A DNA stretch of 64,000 bases from positions 2,827,501 through 2,891,500 of the forward strand of contig NZ_CP136594.1 in assembly GCF_032852305.1 (NCBI RefSeq). Direction: 5' to 3'. Position numbers and translations under genes: made by a program. The notes beneath the pieces were generated by a model, which saw only the letters and a list, made by a program, of their open reading frames with translations, had not been told where the DNA came from and searched no databases. Source of the stretch: Parasphingorhabdus sp. SCSIO 66989. Lineage in GTDB: Bacteria; Pseudomonadota; Alphaproteobacteria; Sphingomonadales; Sphingomonadaceae. Positions 1 to 64,000 of the stretch are shown piece by piece (position 1 is the stretch's first letter; each line of letters opens with the position of its first letter).

Positions 1-457
1 TGGAGGCATCGCCGATGGCGATCGCATTTTCTCGGCTCGCCGTTGATTGCGGGCCAATTGCCAACGCGTTCTCACCCTCAGCCAACGAGTTGCGCCCCAT
101 AGCGAGAGCGCCTTCTGCCAGCGCGTCTGCATTGGAACCCAGAGCGGTTGCGCCATTGCTGTCTGCTGTCGCACCATTACCAAGAGCTGTTGCATTGTTT
201 CCCGTTGCGGTGGCAGAAGCCCCTATAGCGGTTGCATTATTTCCGGTTGCATCGGCCCCGACGCCGCAAGCCAAGGAGTCGTTGTCACCGTTCGAATTGG
301 CGCCGCCATCATTGTCGCCCGGGTCTGCGATGCCATTGTCATTGCGATCAAGCAAACAGTCCTCCGCCTGTGCAGGCTCTGGTGTGAGCAGCACAGCGGA
401 TGCTGTGGCCAGAGCACAGGCAGAAAGAATCGTAGAGCTGAGAAGACGGACACGCAT
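1..457 (-). CDS. YadA-like trimeric autotransporter adhesin, N-terminal part
   Basis: Partial gene running off the left edge; 152 residues are visible. The start ATG at 457 follows a strong GGGAGG ribosome site. A signal peptide of about 31 residues ends in PEPAQA. Next comes an Asp/Asn/Gly-rich stretch (DRNDNGIADPGDNDGG) that may bind calcium, then degenerate repeats of the form A-x-A-x-G-x-x-A (for example ATAIGASATATGNNATALG), the signature of YadA/Hia head repeats. Such proteins are outer-membrane trimers that bind surfaces or host molecules. The C-terminal anchor would lie outside the window and cannot be checked. The gene is divergent from the wHTH-TPR regulator at 723. Other collagen- or head-repeat surface proteins are possible. 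Confidence 0.82.
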   Translation of the reverse strand, partial: MRVRLLSSTILSACALATASAVLLTPEPAQAEDCLLDRNDNGIADPGDNDGGANSNGDNDSLACGVGADATGNNATAIGASATATGNNATALGNGATADSNGATALGSNADALAEGALAMGRNSLAEGENALAIGPQSTASRENAIAIGDAS

Positions 458-722
458 TTGCAAACCTCCCAAAAACATGCCGACGGCAAGTCATGCTGGA
501 AGCAGGAAACAATTGCAGCGTCGGGCCGAGGCCAGGGTCAGGACCCTGACACCCCACGCCATCTGCGTTCTTTCACGATTGGCCGCTTTGCAATCGACCT
601 CGTAAAATCCTCGACATTTCCAAAACAAATCACAATAATCCGACGCAGATTTGTGTCGGCGCTATGCTCTGCTGCCTTTGCGAGCAGAGTTTTCGGGCTG
701 ACTCGCTGATTGGCAAAGTCGC
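458..722. promoter_or_regulatory. Divergent intergenic region between adhesin and regulator
   Basis: This 265-bp gap between divergently read genes must hold both promoters. Two inverted repeats stand out: gtcaggaccctgac at 537-550, and a ccgac...gtcgg pair at 640-659 (7-bp arms with one mismatch). Either could be an operator for the neighbouring regulator. No clear -35/-10 pair was identified. Confidence 0.35.
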
Positions 723-2318
723 ATGCTGTACCGATTTGACGGCTATTCACTGGACAGCGACAGGTTCATCCTGACGGACGAGGCTGGCGAAACCATCCCG
801 CTCGAGCCACGCGCCCTGGAGCTTCTCCTCCTACTTGTCCGACATGCCGGCAAGATGGTCAGCAAAGAAACCATCTTTCAGGAGATATGGGGCAGACTGC
901 ACGTCTCGCGCTCGGTGCTGCCATTTCAGGTAAGCGCGATCCGCAAAGCGCTTTGCGACACGCAAAAGCCGTATCGCACTGTCGAGACTGTACATGGCAA
1001 AGGCCTGCGGTTTTTGGTTCAAGTGCAGCAGTTTGAAGACCCGGACCGACCAATTCCGCATGCCGCTATTGTTGCGGCTGACATATCGGCTCCTGCGGGC
1101 GAACGTGACCAGCTGCAAAGCAGTCTTATCGGGAAACGACCCGGCATAGCTGTCTTGCCCTTCACCCAGCGCAAAGAAGAGGACGCGCCGCCTGGTCTGG
1201 GCTCGGCGATTGCTGTGGATGTGATCACCGCTCTGTCGCGCCAGACTTCGCTGCGGGTGACCGCGCGGGGCTCCAGCTTCCTGCTTGATGGGCCCAATGT
1301 GTCGCCCTTGGCTGTCAGGTCAGCGCTCGGCACCGACTATAGCCTGAGCGGCCAGATTTCATCGGCTGGAGAGAAGCTGCACATCTATAGCGAACTGGCA
1401 GACACCCATGGCCAGCATATCGTCTGGGCCGATACATTCGAGATTGATCTGCGCGGTGTCCATCAAACACGCGATATGATTGCCGGGCAGATTGTTGACC
1501 ATATCCAGAGCGAGGTATCGCGTGCCGAAGCCAAGCGAGTACGGTTGCACCAGCCTGAAAGCCTGACCGCATGGCAGGCCTTTCATGTCGGCGATGCCCT
1601 CCTGTTTCGCCGCGGGCAGGACAATATATTGCGTGCGCGGACATATTTTGAGCGATCGGTTGCCATCGACCCCGACTTCGCCCATGCCTGGGCCGGGCTG
1701 GCGCACACCTATGCATTTGAGCTTATTCACAAGCCATTTGGTGACAACCGTCTGGCGAACCGGATGCTGATGCAATGCGCCGAGAAGGCGATGCGCGCTG
1801 ATCCCCATGATCCAGCCGCGCATATGACCATGGGGCGCGCCGTCGGTATGAGCGACAGCAGGGAGTCGCCCGAACCATGGCTCGATACTGCGGTGAAACT
1901 GGCACCCAGCTACGCCTTTGCGCATCAGCAACTGGGATTGTTTCTCTCTACCGGCGACAATCGGGAAAAGGCGACAGAACACTCCAACGCCTCGATCCTG
2001 TTAAGCCCGCTCGGCCCGGAACGCTTCAGCAGCTACGCCAATCTCGCGGTTATCCATTTCCGATCTGGCGATGTTCCGACCGCTATAGAATGGGGTCGGA
2101 AGGCCGGACTTGTGCCCTATGACGATGCCTATGCTCTGGTAACAGGTTTGTGTGCCAACCATCTGGGCGGCGATCAGGAGGCGGCGGCTGGTATAGCCAA
2201 TCGCTTCAAACGCGCTTTCCCGAACATGCAACAGCGCGACATTCTTTCAATCTACGATGACGAAGACGACATGCGAACCGCTATCGGCGCGATCTATTCG
2301 GCCTATGGTATCGATTGA
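723..2318 (+). CDS. Winged-helix transcriptional regulator with TolB-like and TPR domains
   Basis: 531 aa. Residues 1-100 form an OmpR/CadC-type winged helix (LLLLLVRHAGKMVSKETIFQ ... VETVHGKGLRFLV). There is no receiver domain or obvious transmembrane helix. Residues 140-235 resemble the TolB N-terminal-like module (IAVLPFTQRKEEDAPPGLGS ... DYSLSGQISSAGEKLHIYSE) found in proteobacterial CadC-like/adenylate-cyclase-associated regulators. Residues 250-525 are helical TPR repeats (ARTYFERSVAIDPDFAHAWA). It probably binds DNA through the N-terminus and senses a partner through the TPRs. Being divergent from the adhesin, it is a plausible regulator of that gene; this is inference from position. 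The ATG at 723 begins directly with the domain. Confidence 0.85.
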   Translation: MLYRFDGYSLDSDRFILTDEAGETIPLEPRALELLLLLVRHAGKMVSKETIFQEIWGRLHVSRSVLPFQVSAIRKALCDTQKPYRTVETVHGKGLRFLVQVQQFEDPDRPIPHAAIVAADISAPAGERDQLQSSLIGKRPGIAVLPFTQRKEEDAPPGLGSAIAVDVITALSRQTSLRVTARGSSFLLDGPNVSPLAVRSALGTDYSLSGQISSAGEKLHIYSELADTHGQHIVWADTFEIDLRGVHQTRDMIAGQIVDHIQSEVSRAEAKRVRLHQPESLTAWQAFHVGDALLFRRGQDNILRARTYFERSVAIDPDFAHAWAGLAHTYAFELIHKPFGDNRLANRMLMQCAEKAMRADPHDPAAHMTMGRAVGMSDSRESPEPWLDTAVKLAPSYAFAHQQLGLFLSTGDNREKATEHSNASILLSPLGPERFSSYANLAVIHFRSGDVPTAIEWGRKAGLVPYDDAYALVTGLCANHLGGDQEAAAGIANRFKRAFPNMQQRDILSIYDDEDDMRTAIGAIYSAYGID

Positions 2319-2364
2319 GGCAGATTGATCGCACACGACCGGTATTTCTCGGCGATTGCGCTAA

Positions 2365-2451
2365 TGGTGCCCAGAAGAGGACTCGAACCTCCACGTCCTT
2401 GCGGACACCAGCACCTGAAGCTGGCGCGTCTACCAATTCCGCCATCTGGGC
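2365..2451 (-). tRNA. tRNA-Leu (anticodon CAG)
   Basis: Read on the minus strand, the 87-nt sequence has a perfect 7-bp acceptor stem (GCCCAGA/TCTGGGC), discriminator A and an encoded CCA end. The D-arm contains AATTGGTAGACGC and the anticodon stem CCAGC/GCTGG encloses TTCAGGT, giving anticodon CAG. The variable arm is long (class II), with TGTCCGCAAGGACG, and the T-loop is GGTTCGAGTCC. All of this fits tRNA-Leu reading CUG. Confidence 0.97.
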
Positions 2452-2830
2452 ACGGAGGTAGCTAAGTGAAGCGCGCGATTAGCCATGCTGCGCCCTGTTT
2501 GTCAATGTCGAAAAGTGTAATCACGCCCAACTGTATGGTATAAAGCCAACATCACCGGTTTTGCGGACTGACGCCATCATCACGATAAACGCTGACAATG
2601 AATTTTACAGGCAATTATCTATCTGTCCGGTGGTAAGCACGGCCTATAAATGGCAGATTGCTGGAACTCGGCACGGATTCGGTTTAACCGGTTTTATATC
2701 GGCACAGGGTGCAAAGGATGTGCCCCGATGCGCAGGCTATTGCAAAATACCGCAATGCTGAATAACGCGATGTTGAGAGCAGGCATGCTGCAAAAAGAAA
2801 AATATGGGCTTATGAGGGTTATCTAAGGGC
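2452..2830. other. Intergenic region without recognised gene
   Basis: 379 bp upstream of the NDUFA9-like gene. A 66-codon open frame (2561-2761) has no good ribosome site and no recognisable product. The region presumably carries the promoters of the tRNA (reading left) and of the gene at 2831. No terminator hairpin or repeat was seen. Confidence 0.4.
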
Positions 2831-3772
2831 ATGCGGGACAAGCTGATTACCATTTTTGGCGGTGGCGGATTTATCGGCAAATATGTGGCCGAAAATCTGC
2901 TGTCACTGGGCGCGCGCCTGCGCATTGCAGAGCGTAACCCCGATAATGCCAAACAAATCAAAACCATGGGCCGTCTGGGACAGACGCAATTTGCCCATGC
3001 CGATATCCGCAATATGGATAGCGTGCGCCGAGCGGTGCATGGTGCGGATATGGTGATTAACCTCGTCGGCATATTGGATGGTGATTTTACCGCTTTTCAT
3101 GTCGATGGTGCGCGCAATGTGGCAACTGCCGCCAATGAGGCTGGGTGTGAAGCCTTTGTGCAGATGTCCGCCATTGGTGCCGATGCGCATTCGGACAGCC
3201 GCTATGGCCGCAGCAAGGGTGAAGGCGAAGCGGCAGTCAGCGAGGCTTTCCCCGGCGCCATCATCATGCGCCCGTCCATTGTCTTTGGCGCAGAAGACCA
3301 GTTTATCAATCGTTTTGCCGGGCTGATCGCCTCACTGCCGATCGTGCCGATTATTGGCGGAAAGACCCGGTTCCAGCCGGTCTATGTTAATGATGTCGCC
3401 CGCGCGGTGGCGACCGTGCTGGTCGCACCGGATAAATATGCCGGGATGACGTTTGAGCTGGGCGGACCAGAAATCCTTACCATGCGTGAATTGAACGAGC
3501 GCATTGCCGAAGCCTGTGAGCGCAGCCCTTTATTCGTCAATGTCTCAGATACCGCTGCAGGCCTGCTCGCCAATATGACCGGATGGCTACCCGGTGCGCC
3601 GATCACCCGCGATCAATGGTTGATGCTGCAGAGTGACAATGTCGTGTCTGAAAATGCCCGTAGCTTCAAAATGTTGGGCATAGCCACCACCGGCATGCGG
3701 CCGATGATGCGCGAATGGCTGGTGCGCTATCGCACCCATGGGCGTTTTGGCGTGAAGCGCCAAGCGCGATAA
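2831..3772 (+). CDS. NAD(P)-binding epimerase-like protein, complex I NDUFA9 family
   Basis: 313 aa, atypical short-chain dehydrogenase. The N-terminal Rossmann motif is FGGGGFIGKYVAENL (residues 9-23), followed by DIRN, NLVGILDG and MSAIGADAHSDSRYGRSKGE, which carries a Tyr-x3-Lys-like pair. The overall pattern matches the alphaproteobacterial proteins annotated as complex I NDUFA9 subunit family. In mitochondria NDUFA9 is an accessory subunit at the quinone-site arm of NADH dehydrogenase; in bacteria the role is less defined, and a quinone-related oxidoreductase or nucleotide-sugar epimerase is possible. The gene is monocistronic here and followed by a convergent TetR gene. Confidence 0.8.
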   Translation: MRDKLITIFGGGGFIGKYVAENLLSLGARLRIAERNPDNAKQIKTMGRLGQTQFAHADIRNMDSVRRAVHGADMVINLVGILDGDFTAFHVDGARNVATAANEAGCEAFVQMSAIGADAHSDSRYGRSKGEGEAAVSEAFPGAIIMRPSIVFGAEDQFINRFAGLIASLPIVPIIGGKTRFQPVYVNDVARAVATVLVAPDKYAGMTFELGGPEILTMRELNERIAEACERSPLFVNVSDTAAGLLANMTGWLPGAPITRDQWLMLQSDNVVSENARSFKMLGIATTGMRPMMREWLVRYRTHGRFGVKRQAR

Positions 3773-3803
3773 CCGACATGGGGCATCACGCGCTGCTAAG
3801 GGC

Positions 3804-4421
3804 TTAGCGTGCGCTCTTCTTCATCGCCGCCTGCGACTCCGGATACCATTGCTCCATCGACTCGGTCAGTCGTCGCTCGGCTAGTGCGCGCGCACTATCA
3901 CGGCCAAGGCCCAATGATGCTGCCAATTGATGCCCCATCAGAGCATCGCCGAGCGCCATGATCACCAATGCCAACGTATCCTCGCGTAGATGGGTGTCAT
4001 CCGCTTCATCCTGCGCCAGATCATCGACCAGCTCATGAATGGTGTTGAGGATCGGGTCGAGCGCATCTTCGTTGCCCGAGACCATCATCCAGGAAGCCAG
4101 TGCACCGGCGCCACCGCTGTCAAAAGCATCAAAGGTAAGATCGACAATATCGCGTGCCGTGCCTTTGCCTGCCCGTGTGCGCATCACAGCTTCGCCAATA
4201 TTCTGGCAAATCGTCTCGGCAAGATATTCGGCAAGCGCCTTTTGCAACCCTGACGCCGAGCCGAAATGGTGCAGCAAATTAGCATGGGTGCGACCAATAC
4301 GCGCCGCCACCGCTTTCAATGTCACCGCCTGCGGCCCGGTCTCTATCAACAGCTGCCGCGCCGCTATCAAGGCTGCGGCGCGGCTTTCTTCTGGACTGAG
4401 ACGTTTTCTTCTTATTGACAT
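3804..4421 (-). CDS. TetR/AcrR family transcriptional regulator
   Basis: 205 aa. The N-terminal helix-turn-helix is typical: ARQLLIETGPQAVTLKAVAA then RIGRTHANLLHHFGSASGLQ (residues 20-62). The remainder is an all-helical ligand/dimer domain. It is divergent from the metal-dependent-hydrolase-like gene at 4493, the usual arrangement for a local repressor and its target. A TGACAT-tt-ATGTCA palindrome overlaps its own start codon, suggesting autorepression and control of the neighbour. The ligand is not deducible. Confidence 0.88.
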   Translation of the reverse strand: MSIRRKRLSPEESRAAALIAARQLLIETGPQAVTLKAVAARIGRTHANLLHHFGSASGLQKALAEYLAETICQNIGEAVMRTRAGKGTARDIVDLTFDAFDSGGAGALASWMMVSGNEDALDPILNTIHELVDDLAQDEADDTHLREDTLALVIMALGDALMGHQLAASLGLGRDSARALAERRLTESMEQWYPESQAAMKKSAR

Positions 4422-4429
4422 TTATGTCA
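4416..4429. promoter_or_regulatory. Candidate TetR operator
   Basis: TGACATTTATGTCA has 6-bp perfect inverted arms (TGACAT/ATGTCA). It overlaps the start codon (4419-4421, minus) of the TetR gene and lies 64 bp upstream of the divergent gene. Size and position fit a TetR-family operator; binding is inferred, not shown. Confidence 0.45.
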
Positions 4430-4492
4430 GTATCCTTATTATCAGGGCTGTAAGTAAGTGCTGCCCCCTCTCGCCACGCAAGGATAGTTGCA

Positions 4493-5434
4493 ATGAATGC
4501 TCCTGTGAAGCCTGACCTGGAAAACGCTACCCCATTGGAAAATCATGCTGGACGCCCCAAAGGTTCGGCCAGCCCCGATGATCTGGAGATTATGCCACGC
4601 GATCGCCGCTTTGGCCGCGAGGATACCAAGAAGCGCTGGTGGATGAAGAATGATCCGGTGGGCACCGCGTTCTACAATGCTCTGTCGGTCACCTTCCCCA
4701 AGGGCGAGGCGTATTTTATTGAGAGCGTAAAGGCCTTTCGCGATGGCACACCAGAGCGGCTCAACCGCGAAATCCGCGCCTTTGTGAAGCAGGAAATCAA
4801 CCATACGCGTGAACATGTCGCGTTTAATCGTGCGGTCACGGATGCCGGCTATGATGTCAACCGGTTGGAAGAAAAGGTAGACGAAGCGCTGGCCATGACC
4901 AAGGGTCGCCCGGCCATTGCCAACCTCGCCTCTACCATGGCGCTGGAGCATTTCACCGCGATCATCGCGCAGCAACTGATTGCAAATCCCCGCCATCTCG
5001 CCGATGCCGACAAGGAATCGGGCGATATGTGGCGCTGGCATGCGCTGGAGGAGATTGAGCATAAGGGCGTCGCCTATGACACCTGGCTGCACGCCACGCG
5101 CGACTGGAGCCGCTGGCAGCGTTGGAAGGTAAAGTCGATAGTGATGCTGTTCACCACATGGTACTTCACCGTCAACCGCGCCAGGGGCATGATGGACCTG
5201 CTGGCGCAGGATGGCATTACCGGCTGGAAGGCTGGCGCCAAACTGTTTTGGTACGCCTTTGGTCGCCCCGGCATGGCGCGCAAGATCATCCTGCCCTGGA
5301 TCAGCTATTTCCTGCCCGGCTTCCACCCATGGAACCACGATGACCGCCATCTGATCAAGCTCGCCGAAAGCGATTACCAAGATGCGGTGATGCCGAACGC
5401 AGATAATGGCGCAGCGGTGCAACCAGCCGAGTAA
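4493..5434 (+). CDS. Metal-dependent hydrolase-like protein (PF10118 type)
   Basis: 313 aa, start ATG at 4493 with an AAGGA ribosome site 8 nt upstream. Conserved acid and histidine residues spaced as in the family annotated 'metal-dependent hydrolase' (PF10118) include KQEINHTREHVAFNR, ALEHFTAII and WRWHALEEIEHKGVAYDTW. The paired E/H motifs on helices resemble a di-iron helical bundle. A hydrophobic stretch occurs around residues 215-228. The substrate is unknown. It is probably controlled by the divergent TetR gene. Confidence 0.78.
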   Translation: MNAPVKPDLENATPLENHAGRPKGSASPDDLEIMPRDRRFGREDTKKRWWMKNDPVGTAFYNALSVTFPKGEAYFIESVKAFRDGTPERLNREIRAFVKQEINHTREHVAFNRAVTDAGYDVNRLEEKVDEALAMTKGRPAIANLASTMALEHFTAIIAQQLIANPRHLADADKESGDMWRWHALEEIEHKGVAYDTWLHATRDWSRWQRWKVKSIVMLFTTWYFTVNRARGMMDLLAQDGITGWKAGAKLFWYAFGRPGMARKIILPWISYFLPGFHPWNHDDRHLIKLAESDYQDAVMPNADNGAAVQPAE

Positions 5435-5531
5435 TCTGCCGCCCCTTGGGGCAAAACCGCTTGTCGGGTTCTTACAACTTTTGCGACCTCCCTTGCGATA
5501 TGTCTTGAACAGACATTCGCAGGAGGATTGC

Positions 5532-5984
5532 ATGACGCTTGTAAAGACCACCGCCACTTCCATCACCTTGGCTTTACTGCTGGGTGCAGCACCGGCTGCA
5601 GCAGAAGGGGTCTCCAATGCTGCGGAAGCGGCTGCCGAATTCGATGCAGCCGTACAATCGGGTATCAGAGCAAGCACCAGCGGTGAAGCGGAGAAGTGCG
5701 CAGGCTATTGGTTCGGCCTCAAAGATCTCCATGGCGCACTCTCAGACCTGCCCTTCTATCAACAACTCCCCGCGCGTCTCAGCCAGGAAACGGCATCTCT
5801 CGGCCACCAATACTGGGGCGCGGTTGTCGCGCAATATTATGACGGCGATCGCACCAAGCTGGAGGCCGCAGGTGATCGCGTTGGCGGGTATCGTGAGGAA
5901 ATGATCAAACGCTTTGTTGCCGGGCAAGAGACGGGCAAGATTGTCGGCGTCTTCGATGTCCTAGGCACCTGCACGGTGGATTGA
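5532..5984 (+). CDS. Exported protein of unknown function
   Basis: 150 aa, start ATG at 5532 preceded by AGGAGG. A cleavable signal peptide of about 24 residues (MTLVKTTATSITLALLLGAA PAAA) predicts periplasmic location. The mature part is mostly helical, with two cysteines (EKCAGYW and LGTCTVD) that could form a disulfide. No family was recognised. It heads a run of three same-strand exported-protein genes (5532, 6018, 7822) with short gaps. Confidence 0.72.
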   Translation: MTLVKTTATSITLALLLGAAPAAAEGVSNAAEAAAEFDAAVQSGIRASTSGEAEKCAGYWFGLKDLHGALSDLPFYQQLPARLSQETASLGHQYWGAVVAQYYDGDRTKLEAAGDRVGGYREEMIKRFVAGQETGKIVGVFDVLGTCTVD

Positions 5985-6017
5985 GGCAAGCGCTCCGGCA
6001 ATAAAGTGAGGGGTGCA

Positions 6018-7799
6018 ATGCCCATTTCCCGCTTTTTAAAGACCGCTATCACCATCTGCGTCACGCTTGGCTTCGCAACGGCGGCGCATGCCGAAAAAGT
6101 GCCGCTCGCTCGCGATGGTGTGATGAACAGCGCGGTCTATAATGGCCAGCAGAATATGCCGGTCAAAGTCTATGGCGTAGCGCGCAAATGGGAGCGCAAT
6201 TGCATCAAGGGCAAGGCCAAGGAATGTGTGCGCTTGGGTGATGCCTTTGCCACCGGGCTGGGCGACCTGAAACAGAGCACCCGCGTTGCTGCTGGCTATT
6301 ATCTCAAAGGATGCGACAAGGGCTCAAGCGCAGCCTGTGCCACCTATGCCGGTCTGGCTCTCGGCGGCTCGCTGCCGCTACCCAAGCCTGATGCTGCAGT
6401 TACGAGCGCCACACGCGGCTGTCAGCTAGGGTCACAAAGTGCCTGTGCATGGCAAGGTGTGCTCTATCATCGCGGTTACGGCGTCGCAAAAGATGCAGGC
6501 CGCGCTGAACAGCTATGGCGCACCGCCTGTTCCGCCAATGCGGATGATGGTTGCCGGTTTCTTGCCAACTATCTGAAGGAAAGCGGCAATCGCGCTGGTC
6601 AGCCTTCGCAGGAAGCACAAACGCTTTTCTCAACATATTGCACCAGTGATGCACGGCCATGGGCCTGTCTGGGTGCGGCTCAGATGCTGGGGGTTGAGCG
6701 TCCACAGGCGGTGCCGTTGCTGCAACGCGGCTGCGAACAGGGCAAGGGAGACAGGCTAGCGGTCTGTGCCGAATATGCCGCCCGGATCATTACCCGCCGC
6801 GAGGCCAAATCGGTCGATCTGGCCGAGGGCTTCCTGAATTCCGCCTGCACTGCTGGGCTGGCACAGTCCTGCTATACCATCGGGCGGCATGGTTTCAGTG
6901 CCAATGCAAAGCTGGGCGATGTGACGCCAGGCGAGGCAGGGTTTTATCTGCGGCGCGGCTGTGACCTTGACCATGCAGCGGCCTGCCATGATCTGGCTGA
7001 TGCTTATATCAGCAACCGAATGCGCCAGGTGCGTTATCCGGCTGCGACCATGCTGATGCTGAAATCGTGTCGGCTTGGATATGCTCCGGCTTGCCAATGG
7101 ACCAAAAAGAATCAGGCTCAAGGTGAACGCACTGCCATAGTCCAGCGCTGGATCGATCCCTCTCTGCCCGCCGCCGCACAATTGGAACAGGCGGTGAAGA
7201 TCGCTGATAGCAACCCGCAAAAAGCGGCGCGTACTGTCGATCTGCTTCAGGAAGAGCAATATGATGAGGCACAATGGCTGCTCGGCAATTGGTTCCTCAC
7301 CGGCAAGCGCAGGATTATCGACACACCCAATCAGCGAAATGCTGTCATCCTGATCGAGAATGCCGCCAAGGTTGGCCATGTTGAAGCCGCCAAATGGATG
7401 GGTATGGCGCATTGGTATGGCCGAAATGGTGTCGCCTTTGATCGCCAAATGGGACTTGGCTATATGCGGATTGCCGCGCGTTTTGGCGATTTAGAGGCGA
7501 CGCAGATTGCGCAATCCATGGAGTTGCAACCCGAACGCGACCGGATCGCCGCTCGCAACCGCGCCGTCGCCCAGGCAGAAGCCGAGCGCCAGCAACGCAG
7601 CTGGTTCACCAAATGGCTCGAGTCCGCGTCCTATTCCTATCCGACCCGAACGCGCACCGGGCGTTCTGCCAGTGAGCGCGCCGCCGCCGCCAGCTGGCAG
7701 CGACACCAGAACTCTATGGACCGGCTGCATTTCAATCAACGCATGAACTATCTGAGCGGTCGCACGAGCGCCTGCAATCGTTCCAATCCCTATTGCTGA
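6018..7799 (+). CDS. Exported Sel1-like repeat protein
   Basis: 593 aa. The ATG at 6018 follows GAGGGG and is preferred to the in-frame GTG at 6006. A signal peptide (MPISRFLKTAITICVTLGFA TAAHA) is followed by numerous Sel1/TPR-like helical pairs with the Ala/Gly/Leu pattern and many cysteines (for example CVRLGDAFATGLGDL, GCQLGSQSACAWQGVLYHRG YGVAKDAGRA, CLGAAQMLGVERPQA, AAKWMGMAHWYGRNGVAFDR). The cysteines probably form intra-repeat disulfides in the periplasm, as in cysteine-rich Sel1 proteins. Sel1 repeats mediate protein binding; the partner is unknown. The C-terminus is Arg/Ser-rich and ends in an NPYC motif. Confidence 0.85.
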   Translation: MPISRFLKTAITICVTLGFATAAHAEKVPLARDGVMNSAVYNGQQNMPVKVYGVARKWERNCIKGKAKECVRLGDAFATGLGDLKQSTRVAAGYYLKGCDKGSSAACATYAGLALGGSLPLPKPDAAVTSATRGCQLGSQSACAWQGVLYHRGYGVAKDAGRAEQLWRTACSANADDGCRFLANYLKESGNRAGQPSQEAQTLFSTYCTSDARPWACLGAAQMLGVERPQAVPLLQRGCEQGKGDRLAVCAEYAARIITRREAKSVDLAEGFLNSACTAGLAQSCYTIGRHGFSANAKLGDVTPGEAGFYLRRGCDLDHAAACHDLADAYISNRMRQVRYPAATMLMLKSCRLGYAPACQWTKKNQAQGERTAIVQRWIDPSLPAAAQLEQAVKIADSNPQKAARTVDLLQEEQYDEAQWLLGNWFLTGKRRIIDTPNQRNAVILIENAAKVGHVEAAKWMGMAHWYGRNGVAFDRQMGLGYMRIAARFGDLEATQIAQSMELQPERDRIAARNRAVAQAEAERQQRSWFTKWLESASYSYPTRTRTGRSASERAAAASWQRHQNSMDRLHFNQRMNYLSGRTSACNRSNPYC

Positions 7800-7821
7800 C
7801 ATTACCGCAGGAGAGGCCCGC

Positions 7822-8340
7822 ATGATGAGAAGGTTTGCACTGTTATCCGGGGCACTGGCGCTAACGGCCATTCCTGCAAGCACCAGTATGGCCCAGCCGA
7901 CCCAATTGGATATCACGGTCAACCCAATATCCGACGACCGGGTCTGCGGTGCCAGTTACCAACTGGGTGGCAACAAAAAGCTCGAATTCCTGATCAATGC
8001 CGAGAACTTCAACGTCTCAATCATGGTGCAGAACCTGCCTGCAGAGATCGTGGAAAAGGGCCTTGATAAGGAGAACGTACCGATCACCGTCATCGTCAAT
8101 AACAGCTACCGCACAACAGCGGACACCGGCGTCTACAGGGCAGGCTTTACCTATCGGGCAATGGCCTATTGGGAGGACAATGATCAGGGCATCCAGATGC
8201 TCGGCCAGCTGGCGGATGTTAAAACGCTGTCGGTGGAGTTTGACGGCCAGAAATATGGTCCAGCCAATTCCAAACCGTCGGCCGATTTCGGCTATCAGCT
8301 CATCGTCAACTGCCTGCGCGACAAGGGTGTCGATATCTGA
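7822..8340 (+). CDS. Exported protein of unknown function
   Basis: 172 aa with a signal peptide (MMRRFALLSGALALTAIPAS TSMA). The mature part looks beta-rich (LDITVNPISDDRVCGASYQL, TYRAMAYWEDNDQGIQMLGQ) and has two cysteines that may pair. No family was recognised. An AGGAGAGG ribosome site lies upstream, 22 bp after the Sel1 gene, so the two are probably co-transcribed. Its stop lies 2 bp from that of the convergent GNAT gene. Confidence 0.7.
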   Translation: MMRRFALLSGALALTAIPASTSMAQPTQLDITVNPISDDRVCGASYQLGGNKKLEFLINAENFNVSIMVQNLPAEIVEKGLDKENVPITVIVNNSYRTTADTGVYRAGFTYRAMAYWEDNDQGIQMLGQLADVKTLSVEFDGQKYGPANSKPSADFGYQLIVNCLRDKGVDI

Positions 8341-8342
8341 CC

Positions 8343-8873
8343 CTAAGCCGCCTGTCGAAGCGGCTCCAGGTCCATCACATATTCATTGCACAAGGCCTCT
8401 TCACCACGGCCGGCGCTGTAGCGCGGCACGGCGGGGCCGAGCGCAACAAAGCCGAGCTTTTCGATCACCCGTTGTGAGGCCGGATTGTCGACGAAATGGC
8501 TGCAATAAAGCTGTCTGTGGCCCAAGGTGCGGGCTATTTCAATCACCGCGCGAGCGGCCTCAGTGGCATAGCCCTGCCCCCAATGTTCGCGCGCAATCCA
8601 ATAGCCAAGTTCGGCTTCGCCTTCATTCTCGCCCAGACCGCAACAGCCGACAAGCCGTGAGCCATTGTCGGTCGGCAAGGTCAGAAAGAAGCTGGGATAG
8701 CGGGGATCCTGGGGCAGTGATGCAAACTCACGAGCTGCTTCGGGCGTATAGGGCCAGGGCGCACGCGCAAGATTGCAGACAATGCCTTCATCATTGATGG
8801 CGGCGAACAGCGCCTGCCAGTCTTCAGGCCAGCCGGGCCGCAATAATAATCTTTCCGTACGAGCGAACATCAT
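8343..8873 (-). CDS. GNAT family N-acetyltransferase (RimJ/RimL-like)
   Basis: 176 aa. The start ATG at 8873 is chosen because AGGAGAG lies just upstream; a longer frame to 8933 lacks a site. GNAT landmarks: ARTERLLLRPGWPEDWQAL at the N-terminus, the acetyl-CoA loop region YWIAREHWGQGYATEAARAV, and SQRVIEKLGFVALG near the C-terminus. The family transfers acetyl groups from acetyl-CoA to amines, often N-terminal residues of ribosomal proteins or small molecules. The substrate is unknown. Confidence 0.9.
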   Translation of the reverse strand: MMFARTERLLLRPGWPEDWQALFAAINDEGIVCNLARAPWPYTPEAAREFASLPQDPRYPSFFLTLPTDNGSRLVGCCGLGENEGEAELGYWIAREHWGQGYATEAARAVIEIARTLGHRQLYCSHFVDNPASQRVIEKLGFVALGPAVPRYSAGRGEEALCNEYVMDLEPLRQAA

Positions 8874-8944
8874 GTCTCTCCTGATGGCCGCCCGCCCTGT
8901 GACCGCAAAAGGTGACAGCAGCGAGTCAGCCATATGACAGGGAC

Positions 8945-8973
8945 AAAAAAAGAGCGGGGTTCTGACCCCGCTC
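8945..8973 (-). terminator. Intrinsic terminator of rplU-rpmA
   Basis: Read on the minus strand, a perfect 9-bp stem GAGCGGGGT/ACCCCGCTC with a 4-nt loop is followed by seven T residues. It lies about 70 bp after rpmA. Confidence 0.9.
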
Positions 8974-9043
8974 CCTGTCCTGGTTCGCTTGTGTAGCGAT
9001 TTCGGGGTCTCCCTATTCAGGATGACCCTTTATCGATCATCCG

Positions 9044-9313
9044 TTATTCAGCGGCTTCTGCCATGGCTTCGACCGACACATATTTGCGGCCAAGGCGTCC
9101 GGCGTGGAATTTCACGCGGCCTTCAATCAGCGCAAACAGGGTGTGATCTTTGCCCATGCCAACATTGTCGCCCGGATACACTTTGGTACCGCGCTGACGC
9201 ACGATGATGTTGCCGCCGATGACATGCTCGCCACCGAACTTCTTCACGCCAAGGCGGCGACCTACGGAGTCGCGACCGTTACGGGATGAACCACCTGCTT
9301 TTTTATGTGCCAT
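9044..9313 (-). CDS. rpmA: 50S ribosomal protein L27
   Basis: 89 aa, full family length. It starts [20 protein letters not shown] and contains the conserved [16 protein letters not shown] and [10 protein letters not shown] segments. L27 sits near the peptidyl-transferase centre, its N-terminal tail reaching the P-site tRNA. The start is directly followed by AHKKAGG, so no cleavable N-terminal extension of the Firmicutes kind is present. It follows rplU by 28 bp on the same strand, the standard operon, and ends at the terminator at 8945. Confidence 0.98.
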
Positions 9314-9341
9314 GTCTCTGTTTCCTTAGGCTTTGACTGAC

Positions 9342-9887
9342 TCAGGCGTCGTCTGTTTTCTTTGGCGCTGCCTTGGCAGCAGGTTTCTTGGCCGGGGCCT
9401 TTTTGGCTGGAGCCTTTTTAGCAGCAGGCTTCGCAGCAGCTTTAGCGGCTGGCTTCTTGGCAGCGGTGCTGGCTGCAGTCTTGGCCGCTGGCTTCTTGGC
9501 CGGTGCCGCTTTCTTTGCAGGAGCAGCTTTGGTTTCTGCAGGTGCATCAGCCTTTGCCGGAGCGGCTTTCTTCGGTGCAGCCTTCTTGGCAGCACCCACG
9601 CCGGTGATCTTCAGCACCGTCTGATACTGACGATGGCCTTGCTTGCGACGATAGTTGTGGCGACGGCGCTTCTTGAAGACAATAACCTTCTCGCCGCGAT
9701 CCTGCGCGATGATTTCAGCCGATACGGCAACGCCCTTGGCGTCCTTGACGGCACCGCCCTCACCTACCAGCAGAACATCGTCCAGCGTGATGGTGTCACC
9801 GGCTTCACCGGCGAGCTTTTCAACCGCAATTTTGTCTCCGGCTGCAACACGATACTGTTTGCCGCCTGTGCGCACGATAGCGAACAT
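9342..9887 (-). CDS. rplU: 50S ribosomal protein L21 with long Ala/Lys/Pro tail
   Basis: 181 aa, against about 103 for typical L21. Residues 1-98 are a normal L21 ([20 protein letters not shown] ... [20 protein letters not shown]). From about residue 99 an 82-residue low-complexity tail consists of AAPKK/PAKKA-like units, resembling histone H1 or AlgP tails, and ends in KKTDDA. L21 binds 23S rRNA; the basic tail probably extends from the ribosome surface and may contact RNA. Similar tails are known on L21 annotations from sphingomonads. It is the first gene of rplU-rpmA. Confidence 0.96.
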
Positions 9888-10116
9888 GACTTTGTCTCAC
9901 TTCATCAAAACTGTTGGCTCGGCGCGGTTCGTATCCTGAAAGGGACATTTCTGATCTGCGCCGGAAAGCAGTGCCCGATAAGGGAGAATCAGTTAACTGT
10001 CAACCAACAGCAGCGCGAAATATGACTCTTTTTATGCACTTTTCCTGTATCAGCCACCCGGTTCTTGCATGGGAATGGATTGCCGCTGTCTCCATCATAA
10101 TGTAGTGGCCCGAGCC

Positions 10117-10653
10117 ATGACTTGCAATCCGGCTATTTCTCTGCTCCCCATTCTATTGTGCAGCGCGCTAACGCTTAATGGCTGCGCTGCGCCCAATGCC
10201 GATTTTCCTGAGTTGAAACGCCGGGCAATAGAGGACCTTCCAGTGGATGACCAACCGGTCAAACGGGCCAGTGGACTTGCCATCATGGCCATGCCCGATG
10301 ATTTGCGTGAGCAGGTCGCCGCCTTGCTGCTAGAGGCGAAGCAGGCGGACGAGAGCTTCCAGTCCGATCTTGCCAAGACCCGTCGCGCTGTTGGCATCGG
10401 CAGAAGCGCCGGTCGCAATAGTGAAAACTGGTCCGTTGCCCAGACCGAAATCAGCGCCCTTTCACGCTATCACAATCGCAGCATCAACGCTTTAAGCGCG
10501 CTCGATACACTGTCTATGGCCGAGACCGAAAAGCAATATACCCGCGACGCCATCTATGATCTGCGCCCCATTGCCGAAGCACAGGCCGAAATAGAACGGC
10601 TGGTCGCTGCGCAGCGGGGCATTTTGACAGACTTGAGTACACAATTGCGCTGA
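10117..10653 (+). CDS. Putative lipoprotein of unknown function
   Basis: 178 aa. The ATG at 10117 is chosen because it begins a lipoprotein signal peptide (MTCNPAISLLPILLCSALTL) with a lipobox leading to Cys23; the upstream ATG at 10069 would add an unlikely extension. The mature region is helical and charged, with a coiled-coil-like pattern (LREQVAALLLEAKQADESFQ and AEAQAEIERLVAAQRGILTD). No family was recognised. It is monocistronic, just upstream of the mobile-element region. Confidence 0.7.
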   Translation: MTCNPAISLLPILLCSALTLNGCAAPNADFPELKRRAIEDLPVDDQPVKRASGLAIMAMPDDLREQVAALLLEAKQADESFQSDLAKTRRAVGIGRSAGRNSENWSVAQTEISALSRYHNRSINALSALDTLSMAETEKQYTRDAIYDLRPIAEAQAEIERLVAAQRGILTDLSTQLR

Positions 10654-10757
10654 ACACGCAAGCCATTGCCTCAGTCTAAGGGTCGATAGCCGCGCAACTG
10701 TCAAGCCAGCTTGACGAAGGTTACGAAAGTGACGCTCGCGAGAGGCAGAGCAGACGC

Positions 10758-10827
10758 TTATTCGGGGACAGTTTTAGAGAGAACTCTCTCGGTTGAGCGC
10801 TCGGGAACTGAAACTGTCCCCGAATAA
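10758..10827. repeat. REP-like palindromic unit
   Basis: Perfect 17-bp inverted repeat (ttattcggggacagttt at 10758-10774 and its complement at 10811-10827). It encloses two smaller palindromes, gagagaactctctc and gagcgctc. The same core, tcggggacagtttt, recurs as a single copy at 10945-10958. Such sequences commonly accompany REP-associated transposases, and a transposase stub lies at 12333. Confidence 0.72.
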
Positions 10828-10926
10828 TCGCCTACGCGTGATGTTGTAATTCAGTAAATGGGAAAGAGCCGACGCGATCATAACAGCGCATGGAGATGTA
10901 GGACATAGGCCTTTTCAGAGGACAGT

Positions 10927-12319
10927 CGGTCTTTTCTGTCTTTTCGGGGACAGTTTTCACTCCATTGCGTTCAACGGAACCGGAACTCAGGTAAACTGTT
11001 GTCTAATTGATAATATAAATCTGCCTTGTTTGCTTGCCTGCTAGCCGATGGTTGTCTTCGAGATATGCTGCTGGCTTTGGCCATGGGTTTGCAGACATTC
11101 TCATGATCGCGTTCAGGCGTTTAGAGTTGGTGTCTCCATGTCACCGGCGAAGTCATCACATAGTGATGCTTCCACAGTTTTTCCGAGATCACCGGTTTCG
11201 TGGCATATCATATGGTCATAGTGTCATTGCCCGCTGGCCGGATCGGCCCAGCTAAACTGTGTGTCTTTCTGCCACAGCAGATGCAGCAGTATGGCCAGTT
11301 TGCGTGCGAGCGCCACTCTGGCATGTTTCAGGCCCCTGGTCTGGGCCAGGGCTTTGCCCCAGTGCTGCAGGGCGCAGGGGCGCTTCTGAGCATCGGATCA
11401 CCGGCCTTGGAGATACGCCCTTTATGATCGCGCTCGCCCGACTGGCTGCGGCGCGGCACCAGTCCGGCATAAGCGGCCACGCTCGCGCTGCGGGTAAAGC
11501 GCTCAGGGTCTTCTATGCTGGTGATAAAGGTCAACGCCGTTATCGGCCCGACGCCGGGGACACTCATCAGCCGACCCGCCACCGGGTCAGCAGCGGCCCT
11601 GGCATCAAGCAGTCTGGCATTGCGCGATAGCTGCGCCTCAAGCGCTTCGATCATCTCGGCCAGCGGCATAAACACCACACGCAGATCAGGGCGCTGGCCA
11701 AACAGTGTTTGCAACCGTTCGCGCCGCTTGCCCGGGGTTGTCACCCGGCCCAGCCTCAGGCCAAACAGCTTGAGCATCCCGCGCAGTTGGTTGGCAAGAG
11801 CATTGCGGCTGCTCACCAGCTGGCCCCTGATCTTCAGCGCCGCCCGGTCGATATGGCTGCCTTCTTGCTTGATATGCACCTGTTTGAACCATCCGGTGCG
11901 CGCCAGATGCGCCAGCGCTTCAGCATCATGCACATCCGATTTATTGACCCGCGCCGACAACGCTCCCTTGGCATGACGTGCACAGATACACAGCACCGGC
12001 ACATCACGCTCTTTCAGCCCATGATATAAAAACACCGCCAAGGGGCCGGTCTCCAATACCACACGCGCGACACCGCCAGCATGGCGCTCCAGCCACTTGG
12101 CCAGAACATCCGGATCACTCGCCACCACATCACGGCGGACAATCTCGCCATCATCTCGCACCACACAGATATGTGTCGCCTTGTCAGATACGTCCAAACC
12201 TGCATACATCGTCATCGGTCATCCTCCTTGCTTGAAGCATGCAAAATGCATGACTTCGTTCCTACAAGGAGGATGACTACAGCAATTACGCCATGTCACC
12301 GAAAAGACCGAAAAGACCG
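10927..12319. mobile_element. IS110-family element remnant with flanking inverted repeats
   Basis: Contains the broken transposase at 11224-12215. The block is bracketed by cggtcttttctgtcttttcgg (10927-10947) and the inverted copy ccgaaaagaccgaaaagaccg (12299-12319), 20 of 21 positions matching. A perfect 13-bp inverted repeat (12218-12230 and 12265-12277) covers the transposase ribosome site. About 280 bp of noncoding DNA lies 3' of the transposase and only about 80 bp 5' of it. True IS ends are uncertain because IS110 members lack classical terminal repeats. Confidence 0.6.
11224..12215 (-). pseudogene. IS110-family transposase, internally deleted and frameshifted
   Basis: The first ~275 codons read MTMYAGLDVSDKATHICVV and so on. 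They carry the DEDD set (D8, E55, D94, D97) of the RuvC-like domain and the C-terminal Transposase_20 region (LMSVPGVGPITALTFITSIE ... GRISKAGDPML). After GDPMLR the frame goes off into APAPCSTGAKPWPRPGA and stops at 11328. A second frame continues the family C-terminus (CALQHWGKALAQTRGLKHAR then VALARKLAILLHLLWQ) to a stop at 11224. Roughly a dozen expected codons between the two pieces are missing, so this is probably an internal deletion with a frameshift. The enzyme is a bridge-RNA-guided recombinase in intact relatives; this copy should be dead. Confidence 0.85.
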
Positions 12320-12332
12320 AACTAGCCACCCA

Positions 12333-12700
12333 CTAACCCTTAACCTTCGGCCCTCGCTTGCGCGGGCGCAGTCTTTTGCCGGATCGTTCTTCCATCTGCT
12401 CCAGCCAGTCCGCATCACCGACCGGGCGCCCTATGGTTTCCGCACGTTGCAACCGCTGCACCGCTTCCGCGTCCGGCGCTTCGCCCATAAACTCGGCAAA
12501 CCGGCCATAGCGCTGCAATATCGGCGCGACGGTGACCAGCCCGTCATCCTCTTCCGCCAGATGTGCTCTTACACTCGGCCAGGGCCAGTCTTCCGCGCGC
12601 TTGACCATCTTGGCCTTGACCGGATTCAGCGCGACATAGCGCACCGCCGCAGCAAGATGCGCCTCATCCATCGCCACCGATCCATAGCGCCCCTGCCCAC
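12333..12700 (-). pseudogene. REP-associated tyrosine transposase, C-terminal remnant
   Basis: The open part (12333-12677) reads MDEAHLAAAVRYVALNPVKA followed by the W-x-W region (DWPWPSVRAHLAEEDDG), the typical second half of RAYT/TnpA_REP proteins. Upstream codons still read QGRYGSVAMDE, matching the family's GRYGSVAMDE segment, then similarity ends near 12700. The His-x-His (HUH) motif and most of the catalytic domain are therefore absent. It lies on the same side as REP-like palindromes at 10758 and 10945, as expected of a RAYT locus broken up by later events. Confidence 0.8.
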
Positions 12701-12827
12701 CAGTTAAACATGCCAGAGACCGTTCGGACAGGTCTATAGGGAACAGGCTACATCTTTATCGACACTATCTTGAGCTGATGCTAATAATCGCTTCCATTAT
12801 ATGATTCTCAAGAAGAATGAATGAGTT

Positions 12828-13346
12828 GTGTCAGGTTTGCAGGACAAAGAACGCTGGTATGCAGTTCAGGTAAAGTCCCAAAAAGAGAAGTCAGCCCTCA
12901 CAAACCTCGATCGACAAGGTTTCGTAACCTTTTGCCCTTGGCAATTGCGGACGATATCCCAGTCAAGGCCAGTCAAGATCGTCAGGAAACCTTTCTTTTC
13001 CGGTTATCTTTTTGTCAGATTCAACTTGTATCGCGACAACTGGCCAAAAATCAACAATACCTTCGGCGTTCGTAGACTAGTTACAGTTCATGCCGGCCAA
13101 ATGCCTAAACCAATGCCGGACGAAGTCATTGAGAGACTAATTGCGAGCTGTGATGCGGATATGTGCATTCAATCGTTAGGCGATATTGCACTCGGCAGCA
13201 CGATCAGAGTCGTAAACGGTCCATTCAGCGACATGTTAGGTCAATTGCAATCTGTAGACAGCAATGAGCGCTTTACAATTCTGTTAAGCATGATGTCCTC
13301 AGAGCTCAAGGTACGACTTCACAGAAGTGATGTGATAGAGGCTTGA
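12828..13346 (+). CDS. NusG/RfaH-like transcription antiterminator of the polysaccharide locus
   Basis: 172 aa from a GTG start. The N-terminal NGN domain is clear (RWYAVQVKSQKEKSALTNLD; FFSGYLFVRFNLYRDNWPKI; GVRRLVTVHAG), and the C-terminal KOW-like part holds GSTIRVVNGPFSDMLGQLQS. Specialised NusG paralogues (RfaH, UpxY, LoaP) bind paused RNA polymerase and suppress termination in long surface-polysaccharide operons. This one is the first gene of such a locus, upstream of rfbA, and is followed by a leader with an ops-like motif. It is smaller than and distinct from housekeeping NusG, which would be near secE. Confidence 0.87.
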   Translation: MSGLQDKERWYAVQVKSQKEKSALTNLDRQGFVTFCPWQLRTISQSRPVKIVRKPFFSGYLFVRFNLYRDNWPKINNTFGVRRLVTVHAGQMPKPMPDEVIERLIASCDADMCIQSLGDIALGSTIRVVNGPFSDMLGQLQSVDSNERFTILLSMMSSELKVRLHRSDVIEA

Positions 13347-13370
13347 CATGCATCCACGGTACCTTATCTG
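13343..13370 (+). promoter_or_regulatory. Candidate promoter after the antiterminator gene
   Basis: A perfect TTGACA (13343-13348), overlapping the stop codon of the antiterminator gene, is followed after 16 bp by TATCTG, a weak -10 match. If active, it would start a leader of roughly 220 nt before rfbA that carries the ops-like motif. Inference only. Confidence 0.35.
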
Positions 13371-13392
13371 AACGCCACACTGACTGTCATGA

Positions 13393-13422
13393 GGTAGCAA
13401 GATTCTCATGCGGTGCGGTAGC
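13393..13422 (+). promoter_or_regulatory. ops/JUMPstart-like motif in the polysaccharide leader
   Basis: GCGGTAGC at 13415-13422 matches the core of the enterobacterial ops element (GGCGGTAGC-type); a second GGTAGC lies at 13393-13398. In enterobacteria, ops in the non-template strand recruits RfaH. Here the motif lies about 70 bp after an RfaH/NusG-like gene and about 180 bp before rfbA. Short motifs of this length can occur by chance. Confidence 0.45.
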
Positions 13423-13533
13423 TATTCGCGTCAAAATTGACTATTCAGCTATAGATGTGATCGCTGTCCGCTCGTCTGAGGGAATTAAAACATAAACGGC
13501 TTTCCCTTCAACATAGTACCTCATCCTTCTCGC

Positions 13534-13555
13534 GCTGCCATAGTCGGCAGCTTTT
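13534..13555 (+). terminator. Terminator-like hairpin (possible attenuator) before rfbA
   Basis: GCTGCC (13534-13539) and GGCAGC (13546-13551) form a 6-bp stem with a 6-nt loop, followed directly by TTTT. The stem is short, so it may be a weak terminator or pause. It lies between the antiterminator gene and rfbA, exactly where processive antitermination would matter. Confidence 0.42.
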
Positions 13556-13603
13556 CCGAATATCGCAGCAGAGCTGGCGTAACATCATTGAGGAGAATTG
13601 AGC

Positions 13604-14479
13604 ATGGTCCGAAAACGCAAAGGTATTATTCTTGCGGGAGGATCAGGAACACGGCTGTATCCGCTCACGCGGGGAGTCTCAAAGCAGCTAATGCCTATCT
13701 TTGACAAACCGATGATCTATTATCCGCTCAGTACGCTAATGCTGGCTGGAATCATTGACATATTGGTTATTACTACCCCCGAAGACGCTGCGCAATTTCA
13801 ACGTGTTCTGGGAGATGGTTCCGATTTTGGAGTGAACCTGAGCTACGCTCAGCAACCTAAGCCCGAAGGTCTCGCTCAAGCCTATCGCATCGGTGCAGAC
13901 TTTGTGGGCAACAGCTCCAGCGCGCTGATCTTGGGAGACAATATCTTCTACGGCCATGGCCTTCCGGAATTGCTAGCTAATGCCAATCAACGCGAAACCG
14001 GAGCGAGCGTGTTTGCTTATCGTGTGACTGATCCTGAAGCTTTCGGTGTGGTCGAATTCGATCATCAGGGCACCGCAATTTCGATCGAAGAAAAGCCGGC
14101 GGCTCCCAAGTCCAACTATGCTGTCACCGGCCTGTACTTCTACGACGAGACGGTTGTGGACCGCGCGCGAGACCTCAAGCCTTCGCCGCGCGGTGAGCTG
14201 GAAATCACCGACCTCAACCGCCTCTACCTTAATGAAAGCGCTATGGCGGTAGAGATTATGGGCCGCGGTTTTGCTTGGCTCGACACGGGCACACACGCCT
14301 CGCTGCTGGATGCAGCAAGCTATGTACGCATCACCGAGGAACGCCAGGGTCTAAAGATTGCTTGTCCCGAAGAGATTGCCTGGCGCCAAGGCTTCATCAG
14401 TGACGCCGACCTGGTGCGTATTGCTGAGCCTCTGCGCAAATCAGGTTATGGCGAATATTTGCTCCAACTCCTTAATTAG
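13604..14479 (+). CDS. rfbA: Glucose-1-phosphate thymidylyltransferase
   Basis: 291 aa. The ATG at 13604 lies 8 nt after AGGAG; a TTG at 13598 is less likely. It carries the nucleotidyltransferase signature [20 protein letters not shown] near the N-terminus, then [12 protein letters not shown] and YGHGLPELL. It joins dTTP and glucose-1-phosphate to give dTDP-glucose, the first step to dTDP-L-rhamnose in the cytoplasm. It heads rfbA-C-D-B, each gene within about 25 bp of the next or overlapping. Confidence 0.97.
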
Positions 14480-14501
14480 CCAGGGTTATAAGCGGCGACC
14501 G

Positions 14502-15047
14502 ATGAATATTATCGACACTCTTATTCCTGGACCCAAGATCATTGAGCCACGCTTGTTCGGCGATGAGCGGGGCTTCTTCATGGAAACCTGGAACGCAGCT
14601 AGCTTTGCCGAGGCCGGCTTTGATATGACCTGGGTGCAGGACAATCACAGCCACTCGCAAAAAGGCGTGCTGCGCGGACTGCATTTTCAGAACCCTGGGC
14701 CACAGGGCAAGCTGGTGCGTGTAGCACGCGGTTCTGTTTTTGACGTTGCGGTTGATCTGCGGCGCTCGTCGGAGAATTTTGGCAAATGGGTCGGTGTTGA
14801 ACTGAGTGAGACGAACAAGCGGATGTTCTGGGTACCCGAAGGCTTTGCGCATGGCTTCCTCACACTTGAGGACGACACCGATTTCCTTTACAAGTGCACT
14901 GCTCCTTTCGCGCCGCAATCCGAGCACACATTGGCTTGGGATGATCCAGCGGTGGGCATCGAATGGCCGGTGGCTGATCTTGATCCGATTATCTCCGAGA
15001 AAGACGCTTTTGGTCTTTCGCTAACCGACGTCAAGGCGTTCGACTGA
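14502..15047 (+). CDS. rfbC: dTDP-4-dehydrorhamnose 3,5-epimerase
   Basis: 181 aa, normal family length, start ATG at 14502. Cupin-fold enzyme with the hallmark SQKGVLRGLHFQNPGPQGKL (catalytic His in RGLHFQ), FDVAVDLRRSSENFGKWVGV and WVPEGFAHGFLTLED. It epimerises C3 and C5 of dTDP-4-keto-6-deoxyglucose, the third step of the rhamnose pathway. It starts 22 bp after rfbA and precedes rfbD by 10 bp. Confidence 0.97.
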   Translation: MNIIDTLIPGPKIIEPRLFGDERGFFMETWNAASFAEAGFDMTWVQDNHSHSQKGVLRGLHFQNPGPQGKLVRVARGSVFDVAVDLRRSSENFGKWVGVELSETNKRMFWVPEGFAHGFLTLEDDTDFLYKCTAPFAPQSEHTLAWDDPAVGIEWPVADLDPIISEKDAFGLSLTDVKAFD

Positions 15048-15057
15048 GAAGATTTGC

Positions 15058-15903
15058 ATGAAGGTTGTGATCACAGGTGCGAACGGCCAGCTAGGGGGCG
15101 CACTTCAGCGCACCGCTCCGGCCGATTTAGAAATCAATGCAATCGATATCGAGGATGTCGACCTTACCGATGATGCCATGCTTAGAGCGTATCTCGCGGT
15201 CGAGGCGCCGGATCTGCTTATCAACGCTGCCGCTTACACCGCCGTTGACAAGGCTGAACAGGATGAGATTACTGCGCAAGCCATTAATGCTGATGCCGTA
15301 GCTGTGATGGCCGAGCATGAATGCAAACTCGTCCATGTCTCAACCGATTTTGTCTTCGATGGCCAATCGTCACGCGCTTACAAGCCGGAGGACGCGCGTG
15401 CCCCGATCTCGGTCTATGGCCGCACCAAGGCTGCGGGAGAGGACCATTTGCGAGACACCGATCTACTGGTGCGCACTGCTTGGGTGTACGAAGCGGGTGG
15501 CGCCAACTTCGTGCGGACGATGATCCGCTTGATGTCGGACCGCGATGAGCTTGGCATAGTGTCGGACCAGATCGGTTCACCCACTTGGGCAACGGGCTTG
15601 GCGAGCGCTCTCTGGGGACTGATTGAAAAAGGAGCGAATGGCGCTTACCATCATAGCGATGCTGGCGTCGCAAGCTGGTATGATTTTGCTGTCGCAATCG
15701 CCGAAGAGGCGCACGCCCTGGGTCTGCTCGACCGAATGCCCGCGATCGAACCAATCACCACCGCGGACTATCCAACGCAGGCTGTGCGCCCCTCTTTCTC
15801 GTTGCTCGACTGCCGAGAGACGCGCGAGATCCTGGGGAAACCGGCCGTCCATTGGCGGGATAACCTGCGTTTAATGCTGAAAAAGGAAGCATCACTTGTC
15901 TAA
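15058..15903 (+). CDS. rfbD: dTDP-4-dehydrorhamnose reductase
   Basis: 281 aa. NAD(P)-binding GANGQLGGAL at residues 7-16, then VSTDFVFDG and the catalytic Tyr-x3-Lys (SVYGRTKAAGE). It reduces the 4-keto sugar to dTDP-L-rhamnose. Its last 8 bp overlap rfbB, which suggests coupled translation. Confidence 0.97.
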   Translation: MKVVITGANGQLGGALQRTAPADLEINAIDIEDVDLTDDAMLRAYLAVEAPDLLINAAAYTAVDKAEQDEITAQAINADAVAVMAEHECKLVHVSTDFVFDGQSSRAYKPEDARAPISVYGRTKAAGEDHLRDTDLLVRTAWVYEAGGANFVRTMIRLMSDRDELGIVSDQIGSPTWATGLASALWGLIEKGANGAYHHSDAGVASWYDFAVAIAEEAHALGLLDRMPAIEPITTADYPTQAVRPSFSLLDCRETREILGKPAVHWRDNLRLMLKKEASLV

Positions 15904-16948
15904 GCTACTCGTCACCGGCGGCGCCGGGTTCATCGGTGGAAACTTCGTCCATTATTGGAATAAGAAACATCCGGATGATGAATTGGTCGTTTTGGATTCG
16001 CTGACTTATGCAGGTAATCGGTCCACACTGGCAGGCGCCGAGCAGACTGAGCTTATCGAAGGCGACATCCGCGATCAGGGTCTGGTTGAGCATCTGTTAA
16101 GGGAGCATGCGATCACTACCATAGTGCACTTCGCCGCGGAAAGCCATGTAGATCGCTCAATCACTGGGCCTGACGCGTTCATCGACACCAACATTTTGGG
16201 CACGAACAGCCTGCTTAAGGCCGCTCGTGCCGTATGGCTTGCTGGCGATGGCGTTGAGCACCGTTTTCATCACATCTCGACCGATGAAGTATTCGGTTCG
16301 CTGGGTGCGGATGATCCTGCATTTAGCGAAACTACACCCTACGCGCCCAATTCACCCTATTCAGCCTCAAAAGCCGCTTCCGATCATCTTGTGCGCGCTT
16401 ACCATCATACCTATGGACTAGAGGTGACGACGTCAAATTGCTCGAACAATTACGGGCCTTATCAGTACCCTGAAAAACTGATCCCGTTGTTTTGTCTTAA
16501 CGCGCTATCCGGCAAGCCGCTGCCAATCTATGGCGACGGCATGAATGTGCGCGACTGGCTGCACGTCGAGGACCATTGCCGCGGCATTGATGCTTGTTTG
16601 AATCGAGGTCAGCCAGGTGAAACCTATAATATCGGTGGTGGTGCGGAAATGTCTAACATGGCTGTAATCGACAAGATTTGCGCTGAGATCGACCGAACCT
16701 TCGATGAAATCGATGGGCTAGCTGAGCGCTACCCCGATGCGCCAGCGGCTAGGGGGGAAAAGTCAGAAATGCTCAAGACGTTCGTGGCCGACCGCGCTGG
16801 ACATGATCGTCGCTATGCTATTGATGAAAGTAAGGTACGTGCCGAATTAGGATACTCTCCTCAATGGACCTTTAGTGCTGGGATTAACCAAACGATTCGA
16901 TGGTATCTGAAAAATGAAAGCTGGTGGAACAAACTTCTGAAAGTTTGA
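15896..16948 (+). CDS. rfbB: dTDP-glucose 4,6-dehydratase
   Basis: 350 aa from a TTG start at 15896, preceded by AAGGAAG inside rfbD. Rossmann motif VTGGAGFIGGNFVHYW, then HFAAESHVDRSITGP, STDEVFGSL and catalytic PYSASKAASDHLVRAY. It converts dTDP-glucose to the 4-keto-6-deoxy intermediate, the second step of the pathway although last in gene order. The rhamnose operon appears to end here; 550 bp without a gene follow. Confidence 0.97.
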   Translation: MSKLLVTGGAGFIGGNFVHYWNKKHPDDELVVLDSLTYAGNRSTLAGAEQTELIEGDIRDQGLVEHLLREHAITTIVHFAAESHVDRSITGPDAFIDTNILGTNSLLKAARAVWLAGDGVEHRFHHISTDEVFGSLGADDPAFSETTPYAPNSPYSASKAASDHLVRAYHHTYGLEVTTSNCSNNYGPYQYPEKLIPLFCLNALSGKPLPIYGDGMNVRDWLHVEDHCRGIDACLNRGQPGETYNIGGGAEMSNMAVIDKICAEIDRTFDEIDGLAERYPDAPAARGEKSEMLKTFVADRAGHDRRYAIDESKVRAELGYSPQWTFSAGINQTIRWYLKNESWWNKLLKV

Positions 16949-17498
16949 ATGGACTAGTTTCGAGATATTGCAAATACCCTTAAGTTCCAAAATTGAAACA
17001 CCGGCAACATCTTCATCAAGCTAGGATGGCCGGAAAACCTCGGCCAGCAACTTAATTGTAACCGCTAGACTTTGTTATGAGCAGGGCGTGGGATAGTCCC
17101 ACAGCGTGCTCTCTCGAGAGCATATGCACTTGTCTGTCGAGGCACCTCCAAATATAACTATCAATAACTTTACGAAACGCGCAAAGGCGGATTTCATGCG
17201 AGATTCAACACGAGTTTGTGTATAGCAAAGCGCGATGCTGGAGACAGTGCTCCTGACAAACGGCCATTATTAAACCTATTCAGTCAAAATTAATGAATAA
17301 ACAACCCTAAATCAGCCCGAAAAGCATATCAAATCAGAATTCTTATAAGAAAACATGCCAGTATAGGGTAGTGAGAAATAGTATTTTTAGTCTTATTGCG
17401 AATAGATTATATATCTATATATTTGGAAAATAATTTCAATTCCTATTAAAATACTAACTAAAAACAAATGTCTAAGTTATACGTTATAAAACTTCAAT
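16949..17498. other. AT-rich intergenic region with paired hairpins
   Basis: 550 bp without a plausible gene. Two adjacent perfect hairpins occur: gtgggatagtcccac at 17088-17102 and tgctctctcgagagca at 17107-17122. The right half (17270-17498) is strongly AT-rich and probably contains the promoter for the flippase block. It marks the change from the rhamnose operon to lower-GC genes. Confidence 0.5.
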
Positions 17499-18830
17499 AT
17501 GAATTTTCTCAGTATGAATGAAGTTGCTTCAAACAGCTCGGTTTACATAAATATTGCGAATCGATTGGTAGGCCTCTTGGGCAATCTCGGCGTGGTCGCC
17601 GTTGTGATATTTATGCTCGATGTGCAAATGCAAGGTTTCTACTACACTTTTTATAGCCTTGTATTCTTGAAGTTTTTTGCCGAACTGGGACTCAGTTTCG
17701 CTGTCGTTCAAATTATCAGCCATCTGGCATCAACTCCCGAGAGATCCGAAGACCTGAAATCACATACATGGTTTTTCACAAAATGGTTCGCGATTGCATC
17801 GCTTTTGCTTGGCCTGGTTCTGATGCCCGCGATTTTGATATTCGAGGAGCAATACACTGAAATTGAAAATTATGATCAGCGTATAGTGTTGCCATGGCTA
17901 GTTCTTTCAATTTCAACCTGCGCCAGCGTATTTTTGAACGGCATGGTATCGGTTATCGAAGGGCATAAAAAAATCCTGAGTGTGAGCAAAATTCGTTTGG
18001 CTCAATCGGCCGCAAATATCGTTGTGGTCATCACATGTTTAATAGCAGGCTTGGAGTTGTGGTCGCTGGCGCTGGGTGCTGTGGCCGGAATTACCTCTGC
18101 TGCGTGGGGGATTTCCAAATTTTACTCGCTATTTAAAGTAGACGCCATGTCCAAGCAACGAAGCGTTGACTGGAAGGGAGAAATTTGGCCTTTTCAATGG
18201 CGGCTGGGTGCCTCCTGGGTGAGCGGCTTTTTTATTTTTTATAGCTTGACGCCGATCGTGCTAAGATTTGTTGGTCCGGAAGCTGCGGGTCAGTTGGGAA
18301 TGAGTTTGCAGTTATTTCAAGCCATTAATAGCATAGGGATTCTCTTTGTCTCAACTCATTCTGCAGTTTTTGGGGGACTGATTGCCCAAAAAAGAACTCA
18401 GGAAATGGAAAAGAAGTTTATTACCTGTTCAATAAAATCTACGATTTTTTTAACACTATTGTTAATTATATTTTGGCTATCAAAAATGGTGTCAGATTAT
18501 TATTTCTACGACACTATTTCGATACGGATACTTGAAAATAGCATGTTGTTAATTGTCATGATCGCGTGCCTCTGTAACCATGTGTTTTTTATGATGAACT
18601 ATTTTTTTAGATGTTTCAAAGCGGAAGCCCTTTGGCTCTTGTCCATAATAAACTCCATTTCCACTATTGGGCTGGCATTGATTTTTGTGCCAATCGGCGG
18701 CGTGTTCGCTGCTACTGCAATTTATGCCGGTAATGCATTCCTGTTTTGGATTATCATTGGCGTTCCATATTGCTTGCATTGGAGGCACTCTTTAGTGAAA
18801 CAACAAGAGATTTTGCAGCGTTCTGCGTAG
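17499..18830 (+). CDS. Polysaccharide flippase, Wzx/MATE-like
   Basis: 443 aa with about a dozen hydrophobic segments over the full length (for example VVAVVIFMLDVQMQGFYYTF, FFAELGLSFAVVQIISHLAS, VFLNGMVSVIEGHKK). This is the pattern of oligosaccharide flippases of the MOP superfamily, which move lipid-linked repeat units to the periplasm. Sequence is AT-richer than the flanking rfb genes, common for serotype-specific genes. First gene of a tight run (17499-24003). A second possible start is 15 bp downstream. The assignment as Wzx rests on topology and context. Confidence 0.78.
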   Translation: MNFLSMNEVASNSSVYINIANRLVGLLGNLGVVAVVIFMLDVQMQGFYYTFYSLVFLKFFAELGLSFAVVQIISHLASTPERSEDLKSHTWFFTKWFAIASLLLGLVLMPAILIFEEQYTEIENYDQRIVLPWLVLSISTCASVFLNGMVSVIEGHKKILSVSKIRLAQSAANIVVVITCLIAGLELWSLALGAVAGITSAAWGISKFYSLFKVDAMSKQRSVDWKGEIWPFQWRLGASWVSGFFIFYSLTPIVLRFVGPEAAGQLGMSLQLFQAINSIGILFVSTHSAVFGGLIAQKRTQEMEKKFITCSIKSTIFLTLLLIIFWLSKMVSDYYFYDTISIRILENSMLLIVMIACLCNHVFFMMNYFFRCFKAEALWLLSIINSISTIGLALIFVPIGGVFAATAIYAGNAFLFWIIIGVPYCLHWRHSLVKQQEILQRSA

Positions 18831-18837
18831 GGAGTAT

Positions 18838-19665
18838 ATGTTGCTCAAAAAGTTCAAAATTCTGAGATGGTCAATGCGCAAGCTGAAGGTACCGATGTTC
18901 AGTAAGGGCCTAGTTCTTGACGTCGGATCTGGCGCCAATCCTCATCCATTTGCCGATGTTTTGCTCGAAAAATATTTAGACAATACGCATCGATTTAAGG
19001 CGGCCAAGATTGATCGCCCCACCGTGCTGGGCGATGCTTCAAAAATGCCTTTCAAAGACAATGCGTTCCAACATTCGTTGGCATATCATGTATTGGAGCA
19101 TCTGCATGAACCTGGCCAATTCCTCGACGAGTTGCAGCGGATTTCGGTTGGAGGTTATATTGAAACGCCCAATGCGCTTTATGAGAGAATTCACCCGTTT
19201 GACGTACACCTATTGGAGGTCTTTAACCTCAATGACACGCTATATATACATAAAAAGTCGGGTCCAGTGGGCGATGATTTTATCGGGGAAATGGACTTGC
19301 TCTCGCAGGATTCAGATTGGTCCAAATTTTTCTATTCTAATCCAAAAATGTTTCATACCCAGTATTATTGGAACAAGGAAATCTCCTATAGAATCTTGAA
19401 CGATAGTGCAGACACCTCTTGGTTTGATGATCCGTCGACAGCCACTTCTCATCACATGCCCGCGGGATCATCAGGAAACTCACCGCGAGCTGGCTTGATT
19501 TCTCTTTTGAAGAAACTGAACCGCAAGCGGTTTGATCTAGATTCCATACTCGCCTGCCCCGAATGTAAAAGTGACGTGAAACGTGAGAATGATATCTACA
19601 CTTGTACAGGTTGCGGGCTTAAATACTCAGCTGTCCCCATCCCTGATTTTAACAATCCAGTTTGA
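18838..19665 (+). CDS. SAM-dependent methyltransferase with C-terminal zinc ribbon
   Basis: 275 aa. Methyltransf_11-type motifs: LVLDVGSGANPHPFAD (motif I), LGDASKMPFKDNAFQHSLAY and HVLEHLHEPGQFLDELQRIS. The last 40 residues form a Trm112-like zinc ribbon with CPECKSD and CTGCGLKY pairs. Context suggests methylation of a sugar or lipid-linked intermediate; the acceptor is unknown. Starts 8 bp after the flippase with a GGGAG ribosome site. Confidence 0.82.
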   Translation: MLLKKFKILRWSMRKLKVPMFSKGLVLDVGSGANPHPFADVLLEKYLDNTHRFKAAKIDRPTVLGDASKMPFKDNAFQHSLAYHVLEHLHEPGQFLDELQRISVGGYIETPNALYERIHPFDVHLLEVFNLNDTLYIHKKSGPVGDDFIGEMDLLSQDSDWSKFFYSNPKMFHTQYYWNKEISYRILNDSADTSWFDDPSTATSHHMPAGSSGNSPRAGLISLLKKLNRKRFDLDSILACPECKSDVKRENDIYTCTGCGLKYSAVPIPDFNNPV

Positions 19666-19676
19666 AGTCTACATCA

Positions 19677-20264
19677 ATGAAGCGTAACTTTTCCAACGAG
19701 TCCATAGTGAACTTTTTTTTACGAGGGAAAAGAGCGCTAGCAGGCCGTATGCGCGGTAAACTGCTATTCTTTCTTGGTGCATTCGCCAATGGCTCAGGCA
19801 GTAAAATTGTTTTTGGCCGAGGCCTTAGAATGATAAATTCAAAAGCCTTGAAGCTGGGAGAGCGTGTCAATTTTGGTGTTATGGCAAGACTTGAGTGTTA
19901 TGGCCAAAATGATGCCCCAGAAACTTTGATTTCGATAGGAAGCGGTACCAGTTTTGGGGATTATTGTCACATCGGCTCAACCACCGGCGTTAAGATTGGC
20001 AGGAATGTATTGGGTGGGAGCAATATTCTAATTGTGGATCACAACCATGGCAGCCCATCCTCCGATTTGAAAAACAAGATATCATTGGAGCCTCGTAATC
20101 GGCCGCTTAGTTCAAAAGGACCAATCACGATTAATGACAATGTTTGGATTGGAGACAATTGCGTGATTTTGTCAGGCGTAGAGATTGGTGAAGGCGCTAT
20201 CATTGCGGCAAACTCGGTTGTCACGTCGGATGTCGCACCGTTTGAGCTTTTTATCAAACGCTAG
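19677..20264 (+). CDS. Left-handed beta-helix acyltransferase, apparently shortened at the C-terminus
   Basis: 195 aa from ATG 19677 (a TTG at 19662 overlapping the previous stop is an alternative). Hexapeptide repeats of the WcaF/LacA type: FGDYCHIGSTTGVKIGRNVL, VDHNHGS (catalytic-type His) and GDNCVILSGVEIGEGAIIAA. It should acetylate a sugar of the repeat unit. It ends abruptly as DVAPFELFIKR, while a second frame reads SNARYLEDKLP, resembling the normal GNPARYL-type ending. A +1 frameshift in the T-run near 20250 would explain this; activity may be retained. Confidence 0.82.
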   Translation: MKRNFSNESIVNFFLRGKRALAGRMRGKLLFFLGAFANGSGSKIVFGRGLRMINSKALKLGERVNFGVMARLECYGQNDAPETLISIGSGTSFGDYCHIGSTTGVKIGRNVLGGSNILIVDHNHGSPSSDLKNKISLEPRNRPLSSKGPITINDNVWIGDNCVILSGVEIGEGAIIAANSVVTSDVAPFELFIKR

Positions 20265-20286
20265 ATATTTAGAAGACAAACTGCCA

Positions 20287-21453
20287 ATGACCAAACAGCA
20301 TAAAATTCTGGCCTACTTTTTACCCCAGTTTCACGAATGCCCTTTCAACAACAAGTGGTGGGGTAAAGGGTTTACGGAGTGGAATAATGTGCAGGCTGCC
20401 CAACCTCTTAAGGACGGACATTACCAACCACGTGTGCCGGCTGATGGCTACTATGATCTGACTGACGACGGAATCCTGCAGCAACAGTTTTCCCATGCCC
20501 GTGATCATGGCGTGGACGGTTTTGCAATATATCATTATTGGTATGATGGAGAGCGTCCGCTTGGGAAGCCCCTTGATAAAATCTTGGCAGACCCGTCTAT
20601 AGACGTAAATTTTTCGCTGTGCTGGGCAAATCACTCATGGACTCGCTCTTGGAAGAATAGGCGCGGTTCTGCAGATGTCCTTATTGAACAGACCTATGCT
20701 TCGCAGAAACGGCAGCGTGAAAAACACTATGCCTATCTCTTGAAGGCTTTTTCTGACCGACGATATATTGACATTAATGGCCGCCCCTTATTCCAGATAT
20801 ACATTCCTGAAGATGTTGAAGATCTAGAACAATATATTGACGGCCTTCGCGATTTTGTGAGGACAAGAAGCGGATTGGAACTCCACATAGCCGCTACGGT
20901 CCGCTCTCGTCAGGCTTCTTATGATTATCTCCGACATTTTGACTCGTTAACCCTAGCGCAACCGACACTTGCTCTGTTTGCAGACGACAATCTTTTTGCT
21001 CCCAGAGTTGCGGTGCCCCCGATGCAAAAGTTTTTCAGGGAAAAAGCACTGCAGCTTCCGATGCCCTTGAAGAAACTGGTGTACAACATTCAAGATTTAA
21101 CACCGGACAAACCAAGCTATTTCTACTATGACACCGTATGGAGCGCACTTCTCCGGCAAACAGAGCGTGCATTAGAAACGGCTCCAATCCAAGTTAATTT
21201 TTCGGGATTTACGGAGTTTGATAACACACCAAGATATGTGCAAAGGGCCAAGGTGATTGAGGGATTTTCGCCAGAAAAATTTGGGCATTTTATGACTAGA
21301 TTGATTGAATTGGCGCGCACCCAAAGCAGCAGCGTTCTATTTATCAATGCATGGAATGAATGGGGCGAAGGCATGCATCTTGAAGGTGATCAAAAATATC
21401 CGGATGGTCGACTAGTTGCCCTGAAAAACGCGCTGTCTTCGGTCGATGGTTAA
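20287..21453 (+). CDS. WbsX-like (GH99-like) polysaccharide biosynthesis protein
   Basis: 388 aa from ATG 20287. Family signature: LAYFLPQFHECPFNNKWWGK followed by GFTEWNNV; also HYWYDGERPLGKPLD, FSLCWANHSWTRSW and FINAWNEWGEGMHLE. The family (PF14307, related to glycoside hydrolase 99) is frequent in O-antigen and capsule loci, and its role as transferase or hydrolase is unsettled. Cytoplasmic; no signal peptide. The next gene overlaps by 8 bp. Confidence 0.88.
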   Translation: MTKQHKILAYFLPQFHECPFNNKWWGKGFTEWNNVQAAQPLKDGHYQPRVPADGYYDLTDDGILQQQFSHARDHGVDGFAIYHYWYDGERPLGKPLDKILADPSIDVNFSLCWANHSWTRSWKNRRGSADVLIEQTYASQKRQREKHYAYLLKAFSDRRYIDINGRPLFQIYIPEDVEDLEQYIDGLRDFVRTRSGLELHIAATVRSRQASYDYLRHFDSLTLAQPTLALFADDNLFAPRVAVPPMQKFFREKALQLPMPLKKLVYNIQDLTPDKPSYFYYDTVWSALLRQTERALETAPIQVNFSGFTEFDNTPRYVQRAKVIEGFSPEKFGHFMTRLIELARTQSSSVLFINAWNEWGEGMHLEGDQKYPDGRLVALKNALSSVDG

Positions 21454-22753
21454 GCGCACAATTACTATTAGGCGTATCGCCAAGCCATTTACGGTATTTG
21501 CGTCGGTATTCGTGATTTTTATATTGCTTCCGACTGCATATATCGCTTTTTCAGATTACTACAGTAACCGCTGGTACAGCTTACGCTTTGACGAATATCG
21601 CCTTTCCGCGATGCGTTCTTTGGCAATGACTTCGTTGTTTTTTGTCTGTTTTTCTGGAGGTTATTTAATTTCAAGCCTTAATTCTTCCTCTTCTAGAAAG
21701 CAAAAATCAAAACCTTTGCCGTCACATAGACAGGAAGCATATCACGGCAGACGGTCGGGCATTAAAGTAATAAATCCACTTAACCCTAGTAGCTATTATA
21801 TATTAAAAAAGCATAACTTCTTCTACTGGATGGCATTGATATCAATAATACTTGTTTGGTTAAATTTTGCACTTGGAGGTTATGAAAAACTCTCTCAATT
21901 TGGCCAAGATATTTCAAAAATGGAATATAGGTTGATAGGATTCAATGACAGAAACCGCATTTTGACAGCAATATTACAATTGGCGCGGCGCTTAACACTA
22001 CCCTTTTGCGCAATATATTTTATACTTATCGCCGCATACTCAAAAAATTACTCAAAAGTCTTTATCATATCTGTTGTATTTTCATTACTTGTTGGGATTG
22101 TTATTACACTTGACCGCGGCCCCTTCATGCTTTTTCTGGTGATGTTTGCATATATTTTCTATTGCACTTCAAAAAACACATTCAGAATTGGCATCTATGG
22201 ACTTGTCCTTGTTGGCATAATGATCACGCTGGGAGGCGCTTTGACCTTTATCCAGCACAATATTCAAGATTTTTCTTTTGACGAAGTTCTTGATACTGGG
22301 AATGAGTTCATTGTTAATCGTGTAATAATGGCGCCCAACTTTGTACCCATAGAGCTTTCATATGGATTATTTGATTTTTCTTCTGACAAGCTTTGGCTAA
22401 AACATGCTCGGATAACGGCTCTGTTCACTGGAGAATATGTGGGGACTCTACAGGACAATTCAGTGTATGTCAGTCCGGTTGGCGCAGTAGCTGATATTTG
22501 GCGAAATACAGGCCTTACCGGCATTATATTGATTGGTATATTTATCGGTTTTTATTTCAAGGCTATTGAAAAACTAATCAATTACTCAGACCCTATTATA
22601 TCAGTTGCAGCATCCTTCACTGTAATCACGCTTGTTTTTTATTTTGTATATGGAACCTTCTTCTCCCAGGGGGTTTTTCTACAGATGGTTTTTCTATATT
22701 TTATACTCAAATATGTTCAATCTGATGGGAAAATTCATTGCCACTTAAAATAG
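21446..22753 (+). CDS. Oligosaccharide polymerase, Wzy-like membrane protein
   Basis: 435 aa with about ten hydrophobic segments (residues 10-33, 55-70, 125-145, 180-290 and 360-430) and a large periplasmic-type loop near residues 280-350. This is the usual topology of O-antigen/capsule polymerases, which share little sequence. The coding sequence is very AT-rich. It overlaps the WbsX gene and is overlapped by the GT4 gene. A Wzy role is inferred from topology and the presence of Wzx and Wzc. Confidence 0.7.
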   Translation: MVKRTITIRRIAKPFTVFASVFVIFILLPTAYIAFSDYYSNRWYSLRFDEYRLSAMRSLAMTSLFFVCFSGGYLISSLNSSSSRKQKSKPLPSHRQEAYHGRRSGIKVINPLNPSSYYILKKHNFFYWMALISIILVWLNFALGGYEKLSQFGQDISKMEYRLIGFNDRNRILTAILQLARRLTLPFCAIYFILIAAYSKNYSKVFIISVVFSLLVGIVITLDRGPFMLFLVMFAYIFYCTSKNTFRIGIYGLVLVGIMITLGGALTFIQHNIQDFSFDEVLDTGNEFIVNRVIMAPNFVPIELSYGLFDFSSDKLWLKHARITALFTGEYVGTLQDNSVYVSPVGAVADIWRNTGLTGIILIGIFIGFYFKAIEKLINYSDPIISVAASFTVITLVFYFVYGTFFSQGVFLQMVFLYFILKYVQSDGKIHCHLK

Positions 22754-24003
22754 TTTATCTGCATCAGTATTTCAATACCCCCGAAATGCAGGGTGGTACC
22801 CGCTCTTACGAGTTCGCAAAGCGCCTTGTTGCTAAAGGACATAAGGTAGATCTTATTACATCTGATCGCTCTCCAGAAAGCAAAGGTAAAAGTGGATGGC
22901 GCACTACGGACGAGGACGGTATTACCGTGCATTGGTATGCAGTCCCCTACTCAAATGAAATGGGCTTTTTCGAGCGTGTAAAGGCATTTTTTGCATTCGC
23001 TTACGCATCCACTCGTTACGCGATTTCGATAGACGCAGATATTGTATTCGCAACAAGTACGCCGCTGACCATAGCAATTCCGGGGATTTTGAAGAAGTGG
23101 ACGGCAAAAGTACCGCTGGTGTTTGAGGTTCGGGATTTATGGCCTGAGTTACCGATAGCCGTCGGCGCGCTAAAGAACCCGATCCTAAAATTTGCTGCTC
23201 GCCTTTTGGAGTCTCTTGCGTACAAGAATTCCGAAGCAGTCGTCGCTTTGTCGCCCGGGATGCGGGACGGCGTGCTTAAGACAGGATATGATCCCCAGCG
23301 AGTCTGTGTGATCCCAAATGCGTGTGACAATGAATCGTTTATAGCCGAACCCGATAAGATTATGGCATTCCGCAATGCGCGCGATTGGTTAGGAAATAAT
23401 CCGTTGTTGCTATATGCTGGAACGCTTGGTCTGATAAATGGCGTAGGTTATTTAGTTGATGTAGCACGTCATCTGCAAAACATCGCTCCAAATGTTAGAC
23501 TGTTGATTGTCGGCGAGGGACAGGAACGCAGAAAAATTCATGAGCAGGCTATTGCGGCGGGTGTTCTAAACAACAATCTGTTTATCGAAAATTATCTACC
23601 CAAAAATGAAATGGCTACATTGTTTGGTGCTGCCGACATAAGTGCCAGTCTTTTTATCGATTTGCCGGAGATGAGGGCTAATTCAGCGAACAAGTTTTTC
23701 GATACACTCGCGGCCGGTCGCCCCATATTGATCAATTACGGTGGATGGCAGGCCAAAATCGTTAGCGAAACTCGTGCTGGCCTTGTGACTTGGGGAATGC
23801 CTATTGAAGACGTGGCAAACCATATTGCTGAGCATATAGCAGATGAAGATTGGCTTAAATCGGCTTCCAAATCGAGCAAACGCTTGTCTCAGGAACTATT
23901 TGATCGGGATAAATTGGCCGACGAATTCGCCATTCTGCTAGAAATGGCCGCCCAAAAAAAAGGCGATCAAGTTTCAAAAATCAGTCAAAATCAATATGAC
24001 TGA
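22738..24003 (+). CDS. Glycosyltransferase family 4 (WbuB-like)
   Basis: 421 aa from a TTG start overlapping the polymerase gene by 16 bp. GT-B fold: N-terminal IVYLHQYFNTPEMQGGTRSY, the FEVRDLWPELPIAVG region, then the C-terminal half with LLYAGTLGLINGVGYLVDVA, LLIVGEGQERRKI and the donor-binding stretch LPEMRANSANKFFDTLAAGR. WbuB-type enzymes add N-acetylated fucosamine-type residues to lipid-linked sugars; the substrate here is not certain. It is the only conventional glycosyltransferase seen in the locus. Confidence 0.9.
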   Translation: MPLKIVYLHQYFNTPEMQGGTRSYEFAKRLVAKGHKVDLITSDRSPESKGKSGWRTTDEDGITVHWYAVPYSNEMGFFERVKAFFAFAYASTRYAISIDADIVFATSTPLTIAIPGILKKWTAKVPLVFEVRDLWPELPIAVGALKNPILKFAARLLESLAYKNSEAVVALSPGMRDGVLKTGYDPQRVCVIPNACDNESFIAEPDKIMAFRNARDWLGNNPLLLYAGTLGLINGVGYLVDVARHLQNIAPNVRLLIVGEGQERRKIHEQAIAAGVLNNNLFIENYLPKNEMATLFGAADISASLFIDLPEMRANSANKFFDTLAAGRPILINYGGWQAKIVSETRAGLVTWGMPIEDVANHIAEHIADEDWLKSASKSSKRLSQELFDRDKLADEFAILLEMAAQKKGDQVSKISQNQYD

Positions 24004-24084
24004 TTTCTAGAATGATCGCGGCCGTTCAACGAATTTGCAAATTGCAGACAATGGCTTCTGATAGAGCAACAGGAATGAACCCAT

Positions 24085-25275
24085 ATGAATGTGCAAATGA
24101 ACGATAGTGCTTTAAACTCTTGGCCTTGCTTTTCAGAAGAAGAGGCGCAAGCGGCCTATCGAATTATAACATCTAATCGGGTAAATTACTGGACCGGAAC
24201 CGTCGGACGTAATTTTGAGAAAGAGTTTGCCGTTTGGTCAGGCGCAGCGCACGCAATAGCACTGGCCAACGGAACAGTTGCCCTTGATTTGGCACTAAAG
24301 GGCCTCGGCATTGGACATGGCGACGAGGTAATCGTCACCCCGCGAACGTTCATAGCCTCCGTATCATCGGTTGTGTCAGTTGGCGCAATCCCGATTTTTG
24401 CTGACGTTGATCACAACAGTGGTAACATAACCTCGAAAACAATTGCTGAAAAAATAACAGAAAAAACACGCGCAATAATTCCAGTTCATCTGGGTGGATG
24501 GCCATGTGACATGAACGGTATCATGGCGCTTGCGAACAAGAATGGCATTTCCGTTATCGAGGATTGCGCTCAAGCGCACGGCGCCATGGTGGGTGATCAG
24601 ATGGTGGGGGCGATAGGACATATCGGGGCTTGGTCCTTTTGTCAGGACAAGATAATGACCACTGGTGGCGAAGGCGGGATGGTGACAACGAATGACGAGG
24701 GGCTTTGGGATCGAATGTGGTCTTACAAAGATCACGGGAAAAACTGGGATGCTGTTTACAACAGGGAGCATCCACCCGGTTTTCGTTGGCTACATGAAAG
24801 CTTTGGAACAAACTGGAGAATGCTGGAAGTTCAGGCAGCAATCGGCCTTATACAACTCTCACGGATGAAGGAATGGACAAAACTACGTCGACGAAATGCG
24901 AACGCCTTGAAAGAGGTGTTGGATCTATTTCCCGAGGCCGTTCGAGTGCCAGTCCCAGACGATAATCATAGACATGCCTATTATCGGCAATATGGATATG
25001 TCATCCCCAGCGGTTTGAAAAATGGTTGGACCAGAGACCGGATTATCGAGGATATTGTTTCGCAGGGCCTACCCGCATTTCAAGGAAGCTGCAGTGAAGT
25101 CTATAGGGAGAAGGCCTTTGAACTAACGGATTTGCGACCTGAAAAAAGGCTACCAATAGCCAAGGAGTTAGGGGAAACCAGCCTAATGTTCCTGACCCAT
25201 CCGACAATGACCGAGCGACAGCTGCAGGGCTATTGCAAAGCCGTTCGTCAGACGTTCGAGAAGGCGGCTCGATGA
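24085..25275 (+). CDS. DegT/DnrJ/EryC1/StrS sugar aminotransferase, PglE-like candidate
   Basis: 396 aa, PLP-dependent. Motifs: ALANGTVALDLALKGLGIGH, VIEDCAQAHGA and the lysine region FCQDKIMTTGGEGGM, in which K binds PLP. The family transfers an amino group to a 4-keto nucleotide sugar. With the PglD-like and PglC-like genes next door and a PglF/WbpM-like dehydratase at 35442, it plausibly makes UDP-4-amino-4,6-dideoxy-GlcNAc for bacillosamine. Other 4-amino sugars (for example N-acetylviosamine) are possible. It faces the pglD-like gene tail to tail, 26 bp apart. Confidence 0.88.
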   Translation: MNVQMNDSALNSWPCFSEEEAQAAYRIITSNRVNYWTGTVGRNFEKEFAVWSGAAHAIALANGTVALDLALKGLGIGHGDEVIVTPRTFIASVSSVVSVGAIPIFADVDHNSGNITSKTIAEKITEKTRAIIPVHLGGWPCDMNGIMALANKNGISVIEDCAQAHGAMVGDQMVGAIGHIGAWSFCQDKIMTTGGEGGMVTTNDEGLWDRMWSYKDHGKNWDAVYNREHPPGFRWLHESFGTNWRMLEVQAAIGLIQLSRMKEWTKLRRRNANALKEVLDLFPEAVRVPVPDDNHRHAYYRQYGYVIPSGLKNGWTRDRIIEDIVSQGLPAFQGSCSEVYREKAFELTDLRPEKRLPIAKELGETSLMFLTHPTMTERQLQGYCKAVRQTFEKAAR

Positions 25276-25301
25276 TCTACTATTTCACGCTGATCAAGAA
25301 T

Positions 25302-25955
25302 TTATTTTTCTAGGGGGCGAGCAGGATTGCCCACTACGATCGTCCCAGGCTCTACATCCTTTGTGACAACTGCACCCATACCGACTATTGCGCCCGTCCC
25401 CACTCGTAAGGGCTTATCCGGCGTTCCTTGTCTCAGGATGGCACCGGCACCAATATATGCATGGTGATCGATATGCACATTGCCATTGCACCGGACGGCA
25501 GGTGCAAAGGTCACGAAATCGCCAACTACGCAATCATGCTCAACGTAGCTTCCGATATTGCAGTGGAAATGTTGACCAATTTTGATGTTGCTTGTCAGGG
25601 TCGTAAAAGGCGAAAAAATACCTCCGACTCCTACTTTAATACTTTTCATCCGAACATGCTGATCAGATACAATAGTAAGAAAGTTCAATTTGTCGGCAGC
25701 ACACTTATCTGCAAGTTTCTGCCTAACTCTGCTATTAGCTATTGCTATAGAAACATATTTCGTTTCGACATCGAATTGAACAAATTCTTCATAGGAATAA
25801 ACTGGCAGCCCATTTACATCCTTTTCGTGATTAGCATCGTCAATAAACACGATTTTGACATCACTCTCATCTCTTAACTTCCATTCTAAGAGCGGAGCAA
25901 CACCTCGCCCACATCCAGATGCACCGTAAATGCCGTATATGGATTCATATTTCAC
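25302..25955 (-). CDS. Sugar O/N-acyltransferase, PglD/NeuD-like
   Basis: 217 aa. The N-terminal Rossmann-like domain (YGIYGASGCGRGVAPLLEWK) and C-terminal left-handed beta-helix (FTTLTSNIKIGQHFHCNIGS; YVEHDCVVGDFVTFAPAVRC; AYIGAGAILRQG; VGMGAVVTKDVEPGT) are the PglD/NeuD architecture. PglD acetylates the C4 amine of UDP-4-amino sugars to give UDP-diNAc-bacillosamine. It overlaps the PglC-like gene by 4 bp, so the two are translated together. NeuD-like O-acetylation is an alternative. Confidence 0.86.
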   Translation of the reverse strand: MKYESIYGIYGASGCGRGVAPLLEWKLRDESDVKIVFIDDANHEKDVNGLPVYSYEEFVQFDVETKYVSIAIANSRVRQKLADKCAADKLNFLTIVSDQHVRMKSIKVGVGGIFSPFTTLTSNIKIGQHFHCNIGSYVEHDCVVGDFVTFAPAVRCNGNVHIDHHAYIGAGAILRQGTPDKPLRVGTGAIVGMGAVVTKDVEPGTIVVGNPARPLEK

Positions 25956-26545
25956 GATGTATTCCCAGTGAATTTGGGCATGGTAGCTTCGCCTTCGGCG
26001 CTGACGCCATCTCTGGATATGACTTTTTTCGCAGTCATGAAAACGATTTTCAAATCCAGTGCGAAAGATTGGTTGTCAATATACCATATGTCTGCTGCAA
26101 ATTTCTCCTCCCAGCTTATGGCATTGCGTCCGTTAACTTGTGCCCATCCAGTAATACCGGGGCGAATATCGTGGCGGCGAAACTGATGTTCACTATATAA
26201 GGGTAGATATTCCATCAATAACGGTCGCGGGCCTATTATTGCCATATCGCCTTTGACCACGTTCCATAAACTCGGTAGCTCATCCAGACTAGTGCTTCGT
26301 AAAAGCTTCCCATATCTCGTTAATCTCTTGGCATCTGGAAGGGCACGTCCACTATCATCAACAGTATCCTTCATAGTTCGGAATTTGAAAAGGTTGAACG
26401 GCCGTCCATTCAGACCCGGACGCTTTTGCTGGAAGATGAGTGGCCTTCCAAGGTATATCCAGTTGAATAAGGCAATCAACAAAAGAACAGGAGACAAAAT
26501 TAGAAGAATGGACAATGCTATGATTAGATCGATGGCACGCTTCAT
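25952..26545 (-). CDS. Initiating sugar-phosphate transferase, PglC-type
   Basis: 197 aa, the small monotopic phosphoglycosyl transferase form. It has one N-terminal hydrophobic re-entrant segment (LIIALSILLILSPVLLLIAL) and the conserved FKFRTM, LDELPSLWNVVKGDMAIIGP with RPLL after it, and RPGITGWAQVNGRNAISWEE. It transfers phospho-sugar from UDP-sugar to undecaprenyl phosphate at the inner membrane face, starting the repeat unit. Pairing with a PglD-like gene points to UDP-diNAc-bacillosamine as donor; UDP-GalNAc/GlcNAc derivatives cannot be excluded. Confidence 0.92.
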   Translation of the reverse strand: MKRAIDLIIALSILLILSPVLLLIALFNWIYLGRPLIFQQKRPGLNGRPFNLFKFRTMKDTVDDSGRALPDAKRLTRYGKLLRSTSLDELPSLWNVVKGDMAIIGPRPLLMEYLPLYSEHQFRRHDIRPGITGWAQVNGRNAISWEEKFAADIWYIDNQSFALDLKIVFMTAKKVISRDGVSAEGEATMPKFTGNTS

Positions 26546-27101
26546 GTAAGGCCCTAAATATTCTATAATAATTGAGATTCCTCCATAACCTACCTTATCC
26601 CTGCTTTCAATTCCAGATACTCGGTTCGCAATATCGCACCAGCAATTGCTGTAACCCTAGACAGCTGGGCAAATCAGTTGACGTCTTGCTTTCTAATTGA
26701 TTCAAGGTTGCTCCTTTGGAGGCAGGTTTGAGCCAAGTGTCAGGATTGATTAATTGATCCAGAAGGCGCATCGCACCAGCGAAGACCGTTCTTGATGAAA
26801 TAGATGATCCCAGAGAGCAACCACCGGTCATCTACTCTGGGCACGCCATGCGACAACGAAAAACACGGTTCGATCCCGGGGCATCTGCGTTTCACTCAAC
26901 ATCCGCAAATGGCTCAGGCCATATTCACGATAGTAAATCATCTGGGACAGCCCCTAAATTTGTCTACGCCACTTCGGCTCCAAAGCCCTTACAAAGCACA
27001 ATATCATACAAACACAACTTTGTGCCGCCAAGGATTGCATATGACGCAAGCTGTTCATATAATTAAAGCCTCGCCATAATCGCAGACCTTAATCCTCTGA
27101 A
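26546..27101. other. Intergenic region containing an IS5-family relic
   Basis: 556 bp between divergent genes (PglC-like leftward, ligase-like rightward). It contains a decayed transposase fragment (26764-26890). On the minus strand, TTGAAA-N17-TATGGA about 60-75 bp before the PglC-like start is a possible promoter. The remainder shows nothing recognisable. Confidence 0.5.
26764..26890 (-). pseudogene. IS5-family (IS427-like) transposase N-terminal fragment
   Basis: On the minus strand one frame reads FSLSHGVPRVDDRWLLSGII followed by YFIKNGLRWCDAP. This is the classic N-terminal segment of IS5/IS427-group transposases (PLSHGxPRVDDRRVLSGIIY type). Upstream, another frame still resembles the TDEQM-RLEPFF segment (ETQMPR and IEPCF), separated by a 1-bp shift. 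The rest of the gene, with the DDE catalytic residues, is missing. An old insertion scar. Confidence 0.78.
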
Positions 27102-28541
27102 ATGAAACCGTTTATGTCACATTTAGAAGAGCTAAGTGTCAACGCGAATGCTCGTACGTGGTGTATTTTGGGTCTATTTGCGCTTCTTGTTGCATTTTTG
27201 GGTGGTGCCTCACGATCTGACGCTATGCAGATTGCATTACTGAGGCCTCTTTCAGCCTTGTTTATGCTGACATACTTGGTCCAAGAAAACCGACAGGAAA
27301 ATCGCAAGGCGCTGCCAATCGGCGTTTTTTTGGGGCTAGCAGCCATTCTCATGGCCATTCAGCTGGTGCCGTTGCCACCGTCTGTCTGGCACGCACTTCC
27401 TTTGGGGGAAAGCATTGACCAGATCGATATTGTTCTTGGGTTGGAAGGCGTTTGGCGGCCTATTACTATGGCTCCAAGCCGTACACTAAATTCTTTATTA
27501 TCGATTTGTGTTCCAATAGTTGCATATGCCCTAGTATATTTTAATAACCTTAAACGCGATGACGCCTTATTTCTTATAGCAGGCTTAGTAACGGTTGACA
27601 GCCTATTGGGCCTAGGCCAAGTCCTTTCGGGACGAAACAGCCCATTATACCTATATGAAATCACCAATCGCGGCGCGCCTGTCGGTATATTCGCCAACGA
27701 GAATCACTCCACTGTTTTTTCTGTCCTTGGTCTACTTGTCTTTACGCGACTGGGTTTGTCGCGTTTTTCAGGCAAAAACCGTGCGTTTTTCATAGCCTGG
27801 TTCGTTATCGGTTTTGGACTCACGCTTTTAGCGGTGCTGATAAGTGGGTCACGTGCCGGTCTGGCGCTTGCCGGGTTTTCTCTGCTTGTATCCTTGATTA
27901 TGTTCTTTTTGGCTAGAATTGAAAAGACGCCCCTCAATGCGTCCTCCAATCGCCTGCTGCTATGGCTGTCGCGCGCCGATATAGTATTGCTTGCCCTTAT
28001 TGTCTCGGTCGCCGTAATGATTCTTCTGTTTTTCCAGCTAGAACGAACGCCAGCATTCGCAGACTTGAGCAATCACGATCCTTTCGCTAATATTCGCTGG
28101 CAGATTGGCCCCATTTTGCAAAATATGGTCAGTGATTTCTGGTTAACAGGGTCTGGCATAGGCAGCTTTGAAAAGGTTTATCATTTTTACGAGCCATCTA
28201 ACTTGCTTTTGCCAAGATATGTTAATCAGGCGCATAATGACTGGGCACAGCTATTCATTGAAGGTGGTCTTCCAGCTGCAGCGTTGATACTGGCCATTCT
28301 CTACTGGGTTATCGCGAGAATAATCACTCTGTTCCGCGAGTCATCGAATGCGATGATGAAACTGGTTTTCTGGACCGCGATTCTGATCGTGATTTGCTCG
28401 GCTTCAATTGTGGATTACCCTCTTCGCACCCCTAGCTTCCAAGTGGTTACCATTTGGCTTCTCTACGCACTCGCGGTTGAACCACGTCCAGCTCGGAATG
28501 GTAAAGCACGAGCGAGAATGCGTATGCCAAAATCGCCATAA
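27102..28541 (+). CDS. O-antigen ligase / Wzy_C family membrane protein
   Basis: 479 aa with about ten to twelve transmembrane segments. The Wzy_C/WaaL landmarks are in the middle and after: PVGIFANENHSTVFSVLG, ISGSRAGLALAGFSLLVSL and RYVNQAHNDWAQLFIEGGLP with the conserved NxxH-like HND. Such proteins polymerise or ligate lipid-linked glycans on the periplasmic side. The locus has another polymerase candidate at 21446, so this one may ligate chains or act as the main polymerase. It lies upstream of the export genes with a 174-bp gap. Confidence 0.82.
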   Translation: MKPFMSHLEELSVNANARTWCILGLFALLVAFLGGASRSDAMQIALLRPLSALFMLTYLVQENRQENRKALPIGVFLGLAAILMAIQLVPLPPSVWHALPLGESIDQIDIVLGLEGVWRPITMAPSRTLNSLLSICVPIVAYALVYFNNLKRDDALFLIAGLVTVDSLLGLGQVLSGRNSPLYLYEITNRGAPVGIFANENHSTVFSVLGLLVFTRLGLSRFSGKNRAFFIAWFVIGFGLTLLAVLISGSRAGLALAGFSLLVSLIMFFLARIEKTPLNASSNRLLLWLSRADIVLLALIVSVAVMILLFFQLERTPAFADLSNHDPFANIRWQIGPILQNMVSDFWLTGSGIGSFEKVYHFYEPSNLLLPRYVNQAHNDWAQLFIEGGLPAAALILAILYWVIARIITLFRESSNAMMKLVFWTAILIVICSASIVDYPLRTPSFQVVTIWLLYALAVEPRPARNGKARARMRMPKSP

Positions 28542-28715
28542 GTTAAGCTGGACACCCGGGCAGCATATCAAGACCGGCCGGGTTTCAGTCGACACACTGT
28601 TGGCCCTTACCTCGTCCTTACAATTCGAACATCGATAAAATCTGGTCGCAGCATTTAAGAAAACGGTTGACCAGTTCGTGGCATGCGCTAGTCGCTGCGT
28701 TGAATAAGAGAGCGC

Positions 28716-29423
28716 ATGATGATTCTGTTTAAAAAATTTTTCATTGTTTTCATTGTATTAATAACGCTGTCAGCTTGCGCAGCGGACCGTTCGACAGGTC
28801 TTGCTCCCGAAATACAGGTAACCGAACTTACGGAACTCCCTCCGCCACGGGGTGAAAGCTTCTACACAATCGGCGCTGAAGAGAAGCTTGAGATCAGTGT
28901 AGTGGGGGACGAACTCCTCAGCGGCACTTATTTGACGGACGAGTTCGGCGGCCTCAATTATCCGTTTTTAGGTAAGCTGGAGCTTGAAGGGCTTACACCA
29001 AATCAAGCTTCACAGATTATCTCTGACGGTTTGCGAGGGAGATATCTGCTTGAGCCTCAAGTTCGCATTATTCCTGAAGAGTTTCCTCAGCCCACCTTCT
29101 CAATTGGTGGGCAGGTTAGACGACCCGGGAACTACCCAGCATTTGGCCGCCAAACGCTGTTGAGGGCAGTAAATTCGGCCCAAGGCGTGGAGGAATATGC
29201 AAAACTTGAAGACGTCTTGATATTAAGGACTGTCAACGGACAAAACTATATAGGTCTCTACAACCTCGCAGCAATCCAACGTGGCAATTATTCGGATCCT
29301 GATGTGTATCCGAACGACATTGTCATCGTAGGAGATTCGCCTGAAAGGCGTAACTTAGACCGTATATTGCAGGCGGTGCCGCAATTGATTACCAGCTTCG
29401 TAATATTTATCACCAGAAACTAA
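28716..29423 (+). CDS. Outer-membrane polysaccharide export lipoprotein (OPX, Wza-like)
   Basis: 235 aa with a lipoprotein signal (LFKKFFIVFIVLITLSAC, lipidated Cys21). The Poly_export domain (FYTIGAEEKLEISVVGDELL) is followed by an SLBB domain (FSIGGQVRRPGNYPAFGRQT). It is shorter than E. coli Wza (about 380 aa) and has no second SLBB; the C-terminus ends in hydrophobic LITSFVIFITRN. It should form the periplasmic/outer-membrane channel partner of the Wzc-type protein 15 bp downstream. Confidence 0.92.
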   Translation: MMILFKKFFIVFIVLITLSACAADRSTGLAPEIQVTELTELPPPRGESFYTIGAEEKLEISVVGDELLSGTYLTDEFGGLNYPFLGKLELEGLTPNQASQIISDGLRGRYLLEPQVRIIPEEFPQPTFSIGGQVRRPGNYPAFGRQTLLRAVNSAQGVEEYAKLEDVLILRTVNGQNYIGLYNLAAIQRGNYSDPDVYPNDIVIVGDSPERRNLDRILQAVPQLITSFVIFITRN

Positions 29424-29437
29424 ATGCTCTCCACCTC

Positions 29438-31582
29438 ATGAACCAAAATCATTCTATTAGTTCAGATGCTACCCGACTAAGTCAAAGCGTTGAGTACGAT
29501 GAAGAAGATGGCTTCGCTCTTGATTTGGAGCGCTATTGGATCGAAGCTCGCGCTCTAAAGTTCTGGCTTGCTGGAATCATTGCCCTCAGCATTGTTTTTG
29601 GGGTAGTCGTTACACTGCTGTCAACACCGCTATTCCTGGGTAGCGCACGCATAGAAATCTCGCAAGTCACAGCCAATGTTACCGACATTGATCCTATTGA
29701 GAACGATTCACGTACATCGGAGCTTCAATATCTCAATACGCAATATGAATTACTTGAGTCGCGTTTCATGGCAGCGCGGGTAACTGAAGCGGGGAACCTC
29801 ATCCGTGACGAAAATTTCATCGCCGCTTTTAGCTTAGATGAAGCAGAAGACTTGCGGAAGCGAGATATTGAAGAATTACTCCTTGATAACATTTCGATTG
29901 AATCGATAACACAGTCTAGCCTCGTTGATGTGCAATTCTCCAGTCCTTCGCCAAGTGTATCAGCAGATATCGCCAACCTATGGGTCGCAGAATTCATAGC
30001 GGCCAATTTTGAGAAACGCTTCGGGACCAATATCGAAGCACGCGAATTTTTGAGTCGGCAAATCGAGGAATTGAGAGAGCGATTGGCCATTTCTGAAAGG
30101 GAATTAGTACAGTACGCAAATTCGAATGAAATTCTTGTTTTGGAAACCGCTGCGCCTAGCAACGGCTCGGACGCAGCCACTCAAACGTTGATTGCAACCG
30201 ATCTCGCCGCTTTGAATGGAGCGCTTACGCAAGCAATCTCTGATCGCATAGCTGCCGAGGCCGCACTAGATTCCGGTGAGTTTGCCAGTAATGATCCACG
30301 CAATCAACTAAGCGCACAACTCGCAACCGCAGAGGCAGAACTCTCTACACTCCAAGCAAACTTTGGCCCAGATTATCCAATCTTGCGGGAAAAAGAGGCC
30401 GAAGTCGCATCCTTAAGAGACTCTATTGAAAGCGAGTCGAGAGCTGCACTACGATCAGCAGCAGTGCGAGAAAGAGAGCTACGTGATCAACTGGAACAAG
30501 CTAAATCGCGTTTTCTTGATCAACAGGACCTTAGCATTCAATATGGCATATTGAAGCGTGAGGTGGACACGAACCGCGAGCTCTATGATGGTTTGCTTCA
30601 GCGCTATAAGGAACTTGAGGCATCTGGCGCGGGCCAGAATAATATCAAACTTATTGATACGGCTGAGCTTCCTCAGGGTCCATATGCTCCTTCCTTTTTT
30701 CAGAACATCTTGATCGCTTTAGTTGTCGGAATCGTTGGTGCGGGAGCGTTAGTCTATCTACGTGTCGCCCTCAGCCAGACGCTTAAGGATCCGCAAGACG
30801 TTACACGACGCCTTGGCCTTCCTCTCCTGGGTACCATTCCCAAATCTTCCCAAGAGCTTGTAGAAGATCAATTGTTTGAACGATCCTCGGAGCTTAGCGA
30901 GGCATATAAATCGGCAAGGACAAATCTCACCTTCCTGACCCCTGATGGCGCTCCGAAGGTACTCATGTTGACGTCATCAGTACCCGCAGAAGGTAAGAGT
31001 ATTTCCAGTATCGCTCTGGCAATGAGTTTCGCTCAGCTTGGTAGAAAGACCCTTCTGATCGATGCTGACCTCCGCAATTCACGGATGCAAAACTTGATTA
31101 GCAACGAGAGCTGGGAAAAAGGTGGGCTCGCCAACCTCTTAACCAACAATGATGCAACTTTAGCCGATATCGCGGTTCCGCTGGAGGAGCTTGGTTTCGA
31201 CTTTATCGGTCACGGTCGTACACCGCCTAACCCGGTTGAACTATTGGCGAGCCTTAGATTCCGTAACATCGTTGAAGACGCCAGGCAGAACTACGACCAG
31301 ATCATCATAGACAGCGCCCCGATGCTATCGCTTGCCGATGCTATCGAGATATCAAGAGTGGTGGATGGCATCGTATATGTTATTGAATCTGATCGCATGA
31401 AACTGAGGGCAATAGAAAATGCCCTCAACCGTCTCAGGCGAACGGACGCCCAAGTCTTCGGAGCCATCGTTACCAAGCTTGATGCCAATTCAAACGCATA
31501 TGGCTATGGATATGGCTATGGATATGGGTATGGATATGGAGCCAAGACAAGCGACGATAAGAACGAGGTAATTGAAGCTTAA
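29438..31582 (+). CDS. Wzc-type polysaccharide co-polymerase / tyrosine autokinase
   Basis: 714 aa. A Wzz domain with TM1 (residues 45-66), a long periplasmic coiled coil (200-400) and TM2 (around 420-440) are followed by a cytoplasmic BY-kinase. The kinase has Walker A PAEGKSISS (Lys520), Walker A' LLIDADLRNS and Walker B IIIDSAPML. The tail is a tyrosine cluster of seven YG repeats, the expected autophosphorylation site. It controls chain length and drives export with the Wza-like protein. Kinase and co-polymerase are fused, as in E. coli Wzc. Confidence 0.94.
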   Translation: MNQNHSISSDATRLSQSVEYDEEDGFALDLERYWIEARALKFWLAGIIALSIVFGVVVTLLSTPLFLGSARIEISQVTANVTDIDPIENDSRTSELQYLNTQYELLESRFMAARVTEAGNLIRDENFIAAFSLDEAEDLRKRDIEELLLDNISIESITQSSLVDVQFSSPSPSVSADIANLWVAEFIAANFEKRFGTNIEAREFLSRQIEELRERLAISERELVQYANSNEILVLETAAPSNGSDAATQTLIATDLAALNGALTQAISDRIAAEAALDSGEFASNDPRNQLSAQLATAEAELSTLQANFGPDYPILREKEAEVASLRDSIESESRAALRSAAVRERELRDQLEQAKSRFLDQQDLSIQYGILKREVDTNRELYDGLLQRYKELEASGAGQNNIKLIDTAELPQGPYAPSFFQNILIALVVGIVGAGALVYLRVALSQTLKDPQDVTRRLGLPLLGTIPKSSQELVEDQLFERSSELSEAYKSARTNLTFLTPDGAPKVLMLTSSVPAEGKSISSIALAMSFAQLGRKTLLIDADLRNSRMQNLISNESWEKGGLANLLTNNDATLADIAVPLEELGFDFIGHGRTPPNPVELLASLRFRNIVEDARQNYDQIIIDSAPMLSLADAIEISRVVDGIVYVIESDRMKLRAIENALNRLRRTDAQVFGAIVTKLDANSNAYGYGYGYGYGYGYGAKTSDDKNEVIEA
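31499..31540 (+). repeat. Hexanucleotide repeat coding the Tyr-Gly tail of Wzc
   Basis: Seven tandem TATGGN hexamers encode seven Tyr-Gly pairs at the C-terminus of the Wzc-like kinase. Copy number could change by slippage without a frameshift, altering the number of phosphorylatable tyrosines. Confidence 0.85.
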
Positions 31583-31593
31583 AAAACAAGCTA

Positions 31594-32775
31594 ATGCGCA
31601 TCAAAAATCCTCTCAAGCTCGCCTTTGTGTCGCTCTTTGCCATCAGTCTGGCCATCATTCTCGGTGCGCAAGCTCTCAGCAGTGTTAGTGCCAAAAAGAA
31701 TCCAGAACTTGCACTTTCTGCTTTCCCCCTAAACGGGCATGCGCTGGAGGAACTTGCTTTTGACCGGTTCACTCAAGCAGCCACGGACCCGAACAATCTT
31801 ACAACAGCAGCACAGGATGCTGCGCACTTGGCTCACGAAGCCATTCGCATTGAGCCTTTGGCCCCTAAAGCGCATGCCATCCTTGCGCTCGCGGAAACTG
31901 ATCCTGAAAAACGCCGCCAACTGATTGATACGGCATCAAAGCTTAATCGCCGCAATCTGGCTCTGCAAAGTCTGATGCTGGAACAGCGATTGCAGGATAA
32001 CAATTATGACGGTGTGATAGAAACGCTCGACCAGATATTGCGAGTTCACCCGCGACGCCGTAATGATTTTTTCCCTGTTTTGACGCAAGCTTTGTCTCAA
32101 GAGCAAACCGTCACATCATTTACCGACCTTTTGAAGAATGATCTGCCTTGGCGCGAAGCATTTTTGCGGTATGCTGTTGGGAAAAACGAAGCGCTTTCGA
32201 GTCTGGCGGCAATTAGAGGCAAGATTGATCTAGACGACGAACTGTTCGATCAGCGCCTAATCTCGAACCTTGTTAAAAATGGCAGCTTCGCCGACGCTCG
32301 CCGTCTCTATCTCGACATAACCAAACAAAACAGCCACAATGCAAAGGATGGTGCTCAATTGGATTGGAGAAGCACCTACGCTCCGTTCGACTGGGCATTT
32401 GCAGATGAGAGAGGATTCCGCGCTCAACCCAGCGTTGATGGAAAAGAACTCGAGATTCGAATCCAGGCTGGTCAAGGGGGCGTGATTGCTTCACGCATTA
32501 TTGAAGCTCCCACAGGTCCTTTTTCGATCCAGATAAACCACAAACTGGAACCGAAGGGCCAGAGCGAGGACGTCAAACTACAACTCACTTGTGCTGGTAT
32601 GACCACCCCGTTTTTTGAAGAACCTCTGGGCTCAAGCAAGAACATTCTGGCGGTGACTTCACGCCCTGAAGACTGTGCGTTTATAGCAATGGCTGTTAAT
32701 GGCAGAGCATGGTCCGGGCGACCGGCAATTAGGGGAAGCCTTGAAAAGATTAGCATCCGCCCGATTGAGCAATGA
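31594..32775 (+). CDS. TPR-containing membrane-anchored protein of the polysaccharide locus
   Basis: 393 aa. One N-terminal hydrophobic segment (LAFVSLFAISLAIILGAQAL) may be an anchor or uncleaved signal. Residues 45-200 are helical repeats of TPR type (AHEAIRIEPLAPKAHAILAL; DTASKLNRRNLALQSLMLEQ); the C-terminal third looks beta-rich (SIQINHKLEPKGQSEDVKLQ). It lies 11 bp after the Wzc-like gene. Proteins of this layout occur in other EPS loci, but no function is established that I recognise. It is probably periplasmic and may help polymerisation or export. Confidence 0.72.
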   Translation: MRIKNPLKLAFVSLFAISLAIILGAQALSSVSAKKNPELALSAFPLNGHALEELAFDRFTQAATDPNNLTTAAQDAAHLAHEAIRIEPLAPKAHAILALAETDPEKRRQLIDTASKLNRRNLALQSLMLEQRLQDNNYDGVIETLDQILRVHPRRRNDFFPVLTQALSQEQTVTSFTDLLKNDLPWREAFLRYAVGKNEALSSLAAIRGKIDLDDELFDQRLISNLVKNGSFADARRLYLDITKQNSHNAKDGAQLDWRSTYAPFDWAFADERGFRAQPSVDGKELEIRIQAGQGGVIASRIIEAPTGPFSIQINHKLEPKGQSEDVKLQLTCAGMTTPFFEEPLGSSKNILAVTSRPEDCAFIAMAVNGRAWSGRPAIRGSLEKISIRPIEQ

Positions 32776-32893
32776 TATCGAGCATTTTTGAAATCTAGTG
32801 CAAATCATCCTTCCCAGATGGCATTAGGAACTTTTCTACTAACCACGATTTCCCCTATCAAAGTGACGTCTCCATCTTTAGGAGCAGTTTCTG

Positions 32894-34015
32894 ATGAAGG
32901 CGCTCAAAATTCTCCTCACCTTTGGCACACGCCCTGAAGCTATCAAGCTCTTCCCATTGGCGCACGCCTTTGGCCATGCCGAGCTTCTCACGCCGATTAT
33001 CTGCGTCAGCGCACAGCATCGGGAAATTCTCGACCAAGTGCTTAATATCGGGAATATCATCCCCGATCATGATCTCGATATTATGCAGCCCGACCAGTCT
33101 CTGGATGCATTAACGGCGAGACTATTGACCAAAATCGGTTCTGTTATGGACACCGAGAAACCAGACCGAGTTATCGTCCAGGGCGACACGGCGACCGCCA
33201 TGGTTGGCGCGCTCGCTGCATATTATCGCAAGATACCTGTCGGCCACGTCGAAGCTGGCTTGCGCAGTTATGATATCTATCAGCCATGGCCCGAAGAGGT
33301 GAACCGCAAGATCATCGGTACCATCGCCGATATGCATTTTGCACCGACGGGAACGGCCGCCGAAGCGCTCAGGAAAGAGGCGGTCAACCCGGCGCATATC
33401 CATGTTACTGGCAACACCGTCATTGACGCGCTGCATTGGGTCACAAGACGCATTGAAGCAGAGCCGGAACTGGCGGCGGGCTTGAAACCACTGAAAGAGC
33501 GCTTTGCCGACAAACGGATTATCGGCGTTACCAGCCATCGCAGAGAGAATTTCGGTGGCGGTCTGGAGAATATTGCCGACGCCATTGCCGAGTTAGCGAA
33601 GCGCGATGATATTGCGTTTATCTTTCCCGTTCACCCAAACCCCAATGTCCGCGCGGTAATGGACGCAGCTTTGGCCGGACTCGACAATGTCGCGATGATC
33701 GAACCACTCGATTACCCGCATTTTGTCCATTTGCTGTCGCTCGCCGATATCATGCTGACCGATAGTGGCGGGGTGCAGGAAGAGGCCCCTGCCCTCGGCA
33801 AGCCGGTCCTGGTAATGCGTGAGACGACCGAGCGGCCTGAAGGGGTTGAGGCGGGCACTGCCAAGCTGGTCGGCACCGACCGAGACACGATTGTTAGCGC
33901 GACCACACAGCTGCTTGACGATGATGCGGAATATCAGCGCATGGCACGCGCGCATAATCCGTTCGGTGATGGCAAAAGCAGCGAAAGAATCGCCCAGATC
34001 ATCGCTGAACACTGA
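32894..34015 (+). CDS. wecB: UDP-N-acetylglucosamine 2-epimerase (non-hydrolysing)
   Basis: 373 aa, normal length. Signature segments: LTFGTRPEAIKLFPL, VQGDTATAMVGALAAYYRKI, VGHVEAGLRSYDIYQPWPEE, GVTSHRRENFGG and DSGGVQEEAPALGKPVLVMR. Interconverts UDP-GlcNAc and UDP-ManNAc in the cytoplasm. Followed by the ManNAc dehydrogenase, so together they should give UDP-ManNAcA. A good ribosome site (AGGAG) precedes the ATG. Confidence 0.95.
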   Translation: MKALKILLTFGTRPEAIKLFPLAHAFGHAELLTPIICVSAQHREILDQVLNIGNIIPDHDLDIMQPDQSLDALTARLLTKIGSVMDTEKPDRVIVQGDTATAMVGALAAYYRKIPVGHVEAGLRSYDIYQPWPEEVNRKIIGTIADMHFAPTGTAAEALRKEAVNPAHIHVTGNTVIDALHWVTRRIEAEPELAAGLKPLKERFADKRIIGVTSHRRENFGGGLENIADAIAELAKRDDIAFIFPVHPNPNVRAVMDAALAGLDNVAMIEPLDYPHFVHLLSLADIMLTDSGGVQEEAPALGKPVLVMRETTERPEGVEAGTAKLVGTDRDTIVSATTQLLDDDAEYQRMARAHNPFGDGKSSERIAQIIAEH

Positions 34016-34157
34016 TTTTACAGGGGCTTACACCACGAGAACGGCATCTTAACGGTGTCTATACCCTATATTGCTAGCGCATTGGCCATTGGGAATTGCG
34101 TCATCGCACTTTCCTCCATAATGGATGTCTATATCAATCCGAAATGGAGCATGGGTC

Positions 34158-35411
34158 ATGCGTTCAGAAACCAAACCAGAAGTGTGCGTCCTCGGGCTGG
34201 GCTATATCGGCTTGCCGACAGCGGCGATCATTGCCCGGTCGGGATGCAATGTGCTGGGTGTGGACGTCAATGAGGAAGTGGTGAACACCACTGCCGCCGG
34301 GCAAATTCATATCGAAGAAGTGGATCTCGATGGCCTGGTGCAGGGCGTGGTTTCGCGCGGCAAGCTCAAAACCGCGACACAGGCCGCGGCAGCTGATGTC
34401 TTCGTCATAGCTGTCCCTACACCTTTTGGTGCCGACAAGGTGCCCGATATCAGTTACGTCCTTGATGCCACACGCGCCATCGCGCCGGTCCTGCAACCCG
34501 GCAATATCATCATATTGGAGTCGACATCACCGATAGGGACAACAGAAAAGCTGCGCGATCTGATTGCCGAATTGCGCCCGGATCTGAAAGTGCCCGGTAT
34601 AACCGATGCCATTCCCGACATCGCTATCGCCTATTGCCCCGAGCGGGTTCTTCCTGGACGGATATTGATCGAGCTGACCAATAATGACCGGTCCATTGGC
34701 GGTATTACCCCGAGATGTGCCCGCAAGGCCCTTGGCTTCTACAAACTGTTCGTGCGCGGCGATTGCATCACTACCGATGCGCGCTCGGCTGAGATGACCA
34801 AGCTGGTCGAAAATGCCTATCGCGATGTTAATATTGCCTTCGCCAATGAGCTCTCATTGGTCGCCGACTCGCTCGACATGAATGTCTGGGAGGTTATTCG
34901 CCTCGCCAATCGTCACCCCCGGGTTAACATTCTCCAGCCTGGCCCAGGGGTCGGTGGCCATTGCATCGCTGTCGATCCGTGGTTCATTGTGCACAGTGCG
35001 CCGGAGCAAACGCCGCTCATCCGCAATGCGCGGACAGTGAATGATGGCAAGGTGGACCATGTTATCGCCCGGGCCAGCGCGCTGATCGATGCCAATCCCG
35101 ATGCGCACGTCGCTTGTTTTGGCCTCGCCTTCAAAGCCAATATCGATGACTTCCGTGAGAGCCCGGCGCTGAAAGTGGCATTGGCACTGGCCGCAAAATA
35201 TGGATCACGCATCTCCATAGTCGAGCCGTATGTTGATGCTCTACCTGATGCTTTAATCAGCACTGGAGCAACGCTCATCGATATTGACACTGCAATCGAT
35301 ACCTGCGACATTTTCATCTCGCTGGTGGATCATGACCTGTTTAAGGCTATCCCACACGATGAGCGTAAGGATAAAGAGGTTTACGACACACGTGGCATCT
35401 GGAATGATTGA
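34158..35411 (+). CDS. wecC: UDP-N-acetyl-D-mannosamine dehydrogenase
   Basis: 417 aa. ATG 34158 is chosen because GGAG lies 8 nt upstream and family similarity starts there; an in-frame ATG at 34125 is possible. NAD-binding VLGLGYIGLPTAAIIA, then ESTSPIGTTEKLRDL, NAYRDVNIAFANELS and the catalytic cysteine in GVGGHCIAVDPWF. Oxidises UDP-ManNAc to UDP-ManNAcA with NAD. Converges on the PglF-like gene 30 bp away. Confidence 0.95.
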   Translation: MRSETKPEVCVLGLGYIGLPTAAIIARSGCNVLGVDVNEEVVNTTAAGQIHIEEVDLDGLVQGVVSRGKLKTATQAAAADVFVIAVPTPFGADKVPDISYVLDATRAIAPVLQPGNIIILESTSPIGTTEKLRDLIAELRPDLKVPGITDAIPDIAIAYCPERVLPGRILIELTNNDRSIGGITPRCARKALGFYKLFVRGDCITTDARSAEMTKLVENAYRDVNIAFANELSLVADSLDMNVWEVIRLANRHPRVNILQPGPGVGGHCIAVDPWFIVHSAPEQTPLIRNARTVNDGKVDHVIARASALIDANPDAHVACFGLAFKANIDDFRESPALKVALALAAKYGSRISIVEPYVDALPDALISTGATLIDIDTAIDTCDIFISLVDHDLFKAIPHDERKDKEVYDTRGIWND

Positions 35412-35441
35412 ACTAGGAAGAAGCTACTGCTCTTACCAGGG

Positions 35442-37361
35442 CTAGTCATTTGCTCGCTTACGAACGAGATTGTCTCGACGATGGTCAAATTCAGGAACAA
35501 GTTCTTGCAATAGGTTGATCGCGTCCTCGGGAATTCTGCAGTTGTCTAGAGAATGCAGCAACTTAGACAGTTTGTTCCAATCCAAATATCCCTCATGCGC
35601 CATCATGATACGCTCATGCTTAGTGGTCTTGGGCTGTTCTCCAATCAGAAGCTCTTCATACAGCTTTTCTCCCGGACGCAATCCCACTTCTGTAATTTCA
35701 ATATCGCCATCGGGATTATCAGGATCGCGCACAGTCAATCCACTTAGCTGGATCATCGTCCGAGCCAGCTTTTCAATGCGTACCGGTTTACCCATATCAA
35801 GGACGAATACTTCGCCGCTTTTGGCCATTCCGCCTGCCTGGATAACAAGTGCCGCAGCTTCAGGGATGGTCATAAAATAGCGTGTAATATCTTTGTGTGT
35901 AAGTGTAACTGGTCCCCCTGCTTCAATCTGACGTCGAAATAGAGGTACAACAGAACCGCTTGACCCAAGGACATTACCGAAACGGACCATTGAGAAGCGC
36001 GTAATTTTAGAAATATCAGCAAAGGATTGTAGTATCTGCTCTGCTGCCCTTTTTGTTGCGCCCATAACATTGGTTGGCCGCACAGCTTTGTCGGTGCTGA
36101 TGAGGATGAAATCCGTCACCCTCGCATCATACGCAGCGTTTACCAGTTCAAATGTACCAATGATATTGTTGCGGATTGCTTCCAATGGGTTGGCCTCGAC
36201 AAGCGGAACATGCTTATAGGCAGCAGCATGATATACGGTATCGATATCATGGCTTTTGAATATCTCAGCAAGCCGAAGCTTATCTGCAACGGAACCAAGG
36301 ACGGGTATAATGGTGATATTCATTCGCTGATTGTCAGCGCAATAATCGCGTAGCTCTTTTTCAATCGAATATAGTGAGAATTCGGAAATATCGAGCAGGA
36401 TAAGGCTCTTTGCCCCTATCTTTACAATCTGTCGGCACAACTCGCTGCCGATAGAACCGCCAGCACCACTTACCAATACATTTTTACCGACAATAGTCCG
36501 CCCTAGCAAAAGCTCATTCGGCGTGACCGGTTCACGTCCAAGCAAATCCTCAATATCCAGTGGTCGAATGTCGCTTATCGATACATTGCCACCAACTATA
36601 TCTCGTAACTTTGGCAAGGTTTTGACGGTGACCTTGAATTCTCGTAGCCCATCAACAATATTACGTCGCTTTTTGCGTGAGATACGTGGCAATGCGAGCA
36701 ATACATCCGTAACCGCATAGCGTTCAATGACCTCACGGATATAACCGCTCCAATATACGCGGTCTCCGTCAAGCTTTTGGCCATCAAGCCGTTTGTCATC
36801 ATCGATATAGCCGATGACCTTGATATCATGCTCGGAACGTAGGGAATTGACAAGCTGCTGTCCGGCATCACCGGCGCCGTAGACAAGAATATGCTTGATA
36901 TTTCCGTCAAACTGGCGACGCCCAAACAAATCAACCAGCACATAGCGCGCCATAATGCGTGAAGAGGCAACCAGCATAAAGAATATTATCGGCTGCAATG
37001 CTCCCATAGTTCTGGGAACACCACTGACGCCAATGAAGATAAATGCAATCGACATCCCTATACCGTATATAAGGAAAGATCGTATCAGCGTGGCGATCAT
37101 TCCTGAGCCAGCATAACGGAAAATTGCCTGATAAACGCCGGTAACTGTAAAAACTGTAATGGTTAATGGTATTCCGACCAACAGAATACTCGCTATTGCC
37201 TGATTCCAATACACCCAGATGCCGATTCGAAGGGAATAAGCTATCCAGGTCGCCAATATCAGCAACACCATATCCATAGCGAACACAATAGCCTGTTTCT
37301 GCCAGCGGTGCAGATCCATGGCACGCTCAAGTAGCTGTATAATACTGGCGTTCACTGGCAT
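35442..37361 (-). CDS. Membrane nucleotide-sugar 4,6-dehydratase, PglF/WbpM/CapD-like
   Basis: 639 aa, the long form. Four transmembrane helices lie within the first 140 residues, then a CoA-binding-like segment (ILVYGAGDAGQQLVNSLRSE), then the catalytic SDR domain from about residue 298 (VSGAGGSIGSELCRQIVKIG; YHAAAYKHVPLVEANPLEAI; LISTDKAVRPTNVMGATKRA). The usual catalytic Tyr is replaced by Met (VMGATK), a hallmark of long UDP-GlcNAc 4,6-dehydratases. Product: UDP-4-keto-6-deoxy-GlcNAc, the substrate of PglE-like aminotransferases. Transcribed opposite to the rest of the locus. Confidence 0.93.
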   Translation of the reverse strand: MPVNASIIQLLERAMDLHRWQKQAIVFAMDMVLLILATWIAYSLRIGIWVYWNQAIASILLVGIPLTITVFTVTGVYQAIFRYAGSGMIATLIRSFLIYGIGMSIAFIFIGVSGVPRTMGALQPIIFFMLVASSRIMARYVLVDLFGRRQFDGNIKHILVYGAGDAGQQLVNSLRSEHDIKVIGYIDDDKRLDGQKLDGDRVYWSGYIREVIERYAVTDVLLALPRISRKKRRNIVDGLREFKVTVKTLPKLRDIVGGNVSISDIRPLDIEDLLGREPVTPNELLLGRTIVGKNVLVSGAGGSIGSELCRQIVKIGAKSLILLDISEFSLYSIEKELRDYCADNQRMNITIIPVLGSVADKLRLAEIFKSHDIDTVYHAAAYKHVPLVEANPLEAIRNNIIGTFELVNAAYDARVTDFILISTDKAVRPTNVMGATKRAAEQILQSFADISKITRFSMVRFGNVLGSSGSVVPLFRRQIEAGGPVTLTHKDITRYFMTIPEAAALVIQAGGMAKSGEVFVLDMGKPVRIEKLARTMIQLSGLTVRDPDNPDGDIEITEVGLRPGEKLYEELLIGEQPKTTKHERIMMAHEGYLDWNKLSKLLHSLDNCRIPEDAINLLQELVPEFDHRRDNLVRKRAND

Positions 37362-37672
37362 TTTCCGTTACCCGTAAGCGTCTGATAGTAAGACATATTT
37401 TTATCTTTATATAGTGATTGCATACGCCTAATCAAAATTCAGCCCTTCGCAAGCTATATCATCAGGGATAATACCCATATTTATCACGCTTAGCGCAGAG
37501 TAATATGATTTACACCACAGCAAACACGACATTCGTAGCATCACGCACGACACATATTTGCATGTAGCAAAACTTAAATATTCTCTGTTCGGTCAATCAG
37601 ATAGCAATAAATGTCGATTAAGGCTAATCCTGCTCTAATCCCAAAGGCTGGAAACAGAGAGATGCGTAGCAT
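37362..37672. other. Divergent promoter region between dehydratase and epimerase genes
   Basis: 311 bp, AT-rich near both ends, between the leftward dehydratase gene and the rightward epimerase gene. It must hold promoters for both. No repeat, RNA gene or confident operator was seen. Confidence 0.4.
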
Positions 37673-38674
37673 ATGGCCATTCTGGTAACTGGAATTGCGG
37701 GATTTATCGGTCATGCGCTGGCCAAGGCTCTTTTGCTGCGTGGCGAGCAAATTATCGGCATCGACAATCTCAACACCTATTATGATCCCGCGCTGAAACA
37801 AGCTCGGCTGGTCGATATTGCAATCACGAACCGGGACTTCGTCTTTCACAAAGTCAATTTTGCGGATGCTGAAGCTCTTGACGCCGCGCTGGCAGTTTCA
37901 CGTTTTGACCGCATTGTTCATCTCGGGGCGCAGGCCGGGGTTCGCTATAGCATCGAAAACCCTTCCGCCTATGTGCAGTCCAATCTGGTCGGCCATGCCA
38001 ATATACTGGAGTTGGCGCGGAAACGGGAAGTGGTGCATTTGATTTATGCTTCATCATCTTCGGTTTACGGTATGGCAAAAAAGATGCCGCTATCGGTGGA
38101 CGATAGAGTTGACCACCCGGTATCGCTCTACGCCGCCACAAAAAAAGCAGACGAGCTGATGAGCGAAACCTATGCGCATCTCTATCGTCTGCCAATGACT
38201 GGCCTGCGCTTTTTTACCGTTTATGGTCCATGGGGCCGGCCCGATATGGCCCCGTGGAAATTCACAAAGGCAATACTGAATGGAGAACCAATAACGGTAT
38301 ACAACAAAGGTAATATGAAGCGCGACTTCACCTATATTGACGATATAGTGACAGGCATTATCGCTACACTAGACGCACCACCTACGGACGACAGGACAGC
38401 GAAGGCCGGAGGCAGCATATCGCCGCATGCCATTTACAATATCGGTAATAACCAACCGGTCGCATTGATGGATTTTATCCAGACGATCGAGCAGGCCTGT
38501 GATCGCAAAGCTGAGATGGTTATGAAGCCGATGCAGCCTGGCGATGTCTATGAGACTTATGCGGATATTGATGCGATTGCCAATGCTGTGGGTTATCAGC
38601 CAACAACCAGCCTGAAAGATGGTATCCCCAGTTTTGTCGAATGGTATAAGGATTACCACAAGATCGCGATGTAA
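37673..38674 (+). CDS. UDP-glucuronate 4-epimerase-like protein
   Basis: 333 aa SDR. Motifs: ILVTGIAGFIGHALAKALLL, IDNLNTYYDPALKQARL, HLGAQAGVRYSIENPSAYVQ, SSSSVYGMAKK, the catalytic YAATKKADELM and RFFTVYGPWGRPDMAPWKF. The FFTVYGPWGRPDMA segment and NTYYDP spacing are typical of CapI/LspL UDP-glucuronate 4-epimerases, which give UDP-galacturonate. No UDP-glucose dehydrogenase is in the window, so UDP-GlcA must come from elsewhere. Confidence 0.9.
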   Translation: MAILVTGIAGFIGHALAKALLLRGEQIIGIDNLNTYYDPALKQARLVDIAITNRDFVFHKVNFADAEALDAALAVSRFDRIVHLGAQAGVRYSIENPSAYVQSNLVGHANILELARKREVVHLIYASSSSVYGMAKKMPLSVDDRVDHPVSLYAATKKADELMSETYAHLYRLPMTGLRFFTVYGPWGRPDMAPWKFTKAILNGEPITVYNKGNMKRDFTYIDDIVTGIIATLDAPPTDDRTAKAGGSISPHAIYNIGNNQPVALMDFIQTIEQACDRKAEMVMKPMQPGDVYETYADIDAIANAVGYQPTTSLKDGIPSFVEWYKDYHKIAM

Positions 38675-38685
38675 GGAGAGCGGCC

Positions 38686-38991
38686 ATGTTGATCGTTGAA
38701 GGCTGGATTAAGTACGCCAAGGGCGATGTCAAGAAACTGCGTGATGCCGCAGCTAGGGCGGTTATAGCCACTAATGAGAACGAGGAAGGCTGCCTGCATT
38801 ACAGCATTGCCACCTGCGTCAACGATCCGGATACCATCCGTATATCCGAGCGCTGGCGCGATGAAGAGGCGCTTCAAGGCCATTTCGGCCAGCCACATAT
38901 GACTGAATTCATGCTGCAGCTGGCCAAGGCAAACCGCATTGACGCAGATGTCAGGGTTTACAACAGCGAGGAGGTGCGCCGTCTGCTCTAG
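38686..38991 (+). CDS. Small ABM-domain protein (putative quinol monooxygenase)
   Basis: 101 aa, ATG 38686 after AAGGAG. A ferredoxin-like ABM fold is indicated by VEGWIKYAKGDVKKLRDAAA, NENEEGCLHYSIATCVNDPD and ISERWRDEEALQGHFGQPHM. YgiN-type members oxidise quinols; many are uncharacterised. It sits 11 bp after the epimerase gene and 16 bp before manA, so it is presumably co-transcribed with sugar-nucleotide genes although no link to glycans is evident. Confidence 0.82.
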   Translation: MLIVEGWIKYAKGDVKKLRDAAARAVIATNENEEGCLHYSIATCVNDPDTIRISERWRDEEALQGHFGQPHMTEFMLQLAKANRIDADVRVYNSEEVRRLL

Positions 38992-39007
38992 GCGCGGCCA
39001 ATAACTA

Positions 39008-39859
39008 ATGTTCACCCAATTGACTGCACATAAGGTGGCAAAGCCATGGGGTCGCGATGATCTCGCACCGCCTTTTGTCAATTCTGGTGATACCGCCTCA
39101 GAGCATATTGGCGAGTTGTGGTATCAATCCGACAATACGAACAGCAACGACCCGATACTGATAAAATATCTGTTCACCAGCCAGAAACTGTCGGTGCAGG
39201 TTCACCCAGATGACGCTGCGGCACGTGACCAAGGCCATAGAAGTGGCAAGGCGGAATGCTGGTATATTGTTGATGCTGCACCAGATGCGGCGCTCGGCCT
39301 GGGGCTGAAAGAAGAGATAAGTGCGGGCGAGCTGCGTGAGGCATCGCTATCCGGCACAATTGAGCATATGATCGACTGGAAGCCAACCAAAGCGGGCGAT
39401 ATCTGGTATGTCGAGCCGGGTACAATCCATGCCATTGGCCCCGGCGTTACTCTGATTGAAGTGCAACAGAATATCGACCTTACCTATAGGCTTTATGATT
39501 ATGGTCGACCGCGTGAACTACACCTCGACCAGGCGATTGCGGTCGCAACCAGAGCACCTTACGCCATGACCAACCATGGCAGCTATAACAGGAATGAGCC
39601 GTTGATCCGGCACTGGCCACATTTCGGGATCGCGCTTTGTGATGATGAGAACCAGGTGCAAGAGCTTGCCAGTACTATGGCCACCGACAGTTATTGGGTT
39701 GCCATCCAAGGTGATGCTCAGCTCGACGAACAAACACTCAATCATGGTCAAGTCTATCGCCGACGTGCGCACACGCCGCTGAAGCACGCAGAATTGGACG
39801 ATGCGACCTGCATGCTTCTGGCGTGGCCACGCACAATTGACGGAGGCGACACTCTATGA
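39008..39859 (+). CDS. manA: Mannose-6-phosphate isomerase, class I
   Basis: 283 aa, the short class I type. Zinc cupin motifs: KLSVQVHPDDAAARDQ, KAECWYIVDAAPDA and YVEPGTIHAIGPGVTLIEVQ, then YRLYDYGRPRELHLD. Interconverts fructose-6-phosphate and mannose-6-phosphate, feeding GDP-mannose. The stop overlaps the manC start by 4 bp. No phosphomannomutase is in the window. Confidence 0.93.
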   Translation: MFTQLTAHKVAKPWGRDDLAPPFVNSGDTASEHIGELWYQSDNTNSNDPILIKYLFTSQKLSVQVHPDDAAARDQGHRSGKAECWYIVDAAPDAALGLGLKEEISAGELREASLSGTIEHMIDWKPTKAGDIWYVEPGTIHAIGPGVTLIEVQQNIDLTYRLYDYGRPRELHLDQAIAVATRAPYAMTNHGSYNRNEPLIRHWPHFGIALCDDENQVQELASTMATDSYWVAIQGDAQLDEQTLNHGQVYRRRAHTPLKHAELDDATCMLLAWPRTIDGGDTL

Positions 39860-40908
39860 TCACTCCCGTCATTCTCTCCGGCGGGTCCGGTACTCGGTTG
39901 TGGCCGCGTTCCACCGATGCGCGGCCCAAGCAATTTCTGCCGCTGGCGGAAGAACGGACCATGTTTGCCGCGACACTCGATCGCGTGCGTGACAATACGC
40001 AATTCGCCCCGCCGCTTATCATCGGCAATGCCGCGCATCACAAGCTGATGGCGGCGGAACTGGATGCTGCCGGACTGGGAGACAATGCGCGGATCATATT
40101 GGAGCCTGCGGCGCGCAATACGGCACCTGCGATTGCGCTAGCGGCGCTGGAACTCGCCGATGACAGCCTGATGCTGGTGATGCCGAGCGACCATGTCATG
40201 CGCGCGCCGGAGATATTTTGCGCCGTTGTTGCTGAGGCCGAACAGGCAGCACAATCAGGGGCGTTGGTGACCTTTGGCATCACCCCTACCCATCCGGAAA
40301 CTGGCTATGGCTATATCCATCAGGGCGCTCCTCTTGACGGTAGCACAGGCCATAAGGTTAAGGCCTTTGTCGAAAAACCGAAGCGCGATGTGGCTGAGCA
40401 GATGCTCGCCGAAGGTGGGTATCTTTGGAACGCTGGCATCTTTCTGATGCGTGCGGATCGGTATCTTGAAGAGCTGCAATGCCATTCGCCGGAAATGATC
40501 GAAGCCTGTACAAAGGCTCATCAGGCTGCGGCCCGCGATGGTAATGCGATCATGCCCAATGCCGAAAGCTTTGGCGCCTCACCATCGGATTCCATCGACT
40601 ATGCGATCATGGAGAAAGCAGACAATGTCGCCGTGTTCGCACTGGATTGTGGGTGGTCCGATCTTGGCAGTTGGGATGCAGTCTATGATCTTGCTGAGAA
40701 GGATGCATCCGGCAATGCCCATAGCGGCCCGGTGACATCGCTGGAAACCAGCAATACCCTTATCCAGAGCGATGGTCTGAAGATTGCGGCGGCAGGTGTT
40801 TCCGATCTGATTATCATAGCCGAGGGCGACCAGTTGCTGATCGTCCCACGCGGAGAATCGCAGCGGGTCAAACAGTTATTGGCGGCTACCAAAGATAAGA
40901 GCGACTAA
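39856..40908 (+). CDS. manC: Mannose-1-phosphate guanylyltransferase
   Basis: 350 aa, monofunctional: it lacks the C-terminal isomerase domain of the ~480-aa bifunctional form, consistent with a separate manA next to it. Signature PVILSGGSGTRLWPRSTDAR with KQF after it, VMPSDHVM, TGYGYIHQG and VKAFVEKPKRDVAEQML. Makes GDP-mannose from GTP and mannose-1-phosphate. Coupled to manA by the ATGA overlap. Last gene of the polysaccharide region. Confidence 0.95.
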   Translation: MITPVILSGGSGTRLWPRSTDARPKQFLPLAEERTMFAATLDRVRDNTQFAPPLIIGNAAHHKLMAAELDAAGLGDNARIILEPAARNTAPAIALAALELADDSLMLVMPSDHVMRAPEIFCAVVAEAEQAAQSGALVTFGITPTHPETGYGYIHQGAPLDGSTGHKVKAFVEKPKRDVAEQMLAEGGYLWNAGIFLMRADRYLEELQCHSPEMIEACTKAHQAAARDGNAIMPNAESFGASPSDSIDYAIMEKADNVAVFALDCGWSDLGSWDAVYDLAEKDASGNAHSGPVTSLETSNTLIQSDGLKIAAAGVSDLIIIAEGDQLLIVPRGESQRVKQLLAATKDKSD

Positions 40909-41028
40909 GCCCAAGTTGCGTGGCGGATAGAAAAACTCAATATCATTCGGTCAGACCGGTTATATATGAACAGCAATAGTGGCGCGGTGATGCGTCTCGA
41001 TGCTTTAATGACTGGCCCGTTCTGACTT

Positions 41029-41928
41029 ATGAATCTCACCCATCTTCAACGGCTTGAAGCCGAAGCTATCCACATCATGCGCGAAGTGGTGGCCGAGGCG
41101 GAAAAGCCGGTCATGCTCTATTCGGTCGGCAAGGACAGTTCGGTGATGCTGCATGTCGCGCGCAAGGCCTTTTATCCCTCGCCGCCGCCCTTCCCTTTCC
41201 TGCATATTGCATCGGGCTGGGATTTTCAGGCGCTGCTCGACCATCGTGATCGCACCGCCAAGGAATATGGCCTGGAACTTCTGGTCGAGCATAATTCCGA
41301 AGGTGCGGCATCCGGGATTAACCCCTTCGATACTGGCTCGTCTCTCTATTCGCAGACCATGCTCACCGATCCGCTGAAGAACGCCCTCACCCGCTATGGC
41401 TTCGACGCAGCCTTTGGCGGCGGTCGTCGTGATGAAGAAAAGGCGCGCGCCAAAGAACGCATTTTCAGCTTCCGCTCAGCCAGCCACCGCTGGGATCCGA
41501 AGAACCAGCGCCCCGAATTGTGGAAGCTCTATAATGCCCGCAAGAACAAGGGCGAGAGCATCCGCGTCTTTCCGCTCTCCAACTGGACCGAGCTGGATAT
41601 CTGGCAATATATCTTGCTCGAAAATATCGATATTGTGCCGCTCTATTATTCCGCGCCGCGTCCGACGGTGGAGCGTGATGGGCTGACCATTGTGGTCGAT
41701 GACGACCGCTTCCGTCTGGAAGATGGCGAAGAAGTGCTGGAGCGCTCGGTACGTTTCCGTACCCTGGGTTGCTACCCGCTGACCGGCGCGACCGAAAGCG
41801 ATGCCGCCGACCTCCCCGCTATCATTCAGGAAATGCTGCTGGCTACCGGTTCGGAACGCCAGGGCCGCGCGATTGACAAGGGGCAAGGCGCTTCGATGGA
41901 AGCCAAGAAGCAGGAGGGGTACTTCTGA
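41029..41928 (+). CDS. cysD: Sulfate adenylyltransferase subunit 2
   Basis: 299 aa. PAPS-reductase-type PP-loop ([20 protein letters not shown]), [37 protein letters not shown] and [14 protein letters not shown]. With CysN it makes adenosine phosphosulfate (APS) from ATP and sulfate. Its last base overlaps the first base of cysNC. Confidence 0.96.
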
Positions 41929-43865
41929 TGGACAGCGAAGCAACCGTCTACCGCCCCGAAGCGCTGATCGCCGATGATATCGACGCCTATCTCGACACCC
42001 ATCAGCATAAATCCATGCTGCGCTTTATCACCTGTGGCAGCGTCGATGACGGCAAATCCACGCTGATTGGCCGCCTGCTTTATGACAGCAAGATGATCTT
42101 TGAAGATCAGCTCGCGGCCTTGGAGGCGGACTCCAAAACCAGCGGCACCCAAGGCGAGAATATCGACTTTGCCTTGCTGGTCGATGGTCTCGCTGCCGAA
42201 CGCGAACAGGGCATCACCATCGATGTCGCCTATCGCTTTTTCGCGACCGAAAAGCGCAAGTTCATCGTCGCCGATACACCGGGGCATGAGCAATATACCC
42301 GCAATATGGTGACCGGCGCATCCACCGCCGACCTCGCCATCATTCTGATTGATGCGCGCAAAGGGGTGCTCACCCAGACCAAGCGGCACAGCTATCTGGC
42401 GCATCTGCTGGGCATAAGGAATATCGTACTGGCGGTGAACAAGATGGACCTGATCGATTATGATCAGGAACGCTATGAGGCGATTGTCAGCGCCTATGAT
42501 CTGTTCGCAAAATCCATCGGTATCAGCAATTTCACCCCGATCCCGATTTCCGGTCTTGCGGGCGACAATATCGCATCGCTGAGTGATCAGACTCCATGGT
42601 ATGCTGGCAAGGCACTGATCGATCATCTTGAGACGGTCGAGATAGGCGTCAATGCGCGGCGTGACGGGCCGATGCGGATGCCGGTGCAATGGGTTAACCG
42701 ACCCAATCTCGATTTTCGCGGTTTTGCCGGGCAGATTGCCAGCGGCACAGTCAAATCCGGCGATAAGGTGCGCGTCGTGCCTTCGGGCAAGACGTCTACG
42801 GTGGAACGTATCGTCACCTTTGACGGCGATCTGGAGGAAGCGAGCGCGGGCCAGTCAGTCACGCTGACTTTGGCCGATGAGATAGATTGCTCGCGCGGTG
42901 ATGTGATCGCCGCCGCCGACGCGCCACCATCGGCTGCGGACCAGTTTGAAGCTACGATTGTCTGGATGGATGAACAAGCTCTTCTCCCCGGTCGCGCCTA
43001 TATGCTGAAACTGGGCACTCAGATGGTATCAGCCACGGTCCAGCCGCCCAAATATCAGATCAATGTCAACACCATGGAGCAGGTCGCGGCCAAGACGCTG
43101 GAGCTGAACAGCATTGGTGTTGCGGAGATCACCACCGACCGGCGCATTGCTTTTGAAGGCTATAATGATGCTGACAAGGGCGGACGTGATCTGGGCGGTT
43201 TCATCCTGATCGACAAGGTGAGCAACGCCACAGTCGCGGCGGGCATGATCAACTTTGCCCTGCGCCGCAGCCAGAATGTCCATTGGCAGAGCGTCGATAT
43301 CACCCGCGAGGCCCATGCATCGCAAAAAAACCAACAGCCGAAGCTGCTCTGGTTCACCGGGCTGTCGGGCTCGGGCAAATCCACTATTGCTAATTTGGTT
43401 GAGAAAAAGCTCTATGCCGTTGGCAAGCACAGTTTCCTGCTCGATGGCGACAATGTCCGTCATGGCTTGAACAAGGATCTCGGCTTTACCGATGCCGACC
43501 GGGTTGAGAATATCCGCCGCATATCCGAGGTCGCCAAGCTGATGACCGATGCGGGGTTGATCGTGCTCACCGCCTTTATCTCGCCCTTCCGCGCCGAACG
43601 GCAAATGGCCCGCGATCTGATGGATGATGCCGAATTTGTCGAAATCTTCGTCGATACGCCATTGGAAGTCGCTGAGAAACGCGATGTCAAAGGACTGTAT
43701 AAAAAGGCACGCGCGGGTGAGTTGAAAAACTTTACCGGCATCGATAGCCCCTATGAAGCCCCGGAGAATCCTGAGATCAGGATCGACACAACCCAGATGA
43801 CGCCGGAAGACGCGGCGGAGTATATTGTTGACATTGTGCTCGGCCAATGGGCACCGACGATCTGA
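41928..43865 (+). CDS. cysNC: Bifunctional sulfate adenylyltransferase subunit 1 / adenylylsulfate kinase
   Basis: 645 aa fusion. The N-terminal EF-Tu-like GTPase ([41 protein letters not shown]) and beta-barrel domains are CysN. From about residue 465 the APS kinase follows, with P-loop [29 protein letters not shown] and [13 protein letters not shown]. It supplies GTP-driven APS synthesis and then PAPS. The same fusion is known from NodQ and many alphaproteobacteria. The stop overlaps the cysQ start (TGATG). Confidence 0.96.
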
Positions 43866-44683
43866 TGATAGATACCAGCTCTGGTGCCCTCCCTGGCCCT
43901 GCCGCCACGATTACCGGCGACGCACTGGCGCGAATCGCGCATGAGGCCGGAGCACTGATCATGCCCTATTTCATTCAGGGCTGTGACGTGGTGGAGAAGA
44001 AGGATAATTCTCCCGTAACCGAGGCCGATCACAAGGCTGAGGCGTTAATCCTCGAGCAGTTGGCAGCCATCGCTCCCGGCCTACCGGTGCTGGCGGAAGA
44101 GGAAGTCGCCGCCGGACGCATTCCCGATCTTGGCAATGTCTATGCCTGTGTCGATCCGCTTGATGGCACCCGTGAATTTATCAATCAGCGCAAGGACTTT
44201 ACCGTCAATATCGGGATTGTTGCGGACAAAAAGCCGGTGGCAGGGGTCATCTATGCGCCAGCGCGCAACGCTCTTTATGTTGCGCATCCTGAGGCCGCGC
44301 CATGGATGGCTGAAATGGCACCCGATGCCGACTGGGCGATACCGGATCAGCGCAAACCGCTTCAGACTCGGAAGGCCAGCGAAAAGCTGGTCGCCATCGC
44401 CTCACGCTCGCACCGCACGGCGGAGACTAACGCCTTTCTGGATGAGCATGATGTCGCGGAAATCATCTCTGCCGGATCATCGCTGAAATTCTGCCTTGTC
44501 GCCGAGGGTAAGGCCGATCTGTACCCCCGCATGGGCCGCACCATGGAATGGGATACATCTGCCGGACAGGCGATTGTCGAAGCTGCCGGGGGCCGGGTGA
44601 CGCTGGAGGATGGCACGACGCCGCTGCATTACCAGAAGGCCGAGCGGGATTATGATAACCCGCATTTTATTGTTTATGGATAG
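43865..44683 (+). CDS. cysQ: 3'(2'),5'-bisphosphate nucleotidase
   Basis: 272 aa from ATG 43865, coupled to cysNC by TGATG; an ATG at 43847 would add 6 residues. Inositol-monophosphatase fold with metal motifs PVTEADHKAEALI, AEEE and DPLDGTREFINQRKDFTVNI, then WDTSAGQAIVEAAGG. Removes the 3' phosphate of PAP/PAPS, recycling the by-product of sulfate transfer. Third gene of cysD-cysNC-cysQ. Confidence 0.93.
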   Translation: MIDTSSGALPGPAATITGDALARIAHEAGALIMPYFIQGCDVVEKKDNSPVTEADHKAEALILEQLAAIAPGLPVLAEEEVAAGRIPDLGNVYACVDPLDGTREFINQRKDFTVNIGIVADKKPVAGVIYAPARNALYVAHPEAAPWMAEMAPDADWAIPDQRKPLQTRKASEKLVAIASRSHRTAETNAFLDEHDVAEIISAGSSLKFCLVAEGKADLYPRMGRTMEWDTSAGQAIVEAAGGRVTLEDGTTPLHYQKAERDYDNPHFIVYG

Positions 44684-44715
44684 CTCAATAATAACCTGAA
44701 CCGCAAAACACCGTC

Positions 44716-44789
44716 AGGGCTGAGCTTGTCGAAGCCCGCCTCTCCAAATAGCGCCAAGCCGAGAAACGCCCTTCGACAGGCTCAGGGCT
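44716..44789. repeat. REP-type inverted repeat (CTGAGCxTGTCGAAG family)
   Basis: agggctgagcttgtcgaagccc (44716-44737) and gcccttcgacaggctcagggct (44768-44789) are near-perfect inverted copies around a 30-bp spacer. This sequence type is very common between genes in sphingomonads. It sits between cysQ and hslV and may stabilise or terminate the cys transcript. Confidence 0.8.
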
Positions 44790-44848
44790 AACGGTCCAAT
44801 AAAAACTCGAACTGCTTCAGGCTTATCGAGACCCATGCAGCGCTGATC

Positions 44849-44877
44849 CTTGCGCCCCTAATCCACCTGCCCCATAT
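44849..44877 (+). promoter_or_regulatory. Candidate heat-shock (RpoH) promoter of hslV
   Basis: CTTGCGC (44849-44855), a 14-bp spacer, and CCCCATAT (44870-44877) match the RpoH consensus CTTGAAA-N13-15-CCCCATnT closely. hslVU is a classic RpoH target. A start about 7 nt after the -10 would fall at 44884, at most a few bases before the hslV ATG (44886), so the mRNA would be nearly leaderless. Confidence 0.65.
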
Positions 44878-44885
44878 AGCGCTGC

Positions 44886-45452
44886 ATGAGCGAACATAAC
44901 CAACATTCCATGCCGCAATGGCACGGCACCACCATCATCGGCGTCCGCAAAAATGGTAAGGCCATTATCGCGGGCGACGGTCAGGTTTCCATGGGCCAGA
45001 CGATTATGAAGCCCAATGCGCGCAAAGTCCGGGCGCTGGGCGATGGCTCAGTTATTGGCGGATTTGCAGGCGCCACCGCCGATGCGTTCACCCTGTTTGA
45101 GCGGCTAGAGGCCAAGCTGGAGCGACACAATGGCCAGCTGATGCGCGCCGCGGTTGAGCTCGCCAAGGACTGGCGCACCGACAAATATCTGCGCAACCTG
45201 GAAGCGATGATGATCGTCGCTGACAAGGAAGTAACCCTGATCCTCACCGGCAATGGCGATGTGCTGGAACCCGGCGACGGCATTGCCGCCATCGGTTCTG
45301 GCGGTAATTACGCTCTTGCCGCCGCCCGCGCACTGATGGATTATGAGGAAGATGCCGAGGTGCTGGCGCGCAAGGCGATGAAGATTGCCGCCGATGTCTG
45401 CGTCTACACCAATGACCAACTGACAGTGGAAGTACTCGACAGCGCGACCTGA
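44886..45452 (+). CDS. hslV: ATP-dependent protease proteolytic subunit HslV
   Basis: 188 aa. After a 14-residue propeptide comes the catalytic threonine ([20 protein letters not shown]), then [40 protein letters not shown] and [15 protein letters not shown]. It is a proteasome-like dodecamer working with the HslU ATPase. hslU is not adjacent but lies 2.2 kb downstream on the same strand, after two unrelated genes. A near-consensus RpoH promoter precedes it. Confidence 0.97.
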
Positions 45453-45501
45453 CAGCATTCACGACCTGCCAAAGTCACGTAAACCTCGTTAGTTCTATCT
45501 A

Positions 45502-46317
45502 ATGGCCCTTCTATACGTCCTTCTTGGCGCTCTGCTCATTGGTGCGATCCTGTTGTATCGCCGCCTGTCGTGGCAGCGCAAACGCACCCGGCTTCTAGAG
45601 ACGCCGCTCACACCAGAACAGCGCGCGGTGGTGGCAGAGCTGGTGCCGATCATCCGACGTTTGCCAGAATCCCTGCGGCACAAGCTTGAGGGAAAAATCA
45701 ATCTGTTTCTCGACCAAATCACTGTTCGCGGCAATCAGGGCCTTGAGATTACCGAGAGCATGAAGCTCTCAATCGCTGCGCAAGCCTGCCTATTGGTCGT
45801 CAATAGCCCGGCCTGGTATCACCCCCTCAGAAATGTACTGGTCTATCCTTCCGCCTTCCGCAAAAACCGCAACACATATGATGGTCATGTTGTGCACGAA
45901 AACAGGCATATAGTGCTTGGCGAAAGCTGGGTCCGCGGGCCCGTCGTCCTGGCATGGCCCGATGCGCTTGAAGGTGGCCTTGATGAGCGAGACGGGCACA
46001 ATGTCGTCATCCACGAATTCGCGCATCAACTGGACAGCTTAACCGGTCACACAAACGGTTTACCCCTATTGCGCAAAGGGCAGGCCTATAGTGGCTGGCA
46101 GAAGGCCATGCTGGACGCATATCATGAACATGTGAACCGGGTCGCAGGCGGACGCGGGACGGTGATCGATCCCTATGGTGCCACTAATCATGAAGAGTTT
46201 TTTGCCGAGGCAATTGTCGCCTTCTTCGAAAAACCGCATGCGTTGCAACGTGATGCGCCGGCGCTTTATGCCCAGCTTTCGAAGCTGCTGGCGCTCGATC
46301 CGGTGCAGTGGTCCTGA
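45502..46317 (+). CDS. mtfA: Zinc-dependent peptidase, MtfA family (M90)
   Basis: 271 aa. An N-terminal membrane helix (LLYVLLGALLIGAILLYRRL) precedes the catalytic domain with HEFAHQLD (His171, Glu172, His175) and the third ligand region NHEEFFAEAIVAFFE. E. coli MtfA binds the repressor Mlc and is a peptidase; it lacks a membrane helix at this position, so localisation here may differ. Placed between hslV and hslU. Confidence 0.9.
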   Translation: MALLYVLLGALLIGAILLYRRLSWQRKRTRLLETPLTPEQRAVVAELVPIIRRLPESLRHKLEGKINLFLDQITVRGNQGLEITESMKLSIAAQACLLVVNSPAWYHPLRNVLVYPSAFRKNRNTYDGHVVHENRHIVLGESWVRGPVVLAWPDALEGGLDERDGHNVVIHEFAHQLDSLTGHTNGLPLLRKGQAYSGWQKAMLDAYHEHVNRVAGGRGTVIDPYGATNHEEFFAEAIVAFFEKPHALQRDAPALYAQLSKLLALDPVQWS

Positions 46318-46349
46318 ATGGCCCTGCTTGCAACGCTCGACAGCAACAG

Positions 46350-47507
46350 ATGATCGCCTATAGTCATCCCGTGCTTGACCAAGTCACCCCAACCCGCAGA
46401 GAATTTCTGGCCACCGGCGCCATATTGGGTGGCGCCACGATGCTATCCGCCTGTGCGCCGGGCACAGAGCCTTTGGCAAATGTATCAGCGTCAGGGCCCT
46501 GCCTGCCCAAAGTCCGCGCCAGTGCAGACCGGGCAATCCGGCAACTGGTGGGTTTGCGTCCCTATCGGCCATCGGGATTCGTCGTCCGCCGCGAGGCGAT
46601 AGACGACAAGCGACTTGTCCATAATTATGGCCATGGCGGCGGCGGCATTACGCTCGGCTGGGGCAGTTCCAAGCTGGCGGTTGATCTGGGGCTACCCGGC
46701 CATCAGGGGCCAGTGGCGGTTATCGGTGCCGGGATTATGGGGCTGACCACGGCACGACTGTTGCAGGAAGCGGGGCAGCAGGTCACCATCTATACCAGCC
46801 AGCTTCCACCCGAAACCACATCCAATATCGCCGGCGGCCAATGGTATCCGAGCTCGGTCTTTTCCGGATCGCAGCTCACGCCGGAATTTGAACAGCAATT
46901 CGTTGCGGCCAGCGCGTACAGCTATTATCGCTATCAACTGCTGGTGGGAGAGCATTATGGCGTGCGCTGGATGCCCACTTATGAGCTTTCCAATCGCCCC
47001 ATCAATATGGGCCAGGTTGATCGGTTGATCGCCAATATGTTGCCCGAGATGCAGACCTTTGAAGAGGCGGACAACCCCTTCGGCACCCTACATCTGCGCC
47101 GTTCTTACAACATGTATATTGAGCCTGCCCGCTTCTTGCGCGCTATTCAGCGCGATATCCTGCTCGCGGGTGGAAAGATCACCGTACGGCATTTCCATGA
47201 TCGCGGCGAAGTTCAGGCGCTGCCGGAAAAGCTGATCTTCAACTGCACCGGGCTCGGCGCGGCGGAGCTATTCGGTGATGAAGAACTGATCCCGGTGCGC
47301 GGTCAGTTGGAAATATTGCTGCCCCAGCCGGAGATCAATTACGCCTATACCAATAGGCGCGGCCTCTACATGTTCCCGCGCTCGGATGGGATCGTTCTCG
47401 GCGGCACATTTGAGCGCGGTCAGTTTGATCGCACACCGCAACCGGAAGTCTCCAGCCGCATTGTCGATGGCCATGCCGCCATCGCCGATGCCATGCGCTG
47501 TGCTTGA
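46350..47507 (+). CDS. Tat-exported FAD-dependent oxidoreductase (D-amino-acid oxidase-like)
   Basis: 385 aa from ATG 46350. The N-terminus carries a twin-arginine signal (TRREFLATGAILGGATMLSA) ending in a possible lipobox (LSAC, Cys35). The FAD-binding Rossmann motif is VAVIGAGIMGLTTARLLQEA and the DAO domain contains NIAGGQWYPSSVF, FNCTGLGAAELFGDEELIPV RGQ and GIVLGGTFERGQFDR. Folded export fits a flavoprotein. The substrate is unknown. It lies between mtfA and hslU, and the end (DGHAAIADAMRCA) may be slightly short. Confidence 0.85.
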   Translation: MIAYSHPVLDQVTPTRREFLATGAILGGATMLSACAPGTEPLANVSASGPCLPKVRASADRAIRQLVGLRPYRPSGFVVRREAIDDKRLVHNYGHGGGGITLGWGSSKLAVDLGLPGHQGPVAVIGAGIMGLTTARLLQEAGQQVTIYTSQLPPETTSNIAGGQWYPSSVFSGSQLTPEFEQQFVAASAYSYYRYQLLVGEHYGVRWMPTYELSNRPINMGQVDRLIANMLPEMQTFEEADNPFGTLHLRRSYNMYIEPARFLRAIQRDILLAGGKITVRHFHDRGEVQALPEKLIFNCTGLGAAELFGDEELIPVRGQLEILLPQPEINYAYTNRRGLYMFPRSDGIVLGGTFERGQFDRTPQPEVSSRIVDGHAAIADAMRCA

Positions 47508-47549
47508 CTATTGATACACAGACCCCAAATTCGCATTTCGCAACCTACC

Positions 47550-47622
47550 CCGTTCATGTCGAGCACAGTCGAGACATCTTGCAAGCTGCAAACGGCCTCT
47601 CGACTTCGCTCGAGGCGAACGG
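47550..47622. repeat. REP-type inverted repeat (TCGAG-rich family)
   Basis: ccgttcatgtcgagcacagtcgaga (47550-47574) and its imperfect complement at 47598-47622 (tctcgacttcgctcgaggcg) form a long hairpin. This palindrome type is frequent in sphingomonad intergenic regions. It lies just before hslU. Confidence 0.8.
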
Positions 47623-47649
47623 AAAGAGAGAGTTAAGTGAATAAATAGA

Positions 47650-48951
47650 ATGACCGACCAATTGACCCCGAAGAAAATCGTTGCCGCTCTGGATGAGCAT
47701 ATTGTCGGCCAGCGCGACGCCAAGCGTGCTGTGGCCGTAGCGCTGCGCAATCGCTGGCGGCGTCAGCGTCTGCCCGCTGAATTGCGGGATGAGGTAACGC
47801 CGAAGAATATCCTGATGATCGGCCCCACAGGCTGCGGCAAGACCGAGATTTCCCGCCGCCTTGCCAAGCTGGCCCAGGCACCATTTATCAAGATCGAGGC
47901 GACCAAATTTACCGAGGTCGGCTATGTCGGCCGCGATGTGGATCAGATTGCTCGTGATCTGGTCGAGGAAGCAGTACGTCTGGAAAAAGACAATCGCCGC
48001 GAGGCCGTGCGCGAAGCTGCATCCGAAGCGGCGATGAAGCGCCTGCTCGATGCGCTGGTCGGCGACAATGCCAGCGAGGCGACCCGCGAGAGCTTTCGCC
48101 AGCGTATTGTCGATAATCATATGAATGACGCAGAAGTCGAGATTGAGGTCACCGACACCCCCAATGCGCCGATGGAAATCCCCGGCATGAGCGGTCAGGT
48201 CGGTATGATCAACCTCTCCGACATGATGGGCAAAGCCTTCGGACAAACGCCGATGAAGCGCCGCAAGATGCGCGTCGCCGATGCCTGGGACAAGCTGGTC
48301 GAGGAAGAGTCCGACAAGCGTATGGACGAAGATGACGTCGCCCGCGCCGCCCTCGCCAATGCCGAGACCAATGGCATTGTGTTCCTTGATGAGATCGACA
48401 AGATCGCCGTCAGCGATGTGCGCGGCGGATCGGTAAGCCGCGAAGGCGTGCAGCGCGATCTGCTGCCGCTGATCGAAGGCACCACCGTGGCGACAAAATA
48501 TGGCCCGATGAAAACCGACCATGTTCTGTTTATCGCCTCCGGCGCGTTCCATGTCTCGAAACCCAGCGATATGCTGCCCGAGCTACAGGGCCGTCTGCCG
48601 ATCCGCGTAGAACTGCGCGCCCTGACCGAGGAGGACTTCGTCACCATCCTCAAAGACACCAAAGCCAATCTGCCGGCACAATATGCCGCACTGATCGGCA
48701 CCGAGAATGTAACGCTCGACTTCACCGATGATGCTATTGCCGCGCTCGCCAAGATCGCTGCCAATGTGAACGAGACGGTGGAGAATATCGGTGCTCGCCG
48801 CTTGCAGACGGTGATGGAGAAGCTGCTCGAGGATGTCAGCTTTAACGCCGAAGAGATGGGCGGCGAGACGGTTACTATAGATGCCGCTTATGTCGACAGC
48901 CAACTCACCGATGTTGCGCGCGATACCGATCTCAGCAAATATGTGTTGTGA
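47650..48951 (+). CDS. hslU: ATP-dependent protease ATPase subunit HslU
   Basis: 433 aa, family-typical length. It starts [20 protein letters not shown], with Walker [36 protein letters not shown], Walker [13 protein letters not shown] and sensor region [12 protein letters not shown]-like [19 protein letters not shown]+ unfoldase that feeds substrates to HslV. Separated from hslV by mtfA and the FAD oxidoreductase. Ends TGATG into the next gene. Confidence 0.97.
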
Positions 48952-49394
48952 TGATCGATGCGGAAGGAACCCTCACCGGCGGATGCCATTGTGGCGCCAT
49001 CCGCTACACGCTGACTGGCACGCCGCTTAACCACACTCTGTGCCATTGCACTGATTGTCGCCGCAACAGCGGCGCACCAATGGTCGGTTGGGCAATGTAT
49101 CAGGAACAGGCTTTCAGCCTGGATATGGGCGAAGTCGCCACCTATGCCTCTTCCGAGCATGCCCGGCGACATTTCTGCATCCAGTGCGGGACAGGCCTGT
49201 TCTATACCAATGCCGTGCTGATCCCCGGTTGTGTGGATGTCCAATCGGCGACGCTGGATGAGCCGGATAAGCTGCCGCCGCAAATGCAGATACAGGTCGC
49301 CGATCGTATCGACTGGATGGCTTGTGTGCATGAATTGCCAACTGCAGAGCGCTATCCGGACCCTGCAGAGCTAGGCCGTATACTCATAAAATAG
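48951..49394 (+). CDS. GFA family (Mss4-like zinc fold) protein
   Basis: 147 aa from ATG 48951, overlapping the hslU stop; a GTG at 48948 is possible. Zinc-binding cysteines are in the expected pairs: GGCHCGAIRY, HCTDCRRNSGAP and HFCIQCGTGLFYTN. The family was named for glutathione-dependent formaldehyde activation, but most members have no proven reaction. The final residues (LGRILIK) and stop codon lie inside the left arm of an inverted-repeat element (49372-49639), so the C-terminus was probably replaced when it inserted. Confidence 0.9.
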   Translation: MIDAEGTLTGGCHCGAIRYTLTGTPLNHTLCHCTDCRRNSGAPMVGWAMYQEQAFSLDMGEVATYASSEHARRHFCIQCGTGLFYTNAVLIPGCVDVQSATLDEPDKLPPQMQIQVADRIDWMACVHELPTAERYPDPAELGRILIK

Positions 49395-49639
49395 GTGGAT
49401 TGAGGTATAGCGCGGAAAGCCGCTCGGAAGGAGGGAAGCGCAGCGAAATGGGGGACATTGGGCAAGCTTTCCGACGTAGCGAGCGGCTCTCCACGCCATA
49501 TCCTAACGGACGACCAAATGGCTTTAACCTGCTGCAAAACCACCCTTGGACGTGCCACTGGCACGCCCTGCGGGTGGTTTCACAGCATCTCTGCGCCATT
49601 TGGACGCCTCAACCACCTATTTTATGAGTGTACGGCCTA
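49372..49639. mobile_element. 268-bp inverted-repeat element (MITE-like)
   Basis: The ends are inverted copies of 33-34 bp: taggccgtatactcataaaa (49372 onward, arm to 49405) and the complement at 49607-49639, with one mismatch and one extra base. Inside are further nested stems: agccgctcg/cgagcggct, ccaaatggc/gccatttgg, aaaccaccc/gggtggttt and cgtgccactggcacg. No coding capacity is evident. The nested foldback design and lack of a gene suit a non-autonomous miniature element or a REP-type structured unit. Confidence 0.72.
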
Positions 49640-49773
49640 AGCTAATCCGGGTATAAATCCGTTCCGGACCGTTTACATCTGTAACTTCCTCCCCATATGA
49701 TGCGAATAGCAGTCGAGAAATGCGGTCGCGAAGCATGGCTGTTCATAAGAATTTTGATAATAAGGGTCGCATA

Positions 49774-50391
49774 ATGCACAAACTCGCCATCCCAACCTGC
49801 CTGTTGGCTGCAACCGCACTGCTTGGCGCTTGCGGCGAAACAACGGAGCAATCTACCCCTGAGGCCGAACAGGAAGTGGAAGACATCATCGTCGAGGATC
49901 AGCCGGGTCCAGCCATTGGAGATCGTGCGCCGGTTGATCTGGAACTGGCGAACGCTGCCGGTGAAACCGCGAGCGTTGCGTCTTTGGCCGATGAAAAGGG
50001 TACCGTACTGGTCTTCACTCGCTCGGTTGACTGGTGTCCCTATTGTCAGGCCCAGCTAAAGGGCTTGAAAGAGATCGCAGAAGACGTTGCCAATAGCGGC
50101 TATACGCTGGCCGGTGTCTCCTATGATCCCACCAGCTCTCTGGCCAAGTTTGCTGAAGACCAGGAGGTGGACTATATGCTTCTCTCCGATGAAGGCTCCA
50201 AGCTGATTGATGCATTCAATATTCGCGACCCGCAATATGCCGACCCGGAAAGCCGCGCTTATGGCGTACCCTATGCCTCGATCTTCGTGCTTGATGCCGA
50301 GGGCGTAGTGCTCGCCAAATCGGTGTCGGCTGACTATAAAGTCCGCCCAACCAACGAAGAAATCAAAAAGCTGATCGAAAGCGTAGGCTGA
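49774..50391 (+). CDS. Peroxiredoxin-like lipoprotein (AhpC/TSA family)
   Basis: 205 aa from ATG 49774, chosen because it begins a lipoprotein signal (MHKLAIPTCLLAATALLGAC, Cys20). An acidic linker (about 25-50) leads to a thioredoxin fold with VLVFTRSVDWCPYCQAQLKG, in which Cys88 and Cys91 make a CxxC. Peroxiredoxins usually carry a single peroxidatic Cys with Thr/Pro before it, so this could be a reductase or an atypical PrxQ-like enzyme. It would be anchored in the envelope. Confidence 0.86.
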   Translation: MHKLAIPTCLLAATALLGACGETTEQSTPEAEQEVEDIIVEDQPGPAIGDRAPVDLELANAAGETASVASLADEKGTVLVFTRSVDWCPYCQAQLKGLKEIAEDVANSGYTLAGVSYDPTSSLAKFAEDQEVDYMLLSDEGSKLIDAFNIRDPQYADPESRAYGVPYASIFVLDAEGVVLAKSVSADYKVRPTNEEIKKLIESVG

Positions 50392-50445
50392 GCCACAGCC
50401 TGTCCTCTTGCTTTGGTCGGCGCATAACCCGCTTATAGTCCGACC

Positions 50446-51093
50446 ATGCCCATAGAAACGCTGATCGCTTTCATACTCACTGACCTGGCCTTCTGCCTGG
50501 TGCCGGGACCTGCGGTGATGATTACCGTTAGCCATGTGCTTTCAGGTGGCGGGCGCAATGCCATTGGCCCGATACTCGGCATCAATTTTGGCAATTTTGT
50601 CTGGTATGGCTTGAGCGCGCTGGGCCTGATGGCGCTGGCGAGCACCGCACCCATCGCCTTTGCGATTATCCAATATGTTGGCGCGGCCTATCTTATCTGG
50701 CTGGGCTGGAAACGCCTGAGGGTCGACGCCATGGCACCGGTCCTTGCTCCGGCCATGGGCAATGGAACCATTGGCAGCGGCATCGCCTCCGGATTTGCCA
50801 GCGGTATCGCGGTGCATATGGCCAATCCCAAGGCCCTGCTGTTCTACACCACCGTCCTGCCACAGTTTCTGGATGCGGAGCGACCGCTTGCCCCCCAGAT
50901 GCTGACGCTCATGCTGGCGACAGTCTTCACGGAGACCACTAGCCTCTCCATCTATTCCATTATCGCCGCCCGGGGCGGAGCGATAGCCCGCGATGTCGGG
51001 CGCACCCATTTGCTCAATCGCATTGCCGGAGTGATATTGATCGCCGTGGCGATTGCGCTGTTGGTTGTAAATGCCATGCCCGATGGTCAATGA
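50446..51093 (+). CDS. LysE/RhtB family amino-acid exporter
   Basis: 215 aa with six hydrophobic segments. Starts TLIAFILTDLAFCLVPGPAV MITVSHVLSGGGRNAIGPIL, the LysE/RhtB N-terminal signature with the P-G-P motif, followed by YVGAAYLIWLGWKRLRVDA and MANPKALLFYTTVLPQF. Such carriers export amino acids or related metabolites; the substrate is unknown. Confidence 0.93.
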   Translation: MPIETLIAFILTDLAFCLVPGPAVMITVSHVLSGGGRNAIGPILGINFGNFVWYGLSALGLMALASTAPIAFAIIQYVGAAYLIWLGWKRLRVDAMAPVLAPAMGNGTIGSGIASGFASGIAVHMANPKALLFYTTVLPQFLDAERPLAPQMLTLMLATVFTETTSLSIYSIIAARGGAIARDVGRTHLLNRIAGVILIAVAIALLVVNAMPDGQ

Positions 51094-51207
51094 TCGGCGG
51101 GGCTTTGCCAAAGCGCAAGACTTGCTATATCGTCGGCAGTCGTCGCGACAAAAGCAGACAGGCGCTTTTCAGCCTCTATTCATGCGGCGCTATCAAAGGT
51201 GCACTTT

Positions 51208-52677
51208 ATGTTTGCTCATCATGCGGCGAAGGCGTCTGCCCCCCTATTTGACGCCCCTCCCCACCGCACTGCGATCCGCGCTCTGCCGTCGGTTTTGCGT
51301 GCCGTTCAGTCGTATGCGATAGAGCTGCGTCAACATGTGGCCAGGCTGCTCGCTGCATTGATCATGCTCGCGATGCTTGCCCAACCGGCTCAGGCCCAGT
51401 CGATCCTGCGCGATGCGGAGACTGAAGAGCTGTTGAGAGACATGTCGCGCGACCTCATAATCGCGGCGGGTCTGCGCCCGGGCAATGTCAATGTTGTTGT
51501 AATCAACGACCCCTCCATCAACGCGTTCGTTGCTGGAACGCAAGACGTCTATATCCATAGCGGTCTGATACGCGCCGCCGATACCGCCAATGAAGTGCAG
51601 GGTGTGATTGCGCACGAGCTCGGCCATATCGCGCTCGGCCATTCGATCACCCGGTCCGAGGCTGGCAGCAAAGCAGGCAATATCAGCATATTGAGCCTTA
51701 TCCTTGGTGCAGCCGCAATCGCAGCAGGCGCCGGCGAAGCGGGAATGGGCATTATGGGCCTCGGCCAGCAAGCCGCGATGAGCCAGTTCCTCTCTCACAC
51801 CCGCGCCGAAGAAGCCTCAGCGGACGTGGTTGGCGCGAAATATCTCTCTCAAGCCGGAATGACCGGACGTGGCTCGATCAATTTCTTCAAAAAACTGCAA
51901 AACCTCGAATTCCGCCTCGCTATCCCGCAGAATAACAGCTTCGGTCGCAGTCACCCTCTCTCCGGCGAGCGTATCACTACCTTACAGAGTATCTATGAAA
52001 AGGACCCTGCTTGGAACAAGCCATTGGATCAGAACATTGAACAGCGATTCAAGCGGGTGAAGGCCAAGCTAGAGGGCTTTATCCTCGAACCACGGGTTAC
52101 CTTTCGCGATTATCCGGAATATGATGAGAGCATCCCAGCCCGCTATGCCCGTGCTTATGCCTGGCACAAGAGCGCTTATCCCGACAAAGCTATGGCAGAG
52201 GCTGAAGCACTGTTGGCCGAAGAGCCGGAAAACCCCTATTTTCTGGAATTGCATGGCCAGATTTTGCTGGAAAGTGGAAAGCCGGATGAAGCCTTGGAAT
52301 CGCTGCGCAAGGCAACCTATCTTACCAATAGCCATTCGCTGATCGCAGGCCTCTTCGGCCATGCGTTAATCGCGACCGAAGACGATGCCAATATGGAAGA
52401 GGCCGAAAAGGTCCTGAAAGCAGCGGTAGCCCGCGATGCGCGTAACCCCTTTGCATGGTATCAGCTCGGCGTGGTTTATGGGCATAAGGGTGATGAACCT
52501 CGCGCATCACTAGCCAGTGCAGAACGCTATGTGATACAGGGCAATGCGCCCTTGGCCATGCGCCATGCCGGTATTGCCATGGCAGGCCTTCCTGAATACT
52601 CGCCAGATTGGATCCGTGCGCAGGATATCGCCATTTTGGCGCGCGATTACCTTGAACGGCAGGGCAACCGGCGCTAG
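51208..52677 (+). CDS. M48 family metalloprotease with TPR domain (BepA-like)
   Basis: 489 aa from ATG 51208 (a GTG at 51199 is in frame). An unusual 40-residue N-terminal extension precedes the hydrophobic secretion signal (ARLLAALIMLAMLAQPAQAQ), so the true start may be later. Catalytic HELGH (His136, Glu137, His140) and the third ligand in HTRAEEASADVVGAKYLSQA. The C-terminal half has TPR repeats (ARAYAWHKSAYPDKAMAEAE; ILLESGKPDEALESLRKATY). BepA-type proteins check outer-membrane protein assembly in the periplasm. Followed by a DsbA-like gene. Confidence 0.92.
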   Translation: MFAHHAAKASAPLFDAPPHRTAIRALPSVLRAVQSYAIELRQHVARLLAALIMLAMLAQPAQAQSILRDAETEELLRDMSRDLIIAAGLRPGNVNVVVINDPSINAFVAGTQDVYIHSGLIRAADTANEVQGVIAHELGHIALGHSITRSEAGSKAGNISILSLILGAAAIAAGAGEAGMGIMGLGQQAAMSQFLSHTRAEEASADVVGAKYLSQAGMTGRGSINFFKKLQNLEFRLAIPQNNSFGRSHPLSGERITTLQSIYEKDPAWNKPLDQNIEQRFKRVKAKLEGFILEPRVTFRDYPEYDESIPARYARAYAWHKSAYPDKAMAEAEALLAEEPENPYFLELHGQILLESGKPDEALESLRKATYLTNSHSLIAGLFGHALIATEDDANMEEAEKVLKAAVARDARNPFAWYQLGVVYGHKGDEPRASLASAERYVIQGNAPLAMRHAGIAMAGLPEYSPDWIRAQDIAILARDYLERQGNRR

Positions 52678-52703
52678 GCGCTCTGCCACAACAAGGGTTT
52701 CTC

Positions 52704-53528
52704 ATGGCAAATAAGGCTTCATCCGCTACGAGCGGAAATGACAGTTCACAAGGAAAGTGGTTGCTTATGTCAACAGGCATCGCCGTAGCTGTAGCTGCAG
52801 GTATTGGAATATTCATGTGGCAGGGCGGATCAACCGCAGCCACCGAGACCGACAAGGCCGCACGCGCCGCCGGAATCAACGCTGAGCAGCAAGAGGCGTT
52901 TGAAGAGATTGTACGTCAGTATATTCTCGACAACCCAGAGATCATCCCCGAAGCGATTGATCGGCTGCGCGCCAAACAAGCGGCAGAACGGATCGACGGC
53001 ATTCGTGACCAGATCGAAAAACCGTTTGAGCAAGGCTTTGCCGGCAACCCCAATGGCGATGTTGTTCTGGTGGAATTTTCTGATTTTGCCTGTGGCTATT
53101 GCCGCCAAAGTGTCGGCGACGTGGCGCGCCTGCTCAGCGAAGACCCTAATCTGAAAGTGGTCTTCCGCGAACTCCCCATCCTCTCCGATGCCAGCGGCAA
53201 GGCAGCGCAGATGGCACTCGCTGCAGCCAATCAGGACCGCTATTACAGCTTCCACAAAGCTATGTTTGACGCTGGCCGCCCTTCAGATCAAACGATCGAA
53301 GCCGCCGCCAAATCAGCAGGCATGGACTTGGAAGCGGCGAAAGCATTTATTAGCACCCCCGCCGCGCAGGCGGAACTGGAAAGCAATATCCGCATAGCGC
53401 AACAGTTGGAGTTTACTGGAACACCAAGCTGGGTCATCGGCAACCAGATATTTAGCGGCGCGGTGGGCTATGATCAGCTTAAAGCCGCGATTGAGGCTGA
53501 ACGGGCCAATGGCAAGACTGATAGCTAA
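52704..53528 (+). CDS. DsbA family thiol oxidoreductase
   Basis: 274 aa. An N-terminal membrane anchor (GKWLLMSTGIAVAVAAGIGI) is followed by a helical linker and a thioredoxin fold with DFACGYCRQSVGD (Cys130-Gly-Tyr-Cys133) and cis-Pro region TGTPSWVIGNQIFSGAVG. It resembles Com1/BdbD/ScsC-like DsbA proteins that make or isomerise disulfides in the periplasm. It lies 26 bp after the BepA-like protease and 15 bp before a second M48 protease, so the three probably form an envelope-quality operon. Confidence 0.92.
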   Translation: MANKASSATSGNDSSQGKWLLMSTGIAVAVAAGIGIFMWQGGSTAATETDKAARAAGINAEQQEAFEEIVRQYILDNPEIIPEAIDRLRAKQAAERIDGIRDQIEKPFEQGFAGNPNGDVVLVEFSDFACGYCRQSVGDVARLLSEDPNLKVVFRELPILSDASGKAAQMALAAANQDRYYSFHKAMFDAGRPSDQTIEAAAKSAGMDLEAAKAFISTPAAQAELESNIRIAQQLEFTGTPSWVIGNQIFSGAVGYDQLKAAIEAERANGKTDS

Positions 53529-53543
53529 GCTATAGGACTGTCG

Positions 53544-54641
53544 GTGATAACAAGATGGGCCCTCATTGCCCTGATCGGGGCGTTACTGGCGGCGTTTGCG
53601 CCCCTTGCATCTTCTGCCCATGCGCAAACCAATGCAGAGGATAGCTCCACACTTGCCCCTTTCTTTGCGCTGCAAGAGCAGGATCAGCGGGTCTTCTCCA
53701 TCGGCCATCGCCTGCTGAGCGCCAATACCGACTATTGCAGCAGCCGCGTGACCAATTTCGGTTTCCAGCTGCACAGCCTGGATCAATATGGCGATCCTTC
53801 AGCGGCGCAATCCGCTTTTGGATTGGTATCGGGATATCCATCAATAAGCGCGCTCGTCCAAAACGGAGCTGCAGAGCGAGCTGGATTGCAAAAAAATGAC
53901 GTGATCCTGGCTGTTTTTGCCCAAGGTCGCCAGATTGCCTGGCCTAAGTCAGGAATTGGCCCGCATAGAGTTACCCAAGGAAACTACACTATCTGGCCCA
54001 CATCTGAAACCGAACAGAGTGAGCTGGCGCCTGCCATCATGCTCGCGCGCATGCTGGCTAACCGCCCCCTCAAGCATGAGGAGATTACTTTTGCTGTTCA
54101 GCGCAATGGCGAGCAGATCTATCTGCCAGTAAAGCCTGATATCACTTGCGCCACACGGTTTCAGCTTGAGTCCAGCAGAAAGCGCCGCGCCGCAACCGAT
54201 GGGGAACTGATAACCATCACGACCAAACTCGTCGAAATAACCCGTAATGATGAGGAACTGGCGGCGATATTGGCACATGAATTGGCCCACAATTTCCTGC
54301 AGCATCCAGACAAGCTTACTGCTGCGGGTGTTGATCGCGGTCTATTGGGACAGCTGGGCAGCAGTGCCGGGAAAATTAAAGCCACCGAGATTGAGGCAGA
54401 CCGGCTTTCAGTCTGGCTGATGGCCAATGCCGGTTTTGATCCGGAAGGCGCGATCCGCTTCTGGACATTCTTTGGCAAGAAATATGGCAAGGGAATCTTC
54501 TCTGCCCCCACCCATTATCGCTGGAAGAAACGGGTCCGCCTTTTTGAAGAAGAAATCGCCGCCATGGCAACGGCTGAGCGCGATGAGAACGGCCTGCTCC
54601 CGCCACCGCTGTTGCTGAGTGGCGGGGCAGAGATTGATTAA
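53544..54641 (+). CDS. Exported M48 family metalloprotease with PDZ-like region
   Basis: 365 aa from a GTG start with a signal peptide (ALIALIGALLAAFAPLASSA HA). Residues 95-165 look like a degenerate PDZ (NGAAERAGLQKNDVILAVFA). Catalytic HELAH (His245, Glu246, His249) and the ligand EIEADRLSVWLM follow. Probably a periplasmic protease or chaperone distinct from the upstream BepA-like protein. Its TAA stop overlaps the stop of the convergent HD gene. Confidence 0.86.
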   Translation: MITRWALIALIGALLAAFAPLASSAHAQTNAEDSSTLAPFFALQEQDQRVFSIGHRLLSANTDYCSSRVTNFGFQLHSLDQYGDPSAAQSAFGLVSGYPSISALVQNGAAERAGLQKNDVILAVFAQGRQIAWPKSGIGPHRVTQGNYTIWPTSETEQSELAPAIMLARMLANRPLKHEEITFAVQRNGEQIYLPVKPDITCATRFQLESSRKRRAATDGELITITTKLVEITRNDEELAAILAHELAHNFLQHPDKLTAAGVDRGLLGQLGSSAGKIKATEIEADRLSVWLMANAGFDPEGAIRFWTFFGKKYGKGIFSAPTHYRWKKRVRLFEEEIAAMATAERDENGLLPPPLLLSGGAEID

Positions 54642-55279
54642 TCCATATAGATTGAGTTGATCGGCCGCGCCATTACCCGCTGTACCATCGGCTCGAAGAA
54701 GCTTAAAGGCGCGCTCTCATAATTGGCGTCGAAGGCTGACTGGTCATATTTCTCGCAAAAATCGGCACAGGCCTGAAAATGCTCATGGCCGCGATAGGCC
54801 TCGCGCATATCGCGATCCTGCCCCAGATGGTGGAAGAAATAATAGCCCTGAAAAATGCCGTGCTTCTCGGTGATCCAGTGCAGTTCCTTGCTGACAAAGG
54901 GTTTGAGGATCGCGGCGGCAACATCAGGGTGGTTATAGCTGCCCAGCGTATCGCCAATATCATGCAGCAGCGCCATCACGACATAGTCTTCGGGGCGGCC
55001 ATCGCGATGCGCCCGGGTCGCGGTTTGCAAGCTATGTTCCAAACGGTCGATAGGGAAACCGCCATAATCGCCGTCCAGCAGCCGCAAATGATCCAGAACA
55101 CGATCAGCAATCTTGGCAGCAAAGGGCATGAAGTGGCTATTGATAGTCGCCCAGTCTTCTTTGGTGCCCTGCTTCATCTCGGGGAATTTAGCGCGCGCCT
55201 CGTAATTGTCCGCGTCAGCCGTCTCAGGCGCGTGCATGGCGTCGCCGCCCAGTGCTGCATCATCCATCATTCTCTCCAT
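54638..55279 (-). CDS. HD domain-containing protein (PhnZ/MIOX-like fold)
   Basis: 213 aa from ATG 55279. An in-frame ATG at 55381 would add a hydrophobic stretch (VAIGAALLTMFCGACS) that could be a lipoprotein signal, so the start is uncertain. HD motifs: LEHSLQTATRAHRDG, VVMALLHDIGDTLGSYNHPD and KHGIFQGYYFFHHLG, a spacing shared with mixed-valence di-iron oxygenases such as PhnZ and inositol oxygenase. Function unknown; oxidation of a phosphonate or polyol is a family-based guess. Confidence 0.8.
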   Translation of the reverse strand: MERMMDDAALGGDAMHAPETADADNYEARAKFPEMKQGTKEDWATINSHFMPFAAKIADRVLDHLRLLDGDYGGFPIDRLEHSLQTATRAHRDGRPEDYVVMALLHDIGDTLGSYNHPDVAAAILKPFVSKELHWITEKHGIFQGYYFFHHLGQDRDMREAYRGHEHFQACADFCEKYDQSAFDANYESAPLSFFEPMVQRVMARPINSIYMD

Positions 55280-55401
55280 TGTTTTTCCCTGCTTATCACA
55301 GCCAATTCGGATGGAACAGGCCCCGCAAAACATCGTCAGCAAGGCCGCGCCAATCGCAACACGCCTTTTCACACAGATCAAAAACGCCTAACTGATAAAC
55401 C

Positions 55402-56589
55402 ATGGCCCTAAGCCCGTTTCAACCGACGCCGTTCTTTGCGAACAAGAACCGTGCCTTCTGGAATCTCCAGCTGGCCGGCTGGTTCGGCGCGATGCTGCTG
55501 CGTGCGCTGAGCGGCATTGCCAATGGTCAGCCGGTTAGCTTTCTGGCGGTGGTCGTGGTCAATACAATCGCCGGATATTCGATCTCGCTGATTCTGGCGG
55601 TGATCTATCGCGCGCTGATGAACCGCAAGCCGATTATCACCTGGGGCCTGTCGATCCTGTCGCTGGCCTTTGCGGTGATCCTCTACACCTTCATCGATGC
55701 CTGGGTTTTCTCGCTCTATCTGCAGGACAGCGATACTGCCTTTACCGCGTTGATCATCGGCATGTTCTTTCTCAACCTTATGCTCTTGGGAGCATGGTCT
55801 GCGCTCTATTACGCCATTAATTTCTTCCTTCAGGTTGAGGAAAAGGCCGACCAGCTTCAGCGCCTAGAGGGACAGGCCACAAGCGCGCAACTGGCCATGC
55901 TGCGCTATCAGCTTAACCCGCATTTCCTGTTCAATACGCTGAACAGCATCTCGACCTTGGTGCTTCTCAAAGAGACCGAGCCAGCCAATGCCATGCTGTC
56001 ACGCCTGTCATCGTTCCTGCGCTATACTTTGGTCAATGAACCGACAGGTCGCGTTACTGTCGCACAGGAAGTGGAGACGCTGAAACTCTATCTCGAGATC
56101 GAGAAAATGCGCTTTGAAGAACGCCTGCGCACGGTTTTTGATATTCAGGAAGAAACCCGTGATGCGCTGATGCCTTCGCTGTTGCTGCAACCTTTGGTCG
56201 AAAACTCTATCAAATATGCGGTGACGCCGCTCGAAGAAGGCGCCGACATCACCATCACCACCCGCTTGGCCGGGGAGAATCTGCGCATAACCGTGTCAGA
56301 TACCGGCCCTGGCGTGCAGAATGAGGCAGATAGCAACGCCACTTTGCCAACTGCGGTATCGTCTACAGGTGTCGGCTTGACGAATATCCGCGACCGACTG
56401 GCGCAGGCCTATGGCGATAACCATATGTTCCAGATACGCTCGTCGGCAGATCAGAACGGATTTGCCGTGATAATCGAGCTGCCGATGGAAACACGCGAGC
56501 AGCAGCGACGAGAAAAGGAAGAACGCGAGCGCGAAGAACGCGAGCGAGAAAGAATAGAAAATGACGATAAGAACCTTGTTAGTGGATGA
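55402..56589 (+). CDS. Sensor histidine kinase, LytS/YehU type
   Basis: 395 aa. Four transmembrane helices (about 25-45, 50-70, 80-105 and 115-142), a short coiled coil, then the His_kinase domain with the phosphoacceptor in MLRYQLNPHFLFNTLNSIST (His174) and an HATPase with SLLLQPLVENSIKYAV and GVGLTNIRDRLAQAYG. The C-terminus is a highly charged Glu/Arg run. It overlaps the LytTR regulator gene by 29 bp. The signal is unknown. Confidence 0.95.
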   Translation: MALSPFQPTPFFANKNRAFWNLQLAGWFGAMLLRALSGIANGQPVSFLAVVVVNTIAGYSISLILAVIYRALMNRKPIITWGLSILSLAFAVILYTFIDAWVFSLYLQDSDTAFTALIIGMFFLNLMLLGAWSALYYAINFFLQVEEKADQLQRLEGQATSAQLAMLRYQLNPHFLFNTLNSISTLVLLKETEPANAMLSRLSSFLRYTLVNEPTGRVTVAQEVETLKLYLEIEKMRFEERLRTVFDIQEETRDALMPSLLLQPLVENSIKYAVTPLEEGADITITTRLAGENLRITVSDTGPGVQNEADSNATLPTAVSSTGVGLTNIRDRLAQAYGDNHMFQIRSSADQNGFAVIIELPMETREQQRREKEEREREERERERIENDDKNLVSG

Positions 56590-57361
56590 TGAGAAACTGG
56601 CGATTCAGGGCATGCAGGTCCGTCTCGCCGAGTTTGAGGATATCGAGATTGTCGATACCTGCACCAATGGCCGCGAGGCGATCCGCAAGATCAAGACGCT
56701 GAAACCCGATCTGGTGTTTCTCGATATCCAGATGCCGGGCTTTGATGGCTTTGCCGTGGTCAAAGGCATTATGGACATTGAGCCGCCTCTGATCGTTTTC
56801 TGCACCGCCTATTCCGATCACGCCCTGCGCGCCTTTGAGACCCAAGCGGTCGATTATCTGATGAAACCGGTCGAGACCGACCGTCTGGCGGATACGATAG
56901 CGCGGATAAGGGAGCGTCTGGCCGACAAGCGCGTGCGCGATGAAGCGGACAAGCTGCGCGGCCTGCTCAGCGAAGTTGCGCCCGAAGCCGCTGAAGAACT
57001 GGAACAGTCGGAAGACACACCGGCACCGAGCCGCTATGAGAAGCTGATCAACGTGAAGGATCGCGGCCAGATATTCCGTGTCGATGTCGATACCATCGAG
57101 CGCATTGATGCCGCGGGTGACTATATGTGCATCTACACCGCCGATAACTCGCTGATCCTGCGCGAAACAATGAAGGATCTGGAAAAGCGGCTGGACCCGA
57201 AAAACTTCCAGCGCGTGCATCGTTCGACCATCGTCAATCTCGATCAGGTGCGTCAGGTTAAGCCGCACACCAATGGCGAGTGTTTTCTGGTGCTGGAATC
57301 GGGCGCAGAGGTAAAAGTATCACGCTCCTATCGCGATGTTGTCACGCGATTTGTGCATTAA
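56561..57361 (+). CDS. LytTR family response regulator
   Basis: 266 aa. The receiver domain has LLVDDEKLAI, phospho-acceptor Asp55 (LVFLDIQMPGFDGF), the TAYSDHAL threonine region and Lys102 (YLMKPVE). A linker rich in acidic residues leads to a LytTR DNA-binding domain at about 163-266 (KDRGQIFRVDVDTIERIDAA GDYMCIYT; FQRVHRSTIVNLDQV). It forms a two-component pair with the overlapping kinase. LytTR regulators often control surface or virulence functions; the target here is unknown. Confidence 0.95.
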   Translation: MTIRTLLVDDEKLAIQGMQVRLAEFEDIEIVDTCTNGREAIRKIKTLKPDLVFLDIQMPGFDGFAVVKGIMDIEPPLIVFCTAYSDHALRAFETQAVDYLMKPVETDRLADTIARIRERLADKRVRDEADKLRGLLSEVAPEAAEELEQSEDTPAPSRYEKLINVKDRGQIFRVDVDTIERIDAAGDYMCIYTADNSLILRETMKDLEKRLDPKNFQRVHRSTIVNLDQVRQVKPHTNGECFLVLESGAEVKVSRSYRDVVTRFVH

Positions 57362-57385
57362 GCACGGCATTGACCAGAGGAGGCC

Positions 57386-57880
57386 ATCGGCGATATTTCC
57401 GGCATTTTCAACTTCCTGCGCCTGCGCGACAGGATAACCACCTCTGGACAGCCAGGTCCAGAGCAGCTGGCGAGCCTTAAAGATGATGGCGTTACAACCA
57501 TCATCAATCTGGCCCTGCATGATCATCCAAAGGCTATTGAGGATGAAGCGGGTGTCTGCCGCGAGCTGGGCCTTGAATACATCCATATTCCAGTGGCCTT
57601 TGATGCGCCAAAAGCGGAAGACTATGAACGGTTTCGCAACGCCATGGACGGCAGAAAAGGTGAACGCATCCATGTCCACTGCATCGTCAACGCGCGCGTA
57701 ACCGCCTTTTTCTACAAATATGATCAGGAAACCGGCCTGTTATCCGAGCCAAGAGCACGATCACAGATGGTGAATATCTGGAAGCCCGGCGGCATATGGG
57801 CCGAGTTTATCGGCGATGATAGCCGCATCGATGAAGACCATCTCTATGCCGGACGCGATTATCCGCGATCGCAAGATTAA
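57386..57880 (+). CDS. Phosphatase-like protein (DUF442/tyrosine phosphatase-like), no standard start codon
   Basis: 164 codons reading IGDISGIFNFLRLRDRITTS GQP, then GVTTIINLALHDHP, LEYIHIPVAFDAPKAED and the P-loop-like VHCIVNARVTAFFY (HCxxNxR). This matches short proteins annotated as protein tyrosine phosphatase/beta-lactamase hydrolase-like. Family similarity extends to the first codon, but no ATG, GTG or TTG is in frame between the stop at 57371 and the middle of the gene (57593). An ATC sits at 57386 after AGAGGAGG. It may start at ATC or have lost its start codon by mutation. Confidence 0.68.
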   Translation: MGDISGIFNFLRLRDRITTSGQPGPEQLASLKDDGVTTIINLALHDHPKAIEDEAGVCRELGLEYIHIPVAFDAPKAEDYERFRNAMDGRKGERIHVHCIVNARVTAFFYKYDQETGLLSEPRARSQMVNIWKPGGIWAEFIGDDSRIDEDHLYAGRDYPRSQD

Positions 57881-57898
57881 AGCGGACCTGACATTAAG

Positions 57899-58000
57899 CG
57901 TCATCCCGGCGAAGGTCGGGATCCATAGCATCTCTCAGATACGCAAAGGTCTCTGCCAAATTGAGAGGCGGAATAGACCCCGGCCTTCGCCGGGGTGACG
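57899..58000. repeat. REP-type inverted repeat (CGTCATCCCGGCGAAGG family)
   Basis: cgtcatcccggcgaaggtcg at 57899 and its complement ending cgccggggtgacg at 58000 bracket about 100 bp. The pair is a typical dispersed palindrome of sphingomonads and related alphaproteobacteria. It lies between convergent genes (57880 and 58013) and may act as a bidirectional terminator. Confidence 0.85.
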
Positions 58001-58012
58001 CAGGCATCTGGG

Positions 58013-58447
58013 CTAACGCTTCTCCGCAAAAAAAGTTCGCAATAACTCGGCCGACTCCTCCTCGGCAATCCCGGCATAAACCTCCGGCCGGTGATGCACG
58101 GTCGGTTGGCTGAAAAGCCGCGGGCCATGCTCGACCGCGCCGCCCTTCGGGTCGCTGGCACCATAATAAAGGCGGCGGATGCGCGCATGGGCGATAGCCC
58201 CTGTGCACATGGCGCAGGGCTCCAGTGTTACCCACAGGTCGCAATCAATAAGCTGTGATGTCCCAAGTGCCTTGGCTGCACGGCGCAAAACGACAATCTC
58301 GGCATGGGCCGTTGGATCATAATCGGCGCGTGGGCTATTATGCGCCGTGGCAATAACTTCTCCATCGCGCACAATGACCGCGCCTACGGGGACTTCGCCC
58401 AGCCGCATGGCCTCTCGCGCCTGTTCCAGCGCCTGATCCATAAACAT
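58013..58447 (-). CDS. tadA: tRNA-specific adenosine deaminase
   Basis: 144 aa from ATG 58447; the frame is open to 58516, so the start is not certain. Zinc deaminase motifs: TAHAEIVVLR (His48, Glu50) and LEPCAMCTGAIAHARI (Cys78, Cys81). TadA converts A34 to inosine in tRNA-Arg(ACG). The C-terminus (ESAELLRTFFAEKR) is typical of TadA, which separates it from guanine deaminases. Confidence 0.93.
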   Translation of the reverse strand: MFMDQALEQAREAMRLGEVPVGAVIVRDGEVIATAHNSPRADYDPTAHAEIVVLRRAAKALGTSQLIDCDLWVTLEPCAMCTGAIAHARIRRLYYGASDPKGGAVEHGPRLFSQPTVHHRPEVYAGIAEEESAELLRTFFAEKR

Positions 58448-58584
58448 TCCGGGTTTTCCGCCTGCCATAGCGGCGCTAAACCGCATGGCCTGTAGATTGT
58501 AAAGCGCTTTGTCCATTGACGATCCCGGCGCTGACCGCTATGTGCCGCGCTTCCCAACGAGATTTTGATTCTAGGATGTGAACG

Positions 58585-58866
58585 ATGTCGCGTATCTGCG
58601 AACTGACCGGCAAGGGCCGTATGGTGGGCCACAATGTATCCCACGCAAACAACAAGACCAAGCGCGTGTTTCTGCCGAATCTGCAGAATGTTACGCTGAT
58701 GTCTGACAAGCTGGAGCGCAGCTTCAAATTCCGCGTTTCAACCTCGGGCCTGCGCTCGGTTGAGCATGTTGGCGGTCTGGACAACTGGCTGCTGAAAACC
58801 TCTGATGACAAGCTTTCTGCGCGTGCCATCAAGGTGAAAAAAGAGCTGAAAAAGGCTGCTGCCTGA
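58585..58866 (+). CDS. rpmB: 50S ribosomal protein L28
   Basis: 93 aa. Signature [28 protein letters not shown], then [20 protein letters not shown]. Long alphaproteobacterial form with a basic C-terminal helix ([11 protein letters not shown]). There is no Zn-binding Cys cluster. A strong terminator follows 36 bp after the stop. Confidence 0.98.
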
Positions 58867-58902
58867 GCGCAACCCGCTCACGCACATAGCTGAAGATATT
58901 AC

Positions 58903-58940
58903 AAGCCGCTGGAAACAATGCTGTTTCCAGCGGCTTTTTG
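58903..58940 (+). terminator. Intrinsic terminator of rpmB
   Basis: Perfect 15-bp stem (aagccgctggaaaca/tgtttccagcggctt) with a 4-nt loop; the right arm runs into TTTTT. It also ends just before the stop codon of the convergent gene (58945). Confidence 0.93.
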
Positions 58941-58944
58941 CGTG

Positions 58945-60024
58945 TCACTCTACCGCAGACAGGCCGGGTTTCACGGTTTCCTCTGCATCCAGCCGGTCCA
59001 TATCAAGCCGGAATTTCATTAACAGGCTGCGCTGCACCGTGTTGAAATTATCGTCTGAGGCAATCCACACCATAAGATCGTCATCGCCAGCCTCATCGTC
59101 TCCGCTGGCTTCGCGCGTCACCGCAATCGCTTCCATATTATCGACCGTCAGCGGCGGATCGAGGGCAGCGATCACTCTGCCCTGCAGCAGCACATCCGGG
59201 CCAATATCCGCCGGGTCGGCAACGCTGATCCGCGCCGAAACCCCTTCAAGCACGGTGAAACGGCGGTGGAGAATCAGCAATCGGCCATCGGGTAGAACCG
59301 TGGCATCGGTGATATTATAGCCAATAGGCGGTTTATAGCCGAAGCTTATGACCTCTGCATCGGGGTCAGTAGGATCGCCAATAAACATCAGCGCCTGGGT
59401 CACGCCTGAAGAAACCTGCTCCTCCTCGGAAAACGCCAGAAAGCGCTGATCGCTGAGCAAGGCAATAGCCTCGGGACCACCATTATCCGGCCAGGCACGC
59501 ATGGCTTTGGGGCGATAGCCGCGCTCGGCGCGAACCATTGCAGCATCATAGCGCACAATGCGATTGCTCCCCTCAAAACCAACCCAGAAACGTCCAATTT
59601 CCGCGTCGCGCACAAAGGATTCAGAATCGCGATAGTCTTTGCTCTTATCCTCATCGCGAAAGCCGGGTAACGGGGCGATAAAGTCTTTAGCTGAAGCCCC
59701 TTCCTCAGACGCTTCAGAACCCTGTGCGACTGAAAAGCTGAACAGGGTGCCGCCATCGGATAGTGCCAATATCCGGCCATTTGGGTCGACCAGCATTGAG
59801 GAGATACCGCCAAATTTGCTGTTCTGACTGCGCAATTCCCAGCCTGCGATATAATCCAGTGCGCCAATCTGTCGCTTCTGCGGATTGGCTGAATCAAGCG
59901 CGACCGGGACCAGCGTGATATCCTGCGAATCATTGGCCTCTGCTTCAGGCGAGCGCAAAAATGTGCCAGGTGCCAGCAGGATGACCAGCGAAAGACAGGC
60001 AAGAATACGGCGGATGCGGCGCAT
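58945..60024 (-). CDS. Exported esterase-like phytase family protein
   Basis: 359 aa. ATG 60024 is chosen for its GGGAG ribosome site and signal peptide (RRIRRILACLSLVILLAPGT). The body matches the 'esterase-like activity of phytase' domain (PF13449): FGGISSMLVDPNGRILALSD GG, DSESFVRDAEIGRFWVGFEG, PDNGGPEAIALLSDQRFLAF and DNMEAIAV. A beta-propeller-like secreted protein; the substrate is unknown. An upstream in-frame ATG (60105) is less likely. Confidence 0.87.
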   Translation of the reverse strand: MRRIRRILACLSLVILLAPGTFLRSPEAEANDSQDITLVPVALDSANPQKRQIGALDYIAGWELRSQNSKFGGISSMLVDPNGRILALSDGGTLFSFSVAQGSEASEEGASAKDFIAPLPGFRDEDKSKDYRDSESFVRDAEIGRFWVGFEGSNRIVRYDAAMVRAERGYRPKAMRAWPDNGGPEAIALLSDQRFLAFSEEEQVSSGVTQALMFIGDPTDPDAEVISFGYKPPIGYNITDATVLPDGRLLILHRRFTVLEGVSARISVADPADIGPDVLLQGRVIAALDPPLTVDNMEAIAVTREASGDDEAGDDDLMVWIASDDNFNTVQRSLLMKFRLDMDRLDAEETVKPGLSAVE

Positions 60025-60242
60025 GACACTCCCATAAAGCCTCAAAAACTGGCGGCAACCATGCAATGCGCTCCAAAAGGATATTTTCACCTTGCCCGCA
60101 TGCAATTTCGCTTGGCTGAAAAATCAAAAATGCGATAGGCGAAAAAGATCGACCATTTTACCTTTGGTTGATCCTCCCCCGGATAGTCGGACCGCCCGGC
60201 GCAGCAGCAGCGGAACGACATTTGTTGGAAAGAGCTAAGCCG

Positions 60243-63242
60243 ATGCATTCTGCCATTCCGCCCATCGCCTCCATATCTGACGCCCGCGCCGAAATGCGCC
60301 GCCTGCACCGCCTGCCCGAATATGAAGTGCTCGCGCCCTTGGTTGCCATCGCCAAAACCGATGCACCGGGCGAGGAAGATGCGATTCTCAATCAGGCACA
60401 TGCCCTGCTCGCCGATCTGCGCAGCGCCCAGTCGAGTGGGTGGGTAAACCAGTTTCTGCAGGAATATCGCATGTCGAGCGCGGAGGGCATCGCGCTTTTG
60501 GCACTGGCTGAGGCGTTTTTGCGCGTGCCTGATCCCGAAACCGCAGACCTGTTGATCGCCGACAAGATCGGTACCGCCAATTGGCGCTCGCACAGCGGTA
60601 AATCCGCCAGTTCGCTGGTCAACAGCGCAACATGGGGCCTGGTGCTGGGCCGCGCCGTGGTGGGCGAGAGCGCCAATGCCTCGATGCTCAAGCGGCTGAT
60701 TAACCGCACCGGCGAACCCTTTGTGCGGCAGGCCGTCGGCGCGGCGATGCGGTTGATGGGCGAGGTTTTCGTTATGGGCCGCACCATTGACGAAGCGATG
60801 GAGCGGATGAACCGCAAACAGCATAAGGGCTTTACCGCCAGCTTCGATATGTTGGGCGAAGCGGCGCGCACCCATGCAGATGCCGAGCGTTACTTTGAGG
60901 CCTATGCCGGCGCGATTGAAGCAGTCGCCAAGACGCCGCAATCGGGCCATGGCATTTCGGTCAAGCTCTCGGCGCTGCACCCACGCTATGAGGCGGCGCA
61001 GTCGGATATCTGCCTGCCAGTGCTGATCGACCGCGTGACGCAATTGGCCGAGGCAGCGGCGAAGCATGATATTGCCTTCACCGTCGATGCCGAGGAATCC
61101 GAACGGCTGATTATGAGCCTGGATGTGATCGCGGGTGTTCGTCGCGCGCCTTCGCTGAAAGGCTGGGACGGTATGGGCATGGCGGTGCAGGCCTATTCCA
61201 AGCGCGGGCTGGCCGTATGCGGCTGGGCCAATGCGCTGGGCGAAGAGGTCGGCGAAAAGATCAAGGTGCGGCTGGTCAAGGGCGCCTATTGGGACAGCGA
61301 AATCAAATTTACCCAGGAACATGGGCTCTCCGATTATCCGCTGTTCACCCGCAAACCGGCGACCGATGTCTCCTATCTCGCCTGTGCCCGCGCGCTGCTC
61401 GATTATGATCATATCGAGCCGGCCTTTGCCAGCCACAACGCCCGCACCATTGCCACCATATTGGCATGGGCGGGCAATCGCCGCGATTTCGAGTTTCAGC
61501 GGCTGCACGGCATGGGTGACGGGTTGTATGAGCGGCTGGTGCATGAGCATGGCCATAGCTGCCGTATATATGCCCCTGTTGGCGGCCATAGTGATCTGCT
61601 TGCCTATCTCGTCCGCCGCTTGCTGGAAAATGGCGCGAATAGCAGCTTTGTGCATCAGCTGGCGGACGAAAGCCGCAGTGTCGATGAACTGCTCGCCGAT
61701 CCGGTGGATTATGTGCTGGAAACCGGTGGCACCCGACATCCATCGATCCCGTTGCCGATAGAGCTATTCGGCCCCGAGCGGCGCAATTCAAGCGGCATTG
61801 ATCTGGATGACCGGCAGATATTGGCGGCGACGGCGGAGGACATGGCAACCGCGCCAGATGTTACGCTGCCCGCTGCAACCGATGTCGATACGCTGGTGAC
61901 CAACGCGCAATCGGCTTTCGCAGAATGGGATGCAAAGCCGGTCGAAGAACGCGCCACCTGTTTGGAAAAGCTGGCCGATCTGCTCGAAGACCATCGCTCC
62001 GAGCTCATGGCGCTGGCGGTCAACGAGGCGAAGAAAACCATTCCCGATGCGCTTGGTGAAGTGCGCGAGGCGGTCGACTTCTGCCGCTATTATGCCGCCG
62101 AAGCGCGGGCCAAATTGCAGCCGATTGAACTGCCCGGCCCGACCGGCGAGCAGAATATGCTGCGCATGGGCGGGCGCGGTGTCTGGGGCTGTATCGCGCC
62201 ATGGAACTTCCCGCTGGCGATCTTTCTGGGACAGGTCACCGCCGCATTGGTCAGCGGCAATTGTGTGATTGCCAAACCGGCACCACAAACCCCGCGCATT
62301 GCCGCTTATGCAGTCAAATTGGCGCATCAGGCGGGTATCCCCGAAGCGGTGCTACAACTGCTGGTCGGTGGTGCAGAAGAAGGCGCGGCTTTGGTCGATC
62401 ATCATGGCATCGCCGGAATTGCTTTCACCGGTTCGGTCCCCACCGGCAAAGCGATTGCCCGCGCGCTGGTGGCTGATGATGACCGCCCGATTGTGCCGCT
62501 GATCGCCGAGACGGGCGGACTCAACGCGATGATTGTCGATTCCACTGCGCTCCCTGAGCAGGTGGTGCGCGATGTGGTGATTTCCGGCTTCCAGTCAGCG
62601 GGGCAACGCTGCTCGGCTTTGCGTCTGCTGCTGCTGCAAGAGGATATCGCCGAACGAACCCTGACCATGCTCAAAGGCGCGATGGATGCGTTGGTGGTTG
62701 GCGATCCCGGCGATCCGCGCAGCGATGTTGGGCCGGTGATTGACCAGGCGGCCTATGACAAGTTGATGGCTTATCGGGACAGTGTCTCGGACCGGATTAT
62801 CAAGACCATCGATGTGCCAGAAGACGGCTTTTTTGTGCCGCCGACGCTGATCCAGCTCGATTCCATGGATGATCTCAATACCGAATGGTTCGGCCCGATC
62901 ATCCATGTCGCGACCTGGAAGGCGGAGAAGCTCACCGAAACCATCCATCGCATCAATGCCAAGGGTTTTGGCCTCACCATGGGGCTGCACAGCCGCGTTG
63001 CACGTGCGGCCAATATTGTCGAGGCACGGGCCAAGGTTGGCAACCTTTATGTCAATCGCTCGATGATCGGTGCAATTGTCGGCAGCCAGCCCTTTGGCGG
63101 CGAAGGCCTGTCAGGAACCGGCCCCAAGGCTGGCGGCCCGCATTATCTGCCGCGCTTCTGCGCCGAGCGGGTGACTTCAACCGACACCACCAGCGCCGGC
63201 GGCAATGCCAGCCTGCTCAGCCTGGAGGACGAAGATTTGTGA
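60243..63242 (+). CDS. putA: Bifunctional proline dehydrogenase / P5C dehydrogenase
   Basis: 999 aa from ATG 60243 (frame open from 60168). The proline dehydrogenase barrel occupies about residues 100-480 (GHGISVKLSALHPRY; FTVDAEESERL; RLVKGAYWDSEIK; FASHNARTIATI). The aldehyde dehydrogenase half carries WNFPLAIFLGQVTAALVSGN, FTGSVPTGKAI, AETGGLNAMIVDS and catalytic Cys in SAGQRCSALRLL. It oxidises proline to glutamate using FAD then NAD, with channelling. No N-terminal ribbon-helix-helix DNA-binding domain, so it should not be an autorepressor. Membrane-associated. Confidence 0.96.
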   Translation: MHSAIPPIASISDARAEMRRLHRLPEYEVLAPLVAIAKTDAPGEEDAILNQAHALLADLRSAQSSGWVNQFLQEYRMSSAEGIALLALAEAFLRVPDPETADLLIADKIGTANWRSHSGKSASSLVNSATWGLVLGRAVVGESANASMLKRLINRTGEPFVRQAVGAAMRLMGEVFVMGRTIDEAMERMNRKQHKGFTASFDMLGEAARTHADAERYFEAYAGAIEAVAKTPQSGHGISVKLSALHPRYEAAQSDICLPVLIDRVTQLAEAAAKHDIAFTVDAEESERLIMSLDVIAGVRRAPSLKGWDGMGMAVQAYSKRGLAVCGWANALGEEVGEKIKVRLVKGAYWDSEIKFTQEHGLSDYPLFTRKPATDVSYLACARALLDYDHIEPAFASHNARTIATILAWAGNRRDFEFQRLHGMGDGLYERLVHEHGHSCRIYAPVGGHSDLLAYLVRRLLENGANSSFVHQLADESRSVDELLADPVDYVLETGGTRHPSIPLPIELFGPERRNSSGIDLDDRQILAATAEDMATAPDVTLPAATDVDTLVTNAQSAFAEWDAKPVEERATCLEKLADLLEDHRSELMALAVNEAKKTIPDALGEVREAVDFCRYYAAEARAKLQPIELPGPTGEQNMLRMGGRGVWGCIAPWNFPLAIFLGQVTAALVSGNCVIAKPAPQTPRIAAYAVKLAHQAGIPEAVLQLLVGGAEEGAALVDHHGIAGIAFTGSVPTGKAIARALVADDDRPIVPLIAETGGLNAMIVDSTALPEQVVRDVVISGFQSAGQRCSALRLLLLQEDIAERTLTMLKGAMDALVVGDPGDPRSDVGPVIDQAAYDKLMAYRDSVSDRIIKTIDVPEDGFFVPPTLIQLDSMDDLNTEWFGPIIHVATWKAEKLTETIHRINAKGFGLTMGLHSRVARAANIVEARAKVGNLYVNRSMIGAIVGSQPFGGEGLSGTGPKAGGPHYLPRFCAERVTSTDTTSAGGNASLLSLEDEDL

Positions 63243-63248
63243 GCCGAA

Positions 63249-64000
63249 TTAAGAAGCGCTGCGCTGTTCCTCGGTCATCTGTCGCAATGTTTCCAACGCG
63301 GCCTTGAGCGCGGCATCGACCTCTTCCACCTGATTAGCCATCACAGGCTCAGCCAAAGGCCCGGCCAGTTTTTCGGCCATTACCGGTTCGGTAATTTCCT
63401 CAGCTGGTTCGTCAATGGCATCTTGGGGTATAGCCTCTTCTGGGCCAGGAGCCATAGCATCGGCGTCTAAGATTTCTTCATCATCAACAACCGCTTGCAG
63501 GACGATGTCCTCTGCTGCCGGTGGGGCTTGGGTACTTTCTGGACTGGTTAGCGGAACAACATCCGCGACTTCGCGCTCCTCATTGGTATCCGCCAGTTGA
63601 TCCAGCCCCCGCTCCAAACGCGCAATAAGCTCATCTATGGTCAGTTCAGAAAGTTCAGTCTTTCCATTGGCTTTCGTGGCCAGATCGGCCTCGCCATCCA
63701 GCGTGCCCAAGGCATCATGATCAGCATCTGAGAAGGCTTCGTTCGTGAACTCTTCTTGTTGATCAGCATCACGGCCCAGAAACGCCGCCAAACCTGCTGC
63801 TTGAACAGCGAGGTGGTCATTAACTGGCACTTCTGCGGACTCCTCTACCAACGGCTCGAGCGTCTCCTGGCTCTGAACCACAGGCTCTACTGTGTCTGGT
63901 ACATCTTCTGCTATGCGCTGGGGTTGTTCTGGTTGCTTAACCACCAGCGGTTCGCTGTCATCGCTATTCTCCCCGCGCAGCAGTTCAACGGGCAGAAGGT
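63249..64000 (-). CDS. Acidic protein of unknown function, C-terminal part
   Basis: The open frame continues to the right edge without a stop, so the start is outside the window; a GTG at 63944 is unlikely to be the true start. At least 250 residues, rich in Glu, Ala, Asp and Pro, mostly low complexity. Two ordered helices are likely: ELSELTIDELIARLERGLDQ and VDAALKAALETLRQMTEEQR at the end. No domain was recognised. It converges with putA, 6 bp apart. Confidence 0.72.
   Translation of the reverse strand, partial: LLPVELLRGENSDDSEPLVVKQPEQPQRIAEDVPDTVEPVVQSQETLEPLVEESAEVPVNDHLAVQAAGLAAFLGRDADQQEEFTNEAFSDADHDALGTLDGEADLATKANGKTELSELTIDELIARLERGLDQLADTNEEREVADVVPLTSPESTQAPPAAEDIVLQAVVDDEEILDADAMAPGPEEAIPQDAIDEPAEEITEPVMAEKLAGPLAEPVMANQVEEVDAALKAALETLRQMTEEQRSAS

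What the first reader, a model, noticed from the sequence alone, without database searches (positions are those of the whole stretch)
10927..12319. Degraded IS110-family element inside a RAYT/REP locus
The IS110-type transposase has intact DEDD residues but an internal deletion and frameshift near its C-terminus. It sits between a truncated REP-associated transposase (12333-12700) and REP-like palindromes (10758-10827, 10945-10958). Several IS110/IS1111 elements are known to prefer REP sequences as targets, so the nesting may reflect targeting rather than chance.
Basis: partly seen in the sequence, partly recalled or inferred. Interest (0 to 1): 0.5.

Follow-up and report, generated by a model that had tools for sequence, protein, structure and literature searches.

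The report
RNA-guided insertion element in REP palindrome
A small jumping DNA element of the IS110/IS1111 family, with a damaged transposase gene but an intact guide-RNA region, sits at a precise point inside a repeated palindrome beside a transposase relic, and its guide matches that target, so the nesting is targeting and not chance, by a mechanism already known from related elements.

Summary
The element is 1,297 bp (window 10998-12294, minus strand), not 10927-12319. Two more copies lie in this genome. All three sit at one point, CGG[T/C]GAC^AGTTTAC, a dispersed REP-like motif; nine uninterrupted copies of TACGGTGACAGTTTAC exist in the genome. In the window the element splits the arm of a palindrome 38 bp beyond the stop codon of a REP-transposase (RAYT) remnant. 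Five relatives with intact transposase also sit in ATTACGGTGAC-like motifs; 17 others use another site. The likely cause is visible: the 3' noncoding region encodes a conserved stem-loop whose internal loop holds two segments matching the two target halves, in the order published for IS1111 seekRNAs. Guide and flank go together across 23 elements (right half 5.6 of 7 matches against 2.9 for mismatched pairs; 0 of 20,000 permutations). All three local copies share one roughly 43-bp deletion and frameshift removing about 59 C-terminal residues but keeping DEDD and the catalytic serine; no intact copy was found here. Whether the broken form was mobilised in trans, works truncated, or received its deletion by gene conversion is undecided; mosaic differences favour conversion. 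New member of a known kind.

The parts
10998..12294 (-). Whole insertion element, 1,297 bp (boundaries ambiguous by up to 3 bp, shared ACA)
   Evidence: Alignment of three genomic copies and joined flanks
11328..12215 (-). Transposase gene remnant, 295 aa: RuvC-like DEDD domain and truncated Tnp domain; S259 aligns with IS621 S241
11375..11385 (-). Deletion joint (net loss about 43 bp against 338-aa relatives); reading frame lost here, out-of-frame C-terminal remainder continues to about 11224
   Evidence: coordinates and size counted by me from these
11129..11193 (-). Target-binding stem-loop of the presumed seekRNA/bridge RNA in the 3' noncoding region
   Evidence: Consensus fold and pair counts; single-sequence fold -26.6 kcal/mol, z -4.24
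11174..11183 (-). Right-half guide, GAAAAACTGT; its last 7 nt complement target ACAGTTT
11140..11149 (-). Left-half guide, CGCCGGTGAC; its last 7 nt equal target CGGTGAC
12283..12288 (-). Left subterminal inverted repeat core TAATTG
11004..11009 (-). Right subterminal inverted repeat core CAATTA
12294..12320 (.). One arm of the 27-nt inverted repeat (93% complementary) that forms the target palindrome
10926..10952 (.).
12333..12695 (-). Remnant (C-terminal half) of a REP-associated tyrosine transposase; stop codon at 12333-12335, 38 bp from the element
10752..10833 (.). Separate REP-like palindrome (TTCGGGGACAGTTT family)

Best explanation
An IS1111-type element of the IS110 family whose 3' noncoding region gives a short guide RNA. 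One segment of an internal loop pairs with the top strand of the right target half (ACAGTTT), the other with the bottom strand of the left half (CGGTGAC); the transposase-RNA complex joins the circular element to the target at the AC(A) between them. In this genome the guide matches a dispersed REP-like palindrome family, so the element entered the palindrome just downstream of a RAYT gene that is now a remnant. Shown by sequence: ends, target motif, uninterrupted paralogues, guide-target agreement across relatives, conserved RNA stem. Inferred: that the RNA is made and guides insertion (as published for ISEc11, ISPa11 and IS621), and that the truncated transposase is now inactive or needs help in trans.
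For: Three copies, same insertion point. Joined flanks of the copy at 512 kb match an uninterrupted repeat across the joint (C1:485461-485642, E 2.6e-45); those of the copy at 2,966 kb match C1:2950121-2950257, 1980598-1980629, 1621440-1621474 and others across the joint. Nine exact TACGGTGACAGTTTAC copies in the genome. Guide versus own flank in 23 elements: right 5.61 of 7 against 2.88 for other pairs, left 4.09 of 7 against 2.49, each 0 of 20,000 permutations; within the 17 non-REP elements right 0 of 20,000, left 8 of 20,000. Conserved stem: 15 pairs, 96.8% of cells paired, 8 pairs with double changes, 0 of 500 shuffles for four of five measures, slid controls 30-51% paired. Guide order and downstream noncoding region as described for IS1111 (PMC11187229, passages).
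Against: No RNA or transposition data. Within the 6 REP-type elements alone the left guide is uninformative (3,318 of 20,000 permutations as good) because all share CGG[T/C]GAC; the right guide gives 172 of 20,000. Two relatives match their right flank poorly (L013 3 of 8, L021 3 of 8). Of five pair-count measures one is not above shuffles (further pair types, 293 of 500). No orthologous empty site was found in the two other genomes of the genus. Guide columns were noticed by eye before the test.
Confidence: 0.9

Rival explanations
1. Chance nesting: an ordinary low-specificity element landed near REP sequences because they are common in intergenic DNA.
For: In the window alone the REP motif count is not beyond shuffles; the second local copy (L001) has no palindrome immediately beside its right end.
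Against: All 3 copies share the same insertion point to the base; uninterrupted repeats span the joint; guide segments match the target.
Confidence: 0.02
2. Targeting is by transposase recognition of a palindromic or folded DNA structure, not by RNA pairing; guide-like matches are coincidence.
For: REP targets are palindromic here, and protein-based REP recognition has been proposed for other IS families (PMC1525189, passages).
Against: The match follows the primary sequence of each element's own flank, including 17 elements in a different site, and lies in a covarying stem-loop.
Confidence: 0.06
3. For the triple broken copy: the truncated transposase is still active, or was complemented in trans by a lost intact copy, and the broken form itself transposed to new sites after the deletion.
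For: Three sites carry the same deletion; ends, DEDD, the serine and the guide loop are intact; no intact copy in the genome.
Against: Differences are mosaic: the 14 peculiar to L003 all lie in the first 540 of 1,297 bp, the 5 peculiar to L002 all in the last 115, none between. That points to gene conversion among copies, which could have spread the deletion without any transposition of the broken form. The lost part belongs to the Tnp domain.
Confidence: 0.4

Closest known systems
ISPa11 and other IS1111-family elements with seekRNA (Siddiquee et al. 2024, PMC11187229)
   Same: DEDD transposase upstream of a noncoding region; two short target matches, top-strand complement first; ISPa11 targets REP sequences
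   Different: Subterminal repeats here are short (about 10 bp in relatives, 6-bp core in the window copy against 11-13 bp); outer extensions are 5-8 bp left and 4-7 bp right (possible pairs 8/4, 7/5, 6/6, 5/7) and not 7 and 3 (or 6 and 3); transposase truncated
IS621 and bridge RNA (Durrant et al. 2024, PMC11208160; Hiraizumi et al. 2024, PMC11208158)
   Same: IS110 family, REP target, internal-loop guides on both target strands, catalytic serine retained
   Different: IS110-group members such as IS621 carry the RNA in the left end, upstream of the gene; here it is downstream; similarity to IS621 is weak (phmmer E 1.6e-9)
ISPpu9, ISPpu10, ISRm19 and other REP-targeting IS110 elements (Tobes and Pareja 2006, PMC1525189)
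   Same: Every copy of the IS in a genome sits in a REP element
   Different: Different hosts and REP families; the paper's text has no occurrence of Sphingo-, Novosphingobium or Caulobacter

Membership tests
IS110 superfamily (DEDD transposases) | RuvC-like DEDD domain plus Transposase_20 domain with conserved serine | tested here: met
   Pfam hits over cut-off, Transposase_20 only 3-67 of 87; DEDD and serine aligned with IS621
IS1111 group | Longer noncoding region downstream of tnp, bearing target matches | tested here: met
   226 bp downstream of the ancestral stop against about 80 bp upstream of the start
IS1111 group | Top-strand complement precedes bottom-strand match in the RNA | tested here: met
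   Right-half guide precedes left-half guide in all 27 aligned rows; definition from PMC11187229
IS1111 group | Subterminal inverted repeats, usually 11-13 bp (7-17 bp in PMC11208160) | tested here: inconclusive
   TAATTGATTT about 10 bp in several relatives; only the 6-bp core TAATTG in the window copy
IS1111 group | Outer extensions of 7 (or 6) bp left and 3 bp right | tested here: not met
   Joint ambiguity allows 8/4, 7/5, 6/6 or 5/7 only, judged by uninterrupted repeats
IS1111 group | Place in the transposase phylogeny of reference IS1111 elements | not tested
   No ISfinder reference set at hand; hence 'IS1111-type', not a filed member
seekRNA/bridge-RNA guided elements | RNA expressed, bound by transposase, determines target | not testable with these tools
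   Only sequence support: guide-flank agreement and structure
REP/RAYT system (target) | Palindromic dispersed repeats that flank a RAYT gene | tested here: met
   Intact RAYT bracketed by inverted ATTAYGGTGACA copies; 14 ATTACGGYGACA in the genome, reversed control 1; inverted pairs

The most novel reading that the evidence does not exclude
A guide-RNA lineage that follows REP/RAYT repeats: across Sphingomonadales and Caulobacterales the left guide stays fixed on the conserved REP core ATTACGG[T/C]GAC while the right guide is rewritten to match each host's REP variant (AGTTTAC, ACGTGCAA, AGGTGCAA, ACCTTAC), so one parasite's RNA co-diversifies with another parasite's repeats; and in this genome the guide-bearing element spread in a transposase-defective form.
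Probability: 0.3. Interest if true: 0.6.

Novelty: new member of a known kind. Interest (0 to 1): 0.38.

Why it matters
It turns an old correlation (IS110 elements sit in REPs) into a base-level guide-target reading in alphaproteobacteria, and offers a natural series of related elements whose guides differ with their targets. Such series are useful for learning how programmable recombinase guides change, and for testing whether IS guides track the spread of RAYT/REP repeats. The mechanism itself is published.

Tried and rejected
Rfam: no match in 9500-13500 up to E 1, so no curated family names this RNA. First guide extraction by pattern failed for the left guide in all but three rows (L019, L020, L021) and ended in an error; it was replaced by alignment columns. 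Orthologous empty sites in the genus: none for two sites; the window site was not searched this way. Whether the other clade's target is also a dispersed repeat: pattern counts were about the control level except in one genome (G289, 7 against 2), so not supported. A donor-binding loop: the invariant GAAGACAACC of the noncoding region resembles the right end ATTAGACAAC, but no matching guide for the left end was found by eye, so none is claimed. Programmed frameshifting to restore the C-terminus was considered; not tested. Promoters: none by consensus in 10900-12400. The tree label 'other' for L031 was given without knowing its target; without it the 18 non-REP rows, one of which (L011) lacks a known right end, form one clade (100/99). 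Structure prediction was not used.

Full report
What is there. The ORF at 12215-11328 (minus) is an IS110-family transposase: DEDD_Tnp_IS110 and a partial Transposase_20 domain. The same gene occurs three times in this 3.27-Mb genome and no other DEDD_Tnp_IS110 match was found there; a DNA search with window 10994-12302 gives the same three places, no fragments, and none in the two other genomes of the genus. All three are 1,297 bp from ATGGCG to GACAAC; by rounded identity the other two copies are 100% and 98% identical to the window copy.

Broken gene. Relatives at 65-73% identity from sphingomonads and Caulobacteraceae are mostly 338 aa. The three local copies lack a segment after GDPMLRSA and run out of frame to 295 aa; I count a net loss of about 43 bp and of about 59 C-terminal residues. 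DEDD (D8, E55, D94, D97) and S259, which aligns with the IS621 catalytic S241, remain (role of D11, E60, D102, D105 and S241 from passages of PMC11208158). Of 19 positions where the copies differ, 14 are peculiar to L003 and all lie in positions 13-540; 5 are peculiar to L002 and all lie in 1183-1281. This clustering suggests conversion between copies, so the shared deletion does not prove that the broken form transposed.

Ends and target. The window copy lies between CTTTTCGGTGAC and AGTTTACCTGAG (element strand). The three joined flanks read TTCGGTGAC^AGTTTAC, TTCGGTGAC^AGTTTAC and TACGGCGAC^AGTTTAC. The genome holds nine exact TACGGTGACAGTTTAC copies and 54 matches to TTCGGKGACAGTTTNC with up to 2 mismatches against 18 for the reversed pattern. 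The joined flanks of L001 match an uninterrupted repeat over 160 bases across the joint, and those of L003 several. In the window the target was one arm of a 27-nt inverted repeat, 93% complementary, now 1,341 nt apart with the element between, 38 bp from the stop codon of a RAYT remnant. The one intact RAYT found in the genome is bracketed by ATTATGGTGACACTTGCAACAACCCC and its inverted near-copy GGGGTTATTGCAAGTGTCACCGTAATTAC. That variant resembles the targets of relatives L034 (GGTGAC^AGGTGCAATAACCCC) and L017 (GGTGAC^ACGTGCAAAAACC).

Guide RNA. Of 28 loci examined, 27 gave both a left and a right end (L011 had no right end). On aligned noncoding regions, 10 columns give a right-half guide and 10 a left-half guide. 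For the test I dropped L012 (contig end and N), L033 (same flanks as L013), L002 and L003 (so that the own element counts once), leaving 23. Own-pair matches were 5.61 of 7 (right) and 4.09 of 7 (left) against 2.88 and 2.49 for other pairs; 0 of 20,000 permutations reached either. Within the 17 non-REP elements: right 0, left 8 of 20,000. Within the 6 REP-type elements: right 172, left 3,318 of 20,000, the left being nearly constant. Examples: L017 right guide 8 of 8, L020 7 of 7, L034, L007 and L039 7 of 8; poor ones L013 and L021, 3 of 8. The columns were spotted by eye first, but they are the same for own and other pairs.

Structure. The consensus fold of 24 noncoding regions puts both guide segments opposite each other in an internal loop between an 8-pair outer and a 4-pair inner helix. 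Counted with controls: 96.8% of cells paired, 8 of 15 pairs with double changes, covariation score 0.214 against 0.104 in shuffles, 0 of 500 shuffles for four measures, but further pair types not above shuffles (293 of 500); slid versions pair 30-51%. The structure was derived from these sequences, which favours it over the slid versions. The window's 65-nt loop folds at -26.6 kcal/mol, z -4.24.

Relatives. In a tree of 26 transposases the non-REP rows (L031, target unknown, aside) form one well-supported clade (100/99) and the REP-type rows lie outside it. ATTACGGYGACA counts, both strands, in the six hosts of REP-type elements: 14, 3, 3, 9, 2, 3; in eight hosts of the other type: 0, 2, 0, 1, 1, 0, 1, 1; in the two congeners without the element: 1 and 1; reversed control 0-2 throughout. 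The first group includes flanks of the elements themselves, so enrichment is clear only in G000 and G398.

Comparison with the literature. IS1111 elements carry the noncoding region downstream, have subterminal repeats of usually 11-13 bp with 7- and 3-bp (occasionally 6- and 3-bp) extensions, and order the top-strand complement first; ISPa11 targets REP (PMC11187229, passages). IS110 elements inserting into REP, and bridge RNAs in the right end of IS1111, are described in PMC11208160 (passages). Full REP association of ISPa11, ISPpu9, ISPpu10 and ISRm19 is in PMC1525189 (passages). The window element agrees in layout, order and target type, and differs in its shorter repeats and right extension. 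Searches for papers joining IS1111/IS110 with REP and guides, or REP, IS110, Sphingomonas and RAYT, listed no paper that appears to describe this sphingomonad/caulobacter group (listings and abstract starts only).

Verdict. The nesting reflects targeting, most likely RNA-guided. The kind is known; the member is new as far as searched.

Noticed in passing
window 12828-13346 +: A NusG-family protein (Pfam NusG) stands directly before nucleotide-sugar (dTDP-rhamnose type) genes at 13598 onward (gene names by recall from the translations), the layout of an RfaH/UpxY-like antiterminator heading a polysaccharide cluster.
   Followed up: no
L001 (genome C1:511250-515134): The right flank of the second copy encodes what looks by eye like an RHS/YD-repeat stretch; the same REP-plus-flank arrangement recurs without the element at C1:485461-485642.
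   Followed up: partly
genome C1:1107227-1108876 and others (L050-L076): A composite repeat: ATTACGGTGACAGTTTACTAAATCCC a few tens of bp from a roughly 65-bp palindrome TTCGGGGACAGTTT...AAACTGTCCCCGAA, often clustered; only one intact RAYT was found in the genome.
   Followed up: partly
L004-L018, L029, L037, L039, L040, L083, L084 (except L012, L016, L017): A sister clade of the element uses another target (T[TC]GGAC or TGGGAC on the left) with matching guides; what that target is was not resolved.
   Followed up: partly
window 12218-12277 -: A 13-nt perfect inverted repeat (GTCATCCTCCTTG / CAAGGAGGATGAC, 34 nt apart) just upstream of the transposase start, overlapping the likely ribosome-binding site and roughly conserved in relatives; possibly translational control.
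   Followed up: no
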